A DNA stretch of 64,000 nt from assembly GCA_016869765.1 (NCBI GenBank), contig VGES01000003.1, forward strand, positions 1 to 64,000, read 5' to 3'. The position numbers and the translations under genes are program-made. This DNA is from Alphaproteobacteria bacterium (GTDB lineage: Bacteria > Pseudomonadota > Alphaproteobacteria > SHVP01). Positions 1 to 64,000 of the stretch are shown here, piece by piece (position 1 is the stretch's first letter; each line of letters opens with the position of its first letter). The notes below the pieces were generated by a model. The model saw nothing but the letters and a program-made list of their open reading frames with translations, did no database searches and had not been told where the DNA came from.

Positions 1-127
1 CGATGCCCGAACCCCCGAGGCGACCTGGCGAGGCATCGGTCAACTCCTCGAGGCCTTCTCCCCTCAAGAGTGCGCCAACTACCTCACCAACGCCGGATAT
101 GCTTCAACCTAAGAGAATCGCGCTCTA
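1..127 (+). mobile_element. Right end of an IS630-family insertion sequence (rest lies left of the window)
   Basis: The window opens inside a transposase tail of IS630 type. A short non-coding tail follows the stop and ends in GCTCTA at about 122-127. IS630 elements insert at TA dinucleotides, and a TA stands at 126-127, so I place the probable right boundary there. The left half and the other inverted repeat are outside the window, so the boundary is an inference. The element abuts the 3' end of the convergent PCu(A)C gene, whose stop codon uses these same bases. Confidence 0.6.
2..112 (+). CDS. IS630-family transposase, C-terminal fragment
   Basis: Only the last 36 codons and the TAA stop are inside the window. 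They read as a helical tail ending in ECANYLTNAGYAST, the very characteristic C-terminus of IS630/Tc1-mariner type transposases (usual form CANYFxNAGY). The DDE catalytic domain must lie upstream, so nothing can be said about whether the enzyme is intact. The family moves DNA by a cut-and-paste mechanism at TA targets. The fragment is convergent with the copper chaperone gene that follows, with only 12 bases between the two stop codons. Confidence 0.8.
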   Translation, partial: DARTPEATWRGIGQLLEAFSPQECANYLTNAGYAST

Positions 128-556
128 ACGGACGGCCACCAGCACCTCGATCGAATCGCCCGGGCCGAACGTCAACGTCAACGGGAAGGTGTCCCCCGAT
201 TTGAGCGGCGCTGCCAAACCCATCAGCATGATGTGGGCGCCTCCGGGCTTGAGTTCACCGGTGGCCCCCCGTGCGACGGCGATTCCCGGCTGCCGCTCCA
301 TGCGCGCGACATCGCCCGCCATCCGGGTCGTGTGCAGTTCGATGCGCGGCGCCCGTGGGGACGTGGCGCCGGTCAGGCGGACATCGCCGGCCGATTCGTT
401 TCGCATCGTGAGATAGACCGCGCCCGTGCGCGCCCGTGGCGGCGTCGCCCGCGCCCAGACGTCGAGAATGACGACGCCGTTGTGTCGCCACTCCTGTGCG
501 GCGGCGGGCGGTGGCGCGGATATCCCAAGAAGAACGAGCAGCAGCAACCAGCGCAT
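125..556 (-). CDS. Periplasmic PCu(A)C copper chaperone (DUF461)
   Basis: The 143-residue protein starts with a signal peptide (MRW, a leucine run, then AAAQ around residue 21). It carries the copper-binding pattern of the PCu(A)C family: ELHTTRM, then a second methionine in the ARMER stretch, then GGAHIMLMGL. This His/Met set binds Cu(I) in the periplasm and delivers it to cytochrome c oxidase assembly. The ATG at 556 puts the signal peptide at the N-terminus; upstream extensions have no family match. The TAG stop at 125-127 overlaps the presumed IS630 boundary, so the last residues may have been changed by the insertion, although the fold looks complete. No copper transport gene lies beside it. 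Confidence 0.85.
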   Translation of the reverse strand: MRWLLLLVLLGISAPPPAAAQEWRHNGVVILDVWARATPPRARTGAVYLTMRNESAGDVRLTGATSPRAPRIELHTTRMAGDVARMERQPGIAVARGATGELKPGGAHIMLMGLAAPLKSGDTFPLTLTFGPGDSIEVLVAVR

Positions 557-608
557 GGCGCAATAGTAGTCTGGTGGTTCGCGGGCACCATGGTCGCTAT
601 TGCCGCAA

Positions 609-1478
609 TCACAGGGCCGCTTGGCGCGGATCGTGATCGTGCTGGTATTGCACCGCGCGATTGCGGGAATCCACGGCGTAGCAATACACGCAGCCATGCG
701 GGCAAGTGTCGTAGCGCCCGATATCGCGCGACTCGGCACAGCGACAACCCGGTCGGTTGCCCTTCTCCCGGGCCTCGATCGCGCGGCCAGCGACCAACGA
801 CAACCGCTGCGAATCGATGCAGCGGGCGGCGGGAAGGTGCTCGGTCACGAGCAGCGGCTGCGTGCAAAGCGTCAGCCGCATCCCGTGTGCGGCCACGTCA
901 CCGGCCATCTCTTCGAGCATGGCGCGTTTCTCATCGGGCACCGGATCGCGCCACACGATGCCGTCGGTTCGGGCGAGCGTCGCGAGGTGTCGCGCCGTCT
1001 TGCGATAGGGCTCGACGAACGACACCACGACCTCGTTCACCGAGCCAGCGAGCGCCGCGGCGAGGATCGTCACGGTCTCGCGATGCCATTGGCGTGGGGT
1101 GACCGTGGTCAGCACGATCGGGTCGTAGCGCCAGACGACGGCGTCCGGTCCATAGCGCCGCGCCAATTCACGGATTGCAGCAATGCCGTGGTCCCGGGCC
1201 GGCACCGAACGGTCGAGGGCGCGGGAATACCCGGTCAGGGTGTACTGAACGACAAAGGGCACCGCTTGATCCGCGAGTCCGGCCAGGACCGGAAAAAACG
1301 GGCGGGCATTCCGCGTCCAGAACACCAGGCCGCGGACCACCTCAGGCCCGAGCGCCACGGTGCTCGGCGGACCACCGTAGGGGCTCCGAACCTGGCAAGA
1401 CCCCGCGGTCCAGCGCCGGGCAAACCAATCCCCGTAGAAGGCCGGAATGTCCGTTCGGTAGGACGCGGAGACGATCAT
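609..1478 (-). CDS. DUF1848 family protein, probable Fe-S enzyme of unknown function
   Basis: The 289-residue protein begins MIVSASYRTDIPAFYG and contains VFWTRN and QYTLTGY, all typical of DUF1848. Its C-terminal part has clustered cysteines (C245, C247, C259, C263, C266 in GCRC and DTCPHGCVYCYA). The CxxxCxxC spacing recalls the radical-SAM signature, but it sits at the C-terminal end of the protein. The family is annotated as a domain of unknown function; a metal or Fe-S cluster is an inference from the cysteines. The gene is divergent from dnaK, and the two start codons are 164 bases apart. No substrate can be assigned. Confidence 0.8.
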   Translation of the reverse strand: MIVSASYRTDIPAFYGDWFARRWTAGSCQVRSPYGGPPSTVALGPEVVRGLVFWTRNARPFFPVLAGLADQAVPFVVQYTLTGYSRALDRSVPARDHGIAAIRELARRYGPDAVVWRYDPIVLTTVTPRQWHRETVTILAAALAGSVNEVVVSFVEPYRKTARHLATLARTDGIVWRDPVPDEKRAMLEEMAGDVAAHGMRLTLCTQPLLVTEHLPAARCIDSQRLSLVAGRAIEAREKGNRPGCRCAESRDIGRYDTCPHGCVYCYAVDSRNRAVQYQHDHDPRQAAL

Positions 1479-1518
1479 CGCAAGGGACCAATTGGCGCAA
1501 GATTCGAGGGCCGGCCGC

Positions 1519-1549
1519 CTTGTAGGCCCGCCGCCCTCCGCCTATATAA
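1519..1549 (+). promoter_or_regulatory. Heat-shock (sigma-32 type) promoter of dnaK
   Basis: CTTG at 1519-1522 is followed, after an 18-base GC-rich spacer, by CCTATATAA at 1541-1549. This matches the alphaproteobacterial RpoH consensus (CTTG, 17-18 bases, CYTATNT). It lies 94 bases upstream of the dnaK start codon in the DUF1848-dnaK divergent gap. I saw no CIRCE-type inverted repeat, so control by HrcA is not indicated here. Confidence 0.7.
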
Positions 1550-1642
1550 CCGCTCGCCGCATATGGTTGTTGGCACATAAGGGGATCCCCTGGGCTGCCT
1601 GCGCGGGGCCCGACGATGGATCCGCCGCAAAGGAGAGCAGTA

Positions 1643-3589
1643 ATGGCCAGAGTCATCGGTATCGACCTCGGAACGACGAATTCGTGCGTCGCGATCATGG
1701 AGGGCAAAGCCCCCAAGGTGATCGAGAACGCCGAAGGCATGCGCACCACGCCCTCGATGGTCGCCTTCAGCGAGGACGGCGAGCGACTGGTCGGCCAGGC
1801 CGCGAAGCGTCAGGCGGTCACCAACCCGGAAGCGACCCTGTTCGCGATCAAGCGCCTCATTGGGCGGACCTACGACGACCCGATGACCCAGAAGGACAAG
1901 GGCCTCGTCCCCTATCAGATCGTCAAGGCCGATAACGGCGACGCCTGGGTCGACGTCCGCGGCCAGAAGCACAGCCCGAGCCAGATTTCGGCCTTCATTC
2001 TGATAAAGATGAAGGAAACCGCCGAGGCCTTCCTCGGTGAGAAAGTGACCCAAGCGGTCATCACCGTTCCGGCCTACTTCAACGACGCCCAGCGCCAAGC
2101 GACCAAGGACGCGGGCCGCATCGCGGGCCTCGAGGTTCTGCGCATCATCAACGAGCCGACGGCCGCCGCGCTCGCCTACGGGCTCGACAAGCAGGAGGGC
2201 AAGACCATCGCCGTCTATGACTTGGGTGGCGGCACGTTCGACGTGTCGATCCTCGAGATCGGCGACGGGGTGTTCGAGGTGAAGTCGACGAACGGTGACA
2301 CGTTCCTCGGCGGCGAAGACTTCGATATTCGCCTGATGAACTACCTGGCCGACGAGTTCAAGAAAGAGACCGGCGGCATCGACCTGCGCAAGGATCGTTT
2401 GGCCCTGCAGCGCCTCAAGGAGGCCGCGGAAAAGGCCAAGATCGAGCTGTCGAGCGCGATGCAGACGGAGGTGAACCTCCCGTTCATCACCGCCGACGCC
2501 TCGGGTCCCAAGCACCTGACGATGAAGATCACCCGCGCCAAGCTCGAAGCGCTGGTCGACGACCTCATCCAGAAGACGATCGAGCCGTGCAAGAAGGCGC
2601 TCAAGGACGCGTCCCTCACCGCCGGCGAGATCGACGAGGTCGTGTTGGTCGGCGGCATGACCCGCATGCCGAAGGTGGTCGAGACCGTCAAGACGCTGTT
2701 CGGGCGCGAGCCGCATAAGGGCGTCAACCCCGACGAGGTGGTGGCGATCGGCGCGGCGATCCAGGCCGGCGTGCTCAAGGGCGAGGTCAAAGACGTCCTC
2801 TTGCTCGACGTGACGCCGCTGTCGCTCGGGATCGAGACGCTGGGCGGCGTGTTCACCAAGCTGATCGATCGCAACACGACGATCCCGACACGCAAGAGCC
2901 AGGTGTTCTCGACCGCCGAGGACAGTCAGTCGGCCGTGACCATCCGCGTGCAGCAGGGCGAGCGCGAAATGGCGTCCGACAACAAATTGTTGGGCCAGTT
3001 CGACCTCGTCGGCTTGCCGCCGGCACCACGCGGCGTGCCGCAGATCGAAGTCACGTTCGACATCGACGCCAACGGCATCGTCCAGGTCTCGGCCAAGGAC
3101 AAGGGCACGGGCAAGGAGCAGCAGATCCGAATCCAAGCCTCGGGCGGCCTGTCGGAGGCCGAGATCCAACGCATGGTGAAGGACGCCGAGGCGCACGCCT
3201 CGGAGGACAAGGCCCGGCGCGAACTGGTCGAGGCCCGCAACCAGGCCGATGCGGCGGTCCACCAGACCGAGCGCAACTTGGCCGAGGCCGGAGAGAAGAT
3301 CGGTGCCAGCGACAAGCAGGCGATCGAAGCCGCCATCGCCGAACTCAAGGGCGTCAAGGACGGCGATAACCTGGCCGAGATCAAGTCGAAGACCGAAACG
3401 CTGATGCGTCACGCGATGAAGCTCGGGGAAGCCATGTACAAGTCGCAAGCCGAGCAAGCAGCTGGCGGCACCGGACCGGGCGCGGGCCCCGCTGGCGGCG
3501 ATGCGGGTGGCGAAAAGAAGGACGACGGCGTCGTCGACGCCGATTTCGAGGAAGTTCCGGACGACAAGAAGAAGGGAAGCGCGTCCTAA
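1643..3589 (+). CDS. dnaK: Hsp70 chaperone DnaK
   Basis: The 648-residue cytoplasmic ATP-dependent chaperone binds unfolded peptides with DnaJ and GrpE. The ATPase domain starts with [11 protein letters not shown] (residues 6-16), followed by the phosphate motif [14 protein letters not shown] and [11 protein letters not shown]. The peptide-binding domain follows from about residue 390, then the helical lid and the acidic DADFEEV tail typical of alphaproteobacteria. The ATG at 1643 is preceded by AGGAGAG at 1631-1637; an in-frame start upstream would add nine unrelated residues. dnaJ follows 98 bases later. The upstream promoter fits heat-shock control. Length and motifs show an intact gene. 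Confidence 0.98.
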
Positions 3590-3617
3590 AGGACGAGCGG
3601 CGCAGATTGGGGGATCG

Positions 3618-3653
3618 GGCCGCCCTCGCCGCAACATGCGGCCGGGGGCGGCC
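3618..3653 (+). other. Strong hairpin in the dnaK-dnaJ intergenic region
   Basis: Two GC-rich arms, about 15 and 16 bases long, flank the loop AACAT and pair almost perfectly (arms at 3618-3632 and 3638-3653). No run of T follows on the plus strand, so it is not a standard intrinsic terminator. It could protect the dnaK transcript 3' end or reduce read-through into dnaJ. The function is inferred from structure and position only. Confidence 0.6.
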
Positions 3654-3687
3654 TATCCGCAGCGCTAGGTAAGGGGCGCGCCGGATC

Positions 3688-4812
3688 ATGGCGAAGGACT
3701 TTTACGAACTGCTGGGCGTCGGCCGCGAAGCCGACGAGGCCACCATCAAGAAGGCCTACCGCAAGCTCGCCATGCAGTACCACCCGGATCGCAACCCGGG
3801 GGACAAAGCGGCCGAAGAGAGGTTCAAAGAGCTGTCCGAAGCCTACGACGTGCTGCGCGACGAAGAAAAACGCGCGGCCTACGACCGCTTCGGCCACGCC
3901 GCGTTCACCCAGGGCGGCATGGGCGCTCGGCCAGGAGCGCAGGACTTCGCCGCGTCGTTCTCGGATATTTTCGACGACCTGTTCGGCGAGTTCATGGGTG
4001 GTGGACGACAGCGGTCGTCGACCCGCGGCGCCGACCTTCGCTACAACCTCGAGATCGCGCTCGAGGACGCGTTCCACGGCAAGAAAACGACGATCCGGGT
4101 GCCGAGTTCGGTGGCCTGCGACACCTGCCACGGCACGGGTGCCGACGGCGATTCGAAACCGACCGCCTGCCGCACCTGTGCCGGACGCGGCAAGGTGCGC
4201 ATGCAGCAGGGTTTTTTCACGATCGAGCGAACGTGTCCGTCCTGCCACGGCGCTGGTCAGGTCATCGAGCATCCGTGCCGGAGCTGCGGCGGCTCCGGAC
4301 GAGTCCGCCGCGACCGCAATCTTTCGGTCAACATTCCGCCCGGAGTCGAGGACGGAACGCGCATTCGGCTGGCGGGCGAGGGCGAGGCGGGCCTGAGAAC
4401 CGGACCGGCCGGCGATCTCTATATCTTCCTTTCGGTAAGCCAGCACCGGCTGTTCCAGCGCTCTGGCCTCGACCTGTTGTGTCGGGTGCCCATTCCGATG
4501 GTCACGGCCGCGCTGGGGGGCGACATCGAAGTCCCCTCGATCGACGGCTCACGTTCGAAGATTTCAATCCCTTCTGGCTTACAGACCGGCAAGCAATTCC
4601 GCGTCCGCGGCAAGGGGATGCCGCAGCTGCGTGGCCAGAGTCGCGGCGATCTCTATGTCGAGTTTTTGGTCGAGACGCCGGTCAACCTGACCAAGCGCCA
4701 GCGCGAGCTTCTCGAAGAGTTCAACGGCGCCGGCGGCAGCAAGTCGCATAGCCCGGAGTCGGAGGGCTTCTTCGCCAAGGTCAAGGAACTCTGGGACGAC
4801 TTGAGGGACTGA
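3688..4812 (+). CDS. dnaJ: Hsp40 co-chaperone DnaJ
   Basis: This 374-residue type I J-protein delivers clients to DnaK and stimulates its ATPase. The J domain has HPD at residues 32-34. A Gly/Phe-rich linker follows at about 75-105, then four CxxCxGxG zinc repeats with cysteines at 144/147, 161/164, 183/186 and 197/200, and the C-terminal substrate-binding domains. All eight zinc ligands are present. It lies just downstream of dnaK, the usual operon order, and ends just before a large palindrome. The ATG at 3688 gives the canonical [11 protein letters not shown] start. Confidence 0.98.
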
Positions 4813-4820
4813 GTCCTCAC

Positions 4821-4858
4821 CCGACCCTCTCCCGCGAAGCGGAGCGGGAGAGGGTCGG
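4821..4858. repeat. REP-like palindrome after dnaJ
   Basis: A perfect 15-base inverted repeat (4821-4835 and 4844-4858) with an 8-base loop lies between the convergent dnaJ and the first solute-binding protein gene. It is embedded in CCTCACCC...GAGGGGAGGG flanks. The CTCACCC/CCCTCTCCC wording is that of widely dispersed bacterial intergenic palindromes. A related element stands near 16.2 kb. It may act as a bidirectional terminator, but there is no clear T run. Confidence 0.65.
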
Positions 4859-4883
4859 AGCGAAGCGAGGGGAGGGAGGACGA

Positions 4884-6419
4884 CTACCCGTCGATCGTCA
4901 TTTCCTCGTAAACGACGACCCGGCTCCAGTTCTTGAAGCCTTTGATGCGCTTGGCCACCGCGGTGACGTCGGCTCCTTCGATCACGGGCAGGGCCAGGAC
5001 CTCCTCGTGCGCCCTTTTCATGAGTTCGCGCAGCAGCGCGCGGCGCTTGACGGGATCCATTTCACGATCCTGTGCCGCGATGAGCTGGTTGAGCTCCGGG
5101 ATGCACGTCATGCCGTGCGGCAGGTCGCAGCCGTAGACCGAGAAGGGGATCGCCGCGTCCATGACGGGTGAGTGGAACATGGCGAACGTCGACATGTCGC
5201 CCGCCCACTTCTGGCCGTTGAAGATCTGCGACCAAGTCGCGAACGGCATGACGCGCGTTTCGACCTTGATGCCGATCTTGCCGAGATCATCGCCGATGAT
5301 CTGCAGTGTTTCGCGACCACCCGCGATGCCGCCGCTCGATTCCATGATGAGGCTAAGCCCGTTGGGGTAGCCCGCCTCGGCAAGCAACTGTCGCGCGCGC
5401 GCCGGATCGTATGGATACGGTTTGACGTCGGGGTTGTAGCCGTTGATTGCGGGCGTCGCCGGTTGGCTCGCCGGCTTGGCCACGCCCTTGAAGAAGTCCT
5501 TGGTAAAGGCGTCGCGGTTGAACGCGAGATTGACGGCGAGCCGCACGCGCTTGTCTGCAAACGGCGGTTTGCCGCCCCACTTGTTGGCGAAATCCTTCGT
5601 GAACAACGCGATCGCCTCGACCAGCGGGCCGCCGGTGATCACCACGTCGTGGCCGGCCGCGCGCAGGTGCGGAATGTCGTCCGGAGTCATGTTGAAGGAC
5701 AGGTCCATCTGTCCGGACTCGATCGCCGCACGACGCCCGGCCTGTTCGGGAACTTCGACGATGCGGAGATTCTTGATCTTGGGCGGCCGCCAGCTCTTGG
5801 CGTAGGCGGTCGCGTTCATTTCCTGATCGGTCCAGCTCGTCACCTGCCAGGGCCCGGAGGTCACCGGCTTGGCGGCGAAATTCGCGGCGCCCATTTCGTT
5901 GAACGCCGTCATGTCCGAGATGTAGAACGCGGCGAACTTCGCGACGAGGAGCGGATCGGGTTGCGGCGTGACGAATTCGACCGTGTGCGAATCGACCGCC
6001 TTATAGCTCGTCAGCCTCATGTTGCGCATGATGCCGGCGGGCTTGCCGGCATCGCTGTGCAGGTATTCGAAAATCTTGACCACGTTGGCCGCATCGTTCT
6101 TGCGCCCCGAGGTGAACTCGGCGTCCTTGCGGAAGGTCACGCGCCACGTCGTCGGATTGACGAGCTCCCACTTCTCCGCGGCAAACGGCAGAATCTCGGC
6201 CTTGTCGTTGATGCGCACGAAGGAATCGAAGACGCCTTCCCACCAGTACATGCTGGGCCAGATGTACTGGATCGCATAGGTGTTGCCGCGCGGCGGTGCC
6301 TTCGAATACATGGCCACACGCAGCGTGTCGCGAGCGTCCTGTGCCTCGGCTCCCGTGGCGCCGAACGCGAGCGCGCCAACGGCGGCGCTCAGCATCAAAT
6401 TCCGTACATAGGCACTCAT
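4884..6419 (-). CDS. ABC transporter family-5 solute-binding protein (SBP 1)
   Basis: The 511-residue exported protein has a signal peptide ending near AEA-Q (residue 27) and a full-length SBP_bac_5 domain, the family that binds peptides, opines, nickel and other solutes in the periplasm. Family features include DTLRVAMYSKAPPRGN, the WRVTFRKDAEF stretch, and PYPYDPARARQLLAEAGYPNG near residue 345. The ATG at 6419 is preceded by GGGGAG. It is the last gene of a leftward group with two PrpD-like genes and SBP 2 upstream. No permease or ATPase gene is nearby, so it is an orphan binding protein. The substrate is unknown. It is clearly paralogous to the proteins at 9350 and 16259. Confidence 0.9.
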   Translation of the reverse strand: MSAYVRNLMLSAAVGALAFGATGAEAQDARDTLRVAMYSKAPPRGNTYAIQYIWPSMYWWEGVFDSFVRINDKAEILPFAAEKWELVNPTTWRVTFRKDAEFTSGRKNDAANVVKIFEYLHSDAGKPAGIMRNMRLTSYKAVDSHTVEFVTPQPDPLLVAKFAAFYISDMTAFNEMGAANFAAKPVTSGPWQVTSWTDQEMNATAYAKSWRPPKIKNLRIVEVPEQAGRRAAIESGQMDLSFNMTPDDIPHLRAAGHDVVITGGPLVEAIALFTKDFANKWGGKPPFADKRVRLAVNLAFNRDAFTKDFFKGVAKPASQPATPAINGYNPDVKPYPYDPARARQLLAEAGYPNGLSLIMESSGGIAGGRETLQIIGDDLGKIGIKVETRVMPFATWSQIFNGQKWAGDMSTFAMFHSPVMDAAIPFSVYGCDLPHGMTCIPELNQLIAAQDREMDPVKRRALLRELMKRAHEEVLALPVIEGADVTAVAKRIKGFKNWSRVVVYEEMTIDG

Positions 6420-6481
6420 GGTTTCTCCCCGTGATTTTGCCGCCTCTAAGGGCGCGAGACTCTACCATGGCGTCGCTTTTC

Positions 6482-7903
6482 TCACATCGCCGCCGCCAAT
6501 GTGGAGATGTCCACGATGTCCTCGACCGAACGCGCCAGCGCCAACAGTGCCCGCGCCCGATCTCGCGGCAACACCGGCGCAGTGGCTTCGAGAAACTTTC
6601 CCTCGACCATAGATTCCGTTAGGTCCATCCCAGGGCTGCCGAACGTTTCTCGCATGGTGCAACGCTCGCTGTAGACCTGCCCATCGATCTCCACCTCGAC
6701 CGTGCCAGCGATGTCGAGCCAGTTGGCCCCGTGCTGGCCGCGGGCGGCAGCAAGCGAAACGCCGTCGGTTCCCCAATAGGCACGGGACGCCGCAGGATCC
6801 TCGATGATCTCGACCATCGCCGCCAATCGCCGGCTGAGTGGATCGGCCAAGCGCTCGGGCGTCACCCATTTTGGCCCGGCAGGAATCTTCTGCAGGATCA
6901 TCGCCGCCGCCCATTGCGTGGAGTAGATCGCCTCCCAGTAATTGTCCGGCGCCGGCTCAAAGAGCCAGCCTTGTCGCGCAGTGTACATGTTCGAAAGGTG
7001 GAGGCGAATCGCCGAAACGGCTGCCGCGTCGATGCGAAGCCTCCGGATCAGGTTATCGAGCGCCTGCAAGCCGCATTGGCAGTGGCGGCTCGAGACCCAG
7101 GGTTTGAGTTCCATCTCACCATCGATCCAGTGATACGGCGGAGGCTGGCTGAGCAGCACGTCGACGTCGTAGTCGCTCAGGTGCTGATCGATTTCGTCCA
7201 GCACGCTTTCGAAACCATGACCGACCAGAACGGCCGCCTGAACCCCGAGACGGGCGTTGAACAGCGGCGCCCCCAGGCCAGAAATCGAAGCGATCGGCGA
7301 TATCCGCTTCTTGCCGAACGGGGCGCTCGGTTGATGCGTCCGCGGCGGCAACTCCCAGGCAAGGCTCAGAGCGCGCGCCAGGGACGCGGCATCGAAGCCC
7401 TTCAAGCGGGCTGTAATGGCTGCTGCCGTGACACGGTGCTGGGTCGCGCTGGTCCGCGGCCAGCCCTTGAGGCGGCTGAAGTGGAAGCGCGCGCACAGCA
7501 GGTAGCCAAGGGCCGCGGCGGTGAGCACCTCAGCTCCGGAGGCGTGCTCCCGTTGGCCAACCGCGAGAGCCGTATGAACGCACAGCGGTCCGATATGGGT
7601 GCCCGGGCCGGTTTCCTCGAAGTCGGTCGCCCGACACATCTGGCTGTTGATCGCAGCGGCCAACTCGGCCGGAACGCTGACGCCGCTCCCGATCAGGCGC
7701 GCCTCCGGAGCGCCACCCAACGCCACGGCATAGTCGTGTAGCGGCTTTCCGACGAACGCAGCTCCCATGTACGCGATCCCGAGGTGATCGATGAACAGGC
7801 GCTTGATCGCGGCCAGCGCAGGTTCGGGAATGTCCTCGGCCGCGGTGTTCGCCATCTCCACCGCAAGCTGCTGGGTCACACTCTGCCGGGCCCCGCTCGC
7901 CAT
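6482..7903 (-). CDS. MmgE/PrpD family protein (paralogue A)
   Basis: The 473-residue protein belongs to the family of 2-methylcitrate dehydratase PrpD, cis-aconitate decarboxylase and related lyases, and it is probably cytoplasmic. It has the N-terminal helical region with FIDHLGIAYMGA, the central DFEETGPGTHIGPLCVHTALA segment and the C-terminal alpha/beta domain with ERLADPLSRR. It differs from paralogue B by an insertion of about 13 residues near residue 400 (SLAAARGQHGA). It starts only four bases after the stop of paralogue B, so the two are surely cotranscribed. Sharing an operon with solute-binding proteins suggests catabolism of an imported acid. The true substrate cannot be read from sequence, and methylcitrate is unlikely without prpB or prpC nearby. 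Confidence 0.85.
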   Translation of the reverse strand: MASGARQSVTQQLAVEMANTAAEDIPEPALAAIKRLFIDHLGIAYMGAAFVGKPLHDYAVALGGAPEARLIGSGVSVPAELAAAINSQMCRATDFEETGPGTHIGPLCVHTALAVGQREHASGAEVLTAAALGYLLCARFHFSRLKGWPRTSATQHRVTAAAITARLKGFDAASLARALSLAWELPPRTHQPSAPFGKKRISPIASISGLGAPLFNARLGVQAAVLVGHGFESVLDEIDQHLSDYDVDVLLSQPPPYHWIDGEMELKPWVSSRHCQCGLQALDNLIRRLRIDAAAVSAIRLHLSNMYTARQGWLFEPAPDNYWEAIYSTQWAAAMILQKIPAGPKWVTPERLADPLSRRLAAMVEIIEDPAASRAYWGTDGVSLAAARGQHGANWLDIAGTVEVEIDGQVYSERCTMRETFGSPGMDLTESMVEGKFLEATAPVLPRDRARALLALARSVEDIVDISTLAAAM

Positions 7904-7907
7904 GCCG

Positions 7908-9290
7908 CTACATCGCCGCAGCGATCTCGTTGACGTCGCGAATCTCTTCCAGGCGGCGCAAAAGGGCCAAGAGGCGCCGGGCGCGATCGGTCGGCAACGT
8001 CGTGGAGGTCGATTCGAGGAATTTCTGTTCGACCATCGCCTCGGTCATATCCATGCGCGGGCTGCCATAGGTCTCGCGCATGGTGCACCGCGCCCGGTGG
8101 ACCTTTCCGCCCACCGTGATCTCGGCCGTGCCGCGGATGTCGAGCCAGTTGACGCCCCAGTAGGCCTTGGAGGACTCGGGATCCTCGACGATCTCGACCA
8201 TGGCCGCGAGTTTTCGGGTGAGCGGATCGGCGAGGCGCGCCGGGGTAAACCACTTGGGGCCGGCGGGCACGTCCTGGAGAACCATGGCCGCCGCCCATTG
8301 GGTCGAATAGATCGCCTCCCAATAGTTGGCCGGCGCCGGCTCAAAGAGCCAGCCCTGCTGCGCCGTGTACATGTTCGAGAGATGCAGCCGGATCGCGGAG
8401 ACACGATGGGGATCGATCGCCTGTTCGCGCACGAGATTGGCGATCGCCTGCAGGCCACATTGAGAATGCCGGCTGGCGACCCAGGGCTTCAGTTCCATCT
8501 CGCCGTCGACATGATGGAACGGGATCGGATCCTCGACCAGGATCGTGCGGTCGTAAGCCTCGAGATGGTGATCGATCTCGTCGCCGACACTGACAAACCC
8601 ATGACCGACCATGGTCGCCGCCTGCACACCCATGCGCGCGCCCACGAGCGGCGCCGCGATGCCGGAGCCAAGCCCAAGCGAGGAGATGCGTTTGTGGATG
8701 AAGGCCGCACCACCGGCTTGGTGCGTGCGGGGAGGCAACTCCCAGGCAAGGCTCAGGACCTCGGCGGTTTTGGTCGCGTCGTAGCCGAGCAGTCGAGCGC
8801 TGATCGCCGCTGCCACGGTTCGGTGATGCACGATGCTAGTGCGCGGCCAGTCTTTGAGGCGGGCAAAATGGAACCGCGCGCACAATGCGTAACCGAGTGT
8901 AGCGGCGGCCAGCACCGCGCGCCCCGAGGCACCGACGCGTTGACCGACGGCGAGCGCGGTATGCACACACAGGGGCCCGACGTGGGTGCCGGGCCCCGTT
9001 TCTTCGAAGTCGGTGTTGCGGCAGGTCTGGCTGTTGATGCCGGCCGCAAGCTCGGCCGGCGCCCGGACGCCGTCACCGATGAGCACCGCCTCGCCCCGCC
9101 CACCCAGCTCTCGCGCATACGAGAAAAGCGCCCGGCCCGTGAATGCCGCCCCCATGTAGGTGATCCCGACATGATCGATGAGGAGCCGCTGCATGGCGGC
9201 AAGCGCGGCGGGCGGGATTGCCTCGATCCGCGTTTCGGCGATTTCGGCGGCAAGCCGCCGTGTCACCGACTGCGAAGGAGCGGCGCTCAT
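7908..9290 (-). CDS. MmgE/PrpD family protein (paralogue B)
   Basis: The 460-residue protein is closely related to paralogue A. It shares ARFHFARLKDWPRTS, SLAWELPPRTHQ, LHLSNMYTAQQGWLFEPAP and WAAAMVLQ. It lies between the SBP 2 gene, from which it is separated by a 12-bp hairpin, and paralogue A, which follows after four bases. The ATG at 9290 gives MSAAPSQSVTRRLAAEIA, matching the other paralogues. Family knowledge suggests a hydratase, dehydratase or isomerase on a small carboxylic acid. The close pair looks like a tandem duplication, and the products may form a hetero-oligomer; that is speculation. Confidence 0.85.
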   Translation of the reverse strand: MSAAPSQSVTRRLAAEIAETRIEAIPPAALAAMQRLLIDHVGITYMGAAFTGRALFSYARELGGRGEAVLIGDGVRAPAELAAGINSQTCRNTDFEETGPGTHVGPLCVHTALAVGQRVGASGRAVLAAATLGYALCARFHFARLKDWPRTSIVHHRTVAAAISARLLGYDATKTAEVLSLAWELPPRTHQAGGAAFIHKRISSLGLGSGIAAPLVGARMGVQAATMVGHGFVSVGDEIDHHLEAYDRTILVEDPIPFHHVDGEMELKPWVASRHSQCGLQAIANLVREQAIDPHRVSAIRLHLSNMYTAQQGWLFEPAPANYWEAIYSTQWAAAMVLQDVPAGPKWFTPARLADPLTRKLAAMVEIVEDPESSKAYWGVNWLDIRGTAEITVGGKVHRARCTMRETYGSPRMDMTEAMVEQKFLESTSTTLPTDRARRLLALLRRLEEIRDVNEIAAAM

Positions 9291-9308
9291 GAACCAGCCG
9301 TCCTATCG

Positions 9309-9337
9309 TGATAGGCGGCCTGCGGGGCCGCCTATCA
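9309..9337 (-). other. Intercistronic hairpin after the SBP 2 gene
   Basis: A perfect 12-base stem (9309-9320 with 9326-9337) and a 5-base loop lie 12 bases after the SBP 2 stop codon and 18 bases before the start of PrpD paralogue B. No T run follows, so it is more likely an mRNA-stabilising or partial-termination element than a full terminator. Such hairpins commonly allow a binding protein to be made in excess over the genes downstream. Confidence 0.65.
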
Positions 9338-9349
9338 CCAGGAGACCGA

Positions 9350-10894
9350 TCAGCCGTCCACGCTGATGTTTTCGTACAACACCACGCGGTGCCACAGGCC
9401 AAAGCCCCTGACGCGCTTGGCGACGCCGGTGATGTCCTTGCCGTCCATTACGGTGATCGATAGCGCTTCCTCGTTCGACTTCTTCATGAGATCGCGCAGG
9501 ATCGCTTGACGCTTGCTACGATCCATTTCTTTGGCCTGGGCGCTGATCAGCGGCTCGAGTTCCTCGACGCACGTGAAGCGCTGTGGTGCCTGGCACGAGT
9601 ACCAAACGAACGGCACCGACACATCGATCATCGGCGAGTGGAACATGGAGAAGCTGGTGCTTTCGCCTTCCCATTTCTTGCCAATCAGCTTGCCCACCCA
9701 CTCGGCAAACGGCAGCGACCGGACATCCGTCTTGACTCCGACCTTGCCAAGGTCGTTGGCGATGGCCTGCAGCACCTCACGCCCCTGCGGAATGGCTCCC
9801 GTCTGGGTCTCCATCAAGATTGAAAACCCGTTCGGGTAGCCGGCCTCGGCCAACAAGGCGCGCGCCTTGGCGGGATCGTGTGGATAGGGTTTGACGTCCG
9901 GGTTGTAACCGAAAGTCTGTGGTGCCGCCGGCTGCCCAGACGGCTCGGTGATCCCCCCGAACAAATCCTTCACCAGGGCGTTGCGATCGATCGCATAGTT
10001 CACCGCCTGACGGACGCGACGGTCGGCAAACGGGGTTTTGCCGCCCTTGTTCCATTTGTTGGCGAAGTCCTCGGTAAACAACGCCAACGACACGACATAG
10101 GGCGCAGGATCGATAATCGCCTGATGGCCAGCACCCCGGATGCGAGCGATATCGTCTGGTCCCATGTTGATGATGATGTCGCTTTGGCCCGACTCGAGCG
10201 CTGCCACCCGAGCGGGCGGTTCGGGCACCTCCGTCATGCGCAAGTTCTTGGCTTTCGGCGCACGCCAACTCTTGTCGTGAGCCGCGGCAACCATTTCGTT
10301 GTCGTTCCAGCTCACGACTTTGAAGGGCCCTGAGGTCACCGGTCTGGCGGTGAAAGCCTCGAGCCCCATTTCCGCCCAGGCTTTCATGTCGGCGGTGTAG
10401 AAACCGGCAAACTTCGCCACCAGTAGCGGATCGGGTTCCTGGGTAACGAACTCGACCGTGTTGGCATCGAGCGCCTTGTAGCTCGCCAATTTGACGTTGC
10501 GGATGATGCTGGCGCTCTTACCCTGCTCGCTGTGCAAGTAGTCGAAGATCGCCACGACGTTGGCCGCGTCATTCTTGCGGCCATTCGAGAACTCGACGTT
10601 GGGCTTGAACTTGACGCGCCACGTCGTGTTGTTGACGAGTTCCCAGCTCTCCGCCGCATGCGGACGGAGTTGCGTCTTGTCGTCGACCCGGACGAATGAA
10701 TCGTAGATCGCCTCCCACCAAAACATGCTGGGCCAGGTGTTGGGCACGCCGTATACGTTGCCGCGCGAGGGTGCCTTCGAATACATGGCGACCCGCAGCG
10801 TGTCCCGCGCGTCTTGAGCGAGCACAGAGCCGCCCGCCGCCAACGACGCCAACACCAACGCACTACCAAGCACCGAACTGACGTTCCTATGCAC
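9350..10894 (-). CDS. ABC transporter family-5 solute-binding protein (SBP 2)
   Basis: The 514-residue exported SBP_bac_5 protein has a GTG start at 10894, preceded by GGAGG with six bases of spacing, and a signal peptide ending around VLA-Q (residue 27). The mature start DARDTLRVAMYSKAPSRGN is nearly identical to SBP 1, and the C-termini also align (VVLYENISVDG against VVVYEEMTIDG). It is the first gene of the leftward operon SBP 2 - PrpD B - PrpD A - SBP 1 and is divergent from PrpD paralogue C. There is no permease in the window. The ligand is unknown; peptide, opine-like or organic-acid ligands are all possible. Confidence 0.9.
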   Translation of the reverse strand: MHRNVSSVLGSALVLASLAAGGSVLAQDARDTLRVAMYSKAPSRGNVYGVPNTWPSMFWWEAIYDSFVRVDDKTQLRPHAAESWELVNNTTWRVKFKPNVEFSNGRKNDAANVVAIFDYLHSEQGKSASIIRNVKLASYKALDANTVEFVTQEPDPLLVAKFAGFYTADMKAWAEMGLEAFTARPVTSGPFKVVSWNDNEMVAAAHDKSWRAPKAKNLRMTEVPEPPARVAALESGQSDIIINMGPDDIARIRGAGHQAIIDPAPYVVSLALFTEDFANKWNKGGKTPFADRRVRQAVNYAIDRNALVKDLFGGITEPSGQPAAPQTFGYNPDVKPYPHDPAKARALLAEAGYPNGFSILMETQTGAIPQGREVLQAIANDLGKVGVKTDVRSLPFAEWVGKLIGKKWEGESTSFSMFHSPMIDVSVPFVWYSCQAPQRFTCVEELEPLISAQAKEMDRSKRQAILRDLMKKSNEEALSITVMDGKDITGVAKRVRGFGLWHRVVLYENISVDG

Positions 10895-11034
10895 GGTTTT
10901 CCTCCGTTAGTTGGACTATAAGGGGCCTTTAGCGGCTCTGATTCTTTGTCCACCCACGGTACACTGCGCGATCGGCTATTCCGATAAACTTTCGTCCGGG
11001 GGCTGGTCACGCTTTGGTAAGCGAGGGGAGCATC
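10895..11034. promoter_or_regulatory. Divergent promoter region between SBP 2 and PrpD paralogue C
   Basis: These 140 non-coding bases separate two divergent transcription units of apparently the same pathway, so promoters for both must lie here. They contain AT-richer patches such as GGACTATAAGG near 10913. I could not assign -35 and -10 boxes or a clear operator with confidence. No regulatory gene adjoins. Confidence 0.4.
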
Positions 11035-12375
11035 ATGGCGCTGAAGAGCATTACGCGAACTTTGGCCGCTGAAGTATTGGCCACCACGTATGGCGGAGCG
11101 CCCAGTGAGGCGCAGCGGGCGATCAAATCCCTGGTGATCGATCACATCGGCATCGCGTACATGGGCCACGCCTTCGTTGGAAAAGAGCTGGCGCGCTATG
11201 CCCGCGACGTCGGTGGGCGGGCGGACGCCGTTCTTATCGGTGAAGGTGTCCGGGTTCCCGCCGAGTTTGCTGCGGCCGTCAACGCGCAGAACGCCCGCAA
11301 CACGGACTACGAGGATACCGGACCCGGACTTCATCCTGGTCCTCTGGTCGTCCACACGGCGCTTGCCATGGGTCAGCGCTGCGGCGCCTCGGGGGCCAAG
11401 GTGTTGTCGGCGGCGATGGCCGGCTACCTCCTGAGTGGGCGGTTCCATTTTTCCCGGCGCAAGGACATCGATCTTCCGCAGATGAGCACCTGTGCGGCCG
11501 CAATCAGCGGTTACTTGCTCGGCTTCGACGAAGATCAGATGTCGAGCGCCCTGAGCCTGGCCTGGGAGTTCCCGCACCGTCCGAATCTCTACAACAGACC
11601 GAAAATCCGGAAACGCGCGAGCGCCGTCGGTTACGGCAATCTCTTCTTCTGTCGCAACGGCATCCAGGCCGCATTGATGACCGCGGCCGGTCTCCGCAGC
11701 GTGCCTGACGAGATCGATCAGCACGCCGCTGACTACGACTCCGCTCGGTTGACGGACCCGACGCGGCCCTACCACTACCTGTCCCAGACAATGCAGTTGA
11801 AACCGTGGGTCACCAGTCGCTTCGCCCAGAGCGTGATCCAGACGCTCGGCGAACTGGTGCGCGAGCATCGTATCGATCCAGCGAGTGTCACGCGGCTTCG
11901 CGTCTATTTGCCGTCGATCTATCTGATCCCCTTGCAGTTCGAGCCGTCACCCGACACCTACTTCGAGGCGATCTATTCGGTGCATTGGGCCGTCGCCATG
12001 GCCGTGCTCGGGGTCCCGACGGGGACGAGTTGGGTGACGAAGGAACGCCTGGCCGATCCGGTCAGTCGCCGGATGGCCGCGATGGTGGAGGTCATCGAAG
12101 ATCCGGAATCGACCAAAGCGTTCAATGAGTTGCGTTGGCTCGACATATCCGGTGCCGCGGAGATCGAAGCCGGCGGCAACGTTTACCGGGGCGAGCGACG
12201 CCTGCGTGATACCTATGGCAGTCCCGCTGCACCGATGACCCAGGCAATGGTCGAAAACAAGTTCATGGACGCCACGTCCCGTTCGATGCCGGCGGCAAAG
12301 GCGCGGACGCTGTTCGCGGCGCTGCAGACGATCGAGCGCGTGGCTGACGTGAACGACATCGCGAAACTGATGTAG
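11035..12375 (+). CDS. MmgE/PrpD family protein (paralogue C)
   Basis: This 446-residue third MmgE/PrpD paralogue in the block has LVIDHIGIAYMGHAFVGK, RNTDYEDTGPGLHPGPLVVHTALAMGQR in pieces, SGRFHFSRRKD and FEPSPDTYFEAIYS. It is more distant from A and B than they are from each other; for example it lacks the TRQGW loop and reads LPSIYLIPLQFEP instead. The ATG at 11035 is chosen because GAGGGGAG stands at 11022-11029; a start at 11014 would overlap this site. It is divergent from the SBP 2 operon and followed by a methyltransferase 119 bases later. It is probably a lyase or isomerase acting on a small acid; the substrate is unknown. Confidence 0.85.
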   Translation: MALKSITRTLAAEVLATTYGGAPSEAQRAIKSLVIDHIGIAYMGHAFVGKELARYARDVGGRADAVLIGEGVRVPAEFAAAVNAQNARNTDYEDTGPGLHPGPLVVHTALAMGQRCGASGAKVLSAAMAGYLLSGRFHFSRRKDIDLPQMSTCAAAISGYLLGFDEDQMSSALSLAWEFPHRPNLYNRPKIRKRASAVGYGNLFFCRNGIQAALMTAAGLRSVPDEIDQHAADYDSARLTDPTRPYHYLSQTMQLKPWVTSRFAQSVIQTLGELVREHRIDPASVTRLRVYLPSIYLIPLQFEPSPDTYFEAIYSVHWAVAMAVLGVPTGTSWVTKERLADPVSRRMAAMVEVIEDPESTKAFNELRWLDISGAAEIEAGGNVYRGERRLRDTYGSPAAPMTQAMVENKFMDATSRSMPAAKARTLFAALQTIERVADVNDIAKLM

Positions 12376-12494
12376 GGATTGGCCCCTGCCGGGCAAGCGA
12401 GTCTTTGCCGAGGAGCCACTTACGCAACGGGGCGTCAAAGGCGTACGCTGTCCGGGTCAATAGCGTCGGTGCCGTGCACCGTGTGGAGGTGGCC

Positions 12495-13688
12495 ATGCAT
12501 CCTGAACGGGCCGATCGGCCGGGGCCTAAGTCCATTCGCCATGAGGGACGGCATGGTCTTTCGCCGGCGATTACCCACGATGAATTGGCGTGGTTCGACT
12601 TCATCATGGCGTCGTATTTTTTCGTCGCGCAGGCTGTCTATCCGGGCAACAAGCTGACCTACGAGCGCCGCGTCGAGCCAGCCGCGATTCGCGCGATCGG
12701 CCGCAAACCGCGCGATCGCCGCGAGGTGCGTCAGCTCATGCATCGCGAACCGTATTGGCAGATGTGGAGCTCGCTCAAACGCAACAATCAGGAAATGAGC
12801 TACATGATTCGTGGCGGCATCGTCGCTCGCGAATACGCCGACGTCGCCCGACGCGCCAAGACGAACGCCAGCACCGGCGGAACGCTGCGCCTGGACCCGA
12901 ACCTCGCCGTGCCACGCTATATCACCGCCGTCGACATCCACTGCCAGCCCGGCGGCTACAACCACGATGGTGAGCCGGGGGGCGTGTGGGCCGGCGCGAT
13001 GTACGACACCGGAAGCCTGTTCCTCGCCACCGGTGGCGAACTCGGCGTTTGGAACGACGGCGCCGGGTGGGCCATGGTGGCGCACCTCAAGCAACGCTTT
13101 CCGCGGTTGCGGCCGAGGCGAATCCTCGACCTTGGCTGCACCGTCGGGCACTCGACCCTGCCGCTAAAGCAAGCCTGGCCCGAGGCCGAGGTCTTCGCGA
13201 TCGACGCCTGCGCGCCCGTCTTGCGTTTCGGTCATGCCCGAGCCGAATCCCTCGGGGTTCCCGTTCATTTTTCGCAACAGAACGCCGAGGCAACGAATTT
13301 TCCCGCAGGTCACTTCGACCTCGTGACGAGCGCGATGTTTCTGCACGAGGTCCCCCAGGGAGCCATGGCGCGGGTGGCACGCGAGACTCACCGCGTGCTC
13401 GCGCCGGGTGGTGTGATGATTCACGCCGAGCAACCGCAATACCACGGCCAGGGGCCATTCGATCAGTTCATCCGCGAGTGGGACACGTTCTACAACAGCG
13501 AGCCGTTTCGCTGCCCGTTCCGGGATATGGACCTGATGCGACTGGCCACCGACGCGGGATTCTCGTCCAAGCATGTGTTCCGCGATATGGCGGCGGGCGC
13601 GATGAAAACGGCCACCGGCCTCGAGCGGCGTGGCGACGGATTTTGGTTCATGTTCGGCGCCACCAAGGACGCCCAACGACCGAGCTGA
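12495..13688 (+). CDS. SAM-dependent methyltransferase with an unusual N-terminal domain (MT 1)
   Basis: The 397-residue protein has a class I methyltransferase fold in its C-terminal half. Motif I is ILDLGCTVGHST, the acidic end of strand 2 is VFAIDA, and FDLVTSAMFLHEV and VLAPGGVMIHAEQP follow. The N-terminal half of about 200 residues has a GRKPRDRREVRQLM stretch and a GGxxxxWAGAMYDTGSLFLATGG segment. It aligns with the second methyltransferase at 18.9-20.1 kb, so the two form one family. The ATG at 12495 follows GGAGGTGG; upstream in-frame codons lack family similarity. Its position after PrpD paralogue C suggests it modifies a pathway intermediate or natural product. The substrate is unknown. 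Confidence 0.8.
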   Translation: MHPERADRPGPKSIRHEGRHGLSPAITHDELAWFDFIMASYFFVAQAVYPGNKLTYERRVEPAAIRAIGRKPRDRREVRQLMHREPYWQMWSSLKRNNQEMSYMIRGGIVAREYADVARRAKTNASTGGTLRLDPNLAVPRYITAVDIHCQPGGYNHDGEPGGVWAGAMYDTGSLFLATGGELGVWNDGAGWAMVAHLKQRFPRLRPRRILDLGCTVGHSTLPLKQAWPEAEVFAIDACAPVLRFGHARAESLGVPVHFSQQNAEATNFPAGHFDLVTSAMFLHEVPQGAMARVARETHRVLAPGGVMIHAEQPQYHGQGPFDQFIREWDTFYNSEPFRCPFRDMDLMRLATDAGFSSKHVFRDMAAGAMKTATGLERRGDGFWFMFGATKDAQRPS

Positions 13689-13717
13689 GCCGAGAACGCC
13701 CGAGAATCGAGAGCCCC

Positions 13718-14140
13718 ATGTCCCGTCGCATCGTGCCGGACGTCGTCCGAAATCAGAAGATCGTCAGCCTGTCGCCCGCGGATTTCGTTCGCGATGCCGC
13801 GCGCATGATGCGCCATCGTCACGTGGGTTCGGTGCTGGTGATGGAGGGCGATCGTCTGGTTGGGATTTTCACCGAGCGGGACATCGTCTACCGCGTCGTC
13901 TCCGAAGGTCGTGATCCCGATCTGACCCCGCTGGCCCAGGTCATGACCAAAGATCCGGACGCGATCGAGGACAAAGCGACCGCCCTCGAAGCCTTGCGGC
14001 GCATGCACGAGCGTGGCTATCGCCACCTGCCGGTGGTCGACGGACGGGGACGCGTCGTCGGGATCGTCTCCCAACGCGATTTCTTCGGCGAAGAGAAGGC
14101 GATTCTCGAAAGCGAACGCCCCGCTCGTCCAGCGCGTTAG
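13718..14140 (+). CDS. Tandem CBS-domain protein
   Basis: The 140-residue cytoplasmic protein consists almost only of two CBS motifs, roughly residues 15-65 (VGSVLVMEGDRLVGIFTERDI) and 75-130 (YRHLPVVDGRGRVVGIVSQRDF). Stand-alone CBS pairs usually bind adenine nucleotides or SAM and sense energy state, or regulate partner enzymes. The gene is 29 bases after MT 1 and probably cotranscribed. Its stop overlaps that of the convergent oxidoreductase gene. SAM binding would fit the neighbouring methyltransferase, but this is conjecture. Confidence 0.9.
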   Translation: MSRRIVPDVVRNQKIVSLSPADFVRDAARMMRHRHVGSVLVMEGDRLVGIFTERDIVYRVVSEGRDPDLTPLAQVMTKDPDAIEDKATALEALRRMHERGYRHLPVVDGRGRVVGIVSQRDFFGEEKAILESERPARPAR

Positions 14141-16161
14141 ATCATCCGACCGATTCGTTCGCCGTCGAGAATCGCTTCGTCGAGGCGGCGCGGCGCCAGC
14201 GCATCGCCGATCGCATGCACTGTCACCTTGCCCTTGAGCGAACGGTAGAGTCCGTCGTTGACCTGGTTGCCCATCGCCAGCACGACACCATCGACCCCCG
14301 TGAGGAGCCGCGTCTGCCCGGTGTAGCGGTCCTCGAGAACCAACCGTTCGCCCTCGATCCGAGAAACGAACGTGTTGGCGACGATCTCGATCCCCTTCGG
14401 CAGGATGCGGCGATAGAGATCGGGAACGAAGGAGATCTCCATGTAGTCGCCGGGATGAACCTGGGGCGTCACGATCGTCACCTTGTGGCCGCGGTCGGCC
14501 AAGTATTCGGCGGTCGAGACCCCCGACATGTGTGGGTCCTCGTCGATCAAGACGACGTTCTTGCCGATCTTCTTGGTCTCGTCGAAGGCATCCCACACGG
14601 TGTAGACGTTGGCTTGGTCGACCCCGGGCAAACGCTCGATCGTCGGCCGCAGGCTCGAGTAACCGGTGCGCCGCGGCGTCGACCCCGAGGCTACGACGAC
14701 GACATCGGGTTTCTCGCCGAGGACCATTTCCACTGTGGCGGTCGTTCCCATACGGACCTTGGCCCCCGAGCGATCCAGTTCGACCCGCTGCCAGCGCGTG
14801 ATTTCCTTGTAGCTGGCGCGGCTGGCAACCCGGACGGTCATTCGATTCTGGCCGCCGAGTTCGAGGTCCTTCTCGAACAACGTGACGTCGTGACCGCGGC
14901 TGGCGGCGATCCGCGCCGCGGCGACCCCGGCCGGGCCCCCACCCACGACGACGACCTTTTTCTTCTTGGCGGCCGACTTGAGCGAGCCAGCCCCGAGCTC
15001 CTTTTCCCGCCCGATCGCCGGGTTGTGGACGCACGCGAGGCCTTGACCACCGATCAGCTTCATGATGCAGGACTGATTGCCGTAGGTGCACAGGCGAATG
15101 CGATCGACCTCGCCGCGCATCGCTTTGTTGGGCAACTCCGGGTCGGCGATGGTCGCGCGGGCCATGCCGACTAGGTCGGCCTGGCCGTTGGCGATGATCT
15201 GTTCGCCGAGCTGCGGCGTGCCGATGCGGCTGACCACGCCGATCTTGAGCTCGGGGACGGCCTTCTTGATCGCCGCCGACAGGTGAGCGAATTGCGCGGC
15301 GGGTTGGTTCACGTCGGCGATCCAGCCCGGCCAGCTCCAATAGGTCTTTCCGGTGATGCTCAGGTATTGGGTCGTGCCGCTGGCACGAATCAGTTGCGCG
15401 ATCTGCTGCGCTTCGGCGATTTGCAAGCCACCCGGGGTGAAGTCATCGCCGTTCATGCGCACGCCGAGAAGGAACTTGCGACCGACGGCCTTGCGAATCG
15501 CCGTCAGAGCCTCGATCAGGAAACGCGCGCGATTTTCGAGCGATCCGCCGTACTGATCGCTTCGCTTGTTGGTGTGGGGCGACAGGAACTCGGACAAGAG
15601 ATAGCCCTGCGCGGCGAACAGTTCGACGCCGTCGGCGCCGCATTCCTCGGCGTTCAGCGCCCCCTGAACGAAGGCGCGTATGAAATCCTGGATGTCCTCA
15701 ACTTCCATCGCCTTCGGGATGACGCGTGTCGTCGGGCACGGCAGGTCCGAAGGCGCCCACAGCGGCAACTGGAACGCGTCGGTTCCGGGACCACCACCCT
15801 GTCGGCCGCCGGCGTTGAGTTGCGAGATGAACCGCGCGCCATGAGACCGAACGCCGCTGATCAGCGTCTTGTAGTGCGGCTTCAGTGTGTCGAGATTCAT
15901 TTCGTTTAACCCGACCGGCGTGCGGGACAGCGCCCCGCCCCACGTGCCCAGCTCCGACCACGACGCCGGCGTGCAGTAGTTCGACATCATGACGATGCCG
16001 GCTCCGCCTTTGGCGCGTTCGATGTGATAGTCGATCACCCGTTCGTTGCCACCGCCGGTTCCCGGAGCGAACGACACGCCGTGCGGCGGGATGAAAATGC
16101 GGTTCTTGATTTCGACGCCGCCGATCTCGATCGGCGAGAACAGGTGCTTGAACGCGGCCAT
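14137..16161 (-). CDS. Old-Yellow-Enzyme / Fe-S / FAD oxidoreductase (dienoyl-CoA reductase and TMADH-like)
   Basis: The 674-residue protein is built like 2,4-dienoyl-CoA reductase FadH and trimethylamine dehydrogenase. It has an FMN-binding TIM barrel (about 1-340, with FLSPHTNKRSDQYGGSLENR in pieces), a cysteine cluster, then an FAD/NAD-binding half with GGGPAG at about 407-412. The Fe-S motif is unusual. The family has CxxCNQGC followed later by CxxNP, whereas here it reads CTYGNQSC (C358, G361, C365) and later ACVHNP (C377). The second cysteine is therefore replaced by glycine. The ATG at 16161 follows GGAGGG; an upstream TTG would lie beyond this site. The gene is leftward, after the SBP 3 gene and a repeat. 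It probably reduces or demethylates a small substrate. Confidence 0.88.
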   Translation of the reverse strand: MAAFKHLFSPIEIGGVEIKNRIFIPPHGVSFAPGTGGGNERVIDYHIERAKGGAGIVMMSNYCTPASWSELGTWGGALSRTPVGLNEMNLDTLKPHYKTLISGVRSHGARFISQLNAGGRQGGGPGTDAFQLPLWAPSDLPCPTTRVIPKAMEVEDIQDFIRAFVQGALNAEECGADGVELFAAQGYLLSEFLSPHTNKRSDQYGGSLENRARFLIEALTAIRKAVGRKFLLGVRMNGDDFTPGGLQIAEAQQIAQLIRASGTTQYLSITGKTYWSWPGWIADVNQPAAQFAHLSAAIKKAVPELKIGVVSRIGTPQLGEQIIANGQADLVGMARATIADPELPNKAMRGEVDRIRLCTYGNQSCIMKLIGGQGLACVHNPAIGREKELGAGSLKSAAKKKKVVVVGGGPAGVAAARIAASRGHDVTLFEKDLELGGQNRMTVRVASRASYKEITRWQRVELDRSGAKVRMGTTATVEMVLGEKPDVVVVASGSTPRRTGYSSLRPTIERLPGVDQANVYTVWDAFDETKKIGKNVVLIDEDPHMSGVSTAEYLADRGHKVTIVTPQVHPGDYMEISFVPDLYRRILPKGIEIVANTFVSRIEGERLVLEDRYTGQTRLLTGVDGVVLAMGNQVNDGLYRSLKGKVTVHAIGDALAPRRLDEAILDGERIGRMI

Positions 16162-16178
16162 CGGTCCCTCCAAAAAAG

Positions 16179-16250
16179 GCCCCTCACCCTGCCCTCGCTC
16201 CGTCGCGACGGAGAGAGGGGACCGTCACGACGCGACGGCGAGTGAGGGGC
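16179..16250. repeat. REP-like palindromic repeat between SBP 3 and the oxidoreductase
   Basis: Outer arms GCCCCTCAC (16179-16187) and GTGAGGGGC (16242-16250) are perfectly inverted. An inner palindrome CTCCGTCGCGACGGAG lies at 16198-16213. Wording and structure (CCCTCACCC...CGACGGAGAGAGGGG) resemble the palindrome after dnaJ at 4.8 kb. It lies between two genes read in the same direction and may attenuate transcription after SBP 3. Confidence 0.6.
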
Positions 16251-16258
16251 GAAACCCG

Positions 16259-17827
16259 CTAGTTCGCGAGCGTGATGTTTTCGTAGAGCAACACCTTGTT
16301 CCAGTTGGCAAAGCCGCGGACCCGCTTGTTGAGCCCGGCGATCTCGACGTTTTCCTGGATCGGAAGTGCGATCGCCTCGTCGGCCGAGAGCTTCATCAGG
16401 TCCTTGAGCAGCTTCTCCCGCTTGACCGGATCCATCTCGGTCGAGGCTTGCTCGATCAGCGGCATGTGCTCGCGGACGCAAGTGAACGCATTCTGGAGCA
16501 GACACGAGTAATTCTGGAACGGACGGATTGCGTCCATGTGCGGTTCGACCAGGAACGAGAGCGTGGTCGATTCACCTTCCCACTTGCCGTTCAGATACTT
16601 CTGCAGCCAGTCCGGGAACGGAATCGGGCGCAACTCCATGGTGACGCCGACCTTGGTCGCTTGGTCGGAGATGTAGGTCCAGATCTCCTTGTCGTTGGGC
16701 GAGAAGCCGGTGAGCACCTCGGAGGTGAATTTGAGGCCGCTCGGATACCCGGCTTCGGTCAAGAGTTGCTTGGCCTTGGCGAGATCGAGCGGGTAGGGCT
16801 TGAGGTCCGGGTTGTAGCCGAAGGTGTTCGGGTTGGCAGGCTGGCTCGCCGGCTTGGTGAGCCCGCCAACCAGAGTGTTGATGATGAGTTGGCGGTCAAT
16901 CAAGTGATTCATCGCCTGGCGCACGCGCTTGTCACGGAACGGTGTTCCCTTCTCCGCCCACTTCTTGTTGGGCGAGAAGTCCTCGGTGAAAAGCGCGACC
17001 GACATGATGTTGGGCGAGCCGGCGATATCCGCCTGGTGACCCGCAGCACGGATCCGAACCACGTCGTCGGGACCCATGTTGGTGGCGACATCGATCTGTT
17101 CGGACAGGAGCGCCTGCGCCCGCGCCACCGCTTCCGGCAGTTCGGTGATCGTGATGCGCGGCACCTTGCCCGGGCGATAGGATTCGCGATTGAGCACGAA
17201 TACCGCCTGTTGATCGGTCCACGTCTCGACCCGATAGGGACCGGTCGTCGCCGGCGTGTTGGTGTAGCCCTCGGGCCCGATGTCCTTCCACAGCTTGGGT
17301 GCGACGATGATCGCCGTCGCGGCCGTGCCGGCCCAGAGCGGATCGGGTTTGCGCGTCTTGATCGCAACCGTCATGTCGTCGATCTTGACCGCCTCCGCCG
17401 CATCGCGACTGATGTTGCGGCCCATCGACGTGACCTTGCCCTTGTCGTCGCTGATCAGCCAGGTGTAGGCGGCCACGACAGCGTCGGCGTTGACCGGTTC
17501 GCCGTTCGAGAACTTGATGTTGGGTTTGAGCTTGAATGTCCAGGTGACCTTGTCGGCACCGACCGACCAGCTATCGGCCAGCATCGGAATGGTGGTGCCC
17601 TTGTCGTTGACGCGGGTGAGCGAATCGAACACGGCGGACCAGTAGTAGACGCTCGGGATCGAGAAGCCGGCGCCGTAAGGGTTGCCGCGGGCAGGTGCCT
17701 TCGAATTGACCCCGACACGCAACGTGTCGGGTGGATTGGCGGCATCGGCCGGGATGGCCGTCACTGCCGTGGCGACGGCAGCGGATACGGCTGCAACCCA
17801 CGCCACATTTCGTTTCATACGTTGCAT
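16259..17827 (-). CDS. ABC transporter family-5 solute-binding protein (SBP 3)
   Basis: The 522-residue exported SBP_bac_5 protein has a signal peptide rich in Ala/Val ending near ADA-A (residue 29). The mature start PPDTLRVGVNSKAPARGNPYG mirrors SBP 1 and SBP 2. The C-terminal VLLYENITLAN also aligns with them. The ATG at 17827 lies very close to GGGAGGGG; the ATG three codons later has better spacing, so the start is uncertain by nine bases. The oxidoreductase gene follows across the REP-like repeat. It is the third orphan binding protein of the block; the ligand is unknown. Confidence 0.9.
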   Translation of the reverse strand: MQRMKRNVAWVAAVSAAVATAVTAIPADAANPPDTLRVGVNSKAPARGNPYGAGFSIPSVYYWSAVFDSLTRVNDKGTTIPMLADSWSVGADKVTWTFKLKPNIKFSNGEPVNADAVVAAYTWLISDDKGKVTSMGRNISRDAAEAVKIDDMTVAIKTRKPDPLWAGTAATAIIVAPKLWKDIGPEGYTNTPATTGPYRVETWTDQQAVFVLNRESYRPGKVPRITITELPEAVARAQALLSEQIDVATNMGPDDVVRIRAAGHQADIAGSPNIMSVALFTEDFSPNKKWAEKGTPFRDKRVRQAMNHLIDRQLIINTLVGGLTKPASQPANPNTFGYNPDLKPYPLDLAKAKQLLTEAGYPSGLKFTSEVLTGFSPNDKEIWTYISDQATKVGVTMELRPIPFPDWLQKYLNGKWEGESTTLSFLVEPHMDAIRPFQNYSCLLQNAFTCVREHMPLIEQASTEMDPVKREKLLKDLMKLSADEAIALPIQENVEIAGLNKRVRGFANWNKVLLYENITLAN

Positions 17828-17927
17828 AACCCCTCCCTGGGATTTTTTTGTCCGACAACCGGACGGTCGCCGGCCATGCTAGCACGCGGCGCCCGACGTG
17901 CCGCGCCCAAGAGAAACTAGGGCACCA

Positions 17928-17964
17928 CGAAAAAGAAGGAAGGCACGCGCTTGGCGTGCCTTCC
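17928..17964 (-). terminator. Intrinsic terminator of the spondin-domain gene
   Basis: On the minus strand a perfect 11-base stem (17954-17964 with 17938-17948) and a 5-base loop are followed by TTCTTTTTCG. It lies 49 bases past the stop codon of the gene at 18013-18684. The stem plus T run is a textbook Rho-independent terminator. Confidence 0.85.
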
Positions 17965-18012
17965 GGGTGTTGCGCCCGTGGGGAGGGAAACCGGGCACGA
18001 CAGGGACGCCGG

Positions 18013-18684
18013 CTACTTGTCGAGACGGCGGATGACGACGGTTGCGACCGGGGACACGATCGGGTTCTTCAGCTTGCCGTCTTTGACGAAATGCGGCGCC
18101 TGGTTGAGCGCCACGGAACCGCGCGGCGCGGCTTCCATATCCGCCGCCTGATAGGTCTTGCAGTTGTCGGTGCCGGCGTCATAGGCGTAGAGCATGAGGG
18201 TCTTCTCGCGGACCCAATCGCCGTTCTCCCAGAGCGTGACGTCGGAGGCGCCGGTGAACCAGTCGGGGGAGGGCGCGATCATGGCCGCGAACGACACCAT
18301 GTTGTTCTTCTGATCGACCGAGAACTCGGCCTTCGATTGCCACGGCGCGCCGAACAGGGCCCCGGTCTCGAAGAGTTGACCCGCTTGGCCGGCCGCGATG
18401 GCTGCGCGAATTTCCTGATCGAACGGTGCGTGGGCGCCCATCTCGGACAAACGCTTGAGGCCGTCGGTGGCGTTGTCGCCAACCCGAAAAAGTTTGTAGG
18501 CACCGTTGTGTGTGGCCCCGACGAGCCCCGAGAAATGCGCATTGGAGGGGTACTCGAGCGGGTGGCTCGTTGCGGTCCACTGGCCCTGGAACTGGATCTC
18601 GTACTTGGCCGAGGTTTCGGCCGCCTGGACGCTGGTCGTTGCGAGCAACAGGGCGCCAGCGGCGAGGATCGATTTGACGTTCAT
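18013..18684 (-). CDS. Exported spondin_N domain protein
   Basis: The 223-residue protein has a signal peptide (MNVKSILAAGALLLATT, cleavage near QAA-E). Almost the whole mature part matches the spondin N-terminal domain: YEIQFQGQWTATSHP, the PSNAHFSGLVGATHN segment and APSPDWFTGAS are characteristic. The domain is known from animal extracellular-matrix proteins and also occurs in bacterial secreted proteins of unknown role, where a metal-binding beta-sandwich is expected. It sits alone between SBP 3 and MT 2 with its own terminator, so it is probably monocistronic. A role in adhesion is possible but unproven. Confidence 0.85.
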   Translation of the reverse strand: MNVKSILAAGALLLATTSVQAAETSAKYEIQFQGQWTATSHPLEYPSNAHFSGLVGATHNGAYKLFRVGDNATDGLKRLSEMGAHAPFDQEIRAAIAAGQAGQLFETGALFGAPWQSKAEFSVDQKNNMVSFAAMIAPSPDWFTGASDVTLWENGDWVREKTLMLYAYDAGTDNCKTYQAADMEAAPRGSVALNQAPHFVKDGKLKNPIVSPVATVVIRRLDK

Positions 18685-18817
18685 AGTCGGTCTCCTGTGA
18701 TGAAGTGGGGTGGATTGCGTGCTCGCCCGTTCATCTACGAAACCGCGCGGCGCGACGGAAATATCGTCGTCGCATCAATTCGATAGCGTTGGCGCATCGG
18801 CACCAACGGGTTGATTC

Positions 18818-18854
18818 CAAAAAAGAAAACGGCCGGAGCCTGAGCCCCGGCCGT
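18818..18854 (-). terminator. Intrinsic terminator of methyltransferase MT 2
   Basis: On the minus strand the stem ACGGCCGG/CCGGCCGT (18847-18854 with 18829-18836), with a 10-base loop, is followed by TTTCTTTTTTGG. It begins 25 bases past the MT 2 stop. The stem and T tract support Rho-independent termination before the spondin gene, so the two are not one operon. Confidence 0.8.
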
Positions 18855-18878
18855 GTTCAGCGTAACCGCAGTCGCGGT

Positions 18879-20105
18879 CTAGCGTTTCCAGGCCGCGTAG
18901 AAGAACCACGATCCCTTGGGCGCGACCATCTTCTCGCCACCCGGAAGCGGCACCACGAAGGGTGCGCTCTCCTGGATCACGTCTTTCTTCTGGAAACCGC
19001 CCTTGAGCGCCACGTCCATGAGGTCCATGTCGTGCATCGGGCCCCAGAACGGTTCGTTGTTGTTGTGCGTGTCCCAGTCGTTCTCGAATTGCGCCCACGG
19101 CGTCGGCAGGAAGTGGAACTGCGGCTGCTCGACGTGGATCATCACGCCGCCCGGCTTCAGGACGCGGTGCGCCTCCTTGACGATCTTGTAGACCGCCGAG
19201 TGGCTGGTTTCGTGCAGGAACATCGAGGACACGACGAGATCGAACGTGTTGTCCTCGAAGTCGGTTTCCTCGGCGAGTTGTTGCGAGTAGTGCACGCGCT
19301 TGCCCATGTATTCGGCCCGGGCATGGGCGTAGCGCACGATCGGTGCGGCAAAGTCGATGCCGTGCACCTCGGCCTTGGGCCAAGCTTCGACGTAGGCCAT
19401 GGTCGAGTGGCCGACGGTGCAGCCTTCGTCGAGCACGGACTTCGGCGTGAACTTGGGATACCTGGTCTTGAGCCAGTTCACGACCGACCAACCAGGCCCG
19501 TCGTTGAAGGGTCCCATCTTGCCGCCCGTCCCCATGTAGAGACCACCGAGGTCGTACATGGCGCCCGGGGAGACGTCGCCTTTGACGCGCTCGGCCGCAT
19601 AGCCGCCGGCCATCCAGTGCATGTCGAAGGCGGTCTGGTAGCGCGGCAGTTTGAGCTTCGGGTCGAGCCGCAGGGTGCCGTACTTCGGTTTCTTGATGTC
19701 GGCCTTGGCCGCCAGTTCGTGAATCTGCCGTTCGATCATCGGCAGTTTCCACTGGCTGCCCTGCTCCTGGAGCTGGCGGCGCATGCTGGCCCACATCTGA
19801 TAGCCCGCGTCGCGCAGCATCGCCTTGCGGACCTCGTGGCGGTCCCGGGGCTTGCGTCCGTTTTCGCGCACGAATTGTGGCTCGACGCGCGCGTCATAGA
19901 TCATCTTGTTTCCCACCTGCACGTTCTCCCGCAGGATGCGCGACAAGGTCATCTGATAGTTGAGGCGGGCTTCCTCCTCCGCGGTGATCGTCGCCATCAT
20001 CGGGTGGCGACCCAGGCCGCGCAGCGAATTGAGCGGCGCCTTGATGTCGGTGCTGGGCATTTGCTGTAGCTCCACGAATCCGGGAACGCGTTCGGTTTCG
20101 GCCAC
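18879..20105 (-). CDS. SAM-dependent methyltransferase, paralogue of MT 1 (MT 2)
   Basis: The 408-residue protein has the same two-part design as MT 1. An N-terminal domain with NGRKPRDRHEVRKAM, DPKLKLPRYQTAFDMHW and GAMYDLGGLYMGTGGKMGPF is followed by a class I methyltransferase fold. Motif I is SVLDEGCTVGHST (its acidic residue is Glu, not Leu as in MT 1), with VHGIDF, FDLVVSSMFLHE and VLKPGGVMIHVEQP after it. The GTG at 20105 is chosen because GGGAGGG stands just upstream; the open frame continues to 20522 without a match. It has its own terminator. The substrate is unknown; the N-terminal domain may bind it. Confidence 0.8.
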   Translation of the reverse strand: MAETERVPGFVELQQMPSTDIKAPLNSLRGLGRHPMMATITAEEEARLNYQMTLSRILRENVQVGNKMIYDARVEPQFVRENGRKPRDRHEVRKAMLRDAGYQMWASMRRQLQEQGSQWKLPMIERQIHELAAKADIKKPKYGTLRLDPKLKLPRYQTAFDMHWMAGGYAAERVKGDVSPGAMYDLGGLYMGTGGKMGPFNDGPGWSVVNWLKTRYPKFTPKSVLDEGCTVGHSTMAYVEAWPKAEVHGIDFAAPIVRYAHARAEYMGKRVHYSQQLAEETDFEDNTFDLVVSSMFLHETSHSAVYKIVKEAHRVLKPGGVMIHVEQPQFHFLPTPWAQFENDWDTHNNNEPFWGPMHDMDLMDVALKGGFQKKDVIQESAPFVVPLPGGEKMVAPKGSWFFYAAWKR

Positions 20106-20208
20106 GGGTTCCCTCCCTGGGCGCGGAATTGCGCCAACGTGAGGCAGGACGGTACGGCGCACCGCGGGGAGCGTCAACCGACGGGCCGCACCAAGGCCTT
20201 GGGCGAAG

Positions 20209-20685
20209 TCAGGGTTTTTGGGCGAAACCGGCAAAGAGACGGAGCATACCGGGCCAACCCCCTTCGCCGTCGAGGGCGCCGCGAACAGCGTCGGCGCCCT
20301 CGCCGAAGCGCTCCAGGTGGCGGTGCTCCAGTTGGACCCGGGTCGCTTGCTCGCCCTGCGCGAGAAACCGGACCTCGACCTCCGTCGTGAGGGTAGGATC
20401 GAATGTCCAATGCGCGTTGAGGCGCCAAGCAAGCACGACTCGGTCGGGCGGTTCCCAGGCGAGGACCTCGCCCCACAGACATTCCTGGCCGTCCTCGCCC
20501 CGCTCATACCATCGTCCGCCAACCCGGGGCTCGATCACCACGTCCACTTGTCTGGTGGCGCCGATCGAGTGGCTGGCCGGCCACCACCGTTCCATCCGGG
20601 CGGTGAACACCTCGAAGGCGCGGGCCTGGCCAACGTTCACGACAATGTGGCGCTTTAACGGTGCCGGGCGGATGACGACGTTCAT
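20209..20685 (-). CDS. SRPBCC (AHSA1-like) domain protein
   Basis: The 158-residue protein is an Activator-of-Hsp90-homologue-1 type START-like domain: AFEVFTARMERWWP, VVIEPRVGGRWYERGEDG, WGEVLAWEPPDRVVLAW and a C-terminal helix. In bacteria these small proteins bind hydrophobic ligands and are very often paired with an ArsR-type regulator. That is the case here, as its ATG overlaps the stop of the upstream arsR gene by four bases (ATGA). The pair is therefore translationally coupled. The ligand is unknown, and a link to Hsp90 is not implied. Confidence 0.88.
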   Translation of the reverse strand: MNVVIRPAPLKRHIVVNVGQARAFEVFTARMERWWPASHSIGATRQVDVVIEPRVGGRWYERGEDGQECLWGEVLAWEPPDRVVLAWRLNAHWTFDPTLTTEVEVRFLAQGEQATRVQLEHRHLERFGEGADAVRGALDGEGGWPGMLRLFAGFAQKP

Positions 20686-20996
20686 GTTCGCTCTTCCTTT
20701 TCGGCTTCGTCGCGAAACGCGTTCAAGGCCTCATCCCAGAACTCATCGAGCCAGCGACGAATCGTGCCAAGCCCGGAGGGATCGATCTGGTAGAGCCGAC
20801 GCGTCCCCTCGGCACGATCGACGACGAGCCCGGCCTCCTTCAGGACCTTCAGATGCTGGGATACGGCCGGACGACTGATCGGCAACCCCCGGGCGAGTTC
20901 GTGCACCGCACGCGGTCCCCGGCGCAGACGCTCGAACACCCGACGGCGCATCGGATCCCCGAGGGCATCAAAGGCTTGAGATTTGTAAGTCACCAC
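20682..20996 (-). CDS. ArsR-family winged-helix regulator of the SRPBCC gene
   Basis: The 104-residue regulator has the usual ArsR helix-turn-helix, SRPAVSQHLKVLKEAGLVVDR at about residues 40-60, followed by the wing AEGTRRLYQIDP. The metal-site cysteines of ArsR or SmtB are absent; the protein contains no Cys, so it is unlikely to sense metals. The GTG at 20996 lies inside a palindrome and no ribosome-binding site is visible, so the start may be leaderless or slightly different. Its first codons overlap operator-like repeats, which points to autorepression. Confidence 0.85.
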   Translation of the reverse strand: MVTYKSQAFDALGDPMRRRVFERLRRGPRAVHELARGLPISRPAVSQHLKVLKEAGLVVDRAEGTRRLYQIDPSGLGTIRRWLDEFWDEALNAFRDEAEKEERT

Positions 20997-21017
20997 TTAC
21001 GGTAAGCAAATACTTAC
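20985..21017. promoter_or_regulatory. Two tandem 16-bp palindromes, probable ArsR operator
   Basis: GTAAG-N6-CTTAC occurs twice, at 20985-21000 and 21002-21017, separated by one base. The first copy covers the arsR start codon, and the second lies just upstream. A possible -35 box, TTGACT on the minus strand, is at 21023-21028. The identical half-sites and the 17-bp centre-to-centre spacing suggest two dimers bound side by side. That this ArsR protein is the ligand is inferred from position. Confidence 0.75.
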
Positions 21018-21060
21018 GCTATAGTCAAACCGATCGATACAGAAGGAAGCCGACGACCGA

Positions 21061-21807
21061 TCACGCCGGAACGTTCTGCCCGTCCCAGGTCAGTTCTTGT
21101 TTCTTGTAGAAGAACTTACCGCTGTGTTTGGCATCGGCGTCCAGCGCGAGCCAGATCGCCGTGTCGGCGCCCTGATCGACCGTGATCTGCGCGAAACGCG
21201 ACCCCATGTCGGTCTTGACCCAGCCCGGACACATGCAATTGACCGTGATGCCCTTCTTCGCGAGCCCCTTGGCCAGGTTCGCCGTCAGCCCCATGAGGGC
21301 GGTCTTGGAGACACGGTAACCGACCATGTTCGAATTGGCCCAACTCCTGAGGCCCATCTGGGACGCAAGATTGATGATCCGCCCGCCCGCGGGCATCAGC
21401 GGTGCCAGACGCTGGGTCGTGCGCAGGGGTCCCAGCGTATTGGTGTTGATGATGGTGGCGACGAGATCCACGTCGACGTCCATGGCGTCGGTCTCGATGT
21501 TGGCGTCCTGGCCATAGATCCGCTCGAGCAGGACTCCAGCGTTGTTGATCAGGATGTCGAGCCGGCCGTAGGTCGACTTGATCCAATGGGCCAGCGCCTG
21601 CACGCTCCGCTCGTCGGTAACGTCGAGGGCGCGGGCGACGACATCAAGTCCCTGGGCGCGCAACGCCGCGGCCGCAACATCACCCTTGGCCTGATCGCGC
21701 GCCGTCAGGATGACGCGCACGCCCCGACCAGCGAGCTGACGGCAGATTTCTAAGCCGATGCCGCGGTTGGCACCGGTCACCAAGGCAATCTTCCTGTCGT
21801 CGCTCAT
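21061..21807 (-). CDS. Short-chain dehydrogenase/reductase, carbonyl-reductase-like
   Basis: The 248-residue classical SDR has the cofactor motif TGANRGIG (residues 11-18), DVTD, the structural NNAG and the catalytic YRVSK (Tyr and Lys), with the active serine in INLASQMG. TARD after strand 2 (an Arg near the NADPH site) suggests NADPH preference. The extended N-terminal similarity is to carbonyl reductases, but the substrate is not predictable. The gene begins seven bases after the GST stop and is surely in the same leftward operon. Confidence 0.9.
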   Translation of the reverse strand: MSDDRKIALVTGANRGIGLEICRQLAGRGVRVILTARDQAKGDVAAAALRAQGLDVVARALDVTDERSVQALAHWIKSTYGRLDILINNAGVLLERIYGQDANIETDAMDVDVDLVATIINTNTLGPLRTTQRLAPLMPAGGRIINLASQMGLRSWANSNMVGYRVSKTALMGLTANLAKGLAKKGITVNCMCPGWVKTDMGSRFAQITVDQGADTAIWLALDADAKHSGKFFYKKQELTWDGQNVPA

Positions 21808-21814
21808 GCGCGAG

Positions 21815-22459
21815 TCAGCCTTTCGCCCAGGGGACCGGGCGCGCCTTCTGCGCCTCGGTCGGCACCTCGGCGCCGCGCTTGACGGCCGGACGCGCCTCGA
21901 TCTCGCGATACCAGCGCATCAGATGCGGCACGTCGCTCACATCGACCCCGGAGAACTCGTAACGCGAAACCCAGCCCCAATTCGCAATGTCCGCGATCGA
22001 GTAGTCGCCAACCAGGAATCGGTGGTCCTTGAGCCGCGTATCGAGCACGCGGTAGAGCCGGCGGGTTTCGTTGGTGTAGCGGTCGATCGCGATCGTGTTG
22101 TCGGGCGCATTGCGCTTGAACCAGTTGACCTGTCCCTGCATCGGGCCGACGCCGCCCATCTGGAACATCAGCCACTGAATGACCTGGGAGCGCCCCTTGG
22201 CGTCGCGCGGCATCAACTGGCCCGTCTTCTCCACCAAATAGATGAGGATCGCGCCCGACTCGAACACGGCGAAGTCGCCGGCGTCGCGATCGACGATCGC
22301 CGGGATCCGGCCATTGGGGTTGATGCGCAGGAAATCCGGATGCTTCTGTTCATTATCGAGCAGATTGAGGGCGATGACGTTGTAGGGCAGCGCCAGCTCT
22401 TCGAGGGCGATCGAAGCCTTGATGCCGTTGGGCGTTTTCGCCGTGTATAGGTCGATCAT
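21815..22459 (-). CDS. Glutathione S-transferase, Nu-class (YfcG/YghU-like)
   Basis: The 214-residue two-domain protein has a thioredoxin-like N-terminal domain with [27 protein letters not shown] and [15 protein letters not shown]. The all-alpha C-terminal domain includes [17 protein letters not shown] and [16 protein letters not shown] near residue 9 is the hallmark of Nu-class enzymes, which show disulfide-bond reductase activity with glutathione. The SDR follows after seven bases. The gene is divergent from dapB, with 97 bases between the starts. Confidence 0.9.
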
Positions 22460-22556
22460 CGTCCGCCTTTGGATGTGGCCAGATTCTGCGGGCCTAGGAG
22501 CCGGGCGCGCCCGGTGCTACATCTCGCCCGAAGTCGAAACCAAACGCGAGTCGGAA

Positions 22557-23366
22557 ATGGCTCCTCTTCGCATAGGCATCGCCGGTTGCGCCGGACGGAT
22601 GGGTCAGGCCCTGCTGCGCCAGGTCTTGACGACGACCGAGGCCCGCGCCGCGGCCGGCAGCGAGCGCCAAGGCCACCCCGATCTTGGCAAGGACTTGGGC
22701 TATGCCGTCGGCCAAACTCTCGGGGTTCGCATCAGCGACGATGTCGATGCGCTGTTCGAGACGAGCGATGCCGTCCTCGACTTCACCGCACCCGAAGCGA
22801 CGCTGCGCCACGCCGCCGAGGCGGCGCGACGTGGTCGTATCCTGATCGTCGGCACCACCGGCCTGAAGCCCGAACACGACGCCGAGATTGCGCGGGCGGC
22901 CGCCCGGGCCACGATCGTAAAGGCCGCGAACTTCAGCATCGGGGTCAATGTGCTCGTGCACCTCACGCGTCAGGTGGCGGCGCTCCTCCCGGAGGAGTTC
23001 GACATCGAGATCGTCGAGATGCATCACCGTCACAAGGTCGACGCCCCGTCGGGCACCGCACTCGCCCTCGGGCGCGCCGCAGCGGATGGGCGCCACCTGG
23101 ACCTCCCAGGCGTTGCCGACCGCGGGCGCGACGGCATCACCGGCGCACGGACCAAGGGCCACATCGGCTTCGCGGCGCTGCGCGGCGGCGCGGTCGTCGG
23201 CGATCACACCGTGATGTTTGCAAGCGATTCCGAGCGCCTGGAACTCACCCACAAGGCGCAGGATCGCTCGCTATTCGCGGCTGGCGCGGTGCGCGCCGCG
23301 CTGTGGGCCCGCGGCAGACCGGCGGGGCTCTACGGCATGGACGACGTGTTGGGATTCAAACGCTAG
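22557..23366 (+). CDS. dapB: 4-hydroxy-tetrahydrodipicolinate reductase
   Basis: The 269-residue enzyme catalyses the NAD(P)H-dependent second committed step of the diaminopimelate/lysine pathway. It shows the nucleotide-binding GIAGCAGRMGQ (residues 6-16), VLDFTAPEA, IVGTTGLKP, the catalytic VEMHHRHKVDAPSGTA (His-His and Lys) in adjacent parts, and the C-terminal AVRAALWARGRPAGLYGMDDVLGF. The ATG at 22557 gives the canonical start. Its last 11 bases overlap the convergent EamA gene. In related genomes dapB often follows dnaJ closely; here an 18-kb block separates them. Confidence 0.97.
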   Translation: MAPLRIGIAGCAGRMGQALLRQVLTTTEARAAAGSERQGHPDLGKDLGYAVGQTLGVRISDDVDALFETSDAVLDFTAPEATLRHAAEAARRGRILIVGTTGLKPEHDAEIARAAARATIVKAANFSIGVNVLVHLTRQVAALLPEEFDIEIVEMHHRHKVDAPSGTALALGRAAADGRHLDLPGVADRGRDGITGARTKGHIGFAALRGGAVVGDHTVMFASDSERLELTHKAQDRSLFAAGAVRAALWARGRPAGLYGMDDVLGFKR

Positions 23367-24276
23367 TCGCGCGCCGGGTCGCGAGCGAGCGCAAGGCCGT
23401 CCAATTGGCCACGGCGATCCCGACGAGGATGAGCGCGAGGGCGACGAAGGCCTGACCCTGAGCCGACTCGCCCAGGAGCACCACGCCCCAGAACGTGCCG
23501 ATCAACGGGTTGAGATAGTTGTTGAGTGAGACGAACGTCGGACCGGAGAGGACGATCAGGCGGAAGAAGATGACGTTGCCGAGGGCCGAGCTCAGGGCCG
23601 CGAGCGCCAACAGCGCGAGCCACGAGCGCAGGCTGCCTTCACCTCCCAACAGTGTTGTGCCGGGGCTCTCGGCAATGAGCGCCCACGGCACGACCACGCT
23701 CAGGGCGCAGAACGCCGATGCTGCACCGGCACTCACCGGACTCTCGCCCACGATGCGGCGTGCCACCACGTTGGTGAGCGCGTAGGAGAACGACCCGGCC
23801 AAGGCGGCCGCCATGCCCCAGATGTTGCGGGCGATGCCGCCCACCGCCTCGGTTCCGAACAAGACCGCAACACCAACCAATCCCAGCACGATGCCGATCA
23901 GCTTGTGGACCGAAAGCTGGTCGTCGCGCGTCGTGAGGTGCGCCATCACCGAGGTGAAGAGCGGCGTCGCCCCCATCAACACGGCGACGGACGCCGACGG
24001 GATGCGCTCGACGGCAAAGGCGAGGAGCGTAAAGGGCACGGCGCTCCCCGTGGCGCCGATCACGAAGAGCCATGCCCAGTTGACCCGGCCGCGCGGCAGC
24101 CGCTGACCCACGGCGTAGAGGATCACGATGAGCAACAGCCCAGCGAGGAAAACCCGGACCGCCGTTCCGGTCACCGGCGGCAGCGTCTCGACCATCACCT
24201 TGAGCAAGGCGTAGGACGAACCCCACATCGCCGCGAGGAGAAACAAGTAGACGAAGGACCGAACCGTTGCCGTCAT
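23356..24276 (-). CDS. EamA/DMT-superfamily transporter
   Basis: The 306-residue inner-membrane protein has about ten hydrophobic segments and two EamA repeats (RhaT/YdcZ type). The repeats start with MWGSSYALLKVMVETLPPV and, in the second half, with MAAALAGSFSYALTNVVARR. Proteins of this family export amino acids and other metabolites, but the substrate cannot be assigned. It follows the AraC/MGMT gene by 32 bases in the same direction. Its 3' end overlaps dapB on the other strand by 11 bases. Confidence 0.9.
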   Translation of the reverse strand: MTATVRSFVYLFLLAAMWGSSYALLKVMVETLPPVTGTAVRVFLAGLLLIVILYAVGQRLPRGRVNWAWLFVIGATGSAVPFTLLAFAVERIPSASVAVLMGATPLFTSVMAHLTTRDDQLSVHKLIGIVLGLVGVAVLFGTEAVGGIARNIWGMAAALAGSFSYALTNVVARRIVGESPVSAGAASAFCALSVVVPWALIAESPGTTLLGGEGSLRSWLALLALAALSSALGNVIFFRLIVLSGPTFVSLNNYLNPLIGTFWGVVLLGESAQGQAFVALALILVGIAVANWTALRSLATRRATSV

Positions 24277-24308
24277 CGACCGCGCTCGCTGCTGCGGTCA
24301 TGCGGGCG

Positions 24309-25163
24309 TCAAGGCGCCGTCGTCTGAACCGCTTCCCAGGCGAGCATCGCACGCTTGCGCGAACTCCCCCAGCGATAGTGATCGATCACGCCGGTACCGC
24401 GAATCACCCGGTGGCAGGGAATGAGCCAGGAGATCGGATTGGCCGCCACGGCATTGCCGACGGCGCGCGCCGCTTTGGGCTTCCCGACGGCCGCCGCGAT
24501 CGCCGCGTAGGTGCGTGTTTCGCCCTCGGGGATGCGCAGGAGCGCTTCCCACACTTTGATCTGGAGATTGGTTCCTTTGAGGAGGACGGGAATACGCTCA
24601 CGATCGTTCGTCTTCCCAAAGATGCGTTCGGCGAACGGTCTCGTTCGGGTCGGATTCTCGGTCATGGTGGCTTGGCGCCACTGATTGGTGAGATCGGCGA
24701 GCGTCTCCTGGTGCGCCGGTTCTCCTGCGCCCGACACGAAACCCAGTCCGCAGAGGCCGCGCTCGGTCACCATCACCAGGCATTCGCCGAACGGACTGTC
24801 GTGAAAGCCATAGGCAATCCGCAGGTCGCGCCCGGCGGTGCGATATTCGCCCGGGGTCATGGCCTCACAAGCGACGAACAAATCGTGCAAACGGCCCGGA
24901 CCGCTGAGTCCGGCGTCGTAGGCCGCATCGAGCACCGAGCGGCCTTGGCGCAGCGAGGCCTTGGCACGACCGAGCGCCGCGACCTGATGGAGGCGCTTCG
25001 GCGTGACGCCGGCCCATCTCTTGAACAAGCGTTGGAAATGAAACGGCGAGAGGCCCGCCGCAGCCGCGAGTTCGGCGAGCGGTGGCTCGCCATCGCTGTC
25101 GATGGTCAGGCGCTCGATCGCGCGTGCCACACGATCGAAATCGCGAGAGGCAATGGTTGTCAT
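24309..25163 (-). CDS. Ada-like fusion: AraC DNA-binding domain plus O6-methylguanine-DNA methyltransferase
   Basis: The 284-residue protein has an N-terminal AraC-type helix-turn-helix (LAELAAAAGLSPFHFQRLFKRW) and the GVTPKRLHQVA segment. The C-terminal suicide alkyltransferase domain has the acceptor cysteine in PCHRV (C250) and the NPISWLIPCHRV context. It lacks the zinc-binding N-terminal Ada domain with the phosphotriester-accepting cysteine, so it matches the short Ada form found in many proteobacteria. It repairs O6-methylguanine and may regulate repair genes. The ATG at 25163 is chosen because homology starts there. A second, single-domain enzyme (ogt) lies at 56960. Confidence 0.9.
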   Translation of the reverse strand: MTTIASRDFDRVARAIERLTIDSDGEPPLAELAAAAGLSPFHFQRLFKRWAGVTPKRLHQVAALGRAKASLRQGRSVLDAAYDAGLSGPGRLHDLFVACEAMTPGEYRTAGRDLRIAYGFHDSPFGECLVMVTERGLCGLGFVSGAGEPAHQETLADLTNQWRQATMTENPTRTRPFAERIFGKTNDRERIPVLLKGTNLQIKVWEALLRIPEGETRTYAAIAAAVGKPKAARAVGNAVAANPISWLIPCHRVIRGTGVIDHYRWGSSRKRAMLAWEAVQTTAP

Positions 25164-25240
25164 GCGCCGATTCTCGCCGACGCGACGCGACCGAGCCACC
25201 CGGTTCTTGCGCTGTTCGCCGGACCGCGTCATCACCCTGG

Positions 25241-25555
25241 TCACAAACAGAAGGTAAACGTGTCGCGTGCGATGTGCAGACTGCCCCGACCAAGAACGTC
25301 ACGCCCCAAGAGGGCTTTGGCGAAAACGGAGCCCGCCGCGAACGCTTCGAATAGCGGAAGATCGCGGATCGGTATGGTCGCCTCGGTGCCATGGTGGCCT
25401 GTCAGAACCACTTGCACGTCACCGAGGCAATAATTGGTGTCCTGGGTCCCGCCCGGGTCCCGAATGCGCCCTTTGCCCGTCAGTGGGAGTGCCGCGCACA
25501 AGGCAATCTCGGCAGCGATGCAGGTTGCGTCCGCGCCCGTGTCGATGAGCTTCAA
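25241..25555 (-). CDS. Retropepsin-like aspartic protease domain protein, probably lacking its true N-terminus
   Basis: The 104-residue frame opens with LIDTGADATCI, the catalytic Asp-Thr-Gly loop of pepsin-like proteases. It closes with LLGRDVLGRGSLHIARDTFTF, the usual second hydrophobic strand and end. The first strand normally precedes DTGA by 10-30 residues, but here the only start is a TTG directly before KLIDTG. It follows a TAA in the same frame. The codons before that TAA read IPGK, which would continue the family pattern GKxLKxLIDTGAD. I suspect a nonsense mutation or sequencing error. The gene sits between DUF2244 and the AraC/MGMT gene, same strand. Confidence 0.6.
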   Translation of the reverse strand: MKLIDTGADATCIAAEIALCAALPLTGKGRIRDPGGTQDTNYCLGDVQVVLTGHHGTEATIPIRDLPLFEAFAAGSVFAKALLGRDVLGRGSLHIARDTFTFCL

Positions 25556-25631
25556 TTACTTACCGGGGATCGACGAAGCGATTCGTTGGCAACGACTTAG
25601 GCTTCCACACGGTAAGGAATGCGCGCCACGG

Positions 25632-26105
25632 CTAGCCAAGCCAGCGTTCCTTCAGCGGGGCCAACGCCTGTTCGAGCGCGTCAGCGAACTCGGCCCGTTC
25701 GGGGGGCGACAGAAAACCACCGATGGTGAGCGAGCGCCCATGCGAACGGAGCACCAGCGTGGTGTCGGGACCCGGCGTTTCGGTCAGATCGATCCGCACC
25801 CAGTAGGGCTGAAACGCCCATCGGCTGACCGACCCATACGCGCTCGTCCGCTCGACCACGAGTTCGCGTTCGGTCAAGGACACTCGTTCCGACTGGCGGG
25901 CCGATCGATAGCTGGCGCGGAACGCCAAGTAGATCAGCAGCACGTCGAGCCCGAGAAACCCGACGACGGGCCAAGCCCCAACCAAGAAGAAGGCGAGACC
26001 AGCCACGAAACTGATCACGGCCACACCCGCCATGAGCAGTGCGAATCCGAGCGGCGGCAGCGAGCGGTGCGGCGTCAGAACGGCATCGAAGATCGGCTTT
26101 TCCAC
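25632..26105 (-). CDS. DUF2244 family membrane protein
   Basis: The 157-residue protein has two close transmembrane segments (about residues 19-42 and 45-65), followed by a soluble domain. The domain includes RVSLTERELVVERT, WAFQPYWVRIDL, LVLRSHGRSLTIGGFLSP and a C-terminal FADALEQAL helix. This is the DUF2244 pattern common in Alphaproteobacteria, often near cytochrome oxidase or nth genes. The start is GTG at 26105. The gene is divergent from nth, with 63 bases between starts. The molecular role is unknown. Confidence 0.88.
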   Translation of the reverse strand: MEKPIFDAVLTPHRSLPPLGFALLMAGVAVISFVAGLAFFLVGAWPVVGFLGLDVLLIYLAFRASYRSARQSERVSLTERELVVERTSAYGSVSRWAFQPYWVRIDLTETPGPDTTLVLRSHGRSLTIGGFLSPPERAEFADALEQALAPLKERWLG

Positions 26106-26168
26106 GGCCGCACTCTACGCCAGGGACGGTCTTTGCCGAAGGCCTGTCGCAGCCGGTAATCTCGCCCC

Positions 26169-26864
26169 ATGACGCCCGTCAAGGTCCACGAGTTCTTCCG
26201 TCGCCTCTCGGCCGAGCGGCCCGACCCGCGCAGCGAACTCGCGTACGAGAATCCGTTCACCTTGTTGGTGGCCGTGGTGCTGTCGGCGCAGGCAACCGAT
26301 GCGGGTGTCAACAAGGCCACCCCGGCGCTGTTCGAGGCGGCGAGCACGCCGGCCGCGATGATGGCGTTGGGCGAAGCGAGGATTCGCGACTACATCAAGA
26401 CCATCGGCCTGTTCAACACCAAGGCCAAGAACGTGGCGGCATTGTCGCAAATCCTGGTCGAACAATACGGCGGCCAGGTGCCGCGCGATCGCGATACTTT
26501 GCAGACCCTGCCCGGCGTCGGCCGCAAGACCGCCAACGTGGTCCTGAACGTCGCGTTCGGAGAGCCGACCATCGCCGTCGACACCCATATCTTTCGTGTC
26601 GGCAACCGCACGGGCCTGGCCCCCGGCAAGACACCGCTCGACGTCGAGCTCGGCCTCGAGAAGGGGGTGCCACCCGAGTACAAGCTGCACGCCCATCATT
26701 GGTTGATCCTGCACGGACGCTACGTCTGCCTGGCGCGCAAGCCGAACTGCCCGGGTTGCGTGGTGCGCGACCTCTGCGCGTTCAAGGGCAAGACGACCGA
26801 CGAAGCCCCCGGGCGGGCGAAACGGCGCGCGAAGACGCGACCATCCAAGGCGAAGCGACGCTAG
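26169..26864 (+). CDS. nth: Endonuclease III (DNA glycosylase/AP lyase)
   Basis: The 231-residue enzyme removes oxidised pyrimidines and nicks AP sites in base excision repair. The helix-hairpin-helix LPGVGRKTANVV holds the catalytic Lys120, and Asp138 is in VDTHIFRV. The C-terminal 4Fe-4S ligands are C187, C194, C197 and C203 with the canonical C-x6-C-x2-C-x5-C spacing. A basic Lys/Arg-rich tail follows. It is convergent with the lipoprotein gene, the two overlapping by four bases. Nothing is missing. Confidence 0.97.
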   Translation: MTPVKVHEFFRRLSAERPDPRSELAYENPFTLLVAVVLSAQATDAGVNKATPALFEAASTPAAMMALGEARIRDYIKTIGLFNTKAKNVAALSQILVEQYGGQVPRDRDTLQTLPGVGRKTANVVLNVAFGEPTIAVDTHIFRVGNRTGLAPGKTPLDVELGLEKGVPPEYKLHAHHWLILHGRYVCLARKPNCPGCVVRDLCAFKGKTTDEAPGRAKRRAKTRPSKAKRR

Positions 26865-27301
26865 TTGCGGACCGTCGGCGCCGCACGCAACAGGAGCGCG
26901 AAGCAATGTTCGGGTGTCGTCGCGGTGCGAGGTGCCGAACGGGTCTCGACGTGCCGCACGTAGTAGCGTTCGGGCGAACCCTCCGGATAGTAGAAGAGCT
27001 GCATCGAACAGCCCTCTCCCCGGTACGTCCACATTTGCGCTCCGATGTCCCGCCGCCGGACGGCCGGTGGACCCAACAGCAATTCGACCGCACGATCCTC
27101 GATCCCCATCAGTCCGCGCGGGTGGGGTTCGGGCGCGGCCGGCCCGATGTCGAAGCGTGGAATCACCGGCGGTGGCAGCGGCGGCGGCAGGGCTGCGACG
27201 CGTGGTGTCTCGGCGACGGGGGCTGCAGGCGGTGGCGCCGAGGGCGCAGCACACGCCGCGAGCGCGAAAAACCCACCTGCCAGAACAGCGTGCCGGATCA
27301 T
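26861..27301 (-). CDS. Small lipoprotein of unknown function
   Basis: The 146-residue protein has a lipobox (FALAAC, lipidated Cys17) and a Pro/Ala-rich linker to about residue 55. A compact domain follows with LMGIEDRAVELLLGPPAVRRRD and MWTYRGEGCSMQLFYYP. The layout (linker, then GxP.VRRxxGAxxWxYxGxxCxLxxFxY) resembles small SmpA/OmlA-like beta-barrel-associated lipoprotein folds, but I make no firm assignment. Two cysteines in the domain may form a disulfide. It overlaps the upstream EI24 gene by four bases (ATGA), so the two are coupled. Confidence 0.75.
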   Translation of the reverse strand: MIRHAVLAGGFFALAACAAPSAPPPAAPVAETPRVAALPPPLPPPVIPRFDIGPAAPEPHPRGLMGIEDRAVELLLGPPAVRRRDIGAQMWTYRGEGCSMQLFYYPEGSPERYYVRHVETRSAPRTATTPEHCFALLLRAAPTVRN

Positions 27302-27993
27302 GCGATCTGCGGCCGCAAATCCTTGTAGACGTGCACCATGGCGGCGGCGGCCACCAGCGGTGCAAGGAATGCGACCACTGGGATCCAGAACAGGACCGAG
27401 ATCAGAACTCCGGTCATGAACACCCGCCCGCGAAACGCGCGACGCAACGCACGGGCATCGTTGGGACCGTGATGGCGGGTGACGACCAACTCGAAATACT
27501 CACGTCCGAGCAGATAACCGTTGATCGTGAAATACACGGCAGGAGCGACGATCGGCAGCCAGAAGAACGCGGCGTATACGATCAGCGCGAGGACGTTGAG
27601 GATCACCAGCGCGATCGTGAATCGGCCGGTCACCGCGAGCGATGCAACGAACGGTAGCGATCGGCCCGGCGGCTCGTTCGGGTAGTGGCGTCGTTCGACG
27701 GCCTCGACGATGTCGTCGAGAAAAACGCCGATGAACAGGCTCGAAATCGCCGGGAACAGAAGCCATCCCGTGGCAAAGAACGTGAACAGGATGCCGAGCG
27801 AGGCCACTTGCGTGGCGCTCAGCAGGATCCATCCGAAGATCGCCACCGTTCCGATGCCCTGCAGAAACCATCCCGCGATCAGCGCCAGCGCGACGAAGAC
27901 CACCAACGACAGCAAGAGCGATCGCCACAGCACATGGCGGAAGGTCGGGTCGGGGAGTTGCGCAAACGCTTTGACGAACGCCGCGACCATCAT
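27298..27993 (-). CDS. EI24/CysZ-like integral membrane protein
   Basis: The 231-residue protein has several strong transmembrane segments and the motifs typical of the EI24 (PF07264) family: FPAISSLFIGVFLDDIVEAVE and YFTINGYLLGREYFELV. In E. coli the related CysZ moves sulfate, but most alphaproteobacterial members are uncharacterised. The ATG pair at 27993/27990 starts the family match (MMVAAFVKAFAQLPDP); the frame remains open upstream without similarity. It is divergent from the PfkB kinase gene and coupled to the lipoprotein downstream. Confidence 0.85.
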   Translation of the reverse strand: MMVAAFVKAFAQLPDPTFRHVLWRSLLLSLVVFVALALIAGWFLQGIGTVAIFGWILLSATQVASLGILFTFFATGWLLFPAISSLFIGVFLDDIVEAVERRHYPNEPPGRSLPFVASLAVTGRFTIALVILNVLALIVYAAFFWLPIVAPAVYFTINGYLLGREYFELVVTRHHGPNDARALRRAFRGRVFMTGVLISVLFWIPVVAFLAPLVAAAAMVHVYKDLRPQIA

Positions 27994-28080
27994 TGTCCCG
28001 TCGGTTGTTCCATCGCCGGGGCACTCTATACTGCCGCGCGGCTGGCTCAAACGGCTGTGCAATGGCGGTGGTGGTCCGAG

Positions 28081-29073
28081 ATGAACTCCGGCTCGATCGA
28101 TGTCGTCGGTATCGGCAATGCGATCGTCGACGTGTTGGCACGGGCCACGCCGGAGTTCTTGATCCGCCACGACCTCTCACACGGCTCGATGACCTTGATC
28201 GACGGACCGCGCGCTGATTCGCTCTACGCCGCGATGGGACCCGGCGTCGAGGTTTCCGGAGGATCGGCCGCCAACACGATGGCCGGGATCGCATCCCTGG
28301 GCGGCCGGGCGGCGTATATCGGCAAAGTGAAAGACGACCATCTCGGCAAGGTGTTTCGGCACGACCTGCGCGCCGCCGGTGTCGTTTTTGACACGATTCC
28401 GGCCGACGGCGGAGCGAGCACCGCGCGGTGCTTGATCTTCGTGACGCCCGATGCCCAGCGCACCATGGCGACGTTCTTGGGCGCGAGCGTGGCGCTCGGT
28501 CCCGGAGATGTCGACGCCAGCCTGATCGCCCGCGCCCAGGTCACCTACCTCGAGGGGTATCTGTGGGATCCGCCACGCGCCAAGGAAGCATTCCGCAAAG
28601 CGATCGCGATCGCCCACGACGCCGGTCGCCAAGTGGCGCTGTCCCTGTCCGATGCGTTCTGCGTCAACCGTTACCGGGCCGAGTTCCGCGAGTTGGTCAG
28701 CAAGGACATCGACATCCTATTCGCCAACGAGTCCGAATTGCTCGCGCTCTATGAAGCGCGGGATTTCGATTCGGCCCTGCAGCAGGTTCGCCGCGACGGA
28801 ACCACGGCCGCGCTCACGCGGAGCGCCAAGGGATCGGTCGTGGTCCGTGATCACGAGGTTCACGTCATCGACGCGGCGACCCGAGGTCCGGTCGTCGACA
28901 CCACGGGCGCCGGCGACCTCTATGCCGCCGGATTCCTCTACGGCCTGACCAAAGGACGCGATCTGCGCACCTGCGGCCGATTGGGCAGTCTCGCGGCCGG
29001 CGAGGTCATCAGCCACTTTGGCGCCCGACCGGAAACCTCGCTGGCGATGTTGGCAGCCGCCCTCTCGCCCTGA
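28081..29073 (+). CDS. PfkB-family sugar/nucleoside kinase, adenosine-kinase-like
   Basis: The 330-residue ribokinase-fold enzyme has the N-terminal VVGIGNAIVDVLARA, the GGSAANTMAGIASLG glycine-rich lid region, and the C-terminal PfkB signature DTTGAGDLYAAGFLYG with the catalytic Asp. Proteins of this subgroup in Alphaproteobacteria are annotated as adenosine kinases (adenosine to AMP using ATP), yet ribokinase-like alternatives cannot be excluded. The cyclase gene starts two bases after the stop, so the two are cotranscribed, which links adenine-nucleotide salvage with a cAMP-type signal. Confidence 0.88.
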   Translation: MNSGSIDVVGIGNAIVDVLARATPEFLIRHDLSHGSMTLIDGPRADSLYAAMGPGVEVSGGSAANTMAGIASLGGRAAYIGKVKDDHLGKVFRHDLRAAGVVFDTIPADGGASTARCLIFVTPDAQRTMATFLGASVALGPGDVDASLIARAQVTYLEGYLWDPPRAKEAFRKAIAIAHDAGRQVALSLSDAFCVNRYRAEFRELVSKDIDILFANESELLALYEARDFDSALQQVRRDGTTAALTRSAKGSVVVRDHEVHVIDAATRGPVVDTTGAGDLYAAGFLYGLTKGRDLRTCGRLGSLAAGEVISHFGARPETSLAMLAAALSP

Positions 29074-29075
29074 CA

Positions 29076-30758
29076 ATGACCGCCCGACTGAGACTCATCT
29101 CGGGAATCGTTCTCTACGTCTACGTCGGGACGCATCTTCTAAATCACGCCCTGGGGATCTACTCGCTCGAAACGCTCGAAGCGGGGCGGCTGATCTTCAT
29201 CGCGATCTGGCGCAACGTGGTCGGCACGGTGGTGCTCTACACCGCCTTCGTGACGCACGTCGCCCTCGTCATCCTCGCGCTGTACCAGCGCCGTTCCTTG
29301 CGCATGCCGGTACGCGAAGTAATTCAGGTGAGCTTCGGCCTGCTGGTTCCCCCGATCCTGATGATCCACATCTGGGGCACGCGATTGCTGTACGAGGTGT
29401 ACGACGTCGCGGATCTCTATGCCTACGTGCTGGCCAACCTTTGGGTCTTCCAGCCGTGGCTCGGGGTCGCCCAGGCTGTCTTGCTCGTGCTCGCGTGGGC
29501 CCATGGCACCTTGGGGCTGCACTTCTGGTTACGGCTGAAGCCATGGTACCCACGCGTGTTTGCCTGGGTCTACCCGCCGATTTTGGTCCTGCCCGTCGTC
29601 GCGCTCGTGGGTTACGCCGATGGCGGCCGGATGGTGGCCAGGCTCTTCCTCGAAGAAGGGTTCATCGAGCACCTGCAGGAGATCGCCAACTGGCCGAGCG
29701 ACGCTGCCGTCGCCTGGGCCTATCAGGGCTACTTCCGGTCGCTCGCCGTCTACCTCGGTCTCTTGGCGCTCGTGATCGTCGCGCGGTTCGTGCGTTGGAT
29801 CATCCTCAAGAGCCGGCCGGCGATCGTCATCACCTACCCTTCGGGTCAACGTGTGTCGGTCGAACCGGGGACATCGATTTTGGAAGCCAGTCGTCAGGCG
29901 GGAATCCCGCACGCCTCAGTGTGCGGCGGACGCGGCCGATGTTCGACCTGCCGGGTCCATGTCGGCGAGGGTCGCGAGGCGCAGCCGGCGGCCGACGAAG
30001 GGGAGGCGCGCGTGCTGGTTCGTGTCGGCGCTTCGCCGGCGACTCGTCTCGCCTGCCAGTTGCGCCCCACCGCCTCGTGCAGCGTCACACCACTCCTCGC
30101 CCCCGACGCTACAGCGCGGGACGGCCATCGTCAGCCGAGTCATTACCAGGGCGCCGAGCGCGAGATCGCCATCCTGTTCGCCGACATTCGCAAGTTCACG
30201 ACGCTCTCCGAGCAGAAGCTCCCCTATGACGTGGTGTTCGTGCTCAACCAGTATTTCCGTGCCATGGGCAGCGCCATCGAAGGGGCGGGGGGACGTTTGG
30301 ACAAGTTCATCGGCGACGGCGTCATGGCGCTGTTCGGGGTCGATGGGCCGGCCGATCAGGCCTGCCGCGAGGCCCTGATCGCGGCACGCCGCATGGCCGA
30401 GGAACTCCAGCGCCTGAACGAATCGCTCAAGGAAGACCTGGCCGAACCGTTACGCATCGGCATCGGCATTCACGTGGGCAACGTCATCGTCGGCGATATG
30501 GGCTATGCGCGAGCGCGTTCGGTCACCGCGATCGGGGACGCCGTGAACACGGCGAGCCGGCTCGAGTCGATGACCAAAGACTTCGGCGCCCAGTTGGTCT
30601 TGAGCGAGCGCGTCGCGATGCTCGCCGGCCTCGCCGGAGACGGGCTCGATCGCCGTGACGTGGAGATTCGTGGCCGCGCCGAAAAGATCGGGGTCATTGT
30701 CTTTCAGGACGCTGCCGCTTTACCCACCATCGACCTACGCAAGAGGTCGGCGGCCTAA
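29076..30758 (+). CDS. Membrane-anchored adenylate/guanylate cyclase with a 2Fe-2S ferredoxin domain
   Basis: This 560-residue three-part protein has about six membrane segments in residues 8-240, with several histidines (H20, H24, H61, H98, H143, H149) that could ligate haem. A plant-type 2Fe-2S ferredoxin domain at about 250-340 has ligands C283, C289, C292 and C327 (CGGRGRCSTC). The C-terminal class III cyclase domain at about 362-545 has the metal-binding aspartates at 370 (FADIRKF) and 414 (FIGDGVMALFG). It makes cAMP or cGMP at the inner face of the membrane. The ferredoxin implies redox control, an inference. It lies two bases after the kinase gene. Confidence 0.92.
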   Translation: MTARLRLISGIVLYVYVGTHLLNHALGIYSLETLEAGRLIFIAIWRNVVGTVVLYTAFVTHVALVILALYQRRSLRMPVREVIQVSFGLLVPPILMIHIWGTRLLYEVYDVADLYAYVLANLWVFQPWLGVAQAVLLVLAWAHGTLGLHFWLRLKPWYPRVFAWVYPPILVLPVVALVGYADGGRMVARLFLEEGFIEHLQEIANWPSDAAVAWAYQGYFRSLAVYLGLLALVIVARFVRWIILKSRPAIVITYPSGQRVSVEPGTSILEASRQAGIPHASVCGGRGRCSTCRVHVGEGREAQPAADEGEARVLVRVGASPATRLACQLRPTASCSVTPLLAPDATARDGHRQPSHYQGAEREIAILFADIRKFTTLSEQKLPYDVVFVLNQYFRAMGSAIEGAGGRLDKFIGDGVMALFGVDGPADQACREALIAARRMAEELQRLNESLKEDLAEPLRIGIGIHVGNVIVGDMGYARARSVTAIGDAVNTASRLESMTKDFGAQLVLSERVAMLAGLAGDGLDRRDVEIRGRAEKIGVIVFQDAAALPTIDLRKRSAA

Positions 30759-31432
30759 CGACCGGCGGCCAACTTCTTGTCGAGTTCGCGCCGGAAGGCG
30801 ACGTGGGCCTCGGTCATCTCGTCGATCGACGGCGCAAACACCGGGGCGGTGCAAATGAACCGCCAATACACGCCGACCGGGCCCTCCCCGGGAAGGGCAT
30901 AGTCGGGACGCAGCCGCACGAGAATACGCGGGAAGTACCAGAGACCCGTGGCAAGGGCACAATCGGCGAGCGACGGCTTGGCGCCCATGGCATAGGGCCC
31001 AGGCTTCAGGAACGACGCCAGATGTTCGAGGCCGCGGGCCACGTCCTCGAACCCGCGGGCGATGAGCGCCTCGTCGCGCTGCGGCGCGCGGATTTGCGGT
31101 GCCAGTCGGTGGGTCGGCTGAAGCACGTAGAGATCGAGAATGCGGGTCAGCAGCCGGGCATGGGATCGCGCGAACGGATCGGTCGGCAACAACGGCGGGA
31201 TCGGAAAGCGATCTTCCAGGTACTCGCAGATGACCTCGGACTCGAAGAACATTTGATCGCCGTCCTCGAGGAACGGGATCTTGCCGATCGGGTTGCGGCG
31301 CTTCATCGCCTCGGGGATCACGTCCTCGGCGGACCCTTCGACCAACGTGAGCGGCAGCCGCTTGAGCTGCGCCTGGAGCCAAATCCGCGCGTAATAGGGG
31401 GAGATCTTGGTGCCGTAGAGACGCATCGTCAT
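30755..31432 (-). CDS. Glutathione S-transferase
   Basis: The 225-residue protein has the thioredoxin-like N-terminal domain (MRLYGTKISPYYARIWLQAQ, RRNPIGKIPFLEDGD, FFESEVICEYLEDRFP) and an all-alpha C-terminal domain with AMGAKPSLADCALATGLWYFP. Ser9 in the KISPY motif is the probable glutathione-activating residue, as in theta/beta-like classes. The gene overlaps the upstream HIT gene by four bases (ATGA) and ends the his operon. Substrate unknown. It is convergent with the cyclase gene, overlapping by four bases. Confidence 0.88.
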   Translation of the reverse strand: MTMRLYGTKISPYYARIWLQAQLKRLPLTLVEGSAEDVIPEAMKRRNPIGKIPFLEDGDQMFFESEVICEYLEDRFPIPPLLPTDPFARSHARLLTRILDLYVLQPTHRLAPQIRAPQRDEALIARGFEDVARGLEHLASFLKPGPYAMGAKPSLADCALATGLWYFPRILVRLRPDYALPGEGPVGVYWRFICTAPVFAPSIDEMTEAHVAFRRELDKKLAAGR

Positions 31433-31788
31433 TTGACGAGCATTGGCCCCAACGCCCGGCCACCCAAGATGTGCACGTGAAAGTGCGGCACTTCCTGGTG
31501 CGAGTTGGCGCCGTGGTTGGCGATCAAGCGATAGCCCGAAGTGGCGACACCCAAGTCTCGGGCGACCTTACCGACCGCCGCGACGAACCCGGCGATCTCC
31601 GCCGCGCTCGCCTTGGCCGAAAAATCGTCGAACGAAACGTAGGGTCCCTTCGGAATCACGAGCACGTGGGTGGGCGCCTGCGGCCGGATGTCGTGGAAGG
31701 CCAGCGCATGGGTGTCTTCGTAAACCTTCTTGCACGGAATCTCGCCGCGCAGAATCTTGGCGAAGATGTTGTTCGGATCGTAACTCAT
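31429..31788 (-). CDS. HIT-family nucleotide hydrolase (HinT-like)
   Basis: The 119-residue protein begins FAKILRGEIPCKKVYEDTHALAFHDI. It carries the histidine triad HFHVHILGGRALGP near its C-terminus, the catalytic signature of purine-nucleoside phosphoramidases. The ATG at 31788 gives the usual length; the frame upstream lies inside hisE. Its start overlaps the hisE stop by four bases. This HIT gene at the end of his operons is common in Alphaproteobacteria, although its link to histidine synthesis is not known. Confidence 0.93.
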   Translation of the reverse strand: MSYDPNNIFAKILRGEIPCKKVYEDTHALAFHDIRPQAPTHVLVIPKGPYVSFDDFSAKASAAEIAGFVAAVGKVARDLGVATSGYRLIANHGANSHQEVPHFHVHILGGRALGPMLVK

Positions 31789-32141
31789 CGTTTCCCTCCG
31801 CGGCGCGGCTTCTTGCGCGAGGCTTTCTCTTCGAGACCGGACACGCCTTCGCGGCGCTTGAGTTCGGCCAGAACGTCTGCAGGGGTGAGGCCGAGCTCGG
31901 CCCACAGGACCAACAGCATGAACAGGAGATCGGCACTTTCGCTTGCCACCTGCCGCCGCTTGCCGAGCGCGCCGGCCAGCGCGGTCTCCAGCCCCTCTTC
32001 GCCGACCTTCTGGGCGATTCGCGCGCGACCCTGCTGGAACAGGCGCGCGACATAGGATGCTCCCGGATCACCGCGGCGTTGGCGCTGCCGGACGACGGTA
32101 AACAGGCGATCGAGGATTTCCCACTCGGAGCGGCGCGGCAT
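31785..32141 (-). CDS. hisE: Phosphoribosyl-ATP pyrophosphatase
   Basis: The 118-residue all-alpha NTP-pyrophosphatase catalyses the second step of histidine biosynthesis, PRATP to PRAMP and pyrophosphate. The motif SYVARLFQQGRARIAQKVGEEGLETALAG shows the metal-binding EExxE-like helix. SADLLFMLLVLWAELGL supplies further acidic residues. The lysine/arginine-rich tail is typical. It lies 48 bases after hisF and overlaps the HIT gene. hisI and hisG are not in the window. Confidence 0.95.
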   Translation of the reverse strand: MPRRSEWEILDRLFTVVRQRQRRGDPGASYVARLFQQGRARIAQKVGEEGLETALAGALGKRRQVASESADLLFMLLVLWAELGLTPADVLAELKRREGVSGLEEKASRKKPRRGGKR

Positions 32142-32189
32142 GACGATTGCCTAGCAGATCGGCCGTCGCCTGTCAGCCGAGCACGCGGC

Positions 32190-32960
32190 CTAGTCGCGGA
32201 CCGCGATCCCTGCGGACCGCAGATGCGCCTTGGCCTGGGCGATGGAAAATTCGCCATAGTGGAAAATCGACGCGGCGAGCACGGCGGTGGCGTGGCCGTC
32301 CCGTATCCCATCGACCAGGTGGTCGAGCGAGCCCACGCCGCCAGAAGCGATCACTGGGATGGGAACGGTATCGGCGATCGTGCGGGTGAATTCGATGTCG
32401 AAGCCCTGGCGGGTGCCGTCGCGATCCATGGAGGTGAGCAACAGTTCCCCGGCCCCGGCTTCGACCATGCGCCTGGCCCAATCGACCGCGTCGATTCCCG
32501 TCGCCTTGCGCCCGCCGTGGGTAAACACCTCGAAATAGGTTTGGTTGCTCGGCCAAGTCCCGCGCCGGGCATCGATCGCGACAACGATGCACTGGCTGCC
32601 GAACTTGCGCGCGGCCTCGCGGACGAAATCCGGGTTCTGCACGGCCGCAGTGTTGATCGACACTTTGTCGGCGCCTGCCAGCAGGAGTGCCCGCACGTCA
32701 TCGACCGTGCGCACCCCGCCCCCCACGGTAAGCGGCATGAAACATTGCTCGGCGGTGCGCCTCACCACGTCCAACATGACGCCACGGTTCTCGTGGCTGG
32801 CGTTGATGTCGAGAAAACACAACTCATCGGCCCCCTGGGCATCGTAGACGCGGGCCTGTTCCACGGGATCGCCGGCATCGCGCAGGTTCACGAAGTTGAT
32901 GCCTTTGACGACACGACCGTCCTTGACGTCGAGGCAGGGAATGACGCGGGCCTTGAGCAT
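32190..32960 (-). CDS. hisF: Imidazole glycerol phosphate synthase, cyclase subunit
   Basis: The 256-residue (beta/alpha)8 barrel uses ammonia made by HisH and PRFAR to form imidazole glycerol phosphate and AICAR. The start [20 protein letters not shown] contains the catalytic Asp11. The second catalytic Asp is in [28 protein letters not shown] gives the phosphate site. Its ATG abuts the hisA stop with no gap. The partner hisH is three genes upstream in the same operon. Confidence 0.98.
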
Positions 32961-33683
32961 TCAGGCCGCCGCTTTCAATGCTGCGCGCGCGTCGAGCCCG
33001 CCGTCATAGAGCGCCCGGCCGATCACCGCGCCCGCGATCGCCCGGCCGGGCGCCTCGCGCAACAGACGCACATCATCGATCGTGGCGACCCCACCCGAGG
33101 CGATCACCGGAATTCGGACGGCCTGCGCCATCGCCGCCATGGCCGCGACGTTGACGCCCTCGAGCACGCCGTCGCGGCCGATGTCGGTGTGAATGATCGC
33201 CGCAATACCGGCGTCTTCCAGCGACCGGGCGAGGTCGAGGGCGCCCAACGCGCTTTGCTCGGCCCAGCCCTGCACCGCCACCTTGCCGTCGCGGGCGTCG
33301 ATTCCGACCGCGACTTTGCCGGAAAAGCGGCGTGCGGCCTCGCGCACCAGGGCCGGATCGCGCACCGCGACGGTCCCGAGAATCACGCGCGCGACACCAC
33401 GCGCAAGCCAGCGTTCGATCGTCGCCAGATCGCGGATGCCACCACCCAATTGGATCGGCATCTTGATGCTTGCCGCGATCGCTTCGACGGCCACGGCGTT
33501 CATCGGCCGACCGGCGAACGCGCCATCGAGATCGACCACGTGCAGCCAGGAGAACCCCAATCCTTCGAAGGTGCGTGCCTGGGCAACCGGGTCGGCGTTG
33601 AACACCGTGGCCTGCGCCATGTCGCCCCGACGCAGACGCACACACTGCCCGTCCTTGAGGTCGATCGCCGGGTAGAGAATCAC
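32961..33683 (-). CDS. hisA: ProFAR isomerase (phosphoribosylformimino-AICAR-phosphate isomerase)
   Basis: The 240-residue barrel enzyme performs the Amadori isomerisation before HisF/HisH. The GTG at 33683 gives [20 protein letters not shown] with the catalytic Asp8. The second catalytic Asp lies in [14 protein letters not shown], and [13 protein letters not shown] and [10 protein letters not shown] follow. The frame continues upstream for 270 codons, but this is only an open shadow through the GNAT and hisH genes. The start overlaps the GNAT stop by four bases (GTGA). Confidence 0.97.
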
Positions 33684-34201
33684 GCGTTGAGATCTTTGGT
33701 GTAGAAGAAGCCGCGAATGAACTGGTTGTCGACGCGCGCGTAGTGCCCTTTGATGCCCCACCGCGTGTACCCGAAGCTCTCGTAGAGCGCGATCGCCGCG
33801 GTCTGGGTCTCGCGGACATCGAGGCTTACCTGCGTGAAGCCGTCGCGGCGGGCACGATCCTCGAATTCGCGCAGCATGCCGCGCGCCAGGCCGTGGCCGC
33901 GCGCCCAGGGGGCGACGAAAAACGACGTCAAAATGACGTTGAAGCTGCCGGCTTCGTTGTTGGCCGCCGGCCGGACCATCTGGAGGGTGCCGGCGATGGT
34001 GTCGTCCAGCCGCCCGATCATGAGCGTGCGTTCCGGAATCAGCACGACGCCGCGCCAGAATGCCTCCAGTGTCTTGCGCGGCGGCTGACGCACCCAGTCG
34101 AAGCCGATGCCGCTGGCGATGGCTTCTTCGGTCGCGGCACACAGCTCCGCCAACTCGCCGCGGCGAAACTCGGGCACCCAGTCGACCGAGACCTTGGGCA
34201 T
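33680..34201 (-). CDS. GNAT-family N-acetyltransferase inserted in the his operon
   Basis: The 173-residue protein has a GNAT fold. [20 protein letters not shown] strands lead to the acetyl-CoA-binding motif A with [19 protein letters not shown] (R/Q-x-x-G-x-G/A form). [12 protein letters not shown] completes motif B. It sits between hisH and hisA with overlaps of one and four bases, so it is translated with them. It is not a known histidine enzyme; the substrate is unknown. hisH-hisA are usually adjacent in Alphaproteobacteria, so this looks like an insertion specific to this lineage. Confidence 0.88.
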
Positions 34202-34842
34202 CAGGGCCGCCACGACAGGAAATTGGCGAGGAACTTGAGCCCGATCGCCTGACTCTTTTCGGGGTGAAACTGCGTGCCGATGATGTTGCCGTGCCCGACG
34301 ACAGCGGCGAGCGGTCGGCCGTAATCGACCGTGGCCAGCACGTCCGCGGGCTGTTCGCACACCAACGCGTAACTGTGGACGAAGTAGGCATGATCGCCGT
34401 CTTCGATGCCACGCAGCACGGGATGATCGCCCGACGCGACCCGCAGGTCGTTCCAGCCCATGTGCGGCACCGGGCGGCCGGGCGCGGCTGGAATTTCGCG
34501 AACATCGCCCGCGATCCAATCGAAACCGGGGTGCTCGCCGTGTTCGAGACCCCGCGTCGCCATGAGCTGCATGCCGACGCAGATCCCGAGGAACGGCCGG
34601 CCGCGGAGACGCACCGCCTCGTCGAGCGCCGCCATCATGCCGTCCAACGCGAGAAGTCCGCGGCGGCAGTCGGCGAACGCGCCCACCCCCGGGAGGACGA
34701 TGTGCTCGGCCGTCGCCACGCGTTCGGCGTCGGGCGTGACGGCAACGTCTTCGGCCAATCCATGGTCGCGCACCGCGCGTTCGAACGCCTTGGCGGCGGA
34801 GCGGAGATTTCCCGAGCCGTAGTCGATGATGGCGACCGTCAT
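34201..34842 (-). CDS. hisH: Imidazole glycerol phosphate synthase, glutaminase subunit
   Basis: The 213-residue class I glutamine amidotransferase supplies ammonia to HisF. It has [13 protein letters not shown] at the N-terminus, the oxyanion-strand PGVGAFAD, the nucleophile elbow GICVGMQLM (catalytic Cys), and the His-Glu pair in [10 protein letters not shown]. Its ATG overlaps the stop of the DUF2628 gene, and its stop shares one base with the GNAT start. Confidence 0.97.
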
Positions 34843-35246
34843 GCGAAAGCGCCGCCGCGCGGGATGAGGCTACCCGACGAGGTGACGCCGTAGAGCGAGA
34901 AGAAACGACGTTCGGCTTCGTCGCGGCCACGCCCGCTGACGACGCCGACCTCCGTCCACCCACGACGGTGCAGCGACCAGCGGCGCAGGTCGTTCGCCTC
35001 GGCCGCGAACAACACCGTGAACGCGAGGCTCACCACGCCGCCGATGACGGGCCATTCGAGACCCGTAGCGAGCAACTCGATCGCGAGGCTGATCACGACG
35101 TAGCCGCCCGCGACCCACCACAGGCGATGATAGAGCGCCCACAGCAGCGAAAACACGAGCGCCGGCCAGGAGAAGCCTTCCTTGATGAAGATCACCTGAT
35201 CGCCGGCCAGCGGATCGGGATTCTGATGCACCGTGTAGACGCGCAT
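34839..35246 (-). CDS. DUF2628 family membrane protein
   Basis: The 135-residue protein starts [27 protein letters not shown], diagnostic for DUF2628. It has two to three transmembrane segments (about residues 28-75) and a soluble tail with [16 protein letters not shown]. It is commonly found between hisB and hisH in Alphaproteobacteria, as here. The function is unknown; the strict synteny with his genes is the only clue. The ATG at 35246 starts the domain. Confidence 0.9.
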
Positions 35247-35254
35247 CGGCCGTC

Positions 35255-35839
35255 CTAGAGCACGCCCTTGGTCGACGGTACGCCTTGCTCGCGGGCGTCG
35301 ACCTGAAACGCCTCGCGCAAGCTGCGCGCCAATCCCTTGAAGCACGACTCCGCGATGTGGTGGCTGTTGTCACCGTACTCGTTGACGATATGGAGCGTGA
35401 TGCCCGCGGCCTGAGCGAACGCCTGGAACCACTCCTTGAACAGCTCGGTGTCCATCTCGCCCACCTTGGGCTGCGGAAACTTCACCTTCCACACCAAATA
35501 GGGTCGGTTCGAGACGTCGACAATGACGCGGGTCAACGTTTCGTCGAACGGGATCGTCGAGGCGCCATAACGCCGAATCTTCTGTCGGTCGCCGAGCGCC
35601 TTGGCCACGGCTTGGCCGACGACGATGCCGGTGTCTTCGTTGGTGTGGTGGAAATCGATGTGCAGGTCGCCCTTGGCGCGCACCGTGATGTCCATCAACG
35701 AGTGCTTGGCGAGCTGCTCGAGCATGTGATCGAGAAAGCCGATTCCGGTCGCCACGTCGTAGCGGCCGGTGCCGTCGAGATCGACGGTCGCCGTGATTGT
35801 GGTTTCCTTGGTCTTGCGCTCGACACTCGCCTGTCGCAT
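35255..35839 (-). CDS. hisB: Imidazoleglycerol-phosphate dehydratase
   Basis: The 194-residue Mn-dependent enzyme makes imidazole acetol phosphate. It shows [20 protein letters not shown], the two metal-binding histidine motifs [13 protein letters not shown] and [20 protein letters not shown] (in parts), and the C-terminal [20 protein letters not shown]. It is the single-domain form without the phosphatase fusion of enterobacteria. It is the first gene of the leftward his operon and is divergent from hslV with 187 bases between starts. Confidence 0.97.
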
Positions 35840-35954
35840 GGGCGCGATCCTGTCCGTGGGAAGCGCGGGGACCACGGGCCAGATGCCCGGGCCGGCGATT
35901 CGCGCGCTCCTATAACAAGAATGGCCGGGTTTTGCTACCGATCGGCGAGCCGGC

Positions 35955-35982
35955 CTTGACCCTGCGACCGAATTGCATACAT
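35955..35982 (+). promoter_or_regulatory. Candidate promoter of hslVU (heat-shock-like)
   Basis: CTTG at 35955-35958, a 17-base spacer and CATACAT at 35976-35982 lie 45 bases upstream of the hslV start. The layout resembles the RpoH consensus seen before dnaK, although the -10 part is less good. It could also serve as a housekeeping promoter (TTGACC...CATACA). HslVU is heat-inducible in known bacteria, which fits. Confidence 0.45.
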
Positions 35983-36026
35983 CGTGGGCTTTCCTGCCGC
36001 GACGGCGGCGTTTGCATGACAATCCG

Positions 36027-36572
36027 ATGACCAACGACCCCAGCCAATGGCACGGCACGACGATCCTCGCGGTCCGCAAGGGGGGCCGGCTCGCCATGGC
36101 GGGCGACGGCCAGGTGTCCTTTGGCGCCACGGTCGTCAAGGCGAGTGCGCGCAAGGTCCGGCGCCTGGCCGACGGCAAGGTCGTCGTCGGTTTCGCCGGG
36201 GCCACGGCGGACGCCTTCACGCTGTTCGAGCGCCTCGAGGGCAAACTCGAGAAGCACGGCGGGCAGCTCGAACGCGCCTGCGTCGAACTCGCCAAGGATT
36301 GGCGCACCGATCGTTATCTGCGTCGCCTCGAAGCGATGATGGCAGTCGGCAACGAACGGGTCAGTCTGGTGGTCAGCGGTTCGGGCGACGTGCTCGAACC
36401 CGACGATGGGCTGATCGGCATCGGTTCCGGCGGATCGTATGCGTTGGCCGCCGCGCGAGCGCTGATCGATCGCTCCGATCTCGACGCCGAAGCGATCGCC
36501 CGGCGGGCCATGGCGATCGCAGCGCAAATCTGCATCTACACCAACGACAACGTCACGGTCGAAGTGCTTTGA
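36027..36572 (+). CDS. hslV: ATP-dependent protease subunit HslV (ClpQ)
   Basis: The 181-residue proteasome-like peptidase forms a double hexamer capped by HslU. The N-terminal nucleophile threonine is expected at residue 11 in [12 protein letters not shown], preceded by a ten-residue propeptide, as in other Alphaproteobacteria. AGDGQVSFG and [19 protein letters not shown] follow, with SGSGDVLEP and [17 protein letters not shown] further on. The ATG at 36027 is the only start that keeps the propeptide short. hslU starts two bases after the stop. Confidence 0.96.
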
Positions 36573-36574
36573 TC

Positions 36575-37882
36575 ATGTCGTTCAGTCCGCGCGAGATCGT
36601 CTCCGAACTCGACCGTTACATCGTTGGTCAACGCGACGCCAAACGCGCAGTCGCCATTGCGCTACGCAACCGCTGGCGGCGACAGCAGTTGCCGGAGAAC
36701 CTGCGCGAGGAAGTCCTGCCCAAGAACATCCTGATGATCGGCCCGACTGGCGTGGGCAAGACCGAAATCTCCCGCCGTCTCGCGAAACTCGCCAACGCGC
36801 CATTCCTCAAGGTCGAGGCGACCAAGTTCACCGAGGTGGGCTACGTCGGCCGCGATGTCGAGCAGATCGTGCGCGACCTGATCGAGATCGGGATCAAGAT
36901 GGTGCGTGACCAGAAGCGGGGTGAGGTTCAAGCGCCGGCGCAACTCGCCGCCGAGGAACGCGTGCTCGACGCGCTCGTCGGCAAGGGTTCGAGCGAGGCC
37001 ACCCGCCAGGCGTTTCGCCAGAAACTGCGCGCGGGCGAGCTCGACCAGAAAGAGATCGAAGTCGATTTGACCGATTCGGGCGGGTTGTCGCTGCCGACGT
37101 TCGACGTCCCGGGCATGCCCGGCGCCCAGATGGGCATGATCAATCTCAACGACATGTTGGGCAAAGCGTTGGGTCCGCGCTACAAACGCCGCCGCATGAC
37201 GGTGTCCCAGAGTCACGAGATCCTGCTCGCCGAAGAAAGCGATAAGCTCCTGGATCAAGACAAGATCGTGCGTGAGGCGATCGACCGGGTCGAACAGAAC
37301 GGTATCGTGTTTCTCGACGAGATCGACAAGATCTGCGCCCGCGGCGAACGCTACGGCGCCGACGTCAGTCGCGAAGGCGTGCAACGCGATCTGTTGCCGC
37401 TGATCGAGGGCACGCAGGTCTCGACCAAGTACGGCACGGTGCGCACCGATTTCATCCTGTTCATCGCCTCGGGCGCATTCCACCTCGCCAAGCCCTCCGA
37501 CTTGCTTCCCGAGTTGCAGGGGCGGCTCCCGATCCGCGTCGAACTCAAGGCCCTGACGCACGAGGATTTCAAGCGCATCCTCACCGAGCCCGAGGCCAGC
37601 CTGATCAAGCAGTACACGGCGTTGATCGGCACGGAGAACGTCAGGCTCGAGTTCGATGCCAGCGCGATCGAAGAGATCGCGACGCTCGCCGAAGAGGTGA
37701 ATCGCGGGGTCGAGAACATCGGCGCCCGGCGATTGCACACCGTCATGGAACGGCTGTTGGACGACATCAGCTTCGCCGCAACCGATCAGCCTGGTGCGAC
37801 GGTGAAGATCGACGCCGACTACGTGCGCCAGCACGTCGCGGGCCTGGCGCGCGACGCCGACCTGCGAAAGTTCATCCTTTAG
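36575..37882 (+). CDS. hslU: ATPase subunit HslU (ClpY) of the HslUV protease
   Basis: The 435-residue AAA+ unfoldase has [16 protein letters not shown] at the N-terminus, Walker [10 protein letters not shown] and the pore motif GYVGRDVE. An inserted I-domain (about 110-240) is followed by Walker [11 protein letters not shown], sensor residues in [16 protein letters not shown] and the C-terminal DLRKFIL tail that docks into HslV. All motifs are intact. The last four bases overlap the convergent GFA gene. Confidence 0.98.
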
Positions 37883-38340
37883 CGCCGCGTGCTCCTCGCC
37901 CGCCAACGGGCGTAGATCGCGTCGCGATTAGGCGGTTGTTCGTCGTAACGCAGGACGCCTTCGGGAACAACGACCCATGGCTGGCGCGATCGCAGCCATA
38001 CATGCGCGACCGGTTCGATCCAACTCGGGTCATCGAGCGTCCCCGGCTTGATGTTGACGGTATCTGCTTCACCCGAAGGTTCGTGAAAGAGCCGTGTGCC
38101 GCAGGTTTCGCAGAAGGCGCCGGTAACGGTCCGTCCGCTCTTGGCCTGACGTATGAAGCGCTTGGGCGCTGCGCCGCTCATGACCACGTCTTTTCGGTGG
38201 ACCGGCATCGACAGACCAAAGGCCGATGCCGACTGGCGCTGGCATTCACGACAGTGACAGGCATAGACGGCCAACGGCTCGCCCCGGATCTCGTATCGCA
38301 CGCGACCACATTGGCAGCCACCGTGATAGGGCGCCGGCAT
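37879..38340 (-). CDS. GFA-domain (CENP-V/glutathione-dependent formaldehyde-activating-like) protein
   Basis: The 153-residue zinc protein has the pattern [26 protein letters not shown] and [14 protein letters not shown], giving the seven conserved cysteines of the GFA fold (two zinc sites). The domain is named after an enzyme thought to condense glutathione with formaldehyde, but most members are uncharacterised. The ATG at 38340 overlaps the stop of the XRE gene by one base (TGATG), so expression is coupled to it. Confidence 0.9.
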
Positions 38341-38687
38341 CAACCCAACTCCTTGAGAATCCGGTCCAGGGTCGAATCCGGCAGGCGCTTGATATCACGC
38401 GCCAGCCGGTTGGCGAGTTCCGTGGCGCGCGCCGATAGCCCGCGGGTGTCGACGACGACGCGTGGATGCGAAAGCTGCGCCAGGCGTTCCAGCTCTTCGG
38501 CCTCGTCCCAGATGATGTTGAAGTACGTGCACACTTGGCGGACGAGGAGCTTGGACGGCCGTCCACGTTTGCCGTGTTCGAGCGCCGATAGGTAGGCCGA
38601 GGACACCCGCAACCCGCGCGCCATGTCGGTGAGCGAGAGCCCGCGTTCCTCGCGCAGCGCCCGCACGCGTTCGCCGAAGGGGGTCAT
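38340..38687 (-). CDS. XRE-family helix-turn-helix regulator
   Basis: The 115-residue protein has an N-terminal lambda-repressor-like domain (FGERVRALREERGLSLTDMA, then VSSAYLSALEHGKRGRPS at about 27-45). A C-terminal helical region contains RATELANRLARDIKRLP. Its context between Smr and GFA genes recurs in Alphaproteobacteria. It overlaps the upstream Smr gene by four bases. The target is unknown; autoregulation is possible. Confidence 0.9.
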   Translation of the reverse strand: MTPFGERVRALREERGLSLTDMARGLRVSSAYLSALEHGKRGRPSKLLVRQVCTYFNIIWDEAEELERLAQLSHPRVVVDTRGLSARATELANRLARDIKRLPDSTLDRILKELG

Positions 38688-39232
38688 CGGTCCTCGCTCC
38701 GGTCGCGGCGCAACAGCACGTAGAGCGCGCCGACCCCGCCATGGCGTGGCGCCGCTTCGTGAAAGCTGACGACGTGGCGTCGAAACGCGGGTTCGGCCAA
38801 CCAGCGCGGCACGAGATCGCGCAGCACCGCGTGGTCACGCCCGTGAATCCGTCGTGAGACCAATCCTTTGCCGGTGATCACGAGGACCCAACGATGGCCG
38901 GCGGAACGGGAGGCGGAGAGAAATTCTTGGAGCGCGACATGGGCCGCGGCATGGGTGTGCCCGTGGAGGTCGAGCCGCGCGTCGAGTCGTACCTCGCCCT
39001 TCTTCAAGCGTTGCGCGGAACGACGATCGAGATTGGCGAGCAGCGGCCGTACCGGGGCCTCGGCAGTGGGAACCGGCGGAGTGGCGCGACCCGCAGGCTC
39101 CGCCTCCGGGATCGCCGGCGGCGGATTTGCCGCCGGGCGGCGCTCCTGTCCGGCCAATGGCTTGGCGTCGCGTATGGCATTCTCCCACAACGTCCGCTCC
39201 TCCGCGCTCACCGAACGACTGCGGCGCGCCAT
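38684..39232 (-). CDS. Smr-domain (MutS2 C-terminal-like) protein
   Basis: The 182-residue protein has a basic N-terminal half (residues 1-90, with a Pro/Ala linker) followed by an Smr domain. LDLHGHTHAAAHVALQEFL gives the DLHG motif and VLVITGKGL the TGxG motif; the usual third motif is in RDLVPRWLAEP. Smr domains act as nicking endonucleases or RNA-binding modules; the stand-alone alphaproteobacterial form is uncharacterised. The ATG follows directly after the mltA stop with no gap. Confidence 0.92.
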   Translation of the reverse strand: MARRSRSVSAEERTLWENAIRDAKPLAGQERRPAANPPPAIPEAEPAGRATPPVPTAEAPVRPLLANLDRRSAQRLKKGEVRLDARLDLHGHTHAAAHVALQEFLSASRSAGHRWVLVITGKGLVSRRIHGRDHAVLRDLVPRWLAEPAFRRHVVSFHEAAPRHGGVGALYVLLRRDRSEDR

Positions 39233-40450
39233 TTACGGCTCCTCGCGCGCCCGGCGCTGCAACAGCTCGCGCGGCAGGAACGCGTAGTAGCGCCCGTACT
39301 CGCGCATGCCGCCCGCGAGAATTGCGGGCTCTTCGCCGGTGCCCCAGAACACGTCGCCCCGGACCACCCCCCGGATGGCCCCGCCCGTGTCCTGGGTGAC
39401 GAACAACCGACGCAATTTGGTCGGACCTGGATTGCGCTCGTCGCTCTCCTTGACGAATGTGTCGAGCCACACCGGGATGCCCATGGCAATCCACTTGGGA
39501 TCGATGGCGATCGAACGGCGTGCGGTCAGTTCGACCCCCTGGCTGCCGATCGCCGCCGCGCCGGCGATAGGGCGGAAGAACACGTAGGACGCGTTCTCGT
39601 TCATCAAGGCTTGCGCCTGATCCGGGTTGGCGCGCAGCCAGGAACGGATCGCCTGCATCGACATCTGTTCGACGGGGACCTCGCCGCGGGCGATCAACGT
39701 GCGCCCGACCGCGGTGTAGGCATGTCCGTTGGTGCCGGCAAACCCGACGCGCTGAACGCCGCCTTCGGCCAATTCGACCAGCCCCGACCCTTGGATGTGG
39801 AGGAAGAACACATCCACCGGATCATCGACCCACAGCAACACCTTGGCCTTGCCGTCGAGCCCGCCGGTCTCGATCTCGGCACGATTTTCCGCCGGTCGGA
39901 GGCGGTTACCGACCACACGCCCGACGACGCGCTGACCGGCGAGATCCTTCTTGAACTCGCCCAAGTCGACCGAGATGAAATGGCTCGGCATCTCGTAGAG
40001 CGGGTAGCGGAAGCGATCGGAGCGCTGGCGACTGCCGCGCAGGATCGGTTCGTAGTACCCCGTGAACAGGCCGAGATCATCGCCGTTGTTGCGCACGATC
40101 ACCGGCCGAAACCAAGTTTGGAAATAGCGACGGGCGCCCTCGGCGTCGGCCGCCACGAGTTCGAGCGCGGCGCGGCACGCCGGCCGCCAATCGGCCACCG
40201 TCCCGGCCATGCCGTCGGCGCCCATGGAACGCTCTTCGGGCAGGGTCATCAGCCGCGTACAGGATCGACGAAACGCGCTCAGCGCGTCGCGCGTATCGTC
40301 TTCCGGCCAACCCTTGATTGAAGAAAAGTTGGTGACTCGCGTCACCAAGCGATCTGCCGGCGGCTCTGGGCGAAAAATCGCAACCGCTAGGAGGCCGGCA
40401 ACGATGACGGCGAGGACAAAGAGCAGTCCGGCCGTGCGTCCGCTAATCAA
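39233..40450 (-). CDS. mltA: Membrane-bound lytic murein transglycosylase A
   Basis: The 405-residue protein has an N-terminal membrane anchor (residues 7-25; no lipobox cysteine is evident, unlike E. coli MltA). The MltA domain shows DDLGLFTGYYEPILRGSR, FFLHIQGSGLVEL and GTNGHAYTAVGR, followed by the 3D domain FVTQDTGGAIRG with the catalytic Asp. It cleaves peptidoglycan, forming 1,6-anhydromuramic ends. The start is a TTG at 40450 overlapping the timA stop (TTGA), implying coupling. Confidence 0.94.
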   Translation of the reverse strand: MISGRTAGLLFVLAVIVAGLLAVAIFRPEPPADRLVTRVTNFSSIKGWPEDDTRDALSAFRRSCTRLMTLPEERSMGADGMAGTVADWRPACRAALELVAADAEGARRYFQTWFRPVIVRNNGDDLGLFTGYYEPILRGSRQRSDRFRYPLYEMPSHFISVDLGEFKKDLAGQRVVGRVVGNRLRPAENRAEIETGGLDGKAKVLLWVDDPVDVFFLHIQGSGLVELAEGGVQRVGFAGTNGHAYTAVGRTLIARGEVPVEQMSMQAIRSWLRANPDQAQALMNENASYVFFRPIAGAAAIGSQGVELTARRSIAIDPKWIAMGIPVWLDTFVKESDERNPGPTKLRRLFVTQDTGGAIRGVVRGDVFWGTGEEPAILAGGMREYGRYYAFLPRELLQRRAREEP

Positions 40451-41121
40451 TTCTCGCTACGCGTCGCGACCAATTTCCAGTTCGGATCGGACGACCGGGT
40501 GTCGCGAGTGAACGTCCAGTAGTCGGTTACGACCTGGACCTTGCGCGGATCGCCGGCGACGATGGCGCCGTCGGCGTCTCGAGTCACGTTGACCAGCTCG
40601 GCCACAAACTTGATCGTGACCTCGGCGTTGCGCGCGTTCAGCGCAGCCTCGACCACGTCGACCGATTTCAAGCTGACCAGGGTCGTTTCGAGCGTGTGCT
40701 TCTTGGCCTCGCGGTCGGCAATCGCGCGGCGGAAACGATCGTAGACGTCGTCGTCGAGCAGGGCGCGCAGGGTGTCGGTATCGCCAGACGCGAAGGAACT
40801 GAGCACCATGTCATAGGCCGTGCGTGCGCCATTCGCGAACCCTTTGACGTCGAAGCTGGGATCCGCGGTGCGAATCTGCCGCAACCCGGGCGCGACATCG
40901 GCGGGCGTGTCGTCGGGAATCTCCGGGGCCGGTTCGCTGCGCCGGTCGGGCAGTGGCACGACGTTGTCCCGCGCGCGGTCGGCCGGCGCCGGTTCGAGCG
41001 GTCGGCGCGCCGCTGGCCGATCGGCTCCGGTCCGTCGGCCCAACACGGAACGAAGGCGCAGGATGATGAATACTGCGACCATCGCGAAGAAGATGATCTC
41101 GAGGACTTGCGAATCGCCCAT
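40447..41121 (-). CDS. Tim44/TimA-domain membrane protein
   Basis: The 224-residue protein has an N-terminal transmembrane segment (residues 7-22, IIFFAMVAVFIILRL), a disordered Pro/Arg-rich linker and a C-terminal Tim44-like domain (NTF2-like fold). The domain contains FDVKGFANGARTAYDMVLSSFASGDT, TLVSLKSVDVVEAALN and DYWTFTRDTRSSDPNWKLVAT. It is the bacterial homologue of mitochondrial Tim44 called TimA in Caulobacter. The order mltA-timA with divergent secB is conserved in Alphaproteobacteria. Role unresolved. Confidence 0.92.
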   Translation of the reverse strand: MGDSQVLEIIFFAMVAVFIILRLRSVLGRRTGADRPAARRPLEPAPADRARDNVVPLPDRRSEPAPEIPDDTPADVAPGLRQIRTADPSFDVKGFANGARTAYDMVLSSFASGDTDTLRALLDDDVYDRFRRAIADREAKKHTLETTLVSLKSVDVVEAALNARNAEVTIKFVAELVNVTRDADGAIVAGDPRKVQVVTDYWTFTRDTRSSDPNWKLVATRSEN

Positions 41122-41288
41122 CCAAATTGCCTGTCGGGCCGTCAGCCAGGAAGCCGCTGAAATCCAGGGGTTTGGCTACACTACCGGAGGTGTCGGGGCG
41201 AGTCCAACGCCCTGCGACCAACCGTCGGTACGCTTGTCTAGCCGCGTTCTTCCATGGTAGCGACGGCGCCCTAGTCAAGGAGCCGTTC

Positions 41289-41765
41289 ATGACCGACACC
41301 GCCGCGGCACAGGCGGGCGCCGCCGCCATCGGCATCGTCGCCCAGTACTTGAAGGACCTGTCCTTCGAAAGCCCCAATGCCCCGCAGAGCCTGGCAAGCA
41401 ACCAGCCCTCGCCGCAGATCGAGGTGAACCTCGACGTCCAGGCCAAACCACTGGGCGGCTCGCGGTTCGAGGTGGCGCTCCGCATCACGGCGACGGCGAA
41501 GCGCGAAGCGAACACGGTGTTCGTGGCCGAGGTCGTCCATGGCGGTGTGTTCGACGTCGGCGGTTTGCCCAAGGAACAATGGCAGGCGGCATGCCTCATG
41601 GAGTGCCCGCGGTTTATTTTCCCCTATGCCCGCCATGTGTTGGCCAATCTCACCCGCGACGGCGGTTTCCCGCCGTTGATGCTGGATCCGATCGATTTCG
41701 CCGCCATGTACCGTCAACAGGCCGCCGCCGCCGCGCCGACTGAGGCTGCCGCTCCAAAGGCGTGA
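41289..41765 (+). CDS. secB: Protein-export chaperone SecB
   Basis: The 158-residue tetrameric chaperone keeps precursors unfolded and delivers them to SecA. It has IGIVAQYLKDLSFESPNAP, EVALRITATAKREANTVFVAEV, GVFDVGG and LMECPRFIFPYARHVLANLTRDGGFPPLMLDPIDF in parts, all canonical. The ATG at 41289 follows AAGGAG. It is convergent with dnaQ with one base between the stops. Confidence 0.97.
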   Translation: MTDTAAAQAGAAAIGIVAQYLKDLSFESPNAPQSLASNQPSPQIEVNLDVQAKPLGGSRFEVALRITATAKREANTVFVAEVVHGGVFDVGGLPKEQWQAACLMECPRFIFPYARHVLANLTRDGGFPPLMLDPIDFAAMYRQQAAAAAPTEAAAPKA

Positions 41766-41766
41766 G

Positions 41767-42462
41767 CTAACGCGCCGCGCCGTCCCGCAACCACATCGCG
41801 TTGTCGAGTTTGCGGACGAAGGCGTCGTGGGCCGCCAGTTCCTCGGCCGTCGGCTCGAAGAACCGCTCCGGCCATTGTCGATTGCTCGCCGTCCCCCCGA
41901 CGTCGAGCAGATCTGCCGTGCGCAGACCGAGCGACGTCTGACGCCCGCCGAGCAATTCGAGATAGACCTCGGCCAGTAGATTGGCATCGAGCAACGCACC
42001 GTGTTTGGTCCGCTCGGACGTATCGATCCCGAACCTCTTGCACAAGGCATCGAGACTGGCGGGGGCGCCAGGAAATCTCTTGCGCGCCAGGTCGACGGTA
42101 TCGACGATTCGTTCGGGCCTGAGTTCACCGCGGTCGACACGCCGCAACTCGGCATTCATGAAACCAAGGTCGAACTTGGCGTTGTGCGCAACGATGGCCG
42201 AGGTGCCGACGAACTCGAGGAACTTCTCGGCAACGGTGGCGAACGTCGGCTGCTTCGCGAGGAACTCCTCGGTCAGCCCGTGCACGCTCATGGCATCCCC
42301 GGGCATGTAACGCTCGGGATTGAGGTAGGCGTGATAGGTCCGCCCCGTTCGCACGTGATTGATCAGTTCGAGGCAGCCGATTTCCACCACCCGATGACCC
42401 TCGGCGGGATCGAGGCCGGTGGTTTCGGTGTCGAGGACGACTTCGCGATTGGTGAGGATCAT
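41767..42462 (-). CDS. dnaQ: DNA polymerase III epsilon subunit (3'-5' proofreading exonuclease)
   Basis: The 231-residue DEDDh exonuclease has Exo I VVLDTETTGLDP (residues 9-20), Exo II VAHNAKFDLGFMN and Exo III HGALLDANLLAEVYLEL with the catalytic His-Asp. The C-terminal segment ending WLRDGAAR corresponds to the clamp/alpha-binding tail. The ATG at 42462 overlaps the coaE stop by four bases. The gene lies about 2.9 kb from the probable origin, transcribed away from it. Confidence 0.96.
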   Translation of the reverse strand: MILTNREVVLDTETTGLDPAEGHRVVEIGCLELINHVRTGRTYHAYLNPERYMPGDAMSVHGLTEEFLAKQPTFATVAEKFLEFVGTSAIVAHNAKFDLGFMNAELRRVDRGELRPERIVDTVDLARKRFPGAPASLDALCKRFGIDTSERTKHGALLDANLLAEVYLELLGGRQTSLGLRTADLLDVGGTASNRQWPERFFEPTAEELAAHDAFVRKLDNAMWLRDGAAR

Positions 42463-43046
42463 TGTCCCAACATTCTGACAACATGACGAATCGCGATCAA
42501 CGTCGTCCGTTTTCCGAGCGACGAGGGCACGACAAAATCGGCGCGGTGCCGCTTGGTAGCGTCGGGAACCTGTCGGCGAAGAATCCCGGCGAACTTCGCC
42601 GCCGTCATATTGGGACGCGCCAGCACGCGCTGGCGCTGGAGAAACGCTGGCGCCGATACCACCAGAACGGCATCGCAGTGACGTTCCCCGCGAGTCTCGA
42701 ACAGCAGCGGCACATCGAACACGACAAGTGGGCAACGCCGGCGCCGGGCCCGCCGGACGAAGGCTTCGCGCGCCCGTCGCACCATCGGATGCAGGATCGC
42801 TTCGAGACGCCGGAGCGCCGCCGGGTCGCTGAAAACCAGCCGACCAAGCGCGTTGCGATCGAGCACGCCGCCCGTCACGGTTCCCGGGAAAGCCTGAGCG
42901 ACCGCGGGAATCGCCGCGCCGTTCGGTCGGGTCAAAACATGGACATTGGCATCGGAATCGAACACCGGGATGCGATCCCGGCGCAGCATCTGAGCGGCAA
43001 CGCTCTTACCCATGCCGATTGATCCCGTGAGCCCGAGAATCCGCAC
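42459..43046 (-). CDS. coaE: Dephospho-CoA kinase
   Basis: The 195-residue P-loop enzyme performs the last step of CoA synthesis. Walker A is GLTGSIGMGKS (residues 5-15), with DSDANVH for substrate binding, LEAILHPMVR and VFDVPLLFETRG. The start is GTG at 43046, three bases after the aroE stop. The C-terminus overlaps dnaQ by four bases, giving a tight aroE-coaE-dnaQ operon. Confidence 0.96.
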   Translation of the reverse strand: MRILGLTGSIGMGKSVAAQMLRRDRIPVFDSDANVHVLTRPNGAAIPAVAQAFPGTVTGGVLDRNALGRLVFSDPAALRRLEAILHPMVRRAREAFVRRARRRRCPLVVFDVPLLFETRGERHCDAVLVVSAPAFLQRQRVLARPNMTAAKFAGILRRQVPDATKRHRADFVVPSSLGKRTTLIAIRHVVRMLGQ

Positions 43047-43049
43047 GCT

Positions 43050-43895
43050 CTAGAGTCCTTCGAGCATATATCGCCGCAGATCATCGTCGATCTCGGGAAG
43101 GACGCCGAACCAACCCGAAAAACCCGGGCGGCCTTGATGGAGAAGCATGCCTAATCCGTCGACCGCGGCCAGGCCGCGGCGGCGCGCTTCGCGCAAGAGG
43201 GGCGTCTCGAGCGGCACGTAGACGATGTCGGCGACGACTGCATGGCCACCGAGGCGATCTAGCGCGATGTCCAGACCCGGTTGGCCCGTCATCCCGAGCG
43301 ATGTCGTGTTGACCAACAAACCGGCGCCCTCCAGGACCGCCGATCGCTCGTCCCAGGGATGCACGCGGACCCTGGGCCCAAAACGACTTGCCAGCTGCTC
43401 GGCGCGGGACACGGTGCGATTGAGCAGCCGGATCTCGGGAACCCCGGCGCCGAGTAGGGCATCCACGACGGCCGCCGCGCTGCCGCCCGCACCGAGCACC
43501 ACCGTCGGACGGGTTGACGACCAGCTTTTCGCCTGATCGCGGAGGTTTTCGAGGAAACCATGGCCATCGGTGTTGCGCCCGAGCGTCCGGCCGTTCTCCT
43601 CGACGAGGATCGTGTTGACGGCGCCGAGCCGGCGCGCGACCTCATCGCAAGTATCGACCGCCGCGAAGGCCGCCTCCTTGTGGGGAATGGTGACGTTTAT
43701 GCCGCGAAACCCGAGGGCCGGGAGGAGCCGGACGGTCGCCACAAAGTGCTCGGGTGGTATGGCCAAAGGTACGTAGAGACCATCGATGCCATGACGTTCG
43801 AGCCAGTAGGTGTGCAGGCGCGGGGACCGGGAGTGGGCGATTGGCCACCCCGCCACGCCCGCCACTTTGGCTTTGCCACTGATGGATCGCGCCAT
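43050..43895 (-). CDS. aroE: Shikimate dehydrogenase
   Basis: The 281-residue NADPH-dependent enzyme interconverts 3-dehydroshikimate and shikimate. It shows the shikimate-binding AGWPIAHSRSPRLHTYWL, the catalytic Lys in NVTIPHKEAAF, GRNTDGHGFLENL, the nucleotide-binding VLGAGGSAAAVVDALL, LLNRTVSRAEQLA and VDGLGMLLHQG. It begins seven bases after the maf stop in the same leftward operon. Confidence 0.96.
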   Translation of the reverse strand: MARSISGKAKVAGVAGWPIAHSRSPRLHTYWLERHGIDGLYVPLAIPPEHFVATVRLLPALGFRGINVTIPHKEAAFAAVDTCDEVARRLGAVNTILVEENGRTLGRNTDGHGFLENLRDQAKSWSSTRPTVVLGAGGSAAAVVDALLGAGVPEIRLLNRTVSRAEQLASRFGPRVRVHPWDERSAVLEGAGLLVNTTSLGMTGQPGLDIALDRLGGHAVVADIVYVPLETPLLREARRRGLAAVDGLGMLLHQGRPGFSGWFGVLPEIDDDLRRYMLEGL

Positions 43896-43902
43896 GGCGC
43901 GT

Positions 43903-44508
43903 CTATACCAAGAGAAGCCGATGGGTGCGGAGGAAATCGAGCAGCGGCAGCAGCGGCAGCCCGAGAATCGTGAAGTAGTCTCCTTGGATCCGTGAGAAAA
44001 GCTGGGCGCCGCGGCCTTCGAGGCGGTACGCCCCGACCGAACCCAGGATCGAGTCCCCCTCCGAGATCAGGTATTGCTCGATGAACTCGGGCGAAAGCGA
44101 TCGCATCGTCAGGGTGGCGCGATCGAGATGGCGCCAGATTATCGTCCCCTCGCGCGCGACCGTGACAGCCGACAGGAGCTGATGGTGTTTCCCCGATAGT
44201 GCCGACAGTTGCTGCCGGGCCGCCTCTCGGTTCTGGGGTTTATCGTACCAACGCCCCTCGCACACCAGCATCTGGTCAGCGCCGATCACGAATTCCTCCG
44301 GATGGGAGCCGGAGCGACGCAACGCCTTGAGATCGGCGAGTGCTTGGGCCACGTCGTGTGGTGGGCTGCCGTCTGCGGCCATGCTCGTCTTGATCGTATC
44401 TTCGTCGATTGCTGCTGGGTCGATCACGATCTCCAGCCCGGCGTTTCGCAGGAGGTTCGCCCGGCTCGCGCTGGCCGAGGCGAGGACGATCTTGGGCGAC
44501 TTGATCAC
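43903..44508 (-). CDS. Maf-like nucleotide pyrophosphatase
   Basis: The 201-residue member of the Maf/Ham1 fold hydrolyses non-canonical or canonical nucleoside triphosphates. It has IVLASASASRANLLRNAGL, the AIDEDTIK site, VIGADQMLVCEG and DSILGSVGAYRLEGRGAQLF. The start is a GTG at 44508 overlapping the ppsR stop by four bases (GTGA). The ppsR-maf-aroE-coaE-dnaQ order next to the origin is conserved in Alphaproteobacteria such as Caulobacter. Whether it is of YhdE or YceF type cannot be settled by eye. Confidence 0.92.
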   Translation of the reverse strand: MIKSPKIVLASASASRANLLRNAGLEIVIDPAAIDEDTIKTSMAADGSPPHDVAQALADLKALRRSGSHPEEFVIGADQMLVCEGRWYDKPQNREAARQQLSALSGKHHQLLSAVTVAREGTIIWRHLDRATLTMRSLSPEFIEQYLISEGDSILGSVGAYRLEGRGAQLFSRIQGDYFTILGLPLLPLLDFLRTHRLLLV

Positions 44509-45320
44509 GCCGACGCTTTGTGCGTCGCCAGGTGTTTCAGGATCACGGCGGCGGTTTCTTCGATCGAGCGACCCGTCGTGTCGATGACCGGCCAATTCAT
44601 GCGGCTGAACAAGCGTCGCGCCTCAGCAACCTCGTTCTTGATCGCCTCTTCATCGACATAGCTCGTGTCGCGTTCTTCCTTGAGCACGAGAAGGCGGCTG
44701 CGCCGAACTTGGGCCAGACGAGACACGCTGTTCGTGAGGCCCACGATCAAAGGGCCCGTGACCGCGAGAACCTCGTCGGGAACCTCCCGCTCCGGGACAA
44801 GGGGCACGTTGGCCGCTTTGATACCCCGGTTCGCGAGGTACATGCAGGTCGGTGTCTTCGAGGTGCGAGATACGCCGACCAGCACGACATCCGCTTGGTC
44901 CAGGTCGTGGAGCGACTGGCCATCGTCATGACTAAGACAGAACTGCATCGCGTCGATGCGCTCAAAGTAGTCGTCGTCCAAGGCATGCTGACGTCCGGGC
45001 TGATTCTTGCTCTCAGTGTTGAGAAAATCCCGGAGACTCGTGATCGCCGGGTTGAGCACATCGACGCACGGCAATTCCATGCTGCGACAGGCATTGACGA
45101 GATCGCGCTGCAACTGTCGATTGACCATCGTGAACATGACGACACCCGGATCTTCTTGAATGCCGTCGATCACCACCTGCAACTGTCCGGGTGTGCGCAC
45201 CATCGTCCAAAGTCGTTCGACGGCTTCATAACCCTCGAACTGCGTAATGGCGGCCTTGGCGACCATCTGGAGGGTTTCGCCGGTGGCATCGGATACGAGA
45301 TGAATATTGAACCGGGTCAT
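44505..45320 (-). CDS. ppsR: Pyruvate,phosphate dikinase / PEP synthase regulatory protein (DUF299)
   Basis: The 271-residue bifunctional kinase and pyrophosphorylase family controls PPDK or PEP synthase by threonine phosphorylation. It begins MTRFNIHLVSDATGETLQMVAKA, characteristic of the family, and carries the P-loop GVSRTSKTPTCMYLA at residues 149 onward. The C-terminal YVDEEAIKNEVAEARRLF is also typical. It is the gene known as RP001 in Rickettsia, next to the origin. It is the first gene of the leftward operon and faces away from the 396-base gap before hemE. Confidence 0.94.
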   Translation of the reverse strand: MTRFNIHLVSDATGETLQMVAKAAITQFEGYEAVERLWTMVRTPGQLQVVIDGIQEDPGVVMFTMVNRQLQRDLVNACRSMELPCVDVLNPAITSLRDFLNTESKNQPGRQHALDDDYFERIDAMQFCLSHDDGQSLHDLDQADVVLVGVSRTSKTPTCMYLANRGIKAANVPLVPEREVPDEVLAVTGPLIVGLTNSVSRLAQVRRSRLLVLKEERDTSYVDEEAIKNEVAEARRLFSRMNWPVIDTTGRSIEETAAVILKHLATHKASA

Positions 45321-45716
45321 CGCTCGAAGTTGGGGTTCTGGACAACGCTCTGTATAAGCCCCGGTACAAACCCCGCCATAAGCTCGGGACGAGATTCATC
45401 CCGATTCTGTCTTTGGACTGCGTGCAACAAGTCGCCGTTGTCAGCGACTCGACCACATCCTCGAACAACTGCAACAACCACGGTCTCGACCACCGTTATC
45501 CCCACTTCTCGCAACTCCCGTTGCGTCAGACTCCACGCACTCTATACGCAGTCTCAGGTCACCTATCCCGAGTCGGAAAGCGAAAAACCCGGCACCTCAT
45601 TCGTCCTACGTATGTTCTGTGGACAACCACTTATCCTCAGGACTCCACCGCCAAAATCTACTACTACCTTTCTCTTTATTTATTGATAGAGAAGTACAAG
45701 GTCTTTTCGATCACGA
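45321..45716. other. Probable chromosomal replication origin (oriC) between ppsR and hemE
   Basis: This 396-base gap is free of plausible genes and is flanked by divergent ppsR and hemE, the gene pair at the mapped origins of Caulobacter and Rickettsia. Near-consensus DnaA boxes, each one mismatch from TTATCCACA, are TTATCCCCA at 45496-45504, TTGTCCACA on the minus strand at 45618-45626 and TTATCCTCA at 45631-45639. A weaker one is at 45337-45345 (minus). Bases 45651-45710 are 41/60 A+T in an otherwise GC-rich region and could be the unwinding element. Six GANTC sites are present. The promoters of ppsR and hemE must also lie here. Confidence 0.8.
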
Positions 45717-46739
45717 ATGATCAAGCCATTTCTCGAGGCCTTGAGCGGGCACATACAGACACCGCCGCCGGTATGGTTCATGCGTCAGGCGGGGCGGTAT
45801 TTGCCCGAGTATCGAGACGTACGGACGCGGGCGGGCGGATTTCTCGAGCTTTGCTATTCGCCGCAATTGGCGAGTGAGGTGACGCTGCAACCAATCCGGA
45901 GATTCGGTTTCGACGCCGCAATTCTTTTTGCCGACATCCTGATCGTGCCGCACGCTCTTGGACAACGCGTCTGGTTTACCGAGGGTGAAGGCCCGAAGCT
46001 CGAACCGATTCGTGATCGAGCGGGGTTGACGCAATTGGCGATATCCCGGCTCGGGCCGGCCGTAGCGCCAATCCTCGAAACGGTGACTCGTGCCCGACAG
46101 CAACTACCGGCCAGGTGTGCGTTGATCGGGTTTGCTGGCGCCCCGTGGACCGTCGCGACGTATGTCGTCGAGGGTGGAAGCAGCCGGAGTTTCGAGACCT
46201 TGCGGCGCCTGACCTACCAGGATCCATCATTCGTCGACGGCCTGTTCGAGATCCTCATCGAGGCGTCGGTCGAATACCTTTCGGCTCAGATTGGTGCTGG
46301 AGCGGAAGCGATTCAACTTTTCGACACTTGGGCCGGTGCGCTCCCGGCCGCCGATCTCGAACGATGGTGTATCACGCCGACGAGGCGCATCGTTGAACAG
46401 TTGCGCCGCCGCCATCCCGGTGTTCCGATCATTGGATTTCCCCGAGGCATCGGACCATCCTTGGTGTGCTACGTCGAACGAACCGGTGTCGCGGCCGTGA
46501 GCATTGATTCGGGAATGCCCATCGAGTGGGTGGCGCGCGAGATTCAGCCGCTGGCCACGGTTCAGGGGAATCTCGATCCGATCTTGCTGCAGGTGGGTGG
46601 GCCCAGGATGATCGATGAGGTTCGACGAATCGTCGATGTTCTCGGCCGAGGTCCGTTCGTGTTCAACTTGGGTCACGGGATATTGCCGACCACCCCACCG
46701 GAGCACGTCGCGCAGGTCCTCGAAACCCTTCGCATGTGA
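45717..46739 (+). CDS. hemE: Uroporphyrinogen decarboxylase
   Basis: The 340-residue cytoplasmic enzyme converts uroporphyrinogen III to coproporphyrinogen III in haem synthesis. It begins with PPVWFMRQAGRYLPEYRDVR (signature 1, with the substrate-binding Arg). The catalytic Asp is in AAILFADILIVPHALG, GFAGAPWTVATYVVEGG is signature 2, and VQGNLDPILL and FNLGHGILP close the barrel. The ATG at 45717 fits; no strong ribosome-binding site is visible. It overlaps hemH by four bases (GTGA). Confidence 0.97.
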   Translation: MIKPFLEALSGHIQTPPPVWFMRQAGRYLPEYRDVRTRAGGFLELCYSPQLASEVTLQPIRRFGFDAAILFADILIVPHALGQRVWFTEGEGPKLEPIRDRAGLTQLAISRLGPAVAPILETVTRARQQLPARCALIGFAGAPWTVATYVVEGGSSRSFETLRRLTYQDPSFVDGLFEILIEASVEYLSAQIGAGAEAIQLFDTWAGALPAADLERWCITPTRRIVEQLRRRHPGVPIIGFPRGIGPSLVCYVERTGVAAVSIDSGMPIEWVAREIQPLATVQGNLDPILLQVGGPRMIDEVRRIVDVLGRGPFVFNLGHGILPTTPPEHVAQVLETLRM

Positions 46740-47800
46740 TCGCATCCGTGCGCCGTATCGCCGTCGTCGTTTTCAATCTCGGTGGACCCGATTCGCCCGG
46801 TGCGGTGCGCGGGTTTCTTATCAATCTGTTTCGCGATCCGGCGATTCTCCGTGTTCCGGGCTGGCTTCGGCCGTTGCTCGCTTGGCTCATCGTCGCGCGA
46901 CGCCTGAAAACCGCGCAGGCGATCTATGCGCAGCTCGGAGGGAGATCCCCCATTCGCGAGCAGACGACCGCCCAAGCCCTGGCGCTCGAAGCGGCGCTAA
47001 CGGACTTGGGGATCGTCCGTTGTTTCGTCGCCATGCGGTACTGGCATCCCATGAGCGAAGAAACGGCGAAGGCCGTGCAGTCGTTTGCGCCGGACGAAAT
47101 CGTCTTGTTACCGCTCTACCCGCAATACTCGACGACGACGACGGCATCGTCGCTGGATGTTTGGTTGGAGGCCTCACGGGCGGCGGGAATCGGCGCGCCG
47201 ACGCAGGCGATCTGTTGTTACCCGGACGAGCCGGGGTTCATCGCGGCCCAGAGCGAGGCGCTGCGTCGAGCACGCGAGTCGATTCCCGCCGGCGCACGGG
47301 CCCGTATCTTGTTTTCGGCCCATGGCCTTCCCAAAAAGATCGTCGAGGAAGGCGACCCATACGCCTGGCAGGTGGAACGGACCGCCGAAGCCATCGCCGA
47401 GGCAGCCGGGCTCGGCCGAGACGAATGGCGCGTCACGTATCAGAGTCGGGTCGGACCGCTGAAGTGGCTCGAACCCTACACCGAGGACGAGATCGTGCGA
47501 GCGGGGCGCGAGGGGATGTCGCTGATCGTGCAACCGATCGCGTTCGTGTCGGAGCACTCCGAGACCCTCGTCGAGCTCGATCGGACCTATGCCGACTTGG
47601 CGCAAAGGAGCGGTGTTCCCAACTATCGGCGGGTCGCGACCGTCGGCACGATGGCGTCGTTCATCGCCGGACTGGCGGCGCTGGTTCGATCGCGATTGGA
47701 CAAGGCCGCGAGCCCGCTTCCGGTGGCCTGCGGGGTGGCGCAGGCTTGCGGGGCGAGGTTTCCGGGGTGCGCCCTGCGCCGCAACACGGGGAGCACGTAG
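46736..47800 (+). CDS. hemH: Ferrochelatase
   Basis: The 354-residue enzyme inserts Fe2+ into protoporphyrin IX. It shows VVVFNLGGPDSPGAVRGFLINLF in parts, LLPLYPQYSTTTTASS, the catalytic His in LFSAHGLPKKIVEEGD and the conserved PIAFVSEHSETLVELD with His/Glu. The C-terminus has cysteines (ACGVAQACGARFPGC), which could hold a 2Fe-2S cluster as in some ferrochelatases; this is speculative. The start is GTG at 46736, coupled to hemE; a second GTG at 46748 is possible. hemJ starts two bases after the stop. Confidence 0.95.
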   Translation: MIASVRRIAVVVFNLGGPDSPGAVRGFLINLFRDPAILRVPGWLRPLLAWLIVARRLKTAQAIYAQLGGRSPIREQTTAQALALEAALTDLGIVRCFVAMRYWHPMSEETAKAVQSFAPDEIVLLPLYPQYSTTTTASSLDVWLEASRAAGIGAPTQAICCYPDEPGFIAAQSEALRRARESIPAGARARILFSAHGLPKKIVEEGDPYAWQVERTAEAIAEAAGLGRDEWRVTYQSRVGPLKWLEPYTEDEIVRAGREGMSLIVQPIAFVSEHSETLVELDRTYADLAQRSGVPNYRRVATVGTMASFIAGLAALVRSRLDKAASPLPVACGVAQACGARFPGCALRRNTGST

Positions 47801-47802
47801 CG

Positions 47803-48249
47803 ATGGAGTTTCTCGCCGAGTTACGGCCGTGGTTGAGGGCCTTTCACATCATCGCGGCGATCGCTTTCATGGCGGGAATGCTCTATCTGCCGCGGCTCTA
47901 CGTCTATCACTGCCAGACGGAGGTCGGTTCGCGGGAATCGGAGCTGTTCAAGGTGATGGAGCGGCGCCTGCTGCGCGGCATCATCAACCCGGCGATGTTC
48001 GTGTTGATCGCACTCGGCGTGCTCCTGGCGTTGACGCCCGGAGCGCTTGATTTCAGCGACGGTTGGGTCTGGGTGAAGTTGATAGGGCTGTTCGTGATGT
48101 TCGGCCTGCACGGCGTGTTTTCGCGCTGGCGACGGGAGTTCGAGGCCGATCAGGGGCGGCGGTCCCCTCGTTTTTACAAACTGATGAACGAGGTCCCGAC
48201 CGTTCTCATGATCGTGATCGTGATCATGGCGGTCGTCCGGCCGTTCTGA
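47803..48249 (+). CDS. hemJ: Protoporphyrinogen IX oxidase HemJ (UPF0093)
   Basis: The 148-residue inner-membrane protein has four transmembrane segments and the conserved histidine in LRAFHIIAAIAFMAGMLYLPRLYVYH (parts). A second conserved segment is WVWVKLIGLFVMFGLHGVFSRW. HemJ oxidises protoporphyrinogen to protoporphyrin IX, the step just before HemH, and carries haem itself. It completes a hemE-hemH-hemJ operon. The ATG at 47803 follows the hemH stop by two bases. Confidence 0.94.
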   Translation: MEFLAELRPWLRAFHIIAAIAFMAGMLYLPRLYVYHCQTEVGSRESELFKVMERRLLRGIINPAMFVLIALGVLLALTPGALDFSDGWVWVKLIGLFVMFGLHGVFSRWRREFEADQGRRSPRFYKLMNEVPTVLMIVIVIMAVVRPF

Positions 48250-48438
48250 GCCGTTGGCCGGCGGCTCCCCGATTGACTTCGCGAGGGAGTTGCCTAATCT
48301 AGGGTTATCTAAGGGATCTGGTCCGCCTTGGACCGGCCCATTCCACGTCCCGCTATCCGTTAACACGTCTCCGATCGCCAGATCGGTGGTCCCGCGGGCA
48401 ACGTAAATCTTTCCCGTCCTGTCAGCCCCAGTAGCCGC

Positions 48439-49695
48439 ATGAATCTCCAGGAGCTCAAGACCAAGACGCCAACGCAGTTGTTGGAGTACGCCGAGGAATT
48501 GCAGATCGAGAACGCGTCCGCCCTGCGCAAGCAGGACATGATGTTTGCGATCCTCAAGCAGTTGGCCGAGAAGAAGGTCGAGATCACCGGCGGCGGTGTG
48601 CTCGAGATCCTGCAGGACGGTTTCGGCTTTTTGCGCTCGCCCGAAGCCAACTATCTGCCCGGCCCCGACGATATCTACGTGTCACCGAGCCAGATCCGCC
48701 GTTTTGGTCTGCGCACCGGCGACACCGTCGAAGGACCGATTCGTGCGCCCAAAGACGGCGAGCGCTACTTTGCGTTGCTCAAGGTCAACACGATCAACTT
48801 CGAAGATCCGGAGGCCGCGCGCCACAAGATCAATTTCGACAACCTGACGCCGCTCTACCCGGATGAACGGCTGAAGCTCGAACGCAAGGATCCGACGGTC
48901 AAGGACTTGAGCTGTCGGGTGATCGACCTGATTTCTCCGCTCGGCAAGGGGCAGCGAGCGCTGATCGTTTCGCCACCGCGGACCGGCAAGACGATGTTGC
49001 TGCAGAACATCGCGCATTCGATCACCGACAATCACCCCGAGGTCTACCTGATCGTCCTGTTGATCGACGAGCGCCCCGAGGAAGTCACCGACATGGATCG
49101 ATCGGTGAAGGGCGAGGTCATCAGTTCGACCTTCGATGAACCGGCGGTGCGCCACGTGCAGGTGGCGGAGATGGTGATCGAAAAAGCCAAGCGCCTGGTC
49201 GAACACAAACGCGACGTCGTGATCCTACTCGACTCGATCACGCGCTTGGCGCGCGCTTACAACACGGTCGTGCCGTCGTCGGGCAAGGTGCTCACGGGTG
49301 GCGTCGATGCCAATGCGTTGCAACGACCGAAGCGGTTTTTCGGCGCGGCACGAAACATCGAAGAGGGTGGATCGCTTACGATCATCGCGACAGCGCTGAT
49401 CGATACCGGCAGCCGCATGGACGAGGTGATCTTCGAAGAGTTCAAGGGCACCGGAAACTCGGAAATCATCCTCGACCGCAAGCTCGCCGACAAACGCACC
49501 TTCCCGGCGCTCGACATCACCAAGTCGGGAACACGCAAGGAAGAACTGCTGGTCGATCGCGGAACGTTGTCGAAGATGTGGGTACTCCGCCGCATCCTGA
49601 TGCCGATGGGCACGATCGACGCGATGGAGTTCCTGCTCGACAAACTCAAGCCGACCAAAGCCAACCAGGAATTCTTCGACTCGATGAATACCTGA
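48439..49695 (+). CDS. rho: Transcription termination factor Rho
   Basis: The 418-residue hexameric RNA-dependent ATPase ends untranslated transcripts. The N-terminal helical domain has [21 protein letters not shown]. The primary RNA site follows with [31 protein letters not shown] in parts, then Walker A SPPRTGKT, Walker [18 protein letters not shown] and the Q/R-loop region to [20 protein letters not shown] 189-base leader separates it from hemJ. A strong terminator follows. The hemE-hemH-hemJ-rho order is frequent in Alphaproteobacteria. Confidence 0.98.
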
Positions 49696-49708
49696 GCGGA
49701 CCAACGAA

Positions 49709-49738
49709 AAACCCCCGAGGGTCGAACCTCGGGGGTTT
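49709..49738 (+). terminator. Intrinsic terminator after rho, possibly bidirectional
   Basis: AAACCCCCGAGG (49709-49720) pairs perfectly with CCTCGGGGGTTT (49727-49738) around a 6-base loop, 14 bases past the rho stop. The arms end in T and A runs on the two strands, so it could serve both rho and the convergent small gene at 49758. Confidence 0.85.
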
Positions 49739-49757
49739 GTCCAAGTGCCATCGGGCG

Positions 49758-49880
49758 CTAGATCAAGGCTCCGAACAACAGGGTCACCGCTAGTACGGCA
49801 AGGCCGCTCAGCGGAAACGATGTATCACCCCAAGGCATCGGCAAAGACCGCAAGAGCGGGTCGCGGGGGTTGGCTTGCAT
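49758..49880 (-). CDS. Small single-span membrane protein (40 residues)
   Basis: A short frame starts at ATG 49880, preceded by TTGGAGAC with good spacing. It encodes MQANPRDPLLRSLPMPWGDT followed by one hydrophobic helix (LSGLAVLAVTLLFGALI). It has no recognised family. It lies between the rho terminator, which could also end it, and the divergent lysR gene. Support is the ribosome-binding site, the single membrane helix and the terminator; the frame could still be chance. Confidence 0.5.
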   Translation of the reverse strand: MQANPRDPLLRSLPMPWGDTSFPLSGLAVLAVTLLFGALI

Positions 49881-49939
49881 CGTCAGTCTCCAAGAGATCG
49901 GGCGGCAGCATCTTGCCGCTCTGTGCGCATAGATAGACG

Positions 49940-49957
49940 TTGTGCCATTGGGCACAA
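49940..49957. promoter_or_regulatory. Inverted repeat in the lysR upstream region, probable LysR operator
   Basis: TTGTGCC (49940-49946), four bases, then GGCACAA (49951-49957) form a perfect inverted repeat that includes the T-N11-A pattern typical of LysR-type binding sites. It lies 30 bases upstream of the lysR start and between lysR and the small gene at 49758, which is divergent. It may control both. AT-richer sequence follows (ACAATTAACC). Confidence 0.65.
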
Positions 49958-49987
49958 CAATTAACCAATGATGCAGAATTATTGTGC

Positions 49988-50914
49988 ATGAACGCACATC
50001 TGGAGTGGAACGATCTTCGCTTGGTCCGGGCCGTGGTCGAGGCCGGCTCCCTGCTTGGCGCCGGAAAAGCCTTAGGAATCAACCACTCCACGGTCCTGCG
50101 CCGGCTCGAGGCGATCGAAACCCGGCTCGGGGTCCGCCTGTTCGAGCGGTTGCGAAGTGGCTATGTGCCGACGAGTGCGGGCACCGATGTCGCGCGGGTT
50201 GCGGGCCGCCTCGCCGAGAAGGTCGAGGCGCTGGAGCGGCGGCTGGTCGGCCGCGACGTGGCGATCCGGGGCACGATCCGGGTGACGACGGCCGACACCC
50301 TGATGCACATGCTGGTGATGCCGCCCCTGACGGAGTTTCGCCGCCGGCACCCGGAGGTCGTGCTCGATCTCGTGGTTTCGAACGAATTCGTCAGTCTGAC
50401 CCAGCGCCTCGCCGACGTGGCGATCCGTCCGACCCAGGCGCCCGATGCCCACCTGGTGGGTCGGCGCATCAGCACGATTGCCAACGCGGTCTATGGGCAT
50501 CGGGATGTCGTCGAAAAAGAAGAGCGCCGGGAGCTGTCGGACTATGCCTGGGTGCTGGCCAGCGAGACGCTGACGCAATTGCCTTCAGCACGGTGGGTCG
50601 AGGACCACATTCCAGCCTCGGCCGTTGCCATGCGAATCGATTCTCTCCTTGGCGTGTTCGATGCCGTTCGTGCCGGAATGGGAGTCGCGATCTTGCCCTG
50701 CGGCATGGGCGACATCGATTCGCGGCTGCGACGACTCACGCCGCCGATCGCGGGCACCGAGGTCGACCTCTGGCTGCTCAACCATCGCGATCTGCGGCAA
50801 ACCGGCCGCGTTCGCGCCTTTCTGGACTTCATGGGCGAAGCCCTGACATCGCGCCGAGATCTGCTGGAGGGTCGTGAACCGGAGGCTTACGCCTCGAGAG
50901 GTCGGACGTCGTAG
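49988..50914 (+). CDS. LysR-family transcriptional regulator
   Basis: The 308-residue regulator has the N-terminal winged helix-turn-helix LVRAVVEAGSLLGAGKALGINHSTVLRRLEAIETRLGVRLFER (in parts, residues 13-55). A periplasmic-binding-like effector domain covers about residues 92-295. The HTH reads INHSTVLRRL, a subgroup similar to regulators near amino-acid or quinone metabolism genes. It overlaps the end of the split PAS gene on the other strand by 28 bases. Candidate targets are the small membrane gene and the oxidoreductase array to the right; this is inference. Confidence 0.92.
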   Translation: MNAHLEWNDLRLVRAVVEAGSLLGAGKALGINHSTVLRRLEAIETRLGVRLFERLRSGYVPTSAGTDVARVAGRLAEKVEALERRLVGRDVAIRGTIRVTTADTLMHMLVMPPLTEFRRRHPEVVLDLVVSNEFVSLTQRLADVAIRPTQAPDAHLVGRRISTIANAVYGHRDVVEKEERRELSDYAWVLASETLTQLPSARWVEDHIPASAVAMRIDSLLGVFDAVRAGMGVAILPCGMGDIDSRLRRLTPPIAGTEVDLWLLNHRDLRQTGRVRAFLDFMGEALTSRRDLLEGREPEAYASRGRTS

Positions 50915-51915
50915 CGCACCATCACGCCGCCGCCCGGAAGTCCTTCGGCGCGGCTGACGACCGTCCGACCGTCCGGCACTGTCCATTCCGCCTCTTCCCC
51001 TTCCGCGGGAACGAGGGCCGCGTGGACGTCGTTGGGATCGGCGTCGGAACCGCGGAACACGCCGTCGACGCCCAGCCGATCGATCACTTCGGCAAATGGC
51101 GTCGTCGGCCCCAGCGAATCCGAGTCCAACTAGTAGAGATCGAGCAAGGCGTCATTCCACGCCAGCGGCCGTTGCTGGGCATCGATCACCAGGGCCGGTT
51201 CCGGAATCGCGGTGAGCAGCTTGGCGAGTCGTTGACTCTCCTGGATCGAGACCTGCTCGCGTTCGGCCAAGCGGTCGAGGGCGCGGGCCAGTTGGCGTTG
51301 CGCAAAGTACCGGTAGCGCATGTCGTAGTTGGTCTGCCGCGAATATTCGATGGCCAGGAAGAACCCGGCGGTAGTCAAGACGTCGAAGCCGATCGCCTGA
51401 AGCGTGAAGCCACGAAAATAGGTCTCGACGAGATTGGCTGCGACGATGATGGCGGTCGCCGTCGCCATGACGGCGAAGCGCTTCGGGGCGAAGAAAATGA
51501 GCACGAACGCGGCCCCGAGAAATCCCGTCAGATTGAGTTGTGCGACGGGCGGACCCAAGATGCCATTGCTCAGCCACTCCCCGACGAACACCGCCACCGT
51601 CGCCACGACCGCGAAGCCGACGATCCGGTTCGGTCCGGCGAGAAAGGTCGAAAGGAAAGCCAGGGCCAATGTCGGATAGGCCGCCAAGCGAAGGGCCAGC
51701 GAGATCGTCGGATAGTCGAGGCCGGCGGCGCTCAGGCGAACGAACTCGCCCCCCACCATGATGGCGACCGTGGCGAGCATCGCCCAGCGGGTCCGGCGGA
51801 TGAACGACCGCCAGACGACGCCCCAGAATCGCGCTTCCTCATCGGGGTCGATGAACTCGCACCCGACTCCCGTCAGGCGCATCCGGAACGGTGTATCGCT
51901 GCCCCTGTCGGCCAT
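50887..51915 (-). pseudogene. Membrane/PAS-domain protein split by one in-frame TAG
   Basis: Two frames, 51130-51915 and 50887-51129, are in the same phase and separated only by the TAG at 51130-51132. The first has about five membrane segments (residues 45-175), a coiled-coil-like stretch and the start of a PAS domain (LLTAIPEPALVIDAQQRPLAWNDALLDLY in parts). After the stop the PAS domain continues (LDSDSLGPTTPFAEVI, then WTVPDGRTVVSRAEGLPGGGVMVRYD). The junction falls inside the typical WNxxxLxLYxLDP pattern, so one original gene of 342 codons is likely. No kinase or cyclase output domain follows. It starts five bases after the first oxidoreductase of the array. Confidence 0.65.
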
Positions 51916-51920
51916 CGGGC

Positions 51921-52892
51921 CTAGACCGTCAGAACCGTCGAACCGGTCGTGCTGCGGGCCTGCAGGTCACGATGCGCCTGGGCCGCCTCGCGCAGCGGGT
52001 AGCGCTGATTGACCTCGATCTTCACGGCGCCGCTCTTGACCACGGCAAACAAGTCGCTCGCGGTATCGAGCAACTCTTGGCGCGTCGACGTGTAGTGGCC
52101 GAGGGTGGGACGGGTCAGGAACAAGGAACCCTTGCCTGACAGGATACCGATGTTGAACGGCTCCACGGCGCCCGAAGATTGGCCGAAGCTGACCATCAGG
52201 CCGCGCGGACGCAGGCAATCGAGCGATTTCATGAACGTGTCCTTCCCGACGGAATCGAATACCACCGGAAGGCCGGCCTCCCCTGTGATTGCCCTCACAC
52301 GTGCCACGAAGTCCTCATCGCGATAGTTGATCACGTGATCGCAGCCGTGAGCCTTGGCGAGCGCCGCTTTTGCCGCGCTGCCGACGGTTCCGATGACCGT
52401 GGCGCCGAGGTGCTTCGCCCATTGACTGGCGATCAACCCGACACCGCCGGCGGCGGCGTGGAACAAGATCATGTCGCCCTTTTTCACCGGAAAGATGCGG
52501 CGGATCAGGTATTGGACGGTGCAGCCTTTGAGCATCATCGAGGCGGCCTGCTCGTCGGTGATGCCGGCAGGGATCGGGACCAGGAGCCAGGCCGGGATCG
52601 TTCGACGTTCGGCATAACTGCCGAGCGCCGAATGATAGGCAACGCGGTCCCCCGGCTTCAGGCCGGTGACGCCCTCACCGACCGCCTCGACGACGCCGGC
52701 CCCTTCGGACCCGAGAATTGTCGGAAGCGGGATGGGATAGAGGCCAGACCGCTGATAGGTGTCGAGATAGTTGAGGCCGATCGCGGTGTGCCGAATGAGG
52801 GCCTGACCAGGTCCCGGATGATCGACCGTGACATCGTCCCAGGCAAGGACCTCCGGGCCGCCGGTGCGGTGGATGCGTATCGCTTTGGTCAT
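51921..52892 (-). CDS. Quinone oxidoreductase-like MDR enzyme (array copy 1)
   Basis: The 323-residue zinc-free medium-chain reductase of the QOR (zeta-crystallin-like) type reduces quinones or enones with NADPH. It has IGLNYLDTYQRSGLYP, the GSEGAGVVEAVG segment and the cofactor loop HAAAGGVGLIASQWAKHLGA, with NYRDEDF ahead of FDSVGKDTF. This copy is closest to canonical qor. It is the last of five head-to-tail paralogues and is 18 bases after copy 2. The PAS gene follows after five bases. Confidence 0.93.
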   Translation of the reverse strand: MTKAIRIHRTGGPEVLAWDDVTVDHPGPGQALIRHTAIGLNYLDTYQRSGLYPIPLPTILGSEGAGVVEAVGEGVTGLKPGDRVAYHSALGSYAERRTIPAWLLVPIPAGITDEQAASMMLKGCTVQYLIRRIFPVKKGDMILFHAAAGGVGLIASQWAKHLGATVIGTVGSAAKAALAKAHGCDHVINYRDEDFVARVRAITGEAGLPVVFDSVGKDTFMKSLDCLRPRGLMVSFGQSSGAVEPFNIGILSGKGSLFLTRPTLGHYTSTRQELLDTASDLFAVVKSGAVKIEVNQRYPLREAAQAHRDLQARSTTGSTVLTV

Positions 52893-52910
52893 CGTTCCTT
52901 CCTTGATCGT

Positions 52911-53879
52911 TCAGACCGCGAGCACGAAGGCCCCGGTCGATTGGCGTGTTTCGAGTTCATGATGGGCTTGGCCGGCGTCGCGCAGGGGGAGCACCTTGCC
53001 GACGGGAATCTTGACGGTACCGTCCGCGACGGCGGCAAAGAAGTCGTTGGCCGTCGTAAGCAGGTCCGCCCGCGTCCCCGTGTAAGACTGCAACGTGGTC
53101 CGGATGACGTAACGATCGTAGGGAACTTTGTTGAACTGTTCGGCACTCACGGGGCCCGACGCGCCGCCGAACATGACGAGAACGCCGTGCGGGGCCAGGG
53201 AGGCGGTCGAAGCTGCAAACGTCTCCTTGCCGACCGAATCGTAGACGACATCGACGCCCCGACCATCGGTGATGGCCGCTATTCGTTTCGCGGCGTCCTC
53301 TTGCGTATAGACGATCGCGTGATCGCAACCGTTTCGCCGCGCCAGTTCGGCTTTCGCGTGACTGCTGACGGTGCCGATGACGGTCGCCCCGAGAGCCTTC
53401 GCCCATTGGCACACCATGAGGCCGACGCCCCCCGCGGCCGCGTGGATCAGGATGCGATCCCCGCGCTTCACGCGATAGGTCTGGCGCAACAAATATTGCG
53501 CCGTCAGTCCCTTGAGATAGCCCGCGGCCCCCTGTTCGTCGCTGAGGTGCGGTGGCAGCACGACGGCGTCACGGGCCGGCAACAAACGAGCCTCGGCGTA
53601 GGCCCCCTCGGGTGGGGAAACGTACGTGACACGGTCGCCGGCCTTCAGATCGGCGACCTCGGGTCCGATCGCTTCGACCACCCCGACCCCTTCCCAACCG
53701 ATGATCTTCGAGGGTGGCAGCGGAATGACGCCGCGGCGAAACAGCGTGTCGAGGAAGTTCACGCCGACGGCGGTTTGGCGCAGGCGAACCTGACCCGGCC
53801 CGGGGGCCGCGACACTCACGTCCTCCCAGGAAAACGCATCGGGTCCCCCCGTGCGATGTAGCACCAGGGCTTTGCTCAT
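52911..53879 (-). CDS. Quinone oxidoreductase-like MDR enzyme (array copy 2)
   Basis: The 322-residue paralogue has VGVNFLDTLFRRGVIPLPPSK in pieces (the usual Tyr is replaced by Phe), WEGVGVVEAIGPEV, HAAAGGVGLMVCQWAKALGATVIGTV and VYDSVGKETFAAS. No zinc ligands of alcohol dehydrogenase are present. The ATG at 53879 gives MSKALVLHRTGGPDAFSWED, matching the other copies. The substrate-facing segments differ clearly from copies 1 and 3-5, suggesting separate substrates. Confidence 0.92.
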   Translation of the reverse strand: MSKALVLHRTGGPDAFSWEDVSVAAPGPGQVRLRQTAVGVNFLDTLFRRGVIPLPPSKIIGWEGVGVVEAIGPEVADLKAGDRVTYVSPPEGAYAEARLLPARDAVVLPPHLSDEQGAAGYLKGLTAQYLLRQTYRVKRGDRILIHAAAGGVGLMVCQWAKALGATVIGTVSSHAKAELARRNGCDHAIVYTQEDAAKRIAAITDGRGVDVVYDSVGKETFAASTASLAPHGVLVMFGGASGPVSAEQFNKVPYDRYVIRTTLQSYTGTRADLLTTANDFFAAVADGTVKIPVGKVLPLRDAGQAHHELETRQSTGAFVLAV

Positions 53880-53964
53880 GATGGCCCTCCCCGGGACGGA
53901 CCAAACACGGCGCGGCCGAACACGTCAAGCCGAGGGTCGTGGACGGCCGGACACGAATACGCGG

Positions 53965-54936
53965 TCAAACGGTGAGCACCGCGGCGCCGAGAATGCGCCT
54001 CGCTTCGAGGTCGCGATGGGCGTCTGCCGCCGCCGCGAGGGGGTAGGTGCGGTCGATGCGAGGCCAAAGGACGATTCGTGCGAGGGCATCGAAGTAGGCC
54101 TCGGCCGCGCGCAACAATGTCGCCCGTTCCGCAGTCACCGTTCGCACGGTGCCCCGGGTGACGAACGAACAGCGCGGAATGTCGGCGAAGGCGAGATTGG
54201 GTAGCGGGCCAGAGGCGAGGCCATAGGTGACCACGGTGCCATAGGGTGCGACCGCCGCGAGAGAGCCCTTGAAGGTCGTCCGGCCGACCGCATCGTAAAC
54301 GTAGGTGGCGCCGCGACCGCCGGTGAGTTCCTTGGTTCGCGCCACGAAGTCTTCGCGACTGTAGATCACCGGATGATGGCACCCGAACTCACGCACCAAT
54401 GCGGCCTTTTCGTCGGTGCTGACGGTGCCGATGACGGTGGCGCCGAGGTGTCGCGCCCATTGGACGAGGATCAAACCGACGCCCCCGGCGGCGGCGTGCA
54501 CGAGGACGACGTCGCCAGCTTTGACTTTGGTGACATCGAAGAGCAGATGCCAGGCGGTCAATCCTTTCATGAACGTGCCGGCCGCTACGATGTCGCTCAC
54601 GCTATCGGGCAACACGACGAGATCGTTCGCGGCGATCAAGCGCGACTCGGCGTAGGAGCCCTCGGTGAGCGGGTAGGCGACGCGCTGGCCGAGCGAGAAA
54701 CCTCGGACCCCGGGGCCAATTGCTTCGATCACACCGGCGGCCTCCACCCCGAGCACGGCGGGGAGTTTCGGCTTCACGAAATGCGTACCGGCTCGAAGGT
54801 ATGTGTCGAGGTAGTTGACGCCGCAAACCGTCTGGCGGAGTCGGACCTGTCCGGCGCCCGGCTCGCCCACGGAGATGTCTTCCCAACGCATCACCTCGGG
54901 TCCGCCGGTCTCGTGAATGACGATGGCGCGGGTCAT
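53965..54936 (-). CDS. Quinone oxidoreductase-like MDR enzyme (array copy 3)
   Basis: The 323-residue paralogue starts at ATG 54936 with MTRAIVIHETGGPEVMRWED. It shows CGVNYLDTYLRAG, HAAAGGVGLILVQWARHLGATVIGTV in two parts and VYDAVGRTTFKGS. The open frame continues upstream into copy 4 out of its true frame, so the apparent 674-codon fusion is not real. It is separated from copy 2 by 85 bases, the longest gap inside the array; a promoter may lie there. Confidence 0.92.
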   Translation of the reverse strand: MTRAIVIHETGGPEVMRWEDISVGEPGAGQVRLRQTVCGVNYLDTYLRAGTHFVKPKLPAVLGVEAAGVIEAIGPGVRGFSLGQRVAYPLTEGSYAESRLIAANDLVVLPDSVSDIVAAGTFMKGLTAWHLLFDVTKVKAGDVVLVHAAAGGVGLILVQWARHLGATVIGTVSTDEKAALVREFGCHHPVIYSREDFVARTKELTGGRGATYVYDAVGRTTFKGSLAAVAPYGTVVTYGLASGPLPNLAFADIPRCSFVTRGTVRTVTAERATLLRAAEAYFDALARIVLWPRIDRTYPLAAAADAHRDLEARRILGAAVLTV

Positions 54937-54938
54937 GG

Positions 54939-55913
54939 TCACCCCTGAACCGACAGGACGGTCGAACCGACCGTTCGCCGCGATTCGAGGTCGCGATGCG
55001 CTTGCGCGACATCCTTCAGCGAATAGCGCTGGCCGATTCGCACCCGCACGGCACCACGCCGGATGACGTCGAACAGCGCATTCGCTGCCGTCAACAGGGC
55101 CTGCCTGCCGGCGACGTGGCCGGGCAACGTCGGATAAATCAAGAAGCGATCGATCGGGAGCCGGCTCGCCACGTCGCGGGGCGCGGGTCCAGAGGCTGCG
55201 CCGTACGAGGCGATCGTCCCGAACGGGGCCACGAGGGAAACCGATTTCTCGAACGTCGCCTTGCCCACGGCGTCGAACACCGCGGTCACGCCGCGGCCGC
55301 CGGTCAGCTCTTTGACCCGGGCCACGAAATCTTCGTGGGTGTAGTCGATGACGTGGTCGCAGCCGTAGGCCCGCGCCAACGCGGATTTTTCCTGCGATCC
55401 GACGGTCCCGATAACCGTCGCGCCCAGCGCCTTGGCCCACTGGCAGACGAAAAGACCGAGGCCGCCGGCGGCCGCGTGATAGAGCACGGTGTCGCCTGCC
55501 CCGATCGTGCGCACCCGCGCAAGCAGCATATGTGCGGTCATGCCCTTGAGCAGCGAGGCCGCGGCGACGTCGTCGCTGATGTCCTCTGGCAGAGGGACGA
55601 GGCGCTCGGCTTGGATCAGTCGAACCTCGGCGTAGGAACCCATGACCGAGGCGTAAGCGACGCGCTGACCGACGTGGACCTCCGTGACGTCGGCGCCGAC
55701 GGCCTCGACGACGCCAGCCCCTTCGCGGCCGAGAATGGCCGGCAACGGACCGGGTGGGTAGTCGCCACGGCGAAAGTTGGTGTCGATGTAGTTGAGGCCC
55801 GAAAACGTGTGGCGCAGGCGCACCTCCCCGGGGCCCGGGTTGCCGACGACCATGGGTTCCCAGCGAAAGTTTTCCGGTCCACCGACCTGGTGGAGCACGA
55901 CGGCGTTGGGCAT
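54939..55913 (-). CDS. Quinone oxidoreductase-like MDR enzyme (array copy 4)
   Basis: The 324-residue paralogue has MPNAVVLHQVGGPENFRWE at ATG 55913 (an upstream TTG would add two residues), FSGLNYIDTNFRRGDYP, HAAAGGLGLFVCQWAKALGA and FDAVGKATFEKS. In the cofactor loop AAGGLGL replaces AAGGVGL, a mild change. It starts eight bases after copy 5 and ends two bases before copy 3, so it is clearly cotranscribed. Confidence 0.92.
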   Translation of the reverse strand: MPNAVVLHQVGGPENFRWEPMVVGNPGPGEVRLRHTFSGLNYIDTNFRRGDYPPGPLPAILGREGAGVVEAVGADVTEVHVGQRVAYASVMGSYAEVRLIQAERLVPLPEDISDDVAAASLLKGMTAHMLLARVRTIGAGDTVLYHAAAGGLGLFVCQWAKALGATVIGTVGSQEKSALARAYGCDHVIDYTHEDFVARVKELTGGRGVTAVFDAVGKATFEKSVSLVAPFGTIASYGAASGPAPRDVASRLPIDRFLIYPTLPGHVAGRQALLTAANALFDVIRRGAVRVRIGQRYSLKDVAQAHRDLESRRTVGSTVLSVQG

Positions 55914-55921
55914 GCGCAATC

Positions 55922-56887
55922 CTATGGCTTGAGGATGATCGAGCCGGTGGTCTTGCGACCCTCGAGGTCACGATGCGCCTGAGCGCCATCTCTGAGCGCG
56001 TAGCGGTGATTGACCTCGATCTTAATGATCTTCTTGGCGACCAGGTCGAAGAACTCGGCCGCCGCCGCGCGATACTCCTCGGGTCGTCCGATCAGAGTCA
56101 TGATCGAGCCTTTGGTGTAGCCGATCGAGGGCGGAAGGTCGGCAATGGTCATGTCCGAGGGGCCGGATGCTGATCCAAACGTGCAGAGCGTGCCGTAGGT
56201 GGCGACGCACTTGATCGAATCCTTCACGGTCGTCTTCCCCACGGCATCGTAGACCGCGATACATCCCGATCCGCCCGTGATCGTCTTGACCCGATCGACG
56301 AAATTCTCCCGGGTGTAGACGATGGTGTGAGCCGCCCCATGATTGCTCGCCGCCTTGGCCTTGTCTTCGCTCGACACCGTGCCGATCAGGCGAACGCCGA
56401 GGTGGCGCGCCCACTGGCAGGCGAACAACCCGACGCCGCCAGCGGCTGCATGGAACAGCACCCAATCCCCCGGCCTCACTTTGTGCGAGCGGTTGAACAG
56501 GTGTTGGACGGTGATTCCCTTCGTGATGCCGGCGGCGGCCTCGTCATCCGACACGCCCTCCGGGATCCTCACCAACAGGTTTTCGGCGATCGTGCGCGAT
56601 TCGCAATAGGCGCCGCGGGCCAGTGGATAGCAGACGCGATCGCCGGGCTTGAAGGTCCGTGCCGCAGAACCGACCGCTTCGACCACGCCTGCCCCCTCAA
56701 CGCCGAGGATGGCGGGGAAGACCGTGCCGGGATACGTGCCCGAACGATGGTAGGTGTCGATGTAATTGACGCCGATCGCCGTGTGGCGGATCGAGACCTC
56801 ATGGGCGGCCGGGGCCGCGACGCTGACATCGTCCCATGCCAGGACGTCGACCCCGCCTGCCTTTTGCGCGCGCAATGCTTTGACCAC
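55922..56887 (-). CDS. Quinone oxidoreductase-like MDR enzyme (array copy 5, first in the operon)
   Basis: The 321-residue paralogue has a GTG start at 56887 with GGGAGG just upstream, giving MVKALRAQKAGGVDVLAWDD. It contains IGVNYIDTYHRSGTYPG, HAAAGGVGLFACQWARHLGVRLIGTV in parts and VYDAVGKTTVKDS. Being the first gene of the run, its upstream gap of 72 bases to ogt is the best place for the promoter of the array. No close zinc-binding residues. Physiological substrate unknown. Confidence 0.92.
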   Translation of the reverse strand: MVKALRAQKAGGVDVLAWDDVSVAAPAAHEVSIRHTAIGVNYIDTYHRSGTYPGTVFPAILGVEGAGVVEAVGSAARTFKPGDRVCYPLARGAYCESRTIAENLLVRIPEGVSDDEAAAGITKGITVQHLFNRSHKVRPGDWVLFHAAAGGVGLFACQWARHLGVRLIGTVSSEDKAKAASNHGAAHTIVYTRENFVDRVKTITGGSGCIAVYDAVGKTTVKDSIKCVATYGTLCTFGSASGPSDMTIADLPPSIGYTKGSIMTLIGRPEEYRAAAAEFFDLVAKKIIKIEVNHRYALRDGAQAHRDLEGRKTTGSIILKP

Positions 56888-56959
56888 GTGCCACCTCCCC
56901 GAGGACCAGTGTTCTTTGAGGGAACTCTATCCGCGTGGGGCCGGCGACGCCAATCGGGG

Positions 56960-57421
56960 CTAGCAGAGGATGGCGCGTTCGAGTCGAAGGAGGGCGAGTT
57001 TCGTCTTCAAGCCCTCGCCGCCCGAGTACCCACCGTCGGTGAGTTTTGCGGCGACGACGCGGTGGCAGGGAACCACGATCGGAATCGGGTTCCGTCCACA
57101 GGCGCCACCCACCGCTCGGGCGCTGCTGCCGAGGGATCGCGCCACGGCGCCATAGGTTTCGGTCGCGCCGTAGGGGATTTGCGCGAGGGCGGCCCACACC
57201 TTTTTTTGGAAGGCGGTTCCCGCCGGGGCCAACGGCAGATCGAACACGTGCCGTTGGTCGTCGAAATAGGCGTTGAGTTGGTCCGTGGCTTCGCGCAGGA
57301 GGGCGGATGAGGCCTGTTCGGCGCCGCGACCCCAATCGATCGCGACGATGTGGCCGGCAAACTCGGAGACGGTCAATTCGCCGAGCGGCGAGTGCATGGT
57401 GCGCTGGCGCGCCGTTTCCAT
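56960..57421 (-). CDS. ogt: Methylated-DNA--protein-cysteine methyltransferase
   Basis: The 153-residue single-domain suicide repair protein has FQKKVWAALAQIPYGATETYGAVAR, GGACGRNPIPIVVPCHRVV with the acceptor Cys119 and the C-terminal YSGGEGLKTKLALLRLE. The start is the ATG at 57421; the frame upstream lies in the next gene. It is the second alkyltransferase in the window, the other being the AraC fusion at 24309. The gene is seven bases after the secreted protein gene. Confidence 0.94.
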   Translation of the reverse strand: METARQRTMHSPLGELTVSEFAGHIVAIDWGRGAEQASSALLREATDQLNAYFDDQRHVFDLPLAPAGTAFQKKVWAALAQIPYGATETYGAVARSLGSSARAVGGACGRNPIPIVVPCHRVVAAKLTDGGYSGGEGLKTKLALLRLERAILC

Positions 57422-57428
57422 CTCCGGC

Positions 57429-57785
57429 TCAGAAGCGGCGTTCGGCCTTGGCGCAGTCCAGGGCGGCGCCGAAGAACTTGCCGTCGGACGAAAAACGCCC
57501 CTGGCCGAGAACGCGATTGAACTCGAGGATCGCGCTGTCGTTCTCACGCTGACCGACGATCAAGACGTCATCGATACGGGTGATGCGAAAGGCCTGTTGC
57601 GGCGTATCGAAGGCATTGACGGTGCGAATCGTTCGGCCGTCGACGTCGATGCGATACACGACGCCGGGATCGCGCGACTGTGGCACGTGGCAGGCGATGA
57701 CGATGGGCTCGGCGGCCCATGTCGCTCCAGCAATGGTCGTTCCGGCAACGGCGGTGACAACGAGACAAGCCAGAACGGTACGCAT
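57429..57785 (-). CDS. Exported protein of unknown function
   Basis: The 118-residue protein has an N-terminal signal sequence (MRTVLACLVVTAVAGTTIAG, cleavage near WAA-E at 25). Cys32 and Cys110 might form a disulfide. The mature part reads as beta strands (VVYRIDVDGRTIRTVN, ITRIDDVLIVGQREN, GQGRFSSDGKFFGAALDC). No family is recognised. It lies between yyaL-like and ogt genes, same strand, 19 bases after the former. Confidence 0.7.
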   Translation of the reverse strand: MRTVLACLVVTAVAGTTIAGATWAAEPIVIACHVPQSRDPGVVYRIDVDGRTIRTVNAFDTPQQAFRITRIDDVLIVGQRENDSAILEFNRVLGQGRFSSDGKFFGAALDCAKAERRF

Positions 57786-57804
57786 GCTTCTATCTTAGCA
57801 CTCC

Positions 57805-59829
57805 TCAAGGCTGCGGCAGCAGACCAGCGAGCGCTTCGGAGTCAGCCACCGGCAGCGAGCACGTCGGTCCGGTGCACACATAGGCCGTCGCTGCGCTTCC
57901 CATGGCCGCCTTGCCGTAGGCGGGATGGTTAACAGGAAGCGCCGCAGTCCCTTCGACCACCGAGAGGACGACGTTGATCGCCGGAGCCTCATAGACCGTC
58001 CGCACCATGTCGCGAACCGACCGATCCTGGCGCCGGCCGAGGATCACGACCTGGACGGGCTCCCGGGCGAAGTCGGCCGCGTTCAGGTAGGTGGCGAGCG
58101 GGAAGAAATTTCGCCCGAGTTCCGGTGCGAAGGCTGCCAGGAGCGCTTCCCCGCGCTGGCCGAATCGCTGCTCCCCGGTGAGGGCATAGAGGCGCATCAG
58201 TACGCCGACCATGGTGCCGTTTCCCGACGGGACCGCGTTGTCGTGGGCCGAGCGCGGGCGCGTGATCAAAGCTTCCCCGTCGCTCGCGGTCTGGAAGTAA
58301 CCGCCTTGTCGCTCGTCCCAGAACAACCGATCGAGCGTGCCCGTCCAGGCTCGGGCCCAGTCGAGAAAGCGGTGATCGCCCGTGGCTTCGTGCAGACGCA
58401 GCGCGGCGCTCGCCATGTTGGCATAGTCCTCGAGCATGCCAGCATTGCGGACCTTGCCCCTTCGGGCGGTGTGCCAGAGTCGGTCACCATCCGTCATCGA
58501 TCGTTCGACGAAAGAAAACGCTCGCACCGCGGCGGCGAGCCATCCGGGTTCATCGAACACCAATGCGGCTTTGGTCATGGCGCCGATCATCAGCCCGTTC
58601 CAGTCGGCCAGCACCTTGTCGTCCCAGCCGGGCCGGACACGGGCCTCGCGGGCTTGGAGCAGGACATGGAGAAGTCGCGCCAGATCCGCTTCGCCGTCGG
58701 GGTCGCGCAGACCGGGACGATCGGATCGGTTGAGGATGTTGTGGCCTTCCCAGTTGCCCGTCGCCGTGACTCCGAAGGTCGCCTTGAAATCGTCCGAATC
58801 GATGCCGAGCAGGCGATCGATTTCGGCCTCCTGCCAGACGTAGAACTTGCCCTCCTCCCCCTCGGAGTCGGCATCGAGCGACGCCGCGAATCCCCCGCCG
58901 TCGGCCACCATTTCGCGCAGGACCCAGCCGATGGTCTCGCGGACGCGCTGGGCGTAGAGCCGGCTCCGCGTCTCACGCCAGACCTCGGTAAAGAGGTCGA
59001 CGAGCACCGCGTTGTCGTAGAGCATCTTCTCGAAGTGCGGCACCAGCCAGCGGTCGTCAGTTGAGTAGCGGGCAAAACCGCCGCCGACGTGATCGTAGAT
59101 TCCCCCTTGGGCCATGCGGTCGAGCGACACCTCGACGGCCGCCTTGAGATCGGCGTTGCCGCTACGAAGAAAGGCGCGCCACATCACTTCGAGCACGCCG
59201 GTTTGCGGGAACTTGGGCGCACCGCCGATGCCGCCGTGGGCCCGATCGACGGCCTCCGCCAGCTTGGTGGCAATCGAATCCAGGAGCTCCGGGGTGAGCG
59301 CCGGGACGTGTTCGACGGACGGCGTCTCCGCCATTCGCTCGAGGGCACCCGACAACGACCGGGTGTTCTTGCTGACGAGATCGGGTTCGTTTCGGTAGGC
59401 CTCGGCGATTCGGCGCAGGACCTGTGGAAAACCGGGACGGCCCCATCGTGGTTCGGGAGGGTAGTACGTACCGCCGAAGAACGGTTGGCCGCTCGGCGTC
59501 AGGAACATCGTGAGCGGCCAGCCCCCACTCTCGCCCAGCAAAGCGAGCGCATGCTGATAGATGGCGTCGACATCGGGACGTTCTTCGCGGTCGACCTTGA
59601 TGTTGACGAACAGCTCGTTCATGAGCGCCGCCACCTCGGGCGCCTCAAAACTCTCGTGCGCCATGACGTGGCACCAATGACAAGCGGCATACCCGACCGA
59701 CAGCAAGACCGGTCGGTCGAGCCGCTGCGCTTCGCGGAACGCCTCCTCGCACCAAGGCCACCAGTGAACCGGATTGTCCTTGTGTTGCAGGAGATACGGA
59801 CTGGTTTCGTCGGCGAGGCGATTGGTCAT
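57805..59829 (-). CDS. YyaL-type thioredoxin-domain protein (DUF255 / spermatogenesis-associated 20-like)
   Basis: The 674-residue protein has a thioredoxin-fold N-terminal domain (residues 1-160) starting [26 protein letters not shown] and containing the CxxC motif [16 protein letters not shown]. An (alpha/alpha)6 glycosidase-like region follows, with [20 protein letters not shown] in pieces and [19 protein letters not shown]. The family is widespread but of uncertain function; a thiol-disulfide or sugar-epimerase-like activity has been guessed. Length is normal (about 670-700). It is divergent from the small gene at 59964. Confidence 0.92.
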
Positions 59830-59963
59830 GGTGGAGGTCGGGGCGACCATAGCACCGGGGCCGTGGACCAACACCGGAGGACTTCTGGGGCCATTTGGCA
59901 CACGTGCCGGGTGGCATCGGGTCCGCTATAAAGAGGCGCCCCAAAACGACGAGGAGGGCCACC

Positions 59964-60215
59964 GTGAAGGTTCGCTTCGACATCGACTGCACGCCGGAAG
60001 AGGCGCGGCGGTTCTTCGGCCTGCCCGACGTCACCGCACTTCAGGCCGACATCCTCGAAGCGATGCGATCGCGGATGCTCGCCAACATTCAGTCGATGGA
60101 TGCGGAACGACTGTTGCGAACCTGGATGCCGTCGGGTTCCGAGGGCTGGGAGCAGATGATGAAGAACTTCTGGTCCCAGATGGGGTCGGCGGCAAAGACG
60201 ACCAAGAGAGATTAG
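59964..60215 (+). CDS. Small DUF6489-like protein
   Basis: The 83-residue protein starts at GTG 59964 after GAGGAGGG. It reads MKVRFDIDCTPEEARRFFGL, the hallmark start of a small alphaproteobacterial family that I recall as DUF6489. The rest is helical, with TWMPSGSEGWEQMMKNFWSQM. The function is unknown. It precedes the 2Fe-2S protein by 12 bases and is probably cotranscribed with it. The name rests on memory of the pattern, not a search. Confidence 0.75.
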   Translation: MKVRFDIDCTPEEARRFFGLPDVTALQADILEAMRSRMLANIQSMDAERLLRTWMPSGSEGWEQMMKNFWSQMGSAAKTTKRD

Positions 60216-60227
60216 GAAGGAAAATTC

Positions 60228-60626
60228 GTGGACGAAGCGACGAAGAAGATCGCCGACGGCAAGAATCCGGCAACAGCGGTCAACGACCCGGCCCCCTACT
60301 ACTATCGCCACGTGTTCTGCTGCGTGAACGAACGGGCGGCGGATCACCCGCGTGGTTGCTGCAAAGCCAAGGGCGCCCCCGAGCTGCGCGATTACATGAA
60401 AGACCGAGTGCGCGAGCTCAAGCTCAAGCGCGTACGCATCAACCAGTCGGGATGTCTCGATCGCTGCGAGCTGGGCGCGACGATGGTGATTTATCCCGAG
60501 GGGGTCTGGTACACCTACCGCAACAAGCAGGACGTCGACGAAATCCTGCAAAAGCATCTGGTCGAGGGCCAGCGCGTCGCGCGGCTGCTGTTGCTCACCG
60601 ACCAGAAGACGCCGCGGACATCCTAA
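60228..60626 (+). CDS. Thioredoxin-like 2Fe-2S ferredoxin
   Basis: The 132-residue protein has HVFCCVNERAADHPRGCC and INQSGCLDRCELGATMVIYPEG (in parts), giving cysteines 31/32, 44/45, 76 and 80. This fits the C-x11/12-C...C-x3-C pattern of thioredoxin-like [2Fe-2S] ferredoxins related to the NuoE C-terminal domain. An extra cysteine beside each of the first two ligands leaves the exact pair uncertain. The start is GTG at 60228 after AGGAAGG. A WYTYRNKQDVDEILQKHL tail is typical of the family. mnmE follows. Confidence 0.88.
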   Translation: MDEATKKIADGKNPATAVNDPAPYYYRHVFCCVNERAADHPRGCCKAKGAPELRDYMKDRVRELKLKRVRINQSGCLDRCELGATMVIYPEGVWYTYRNKQDVDEILQKHLVEGQRVARLLLLTDQKTPRTS

Positions 60627-60690
60627 GTCGGAATCGACGCCACCCCGGTCGGCGGTTGTCGGCTCGGGCCGGGTGCGTTCAAATGTCCCG

Positions 60691-62016
60691 GTGAGCGATC
60701 GGGACACGATTTTTGCCGCGGCGACGGCTCCGGGCCGCGCTGGCGTTGCGATCGTCCGCGTCTCGGGCGCGGCGGCCGGGGTGGTCGTGAGGGCTCTGAC
60801 CGGACGAGCCGCACCGGCCCCGCGGTCGGCGGTGATGCGTGCCCTGCGCGATCCCGACCGCGACGAATTGATCGACCGCGGCCTCGTACTCTGGTTCCCG
60901 GGTCCTCGGAGCTATACCGGCGAGGATGTTGCCGAATTTCACGTCCATGGCGGACGGGCGGTGCTGGCCGCGCTGGCCCAGGCGATCGGCCGCGTCCCCG
61001 GTGTGCGATTCGCCGAGCCGGGGGAGTTCAGCCGGCGTGCGTTCCTGCATGGGCGCCTCGATCTGACCCAGGTCGAGGCGATTGCCGACCTGGTCGACGC
61101 CGAGACCGATGCCCAGCGTCGCATGGCCCAGCGGCAACTCGAAGGCGAACTCGGACGTCGTTACGAACAATGGCGGAGCGAGCTCGTCCGCGCGCTGGCC
61201 CACGTCGAGGCGACGATCGATTTCGTCGACGAGCCGCTCGACCCGGCCTTGGGCGAAGCCGTTCGAGCACGTGTTCGGGTGCTCGAGGGGGAGATTCGGC
61301 AGCACCTGGGCGACGGGCGCGTCGGAGAACGCGTGCGCGAGGGACTGCTGATCGCCATCGTCGGCGCGCCCAATGTCGGAAAATCCAGTATTATCAATCG
61401 TTTGGCCGAACGTGAGGTGGCGATCGTGGCGCCCACCGCGGGGACCACGCGAGACGTGATCGAGGTCCGTTTGGACATCGGCGGCTACGCGGTGACGATC
61501 GTCGACACCGCTGGATTGCGGGAGACCCAGGATGACGTCGAACAGGAGGGCGTTCGTCGTGCGCGTCGTCGGGCGGCTGACGCGGATCTGACGATCGTCG
61601 TATTCGACGCCACGACGTGGCCACGGGGCGAGGCTGCGGTGCGGGCGATGGTCGATGCAAGGTCGGTGGTCGTGATCAACAAGGCCGACCTGGCGCGGCC
61701 GACGCTCAACGGAGAAGAGATTGCGCTTTCGGCCGTGACCGGCTTCGGCTTCGAGCGATTGGTCCAGGTGCTGCGCGAACGAGTGGATCAGCTCATGGCT
61801 GTGCAAGGCGGTGCGATGCCGTTGACGCGGGAGCGCCACCGACAGGCGTTGGAGGACTGTGTTGCGGCCCTCCGAGCGTCCGCCGACCACACGGAGCCGG
61901 AGTTGGCGGCCGAAGAGCTGCGCGTGGCGGCCCAGTGCCTGGGACGAATCACCGGTCGGGTGGATGTCGAGGACTTGCTCGATCTGATCTTCCGGGACTT
62001 CTGCATCGGCAAGTAG
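60691..62016 (+). CDS. mnmE: tRNA modification GTPase MnmE (TrmE)
   Basis: The 441-residue protein, with MnmG, forms the cmnm5U modification at wobble uridine 34. The N-terminal folate-binding domain has DTIFAAATAPGRAGVAIVRVSG and GRLDLTQVEAIADLVDAET in parts. The G domain has GAPNVGKSSI, GTTRDVIE, DTAGLRETQDDVE and NKADL. The C-terminal FCIGK carries the conserved catalytic Cys. A GTG at 60691 starts just before the conserved region; a GTG at 60673 is an alternative, and neither has a clear ribosome-binding site. mnmG follows 54 bases later. Confidence 0.95.
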   Translation: MSDRDTIFAAATAPGRAGVAIVRVSGAAAGVVVRALTGRAAPAPRSAVMRALRDPDRDELIDRGLVLWFPGPRSYTGEDVAEFHVHGGRAVLAALAQAIGRVPGVRFAEPGEFSRRAFLHGRLDLTQVEAIADLVDAETDAQRRMAQRQLEGELGRRYEQWRSELVRALAHVEATIDFVDEPLDPALGEAVRARVRVLEGEIRQHLGDGRVGERVREGLLIAIVGAPNVGKSSIINRLAEREVAIVAPTAGTTRDVIEVRLDIGGYAVTIVDTAGLRETQDDVEQEGVRRARRRAADADLTIVVFDATTWPRGEAAVRAMVDARSVVVINKADLARPTLNGEEIALSAVTGFGFERLVQVLRERVDQLMAVQGGAMPLTRERHRQALEDCVAALRASADHTEPELAAEELRVAAQCLGRITGRVDVEDLLDLIFRDFCIGK

Positions 62017-62070
62017 CCGGCTTTACCGTCGAGCCCGGTCGCATTAGGTTCGCGCCCGCCGGAGGTGGGC

Positions 62071-63933
62071 TTGCTTAGCTTCGACGTCGTCGTCATCGGA
62101 GGGGGACACGCTGGGTGCGAGGCGGCGGCTGCGGCGGCGCGCCTCGGGGCCAAGACCGCGCTCGTGACGCACCGCTTCGAGACCATCGGCGAAATGTCGT
62201 GCAACCCGGCGATCGGTGGGGTCGGCAAGGGCCACCTGGTGCGGGAGATCGACGCTTTGGATGGCCTCATGGGGCGGGTGGCCGACGCCGCCGGAATCCA
62301 GTTTCGTCTGCTGAACCGCAGCAAGGGCCCGGCGGTGCGAGGACCCCGCGCCCAGGCCGACCGCAAGCTCTATCGCCAGGCGATGCAGCAGGCCGTGCTC
62401 CAGCAGGAGAACTTGCAGGTGGTGGCGGGCGCAGTCGAGGGCCTGCTGATCGAGAACGGTCGCGTCGCTGGGGTGGGGTTGGCGGACGGTACCGAGGTGC
62501 GCGGCGGCGCCGTCGTGATCACCACCGGAACATTCCTGCGCGGCGTCATCCACATCGGAGAGGAGCGGCGCGCGGCCGGTCGGGTCGGCGAAGCGCCGGC
62601 CGTCGGGCTCGGCAAGTCGTTGGAAAATCTAGGGTTTTCCATGGGGCGCCTGAAGACGGGAACACCCCCGCGCCTCGACGGACGGACGATCGATTGGGAG
62701 GCGACGGAGCCGCAGGACGGCGATCCGGAGCCTTTCTTTTTTTCGAGTCTCACGACGCACGTGGCCGCGAGGCAGGTGCGTTGTTTCATTACGCAAACGT
62801 CCGAAGCGGCCCACGCGATCATTCGCGCCAATCTGCACCGGGCGCCGATGTATTCCGGCCAGATCACGAGTAGCGGCCCACGCTACTGCCCCTCGATCGA
62901 GGACAAGGTCGTGCGGTTTGCGGAGCGCCCATCCCACCAGATTTTTCTCGAACCCGAGGGCCTCGACGACGACACGGTCTACCCGAACGGAATCTCGACG
63001 TCGCTTCCGGCCGACGTTCAAGGAGCGTTGCTCAAGACCATTCCCGGGCTCGAGCGCGCGGTGATGCGGCGGCCGGGGTACGCGATCGAATACGATTTTG
63101 TCGATCCGCGCGAACTTTGGCCGACGCTCGAAACCAAGCGATTGCATGGGCTTTATCTGGCGGGCCAGATCAACGGGACGACGGGGTACGAGGAGGCGGC
63201 GTCCCAAGGGCTCATTGCGGGGCTGAATGCGGCGCTGAAGGTGGGTGGGCGATCGCCGTTCCATTTGAGCCGGGCCGATGGCTACATCGGGGTGTTGATC
63301 GATGATCTGGTGACGCGCGGGGTCACCGAGCCGTACCGCATGTTCACCTCCAGGGCCGAGTTCCGGTTGTCCCTTCGGGCCGACAATGCCGACCTACGGT
63401 TGTCCCCTCGGGGAATTGCCGTTGGCTGCGTTGGGGCGAGTCGGCAACGGAAGTTCGAGGATCGACGGCGCCGGTATGAGGAAGCACTGGCCGAGCTACA
63501 AGGGCTTGTGGCGACACCGACAGAGCTCAATAGATATGGTGTTCGGGTCAATGCGGATGGGGTGGCCCGAAGTGCCTACGGTTTGTTGGGGACGGGTCAA
63601 CATTCCCTGAGGGACGTCATTGCTGTTTGGCCGCGGATCGCCTTGCACGATGCTCTGACCCTGGATCAGCTGAGTATCGAGGCGAGGTACGCAGGGTACC
63701 TGGGACGGCAGGGATCGGACATCGAAGCGACCCGGCGTGATGACGCGCTCGCGATTCCGCCAGAGCTGGAGTTCAACGGGGCGAGTGGCCTGTCGAACGA
63801 GGTTAAGGCGCTGTTGCAACGGCGTAGGCCGGCCACGATCGGGGCGGCGTCTCGGCTACCTGGTATGACCCCGGCGGGCCTGGTTTCGCTGCTCGGGCAC
63901 GTCAAGCGGGTCGCGACCGAACGCGCGTCTTGA
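62071..63933 (+). CDS. mnmG: tRNA uridine 5-carboxymethylaminomethyl modification enzyme MnmG (GidA)
   Basis: The 620-residue FAD protein has [23 protein letters not shown] (in parts), [39 protein letters not shown] and the conserved cysteine motifs near [34 protein letters not shown] and the C-terminal MnmE-binding helical domain to [13 protein letters not shown] follow. I choose the TTG at 62071 because GGAGG at 62061-62065 is well spaced for it; the GTG at 62065 overlaps that site. It is complete and works with MnmE upstream. Confidence 0.97.
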
Positions 63934-63938
63934 TTCTG

Positions 63939-63958
63939 ACTGTTTCACGTGAAACAGT
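63939..63958. promoter_or_regulatory. parS centromere site (ParB binding)
   Basis: TGTTTCACGTGAAACA at 63941-63956 is a perfect match to the universal parS consensus, and the dyad extends to a 20-bp perfect palindrome at 63939-63958. It lies between mnmG and the presumed rsmG-parA-parB genes, the usual parS place near the origin. ParB binds it and spreads to organise and segregate the origin region. Confidence 0.93.
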
Positions 63959-63978
63959 AGCCCGATGGTTCGGGCGAA

Positions 63979-64000
63979 ATGAAGGCTTCGGATTTCAGAT
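63979..64000 (+). CDS. Start of a further gene, probably rsmG (16S rRNA G527 methyltransferase)
   Basis: An ATG at 63979 opens MKASDFR and runs out of the window after seven codons. The position right after mnmG and a parS site is that of rsmG (gidB) in most alphaproteobacterial genomes, followed by parA and parB. The few residues neither confirm nor deny this, so the name rests on gene order alone. Confidence 0.35.

Follow-up and report, generated by a model that had tools for sequence, protein, structure and literature searches.

The window, a 64,000-nucleotide stretch of alphaproteobacterial DNA, lies on a 114-kb contig (C3) of a draft assembly of 164 contigs and 3.99 Mb that is 99.6% complete. 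Within it the divergent genes ppsR (COG1806/DUF299; 44505-45320, minus strand; NF003742, 331.8 bits) and hemE (45717-46739, plus strand; TIGR01464, 379 bits) enclose an intergenic region of 396 bp (45321-45716). A sequence-only reading of this DNA had described a gene-free gap with divergent flanks, with which the ORF list and the NCBIfam matches of both boundary genes agree. The gap is gene-free in the ordinary sense; two plus-strand ORFs that cross it (44520-45686 and 45413-45877) were rejected as genes, one being antisense to ppsR and the other overlapping hemE out of frame. Among the genes examined, ppsR-maf-aroE-coaE on the left and hemE-hemH-rho-mnmE-mnmG-parAB on the right all point away from the gap. 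The parS site that had been reported 18 kb away was found as a perfect copy, TGTTTCACGTGAAACA (63941-63956, plus strand), at 18.2 kb from the gap; parA (contig positions 64559-65380) and parB (65377-66303), both named from their translations, lie just outside the window.

With 48% A+T, where the mean is 36%, the gap ranks fourth of 2277 windows on the 114-kb contig. Its last 60 bp before hemE, previously singled out as A+T-rich, are among the top five of 11416 sixty-base windows on the contig, with a value of 67% and not the 68% given before. A search of the gap for inverted and direct repeats returned short pairs only, at chance level. Three DnaA boxes with one mismatch each occupy exactly the positions assigned to them by the sequence-only reading: TTATCCCCA (45496-45504, plus strand), TTGTCCACA (45618-45626, minus strand) and TTATCCTCA (45631-45639, plus strand). 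The weaker box called at 45337 corresponds to TTGTCCAGA (45337-45345, minus strand), a DnaA-box-like site with two mismatches, and the exact consensus TTATCCACA has no copy in the gap. Shuffling of the gap predicts 0.09 one-mismatch boxes, compared with the three seen. The 114-kb contig has eight such boxes in total, and every 400-bp window of it with three overlaps the gap. One-mismatch boxes number 162 genome-wide, fewer than the 268 matches of a reversed-pattern control, so boxes alone cannot locate an origin and the argument rests on their clustering and context. In 54 synteny-selected gaps of named relatives the mean is 2.11 boxes, versus 0.10 in shuffles.

Toward hemE, the TTATCCTCA box is followed by a degenerate box position, by CTACTACTA and then by A+T-rich DNA. 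The degenerate position, GACTCCACC (45641-45649, plus strand), is a weak, putative second box with four mismatches that aligns with an ATCCAC block conserved in the relatives. CTACTACTA (45658-45666, plus strand) places three perfect DnaA-trios, 3'-GAT-5', on the minus strand; none is expected in shuffles, and 30 Markov replicas made from the contig never produced the combination of box and CTACTACTA. The A+T-rich stretch at 45667-45700 is, from its sequence, the presumed DNA unwinding element, and the TTATCCTCA box, whose position is homologous in relatives, its presumed anchor. The only other CTACTACTA of the window, at 60296-60304, has no DnaA box (up to one mismatch) within 40 bases upstream.

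This arrangement resembles the basal unwinding system (BUS) of B. subtilis, for which 3'-GAT-5' is the DnaA-trio consensus (PMC8287927). Both comprise a box, a trio repeat on the opposite strand and A+T-rich DNA in the same orientation (PMC6669920, PMC8287927, PMC10721633). The box at 45631-45639 has few mismatches and is oriented toward the repeat, and CTACTACTA at 45658-45666 provides the minimum of at least three 3'-NAN-5' trios. The two differ in spacing, since 18 nt separate the one-mismatch box from the trios here, whereas the published BUS search allows at most 16 nt (PMC8287927); from the four-mismatch tandem box at 45641 the distance is 8 nt.

Relatives keep the ppsR-gap-hemE order, and most of their gaps contain DnaA boxes and, adjoining hemE, an element that can be aligned. 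A model of this element (R1), built from sequence alone on 15 relatives and with the present genome excluded from training, gave a single match at E<=10 in the 3.99-Mb assembly, at C3:45643-45688 (plus strand). At 11.8 bits (E 0.96) this is a weak score, and the weight lies on the location: one match in 4 Mb, at the predicted place. Searched against 192 genomes of the class, R1 matched 75 at E<=0.01, nearly always once per genome. The best 30 loci from these 192 genomes all lie directly upstream of hemE; 18 come from genomes that were not used in training, and for 14 of the 18 the genus, too, was absent from training. Synteny was examined at 80 named loci picked by hemE alone, 79 of which had sufficient upstream sequence. 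The element is present at 48 of the 55 loci with ppsR-hemE synteny and at 4 of the 24 that lack this synteny (P 2e-9, Fisher test), a test that is partly confounded by phylogeny because the non-syntenic loci are mostly Rhodobacterales.

Alignment of 85 matches from 83 loci shows that box and A+T-rich part are separated by a block with a period of 3, repeated about five times. Its plus strand is [A/C/T]-A-C, G being nearly absent, which in the B. subtilis register becomes 3'-GNT-5' with a variable middle base; an alternative register would read the trio on the plus strand as 3'-CAN-5'. In ungapped held-out elements, 3'-GNT-5' runs are well above shuffles and 3'-NAN-5' runs are not enriched. The 54 gaps selected by synteny only contain 3'-GNT-5' runs of at least five in 16 cases (16/54, against 0.2% in shuffles) and on the opposite strand in none (0/54). 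Runs of at least five 3'-NAN-5' occur in 26 of the same gaps versus 28% in shuffles, a far weaker excess. The three perfect 3'-GAT-5' trios of the present genome are shared with B. subtilis, whereas the class-wide trio, with its variable middle base, differs.

The DnaA protein differs as well. In B. subtilis DnaA, Asn187 reads the central adenine, and Arg202 and Glu228 read the guanine (PMC10721633). When 28 sampled alphaproteobacterial DnaA proteins were mapped by alignment to chain 8btg_A, the Asn187 position was Tyr in 27/28 and Phe in 1/28, the Arg202 position was Lys in 28/28, and Glu228 was kept. We tentatively suggest that alphaproteobacterial origins may use a variant opening code, 3'-GNT-5' with a free centre, in company with replacement of Asn187 by Tyr or Phe and retention of Glu228, and that the element can serve as a marker of the origin in draft genomes, keeping its place when hemE moves; we regard this as a real possibility and not as an expectation. 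The association of trio and DnaA residues is, at the level of sequence, a correlation across one class and possibly the outcome of a single evolutionary event. A literature search for DnaA-trios in alphaproteobacteria found no paper, the match it gave being concerned with epsilonproteobacteria.

It is unlikely, though worth serious consideration, that the origin lies here but operates by no DnaA-trio or BUS mechanism, the period-3 repeat being the site of another protein or a structure. The DnaA homologs that the main text of the source gives as tested for BUS activity include no alphaproteobacterial member (PMC8287927). Across the class the repeat shows no conserved A at its centre, and Tyr or Phe stands in place of Asn187. 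However, order, orientation and strand all match the B. subtilis BUS, the repeat is strand-specific in the synteny-selected gaps, and the copy in the present genome consists of perfect GAT trios.

A different account would give the conserved element a role in hemE transcription, as a regulatory or leader sequence (a promoter under DnaA-box control), and no role as an origin. In most genomes hemE does follow the element at a distance of 14-198 nt, and A+T-rich DNA ahead of a gene would suit a promoter as well. Yet of the 24 hemE loci outside ppsR synteny, 20 are without the element, and at one locus (L176, 1733-2995, a Minwuia MAG) an ORF of about 366 aa intervenes between element and hemE. R1 matches 8 of 12 genomes, mostly Rhodobacterales, from which hemE has left the locus, and 7 of these 8 matches are at a maf or rho locus, three with E<0.001 and four weak (E 0.16-0.38) yet still beside maf and/or rho. 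In the one moved-hemE genome examined for it, hemJ stands between the element and rho. The Rhodobacterales loci L234, L235, L236 and L238-L241 have hemE relocated and the element still between maf or ppsR-maf and hemJ/rho. Around the remaining match, in Roseovarius (L237, E 0.156), none of ppsR, maf, rho and hemE is present, and it was discounted as a probable chance hit. Since the element remains at the maf/rho locus after hemE leaves, it tracks the locus and is not a hemE leader; the skew minima of three relatives, given below, also coincide with this locus. The hemE-leader account is strongly disfavoured and, in our estimation, very improbable, and a hemE promoter may overlap the origin that we favour here.

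GC skew was sampled as 20 stretches of 20 kb per chromosome in three near-complete relatives (G021, G018 and G023). In each, the one slot of the 20 that contains the gap also holds the best-fit origin boundary, the skew of G023 being weak, and the interval of the sampled minimum holds the gap and excludes dnaA. The dnaA gene is at 143 (G021), 257 (G018) and 3226352 (G023) on the respective contigs, and in G021 the gap is at 2.209 Mb as against the dnaA start at 143. The partial contig G006:C2 is ambiguous, with a fitted boundary at about 0.40-0.45 Mb that is nearer to dnaA (0.483 Mb) than to the gap (0.604 Mb). Cumulative skew on the present 114-kb contig is weak and noisy, and the contig is too short to decide. 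An origin at dnaA-dnaN, as in many bacteria, with the hemE gap a relic or secondary DnaA-binding region, could draw on G006:C2 and on the location of dnaA on another contig (C1:88443-89831), but is hardly credible given the three skew minima, a 244-bp dnaA-dnaN gap with no DnaA box within two mismatches, a rhodanese-like ORF that ends 2 bp before dnaA, and the lack of any second R1 site in the genome at E<=10.

The sequence-only reading had named the gap between ppsR and hemE as the origin. Synteny, the box cluster, the conserved BUS-like element, the sampled skew minima of three near-complete relatives and the box-less dnaA-dnaN region all support that claim. We consider it highly probable that the gap at 45321-45716 is the chromosomal oriC and a positional ortholog of the Caulobacter and Rickettsia origins. 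Those two, Caulobacter crescentus Cori and Rickettsia prowazekii oriC, have the same boundary genes, hemE and COG1806/ppsR, and likewise possess several DnaA boxes, an A+T-rich segment beside the cluster and a size of about 400 bp or more (PMC1914354). Such origins are expected to have at least about 300 bp between hemE and COG1806, a cluster of DnaA boxes and an A+T content above the genome average; the present region measures 396 bp and has the other two features. With dnaA-dnaN-linked bacterial origins it would share DnaA-box-based initiation, whereas the dnaA-dnaN region is here without boxes.

We propose that DnaA would bind the box cluster (45496, 45618 and 45631) and that a DnaA oligomer, starting at the 45631 anchor box, would grow in the direction of hemE and onto the minus-strand repeat opposite CTACTACTA (45658-45666). 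The adjacent A+T-rich stretch would then open and the helicase would be loaded, initiating replication. The mechanism of the B. subtilis BUS would, by analogy, apply in this organism. A probable replication origin is thereby placed for an uncultured alphaproteobacterial lineage, and a compact sequence model picks out the origin in many alphaproteobacterial genomes that are fragmented, also where hemE has been relocated. The trio pattern and the changed DnaA residue together pose a testable question, namely whether a different base-capture code is in use outside the lineages tested so far.

The gap differs from the Caulobacter and Rickettsia origins in its regulatory sites. It contains no CtrA site of the form TTAA-N7-TTAA, nor any under the loose pattern TTWW-N7-TTWW, and no IHF site (WATCAN5WTR). 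The 99.6%-complete genome yielded no CtrA gene above the model cut-off and no GcrA gene. CtrA regulation of the gap was rejected on these two counts, the missing sites and the lack of a gene above the cut-off. The best CtrA match (L226) was rejected too: its score is higher for a response regulator of the heavy-metal type, and it adjoins a histidine kinase. CtrA sites characterise the Caulobacter subtype and are reported to be absent in some relatives (PMC1914354). The locus is very probably, to judge by its sequence, an alphaproteobacterial origin of the hemE/ppsR-flanked kind that lacks the Caulobacter subtype's CtrA and IHF sites. Within the family the occurrence of CtrA is patchy: the gene was found in G002, G004, G006, G007 and G008, and not in G001, G003, G005 or G009.

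A CcrM-like methylase with a RAMA domain is present in the genome (618 bits, where the curated cut-off is 830). GANTC is presumably its site, and timing control by CcrM would operate here without CtrA input. The gap is enriched in GANTC, with 6 sites where 396 bp of the contig hold 1.4 on average; 10 of 1139 windows on the contig reach 6. Elsewhere near the candidate origin, between rho and mnmE, the minus strand carries a tandem of paralogous quinone oxidoreductase-like genes (51921-56887), of the zinc-type alcohol dehydrogenase family; five were counted by eye from the translations.
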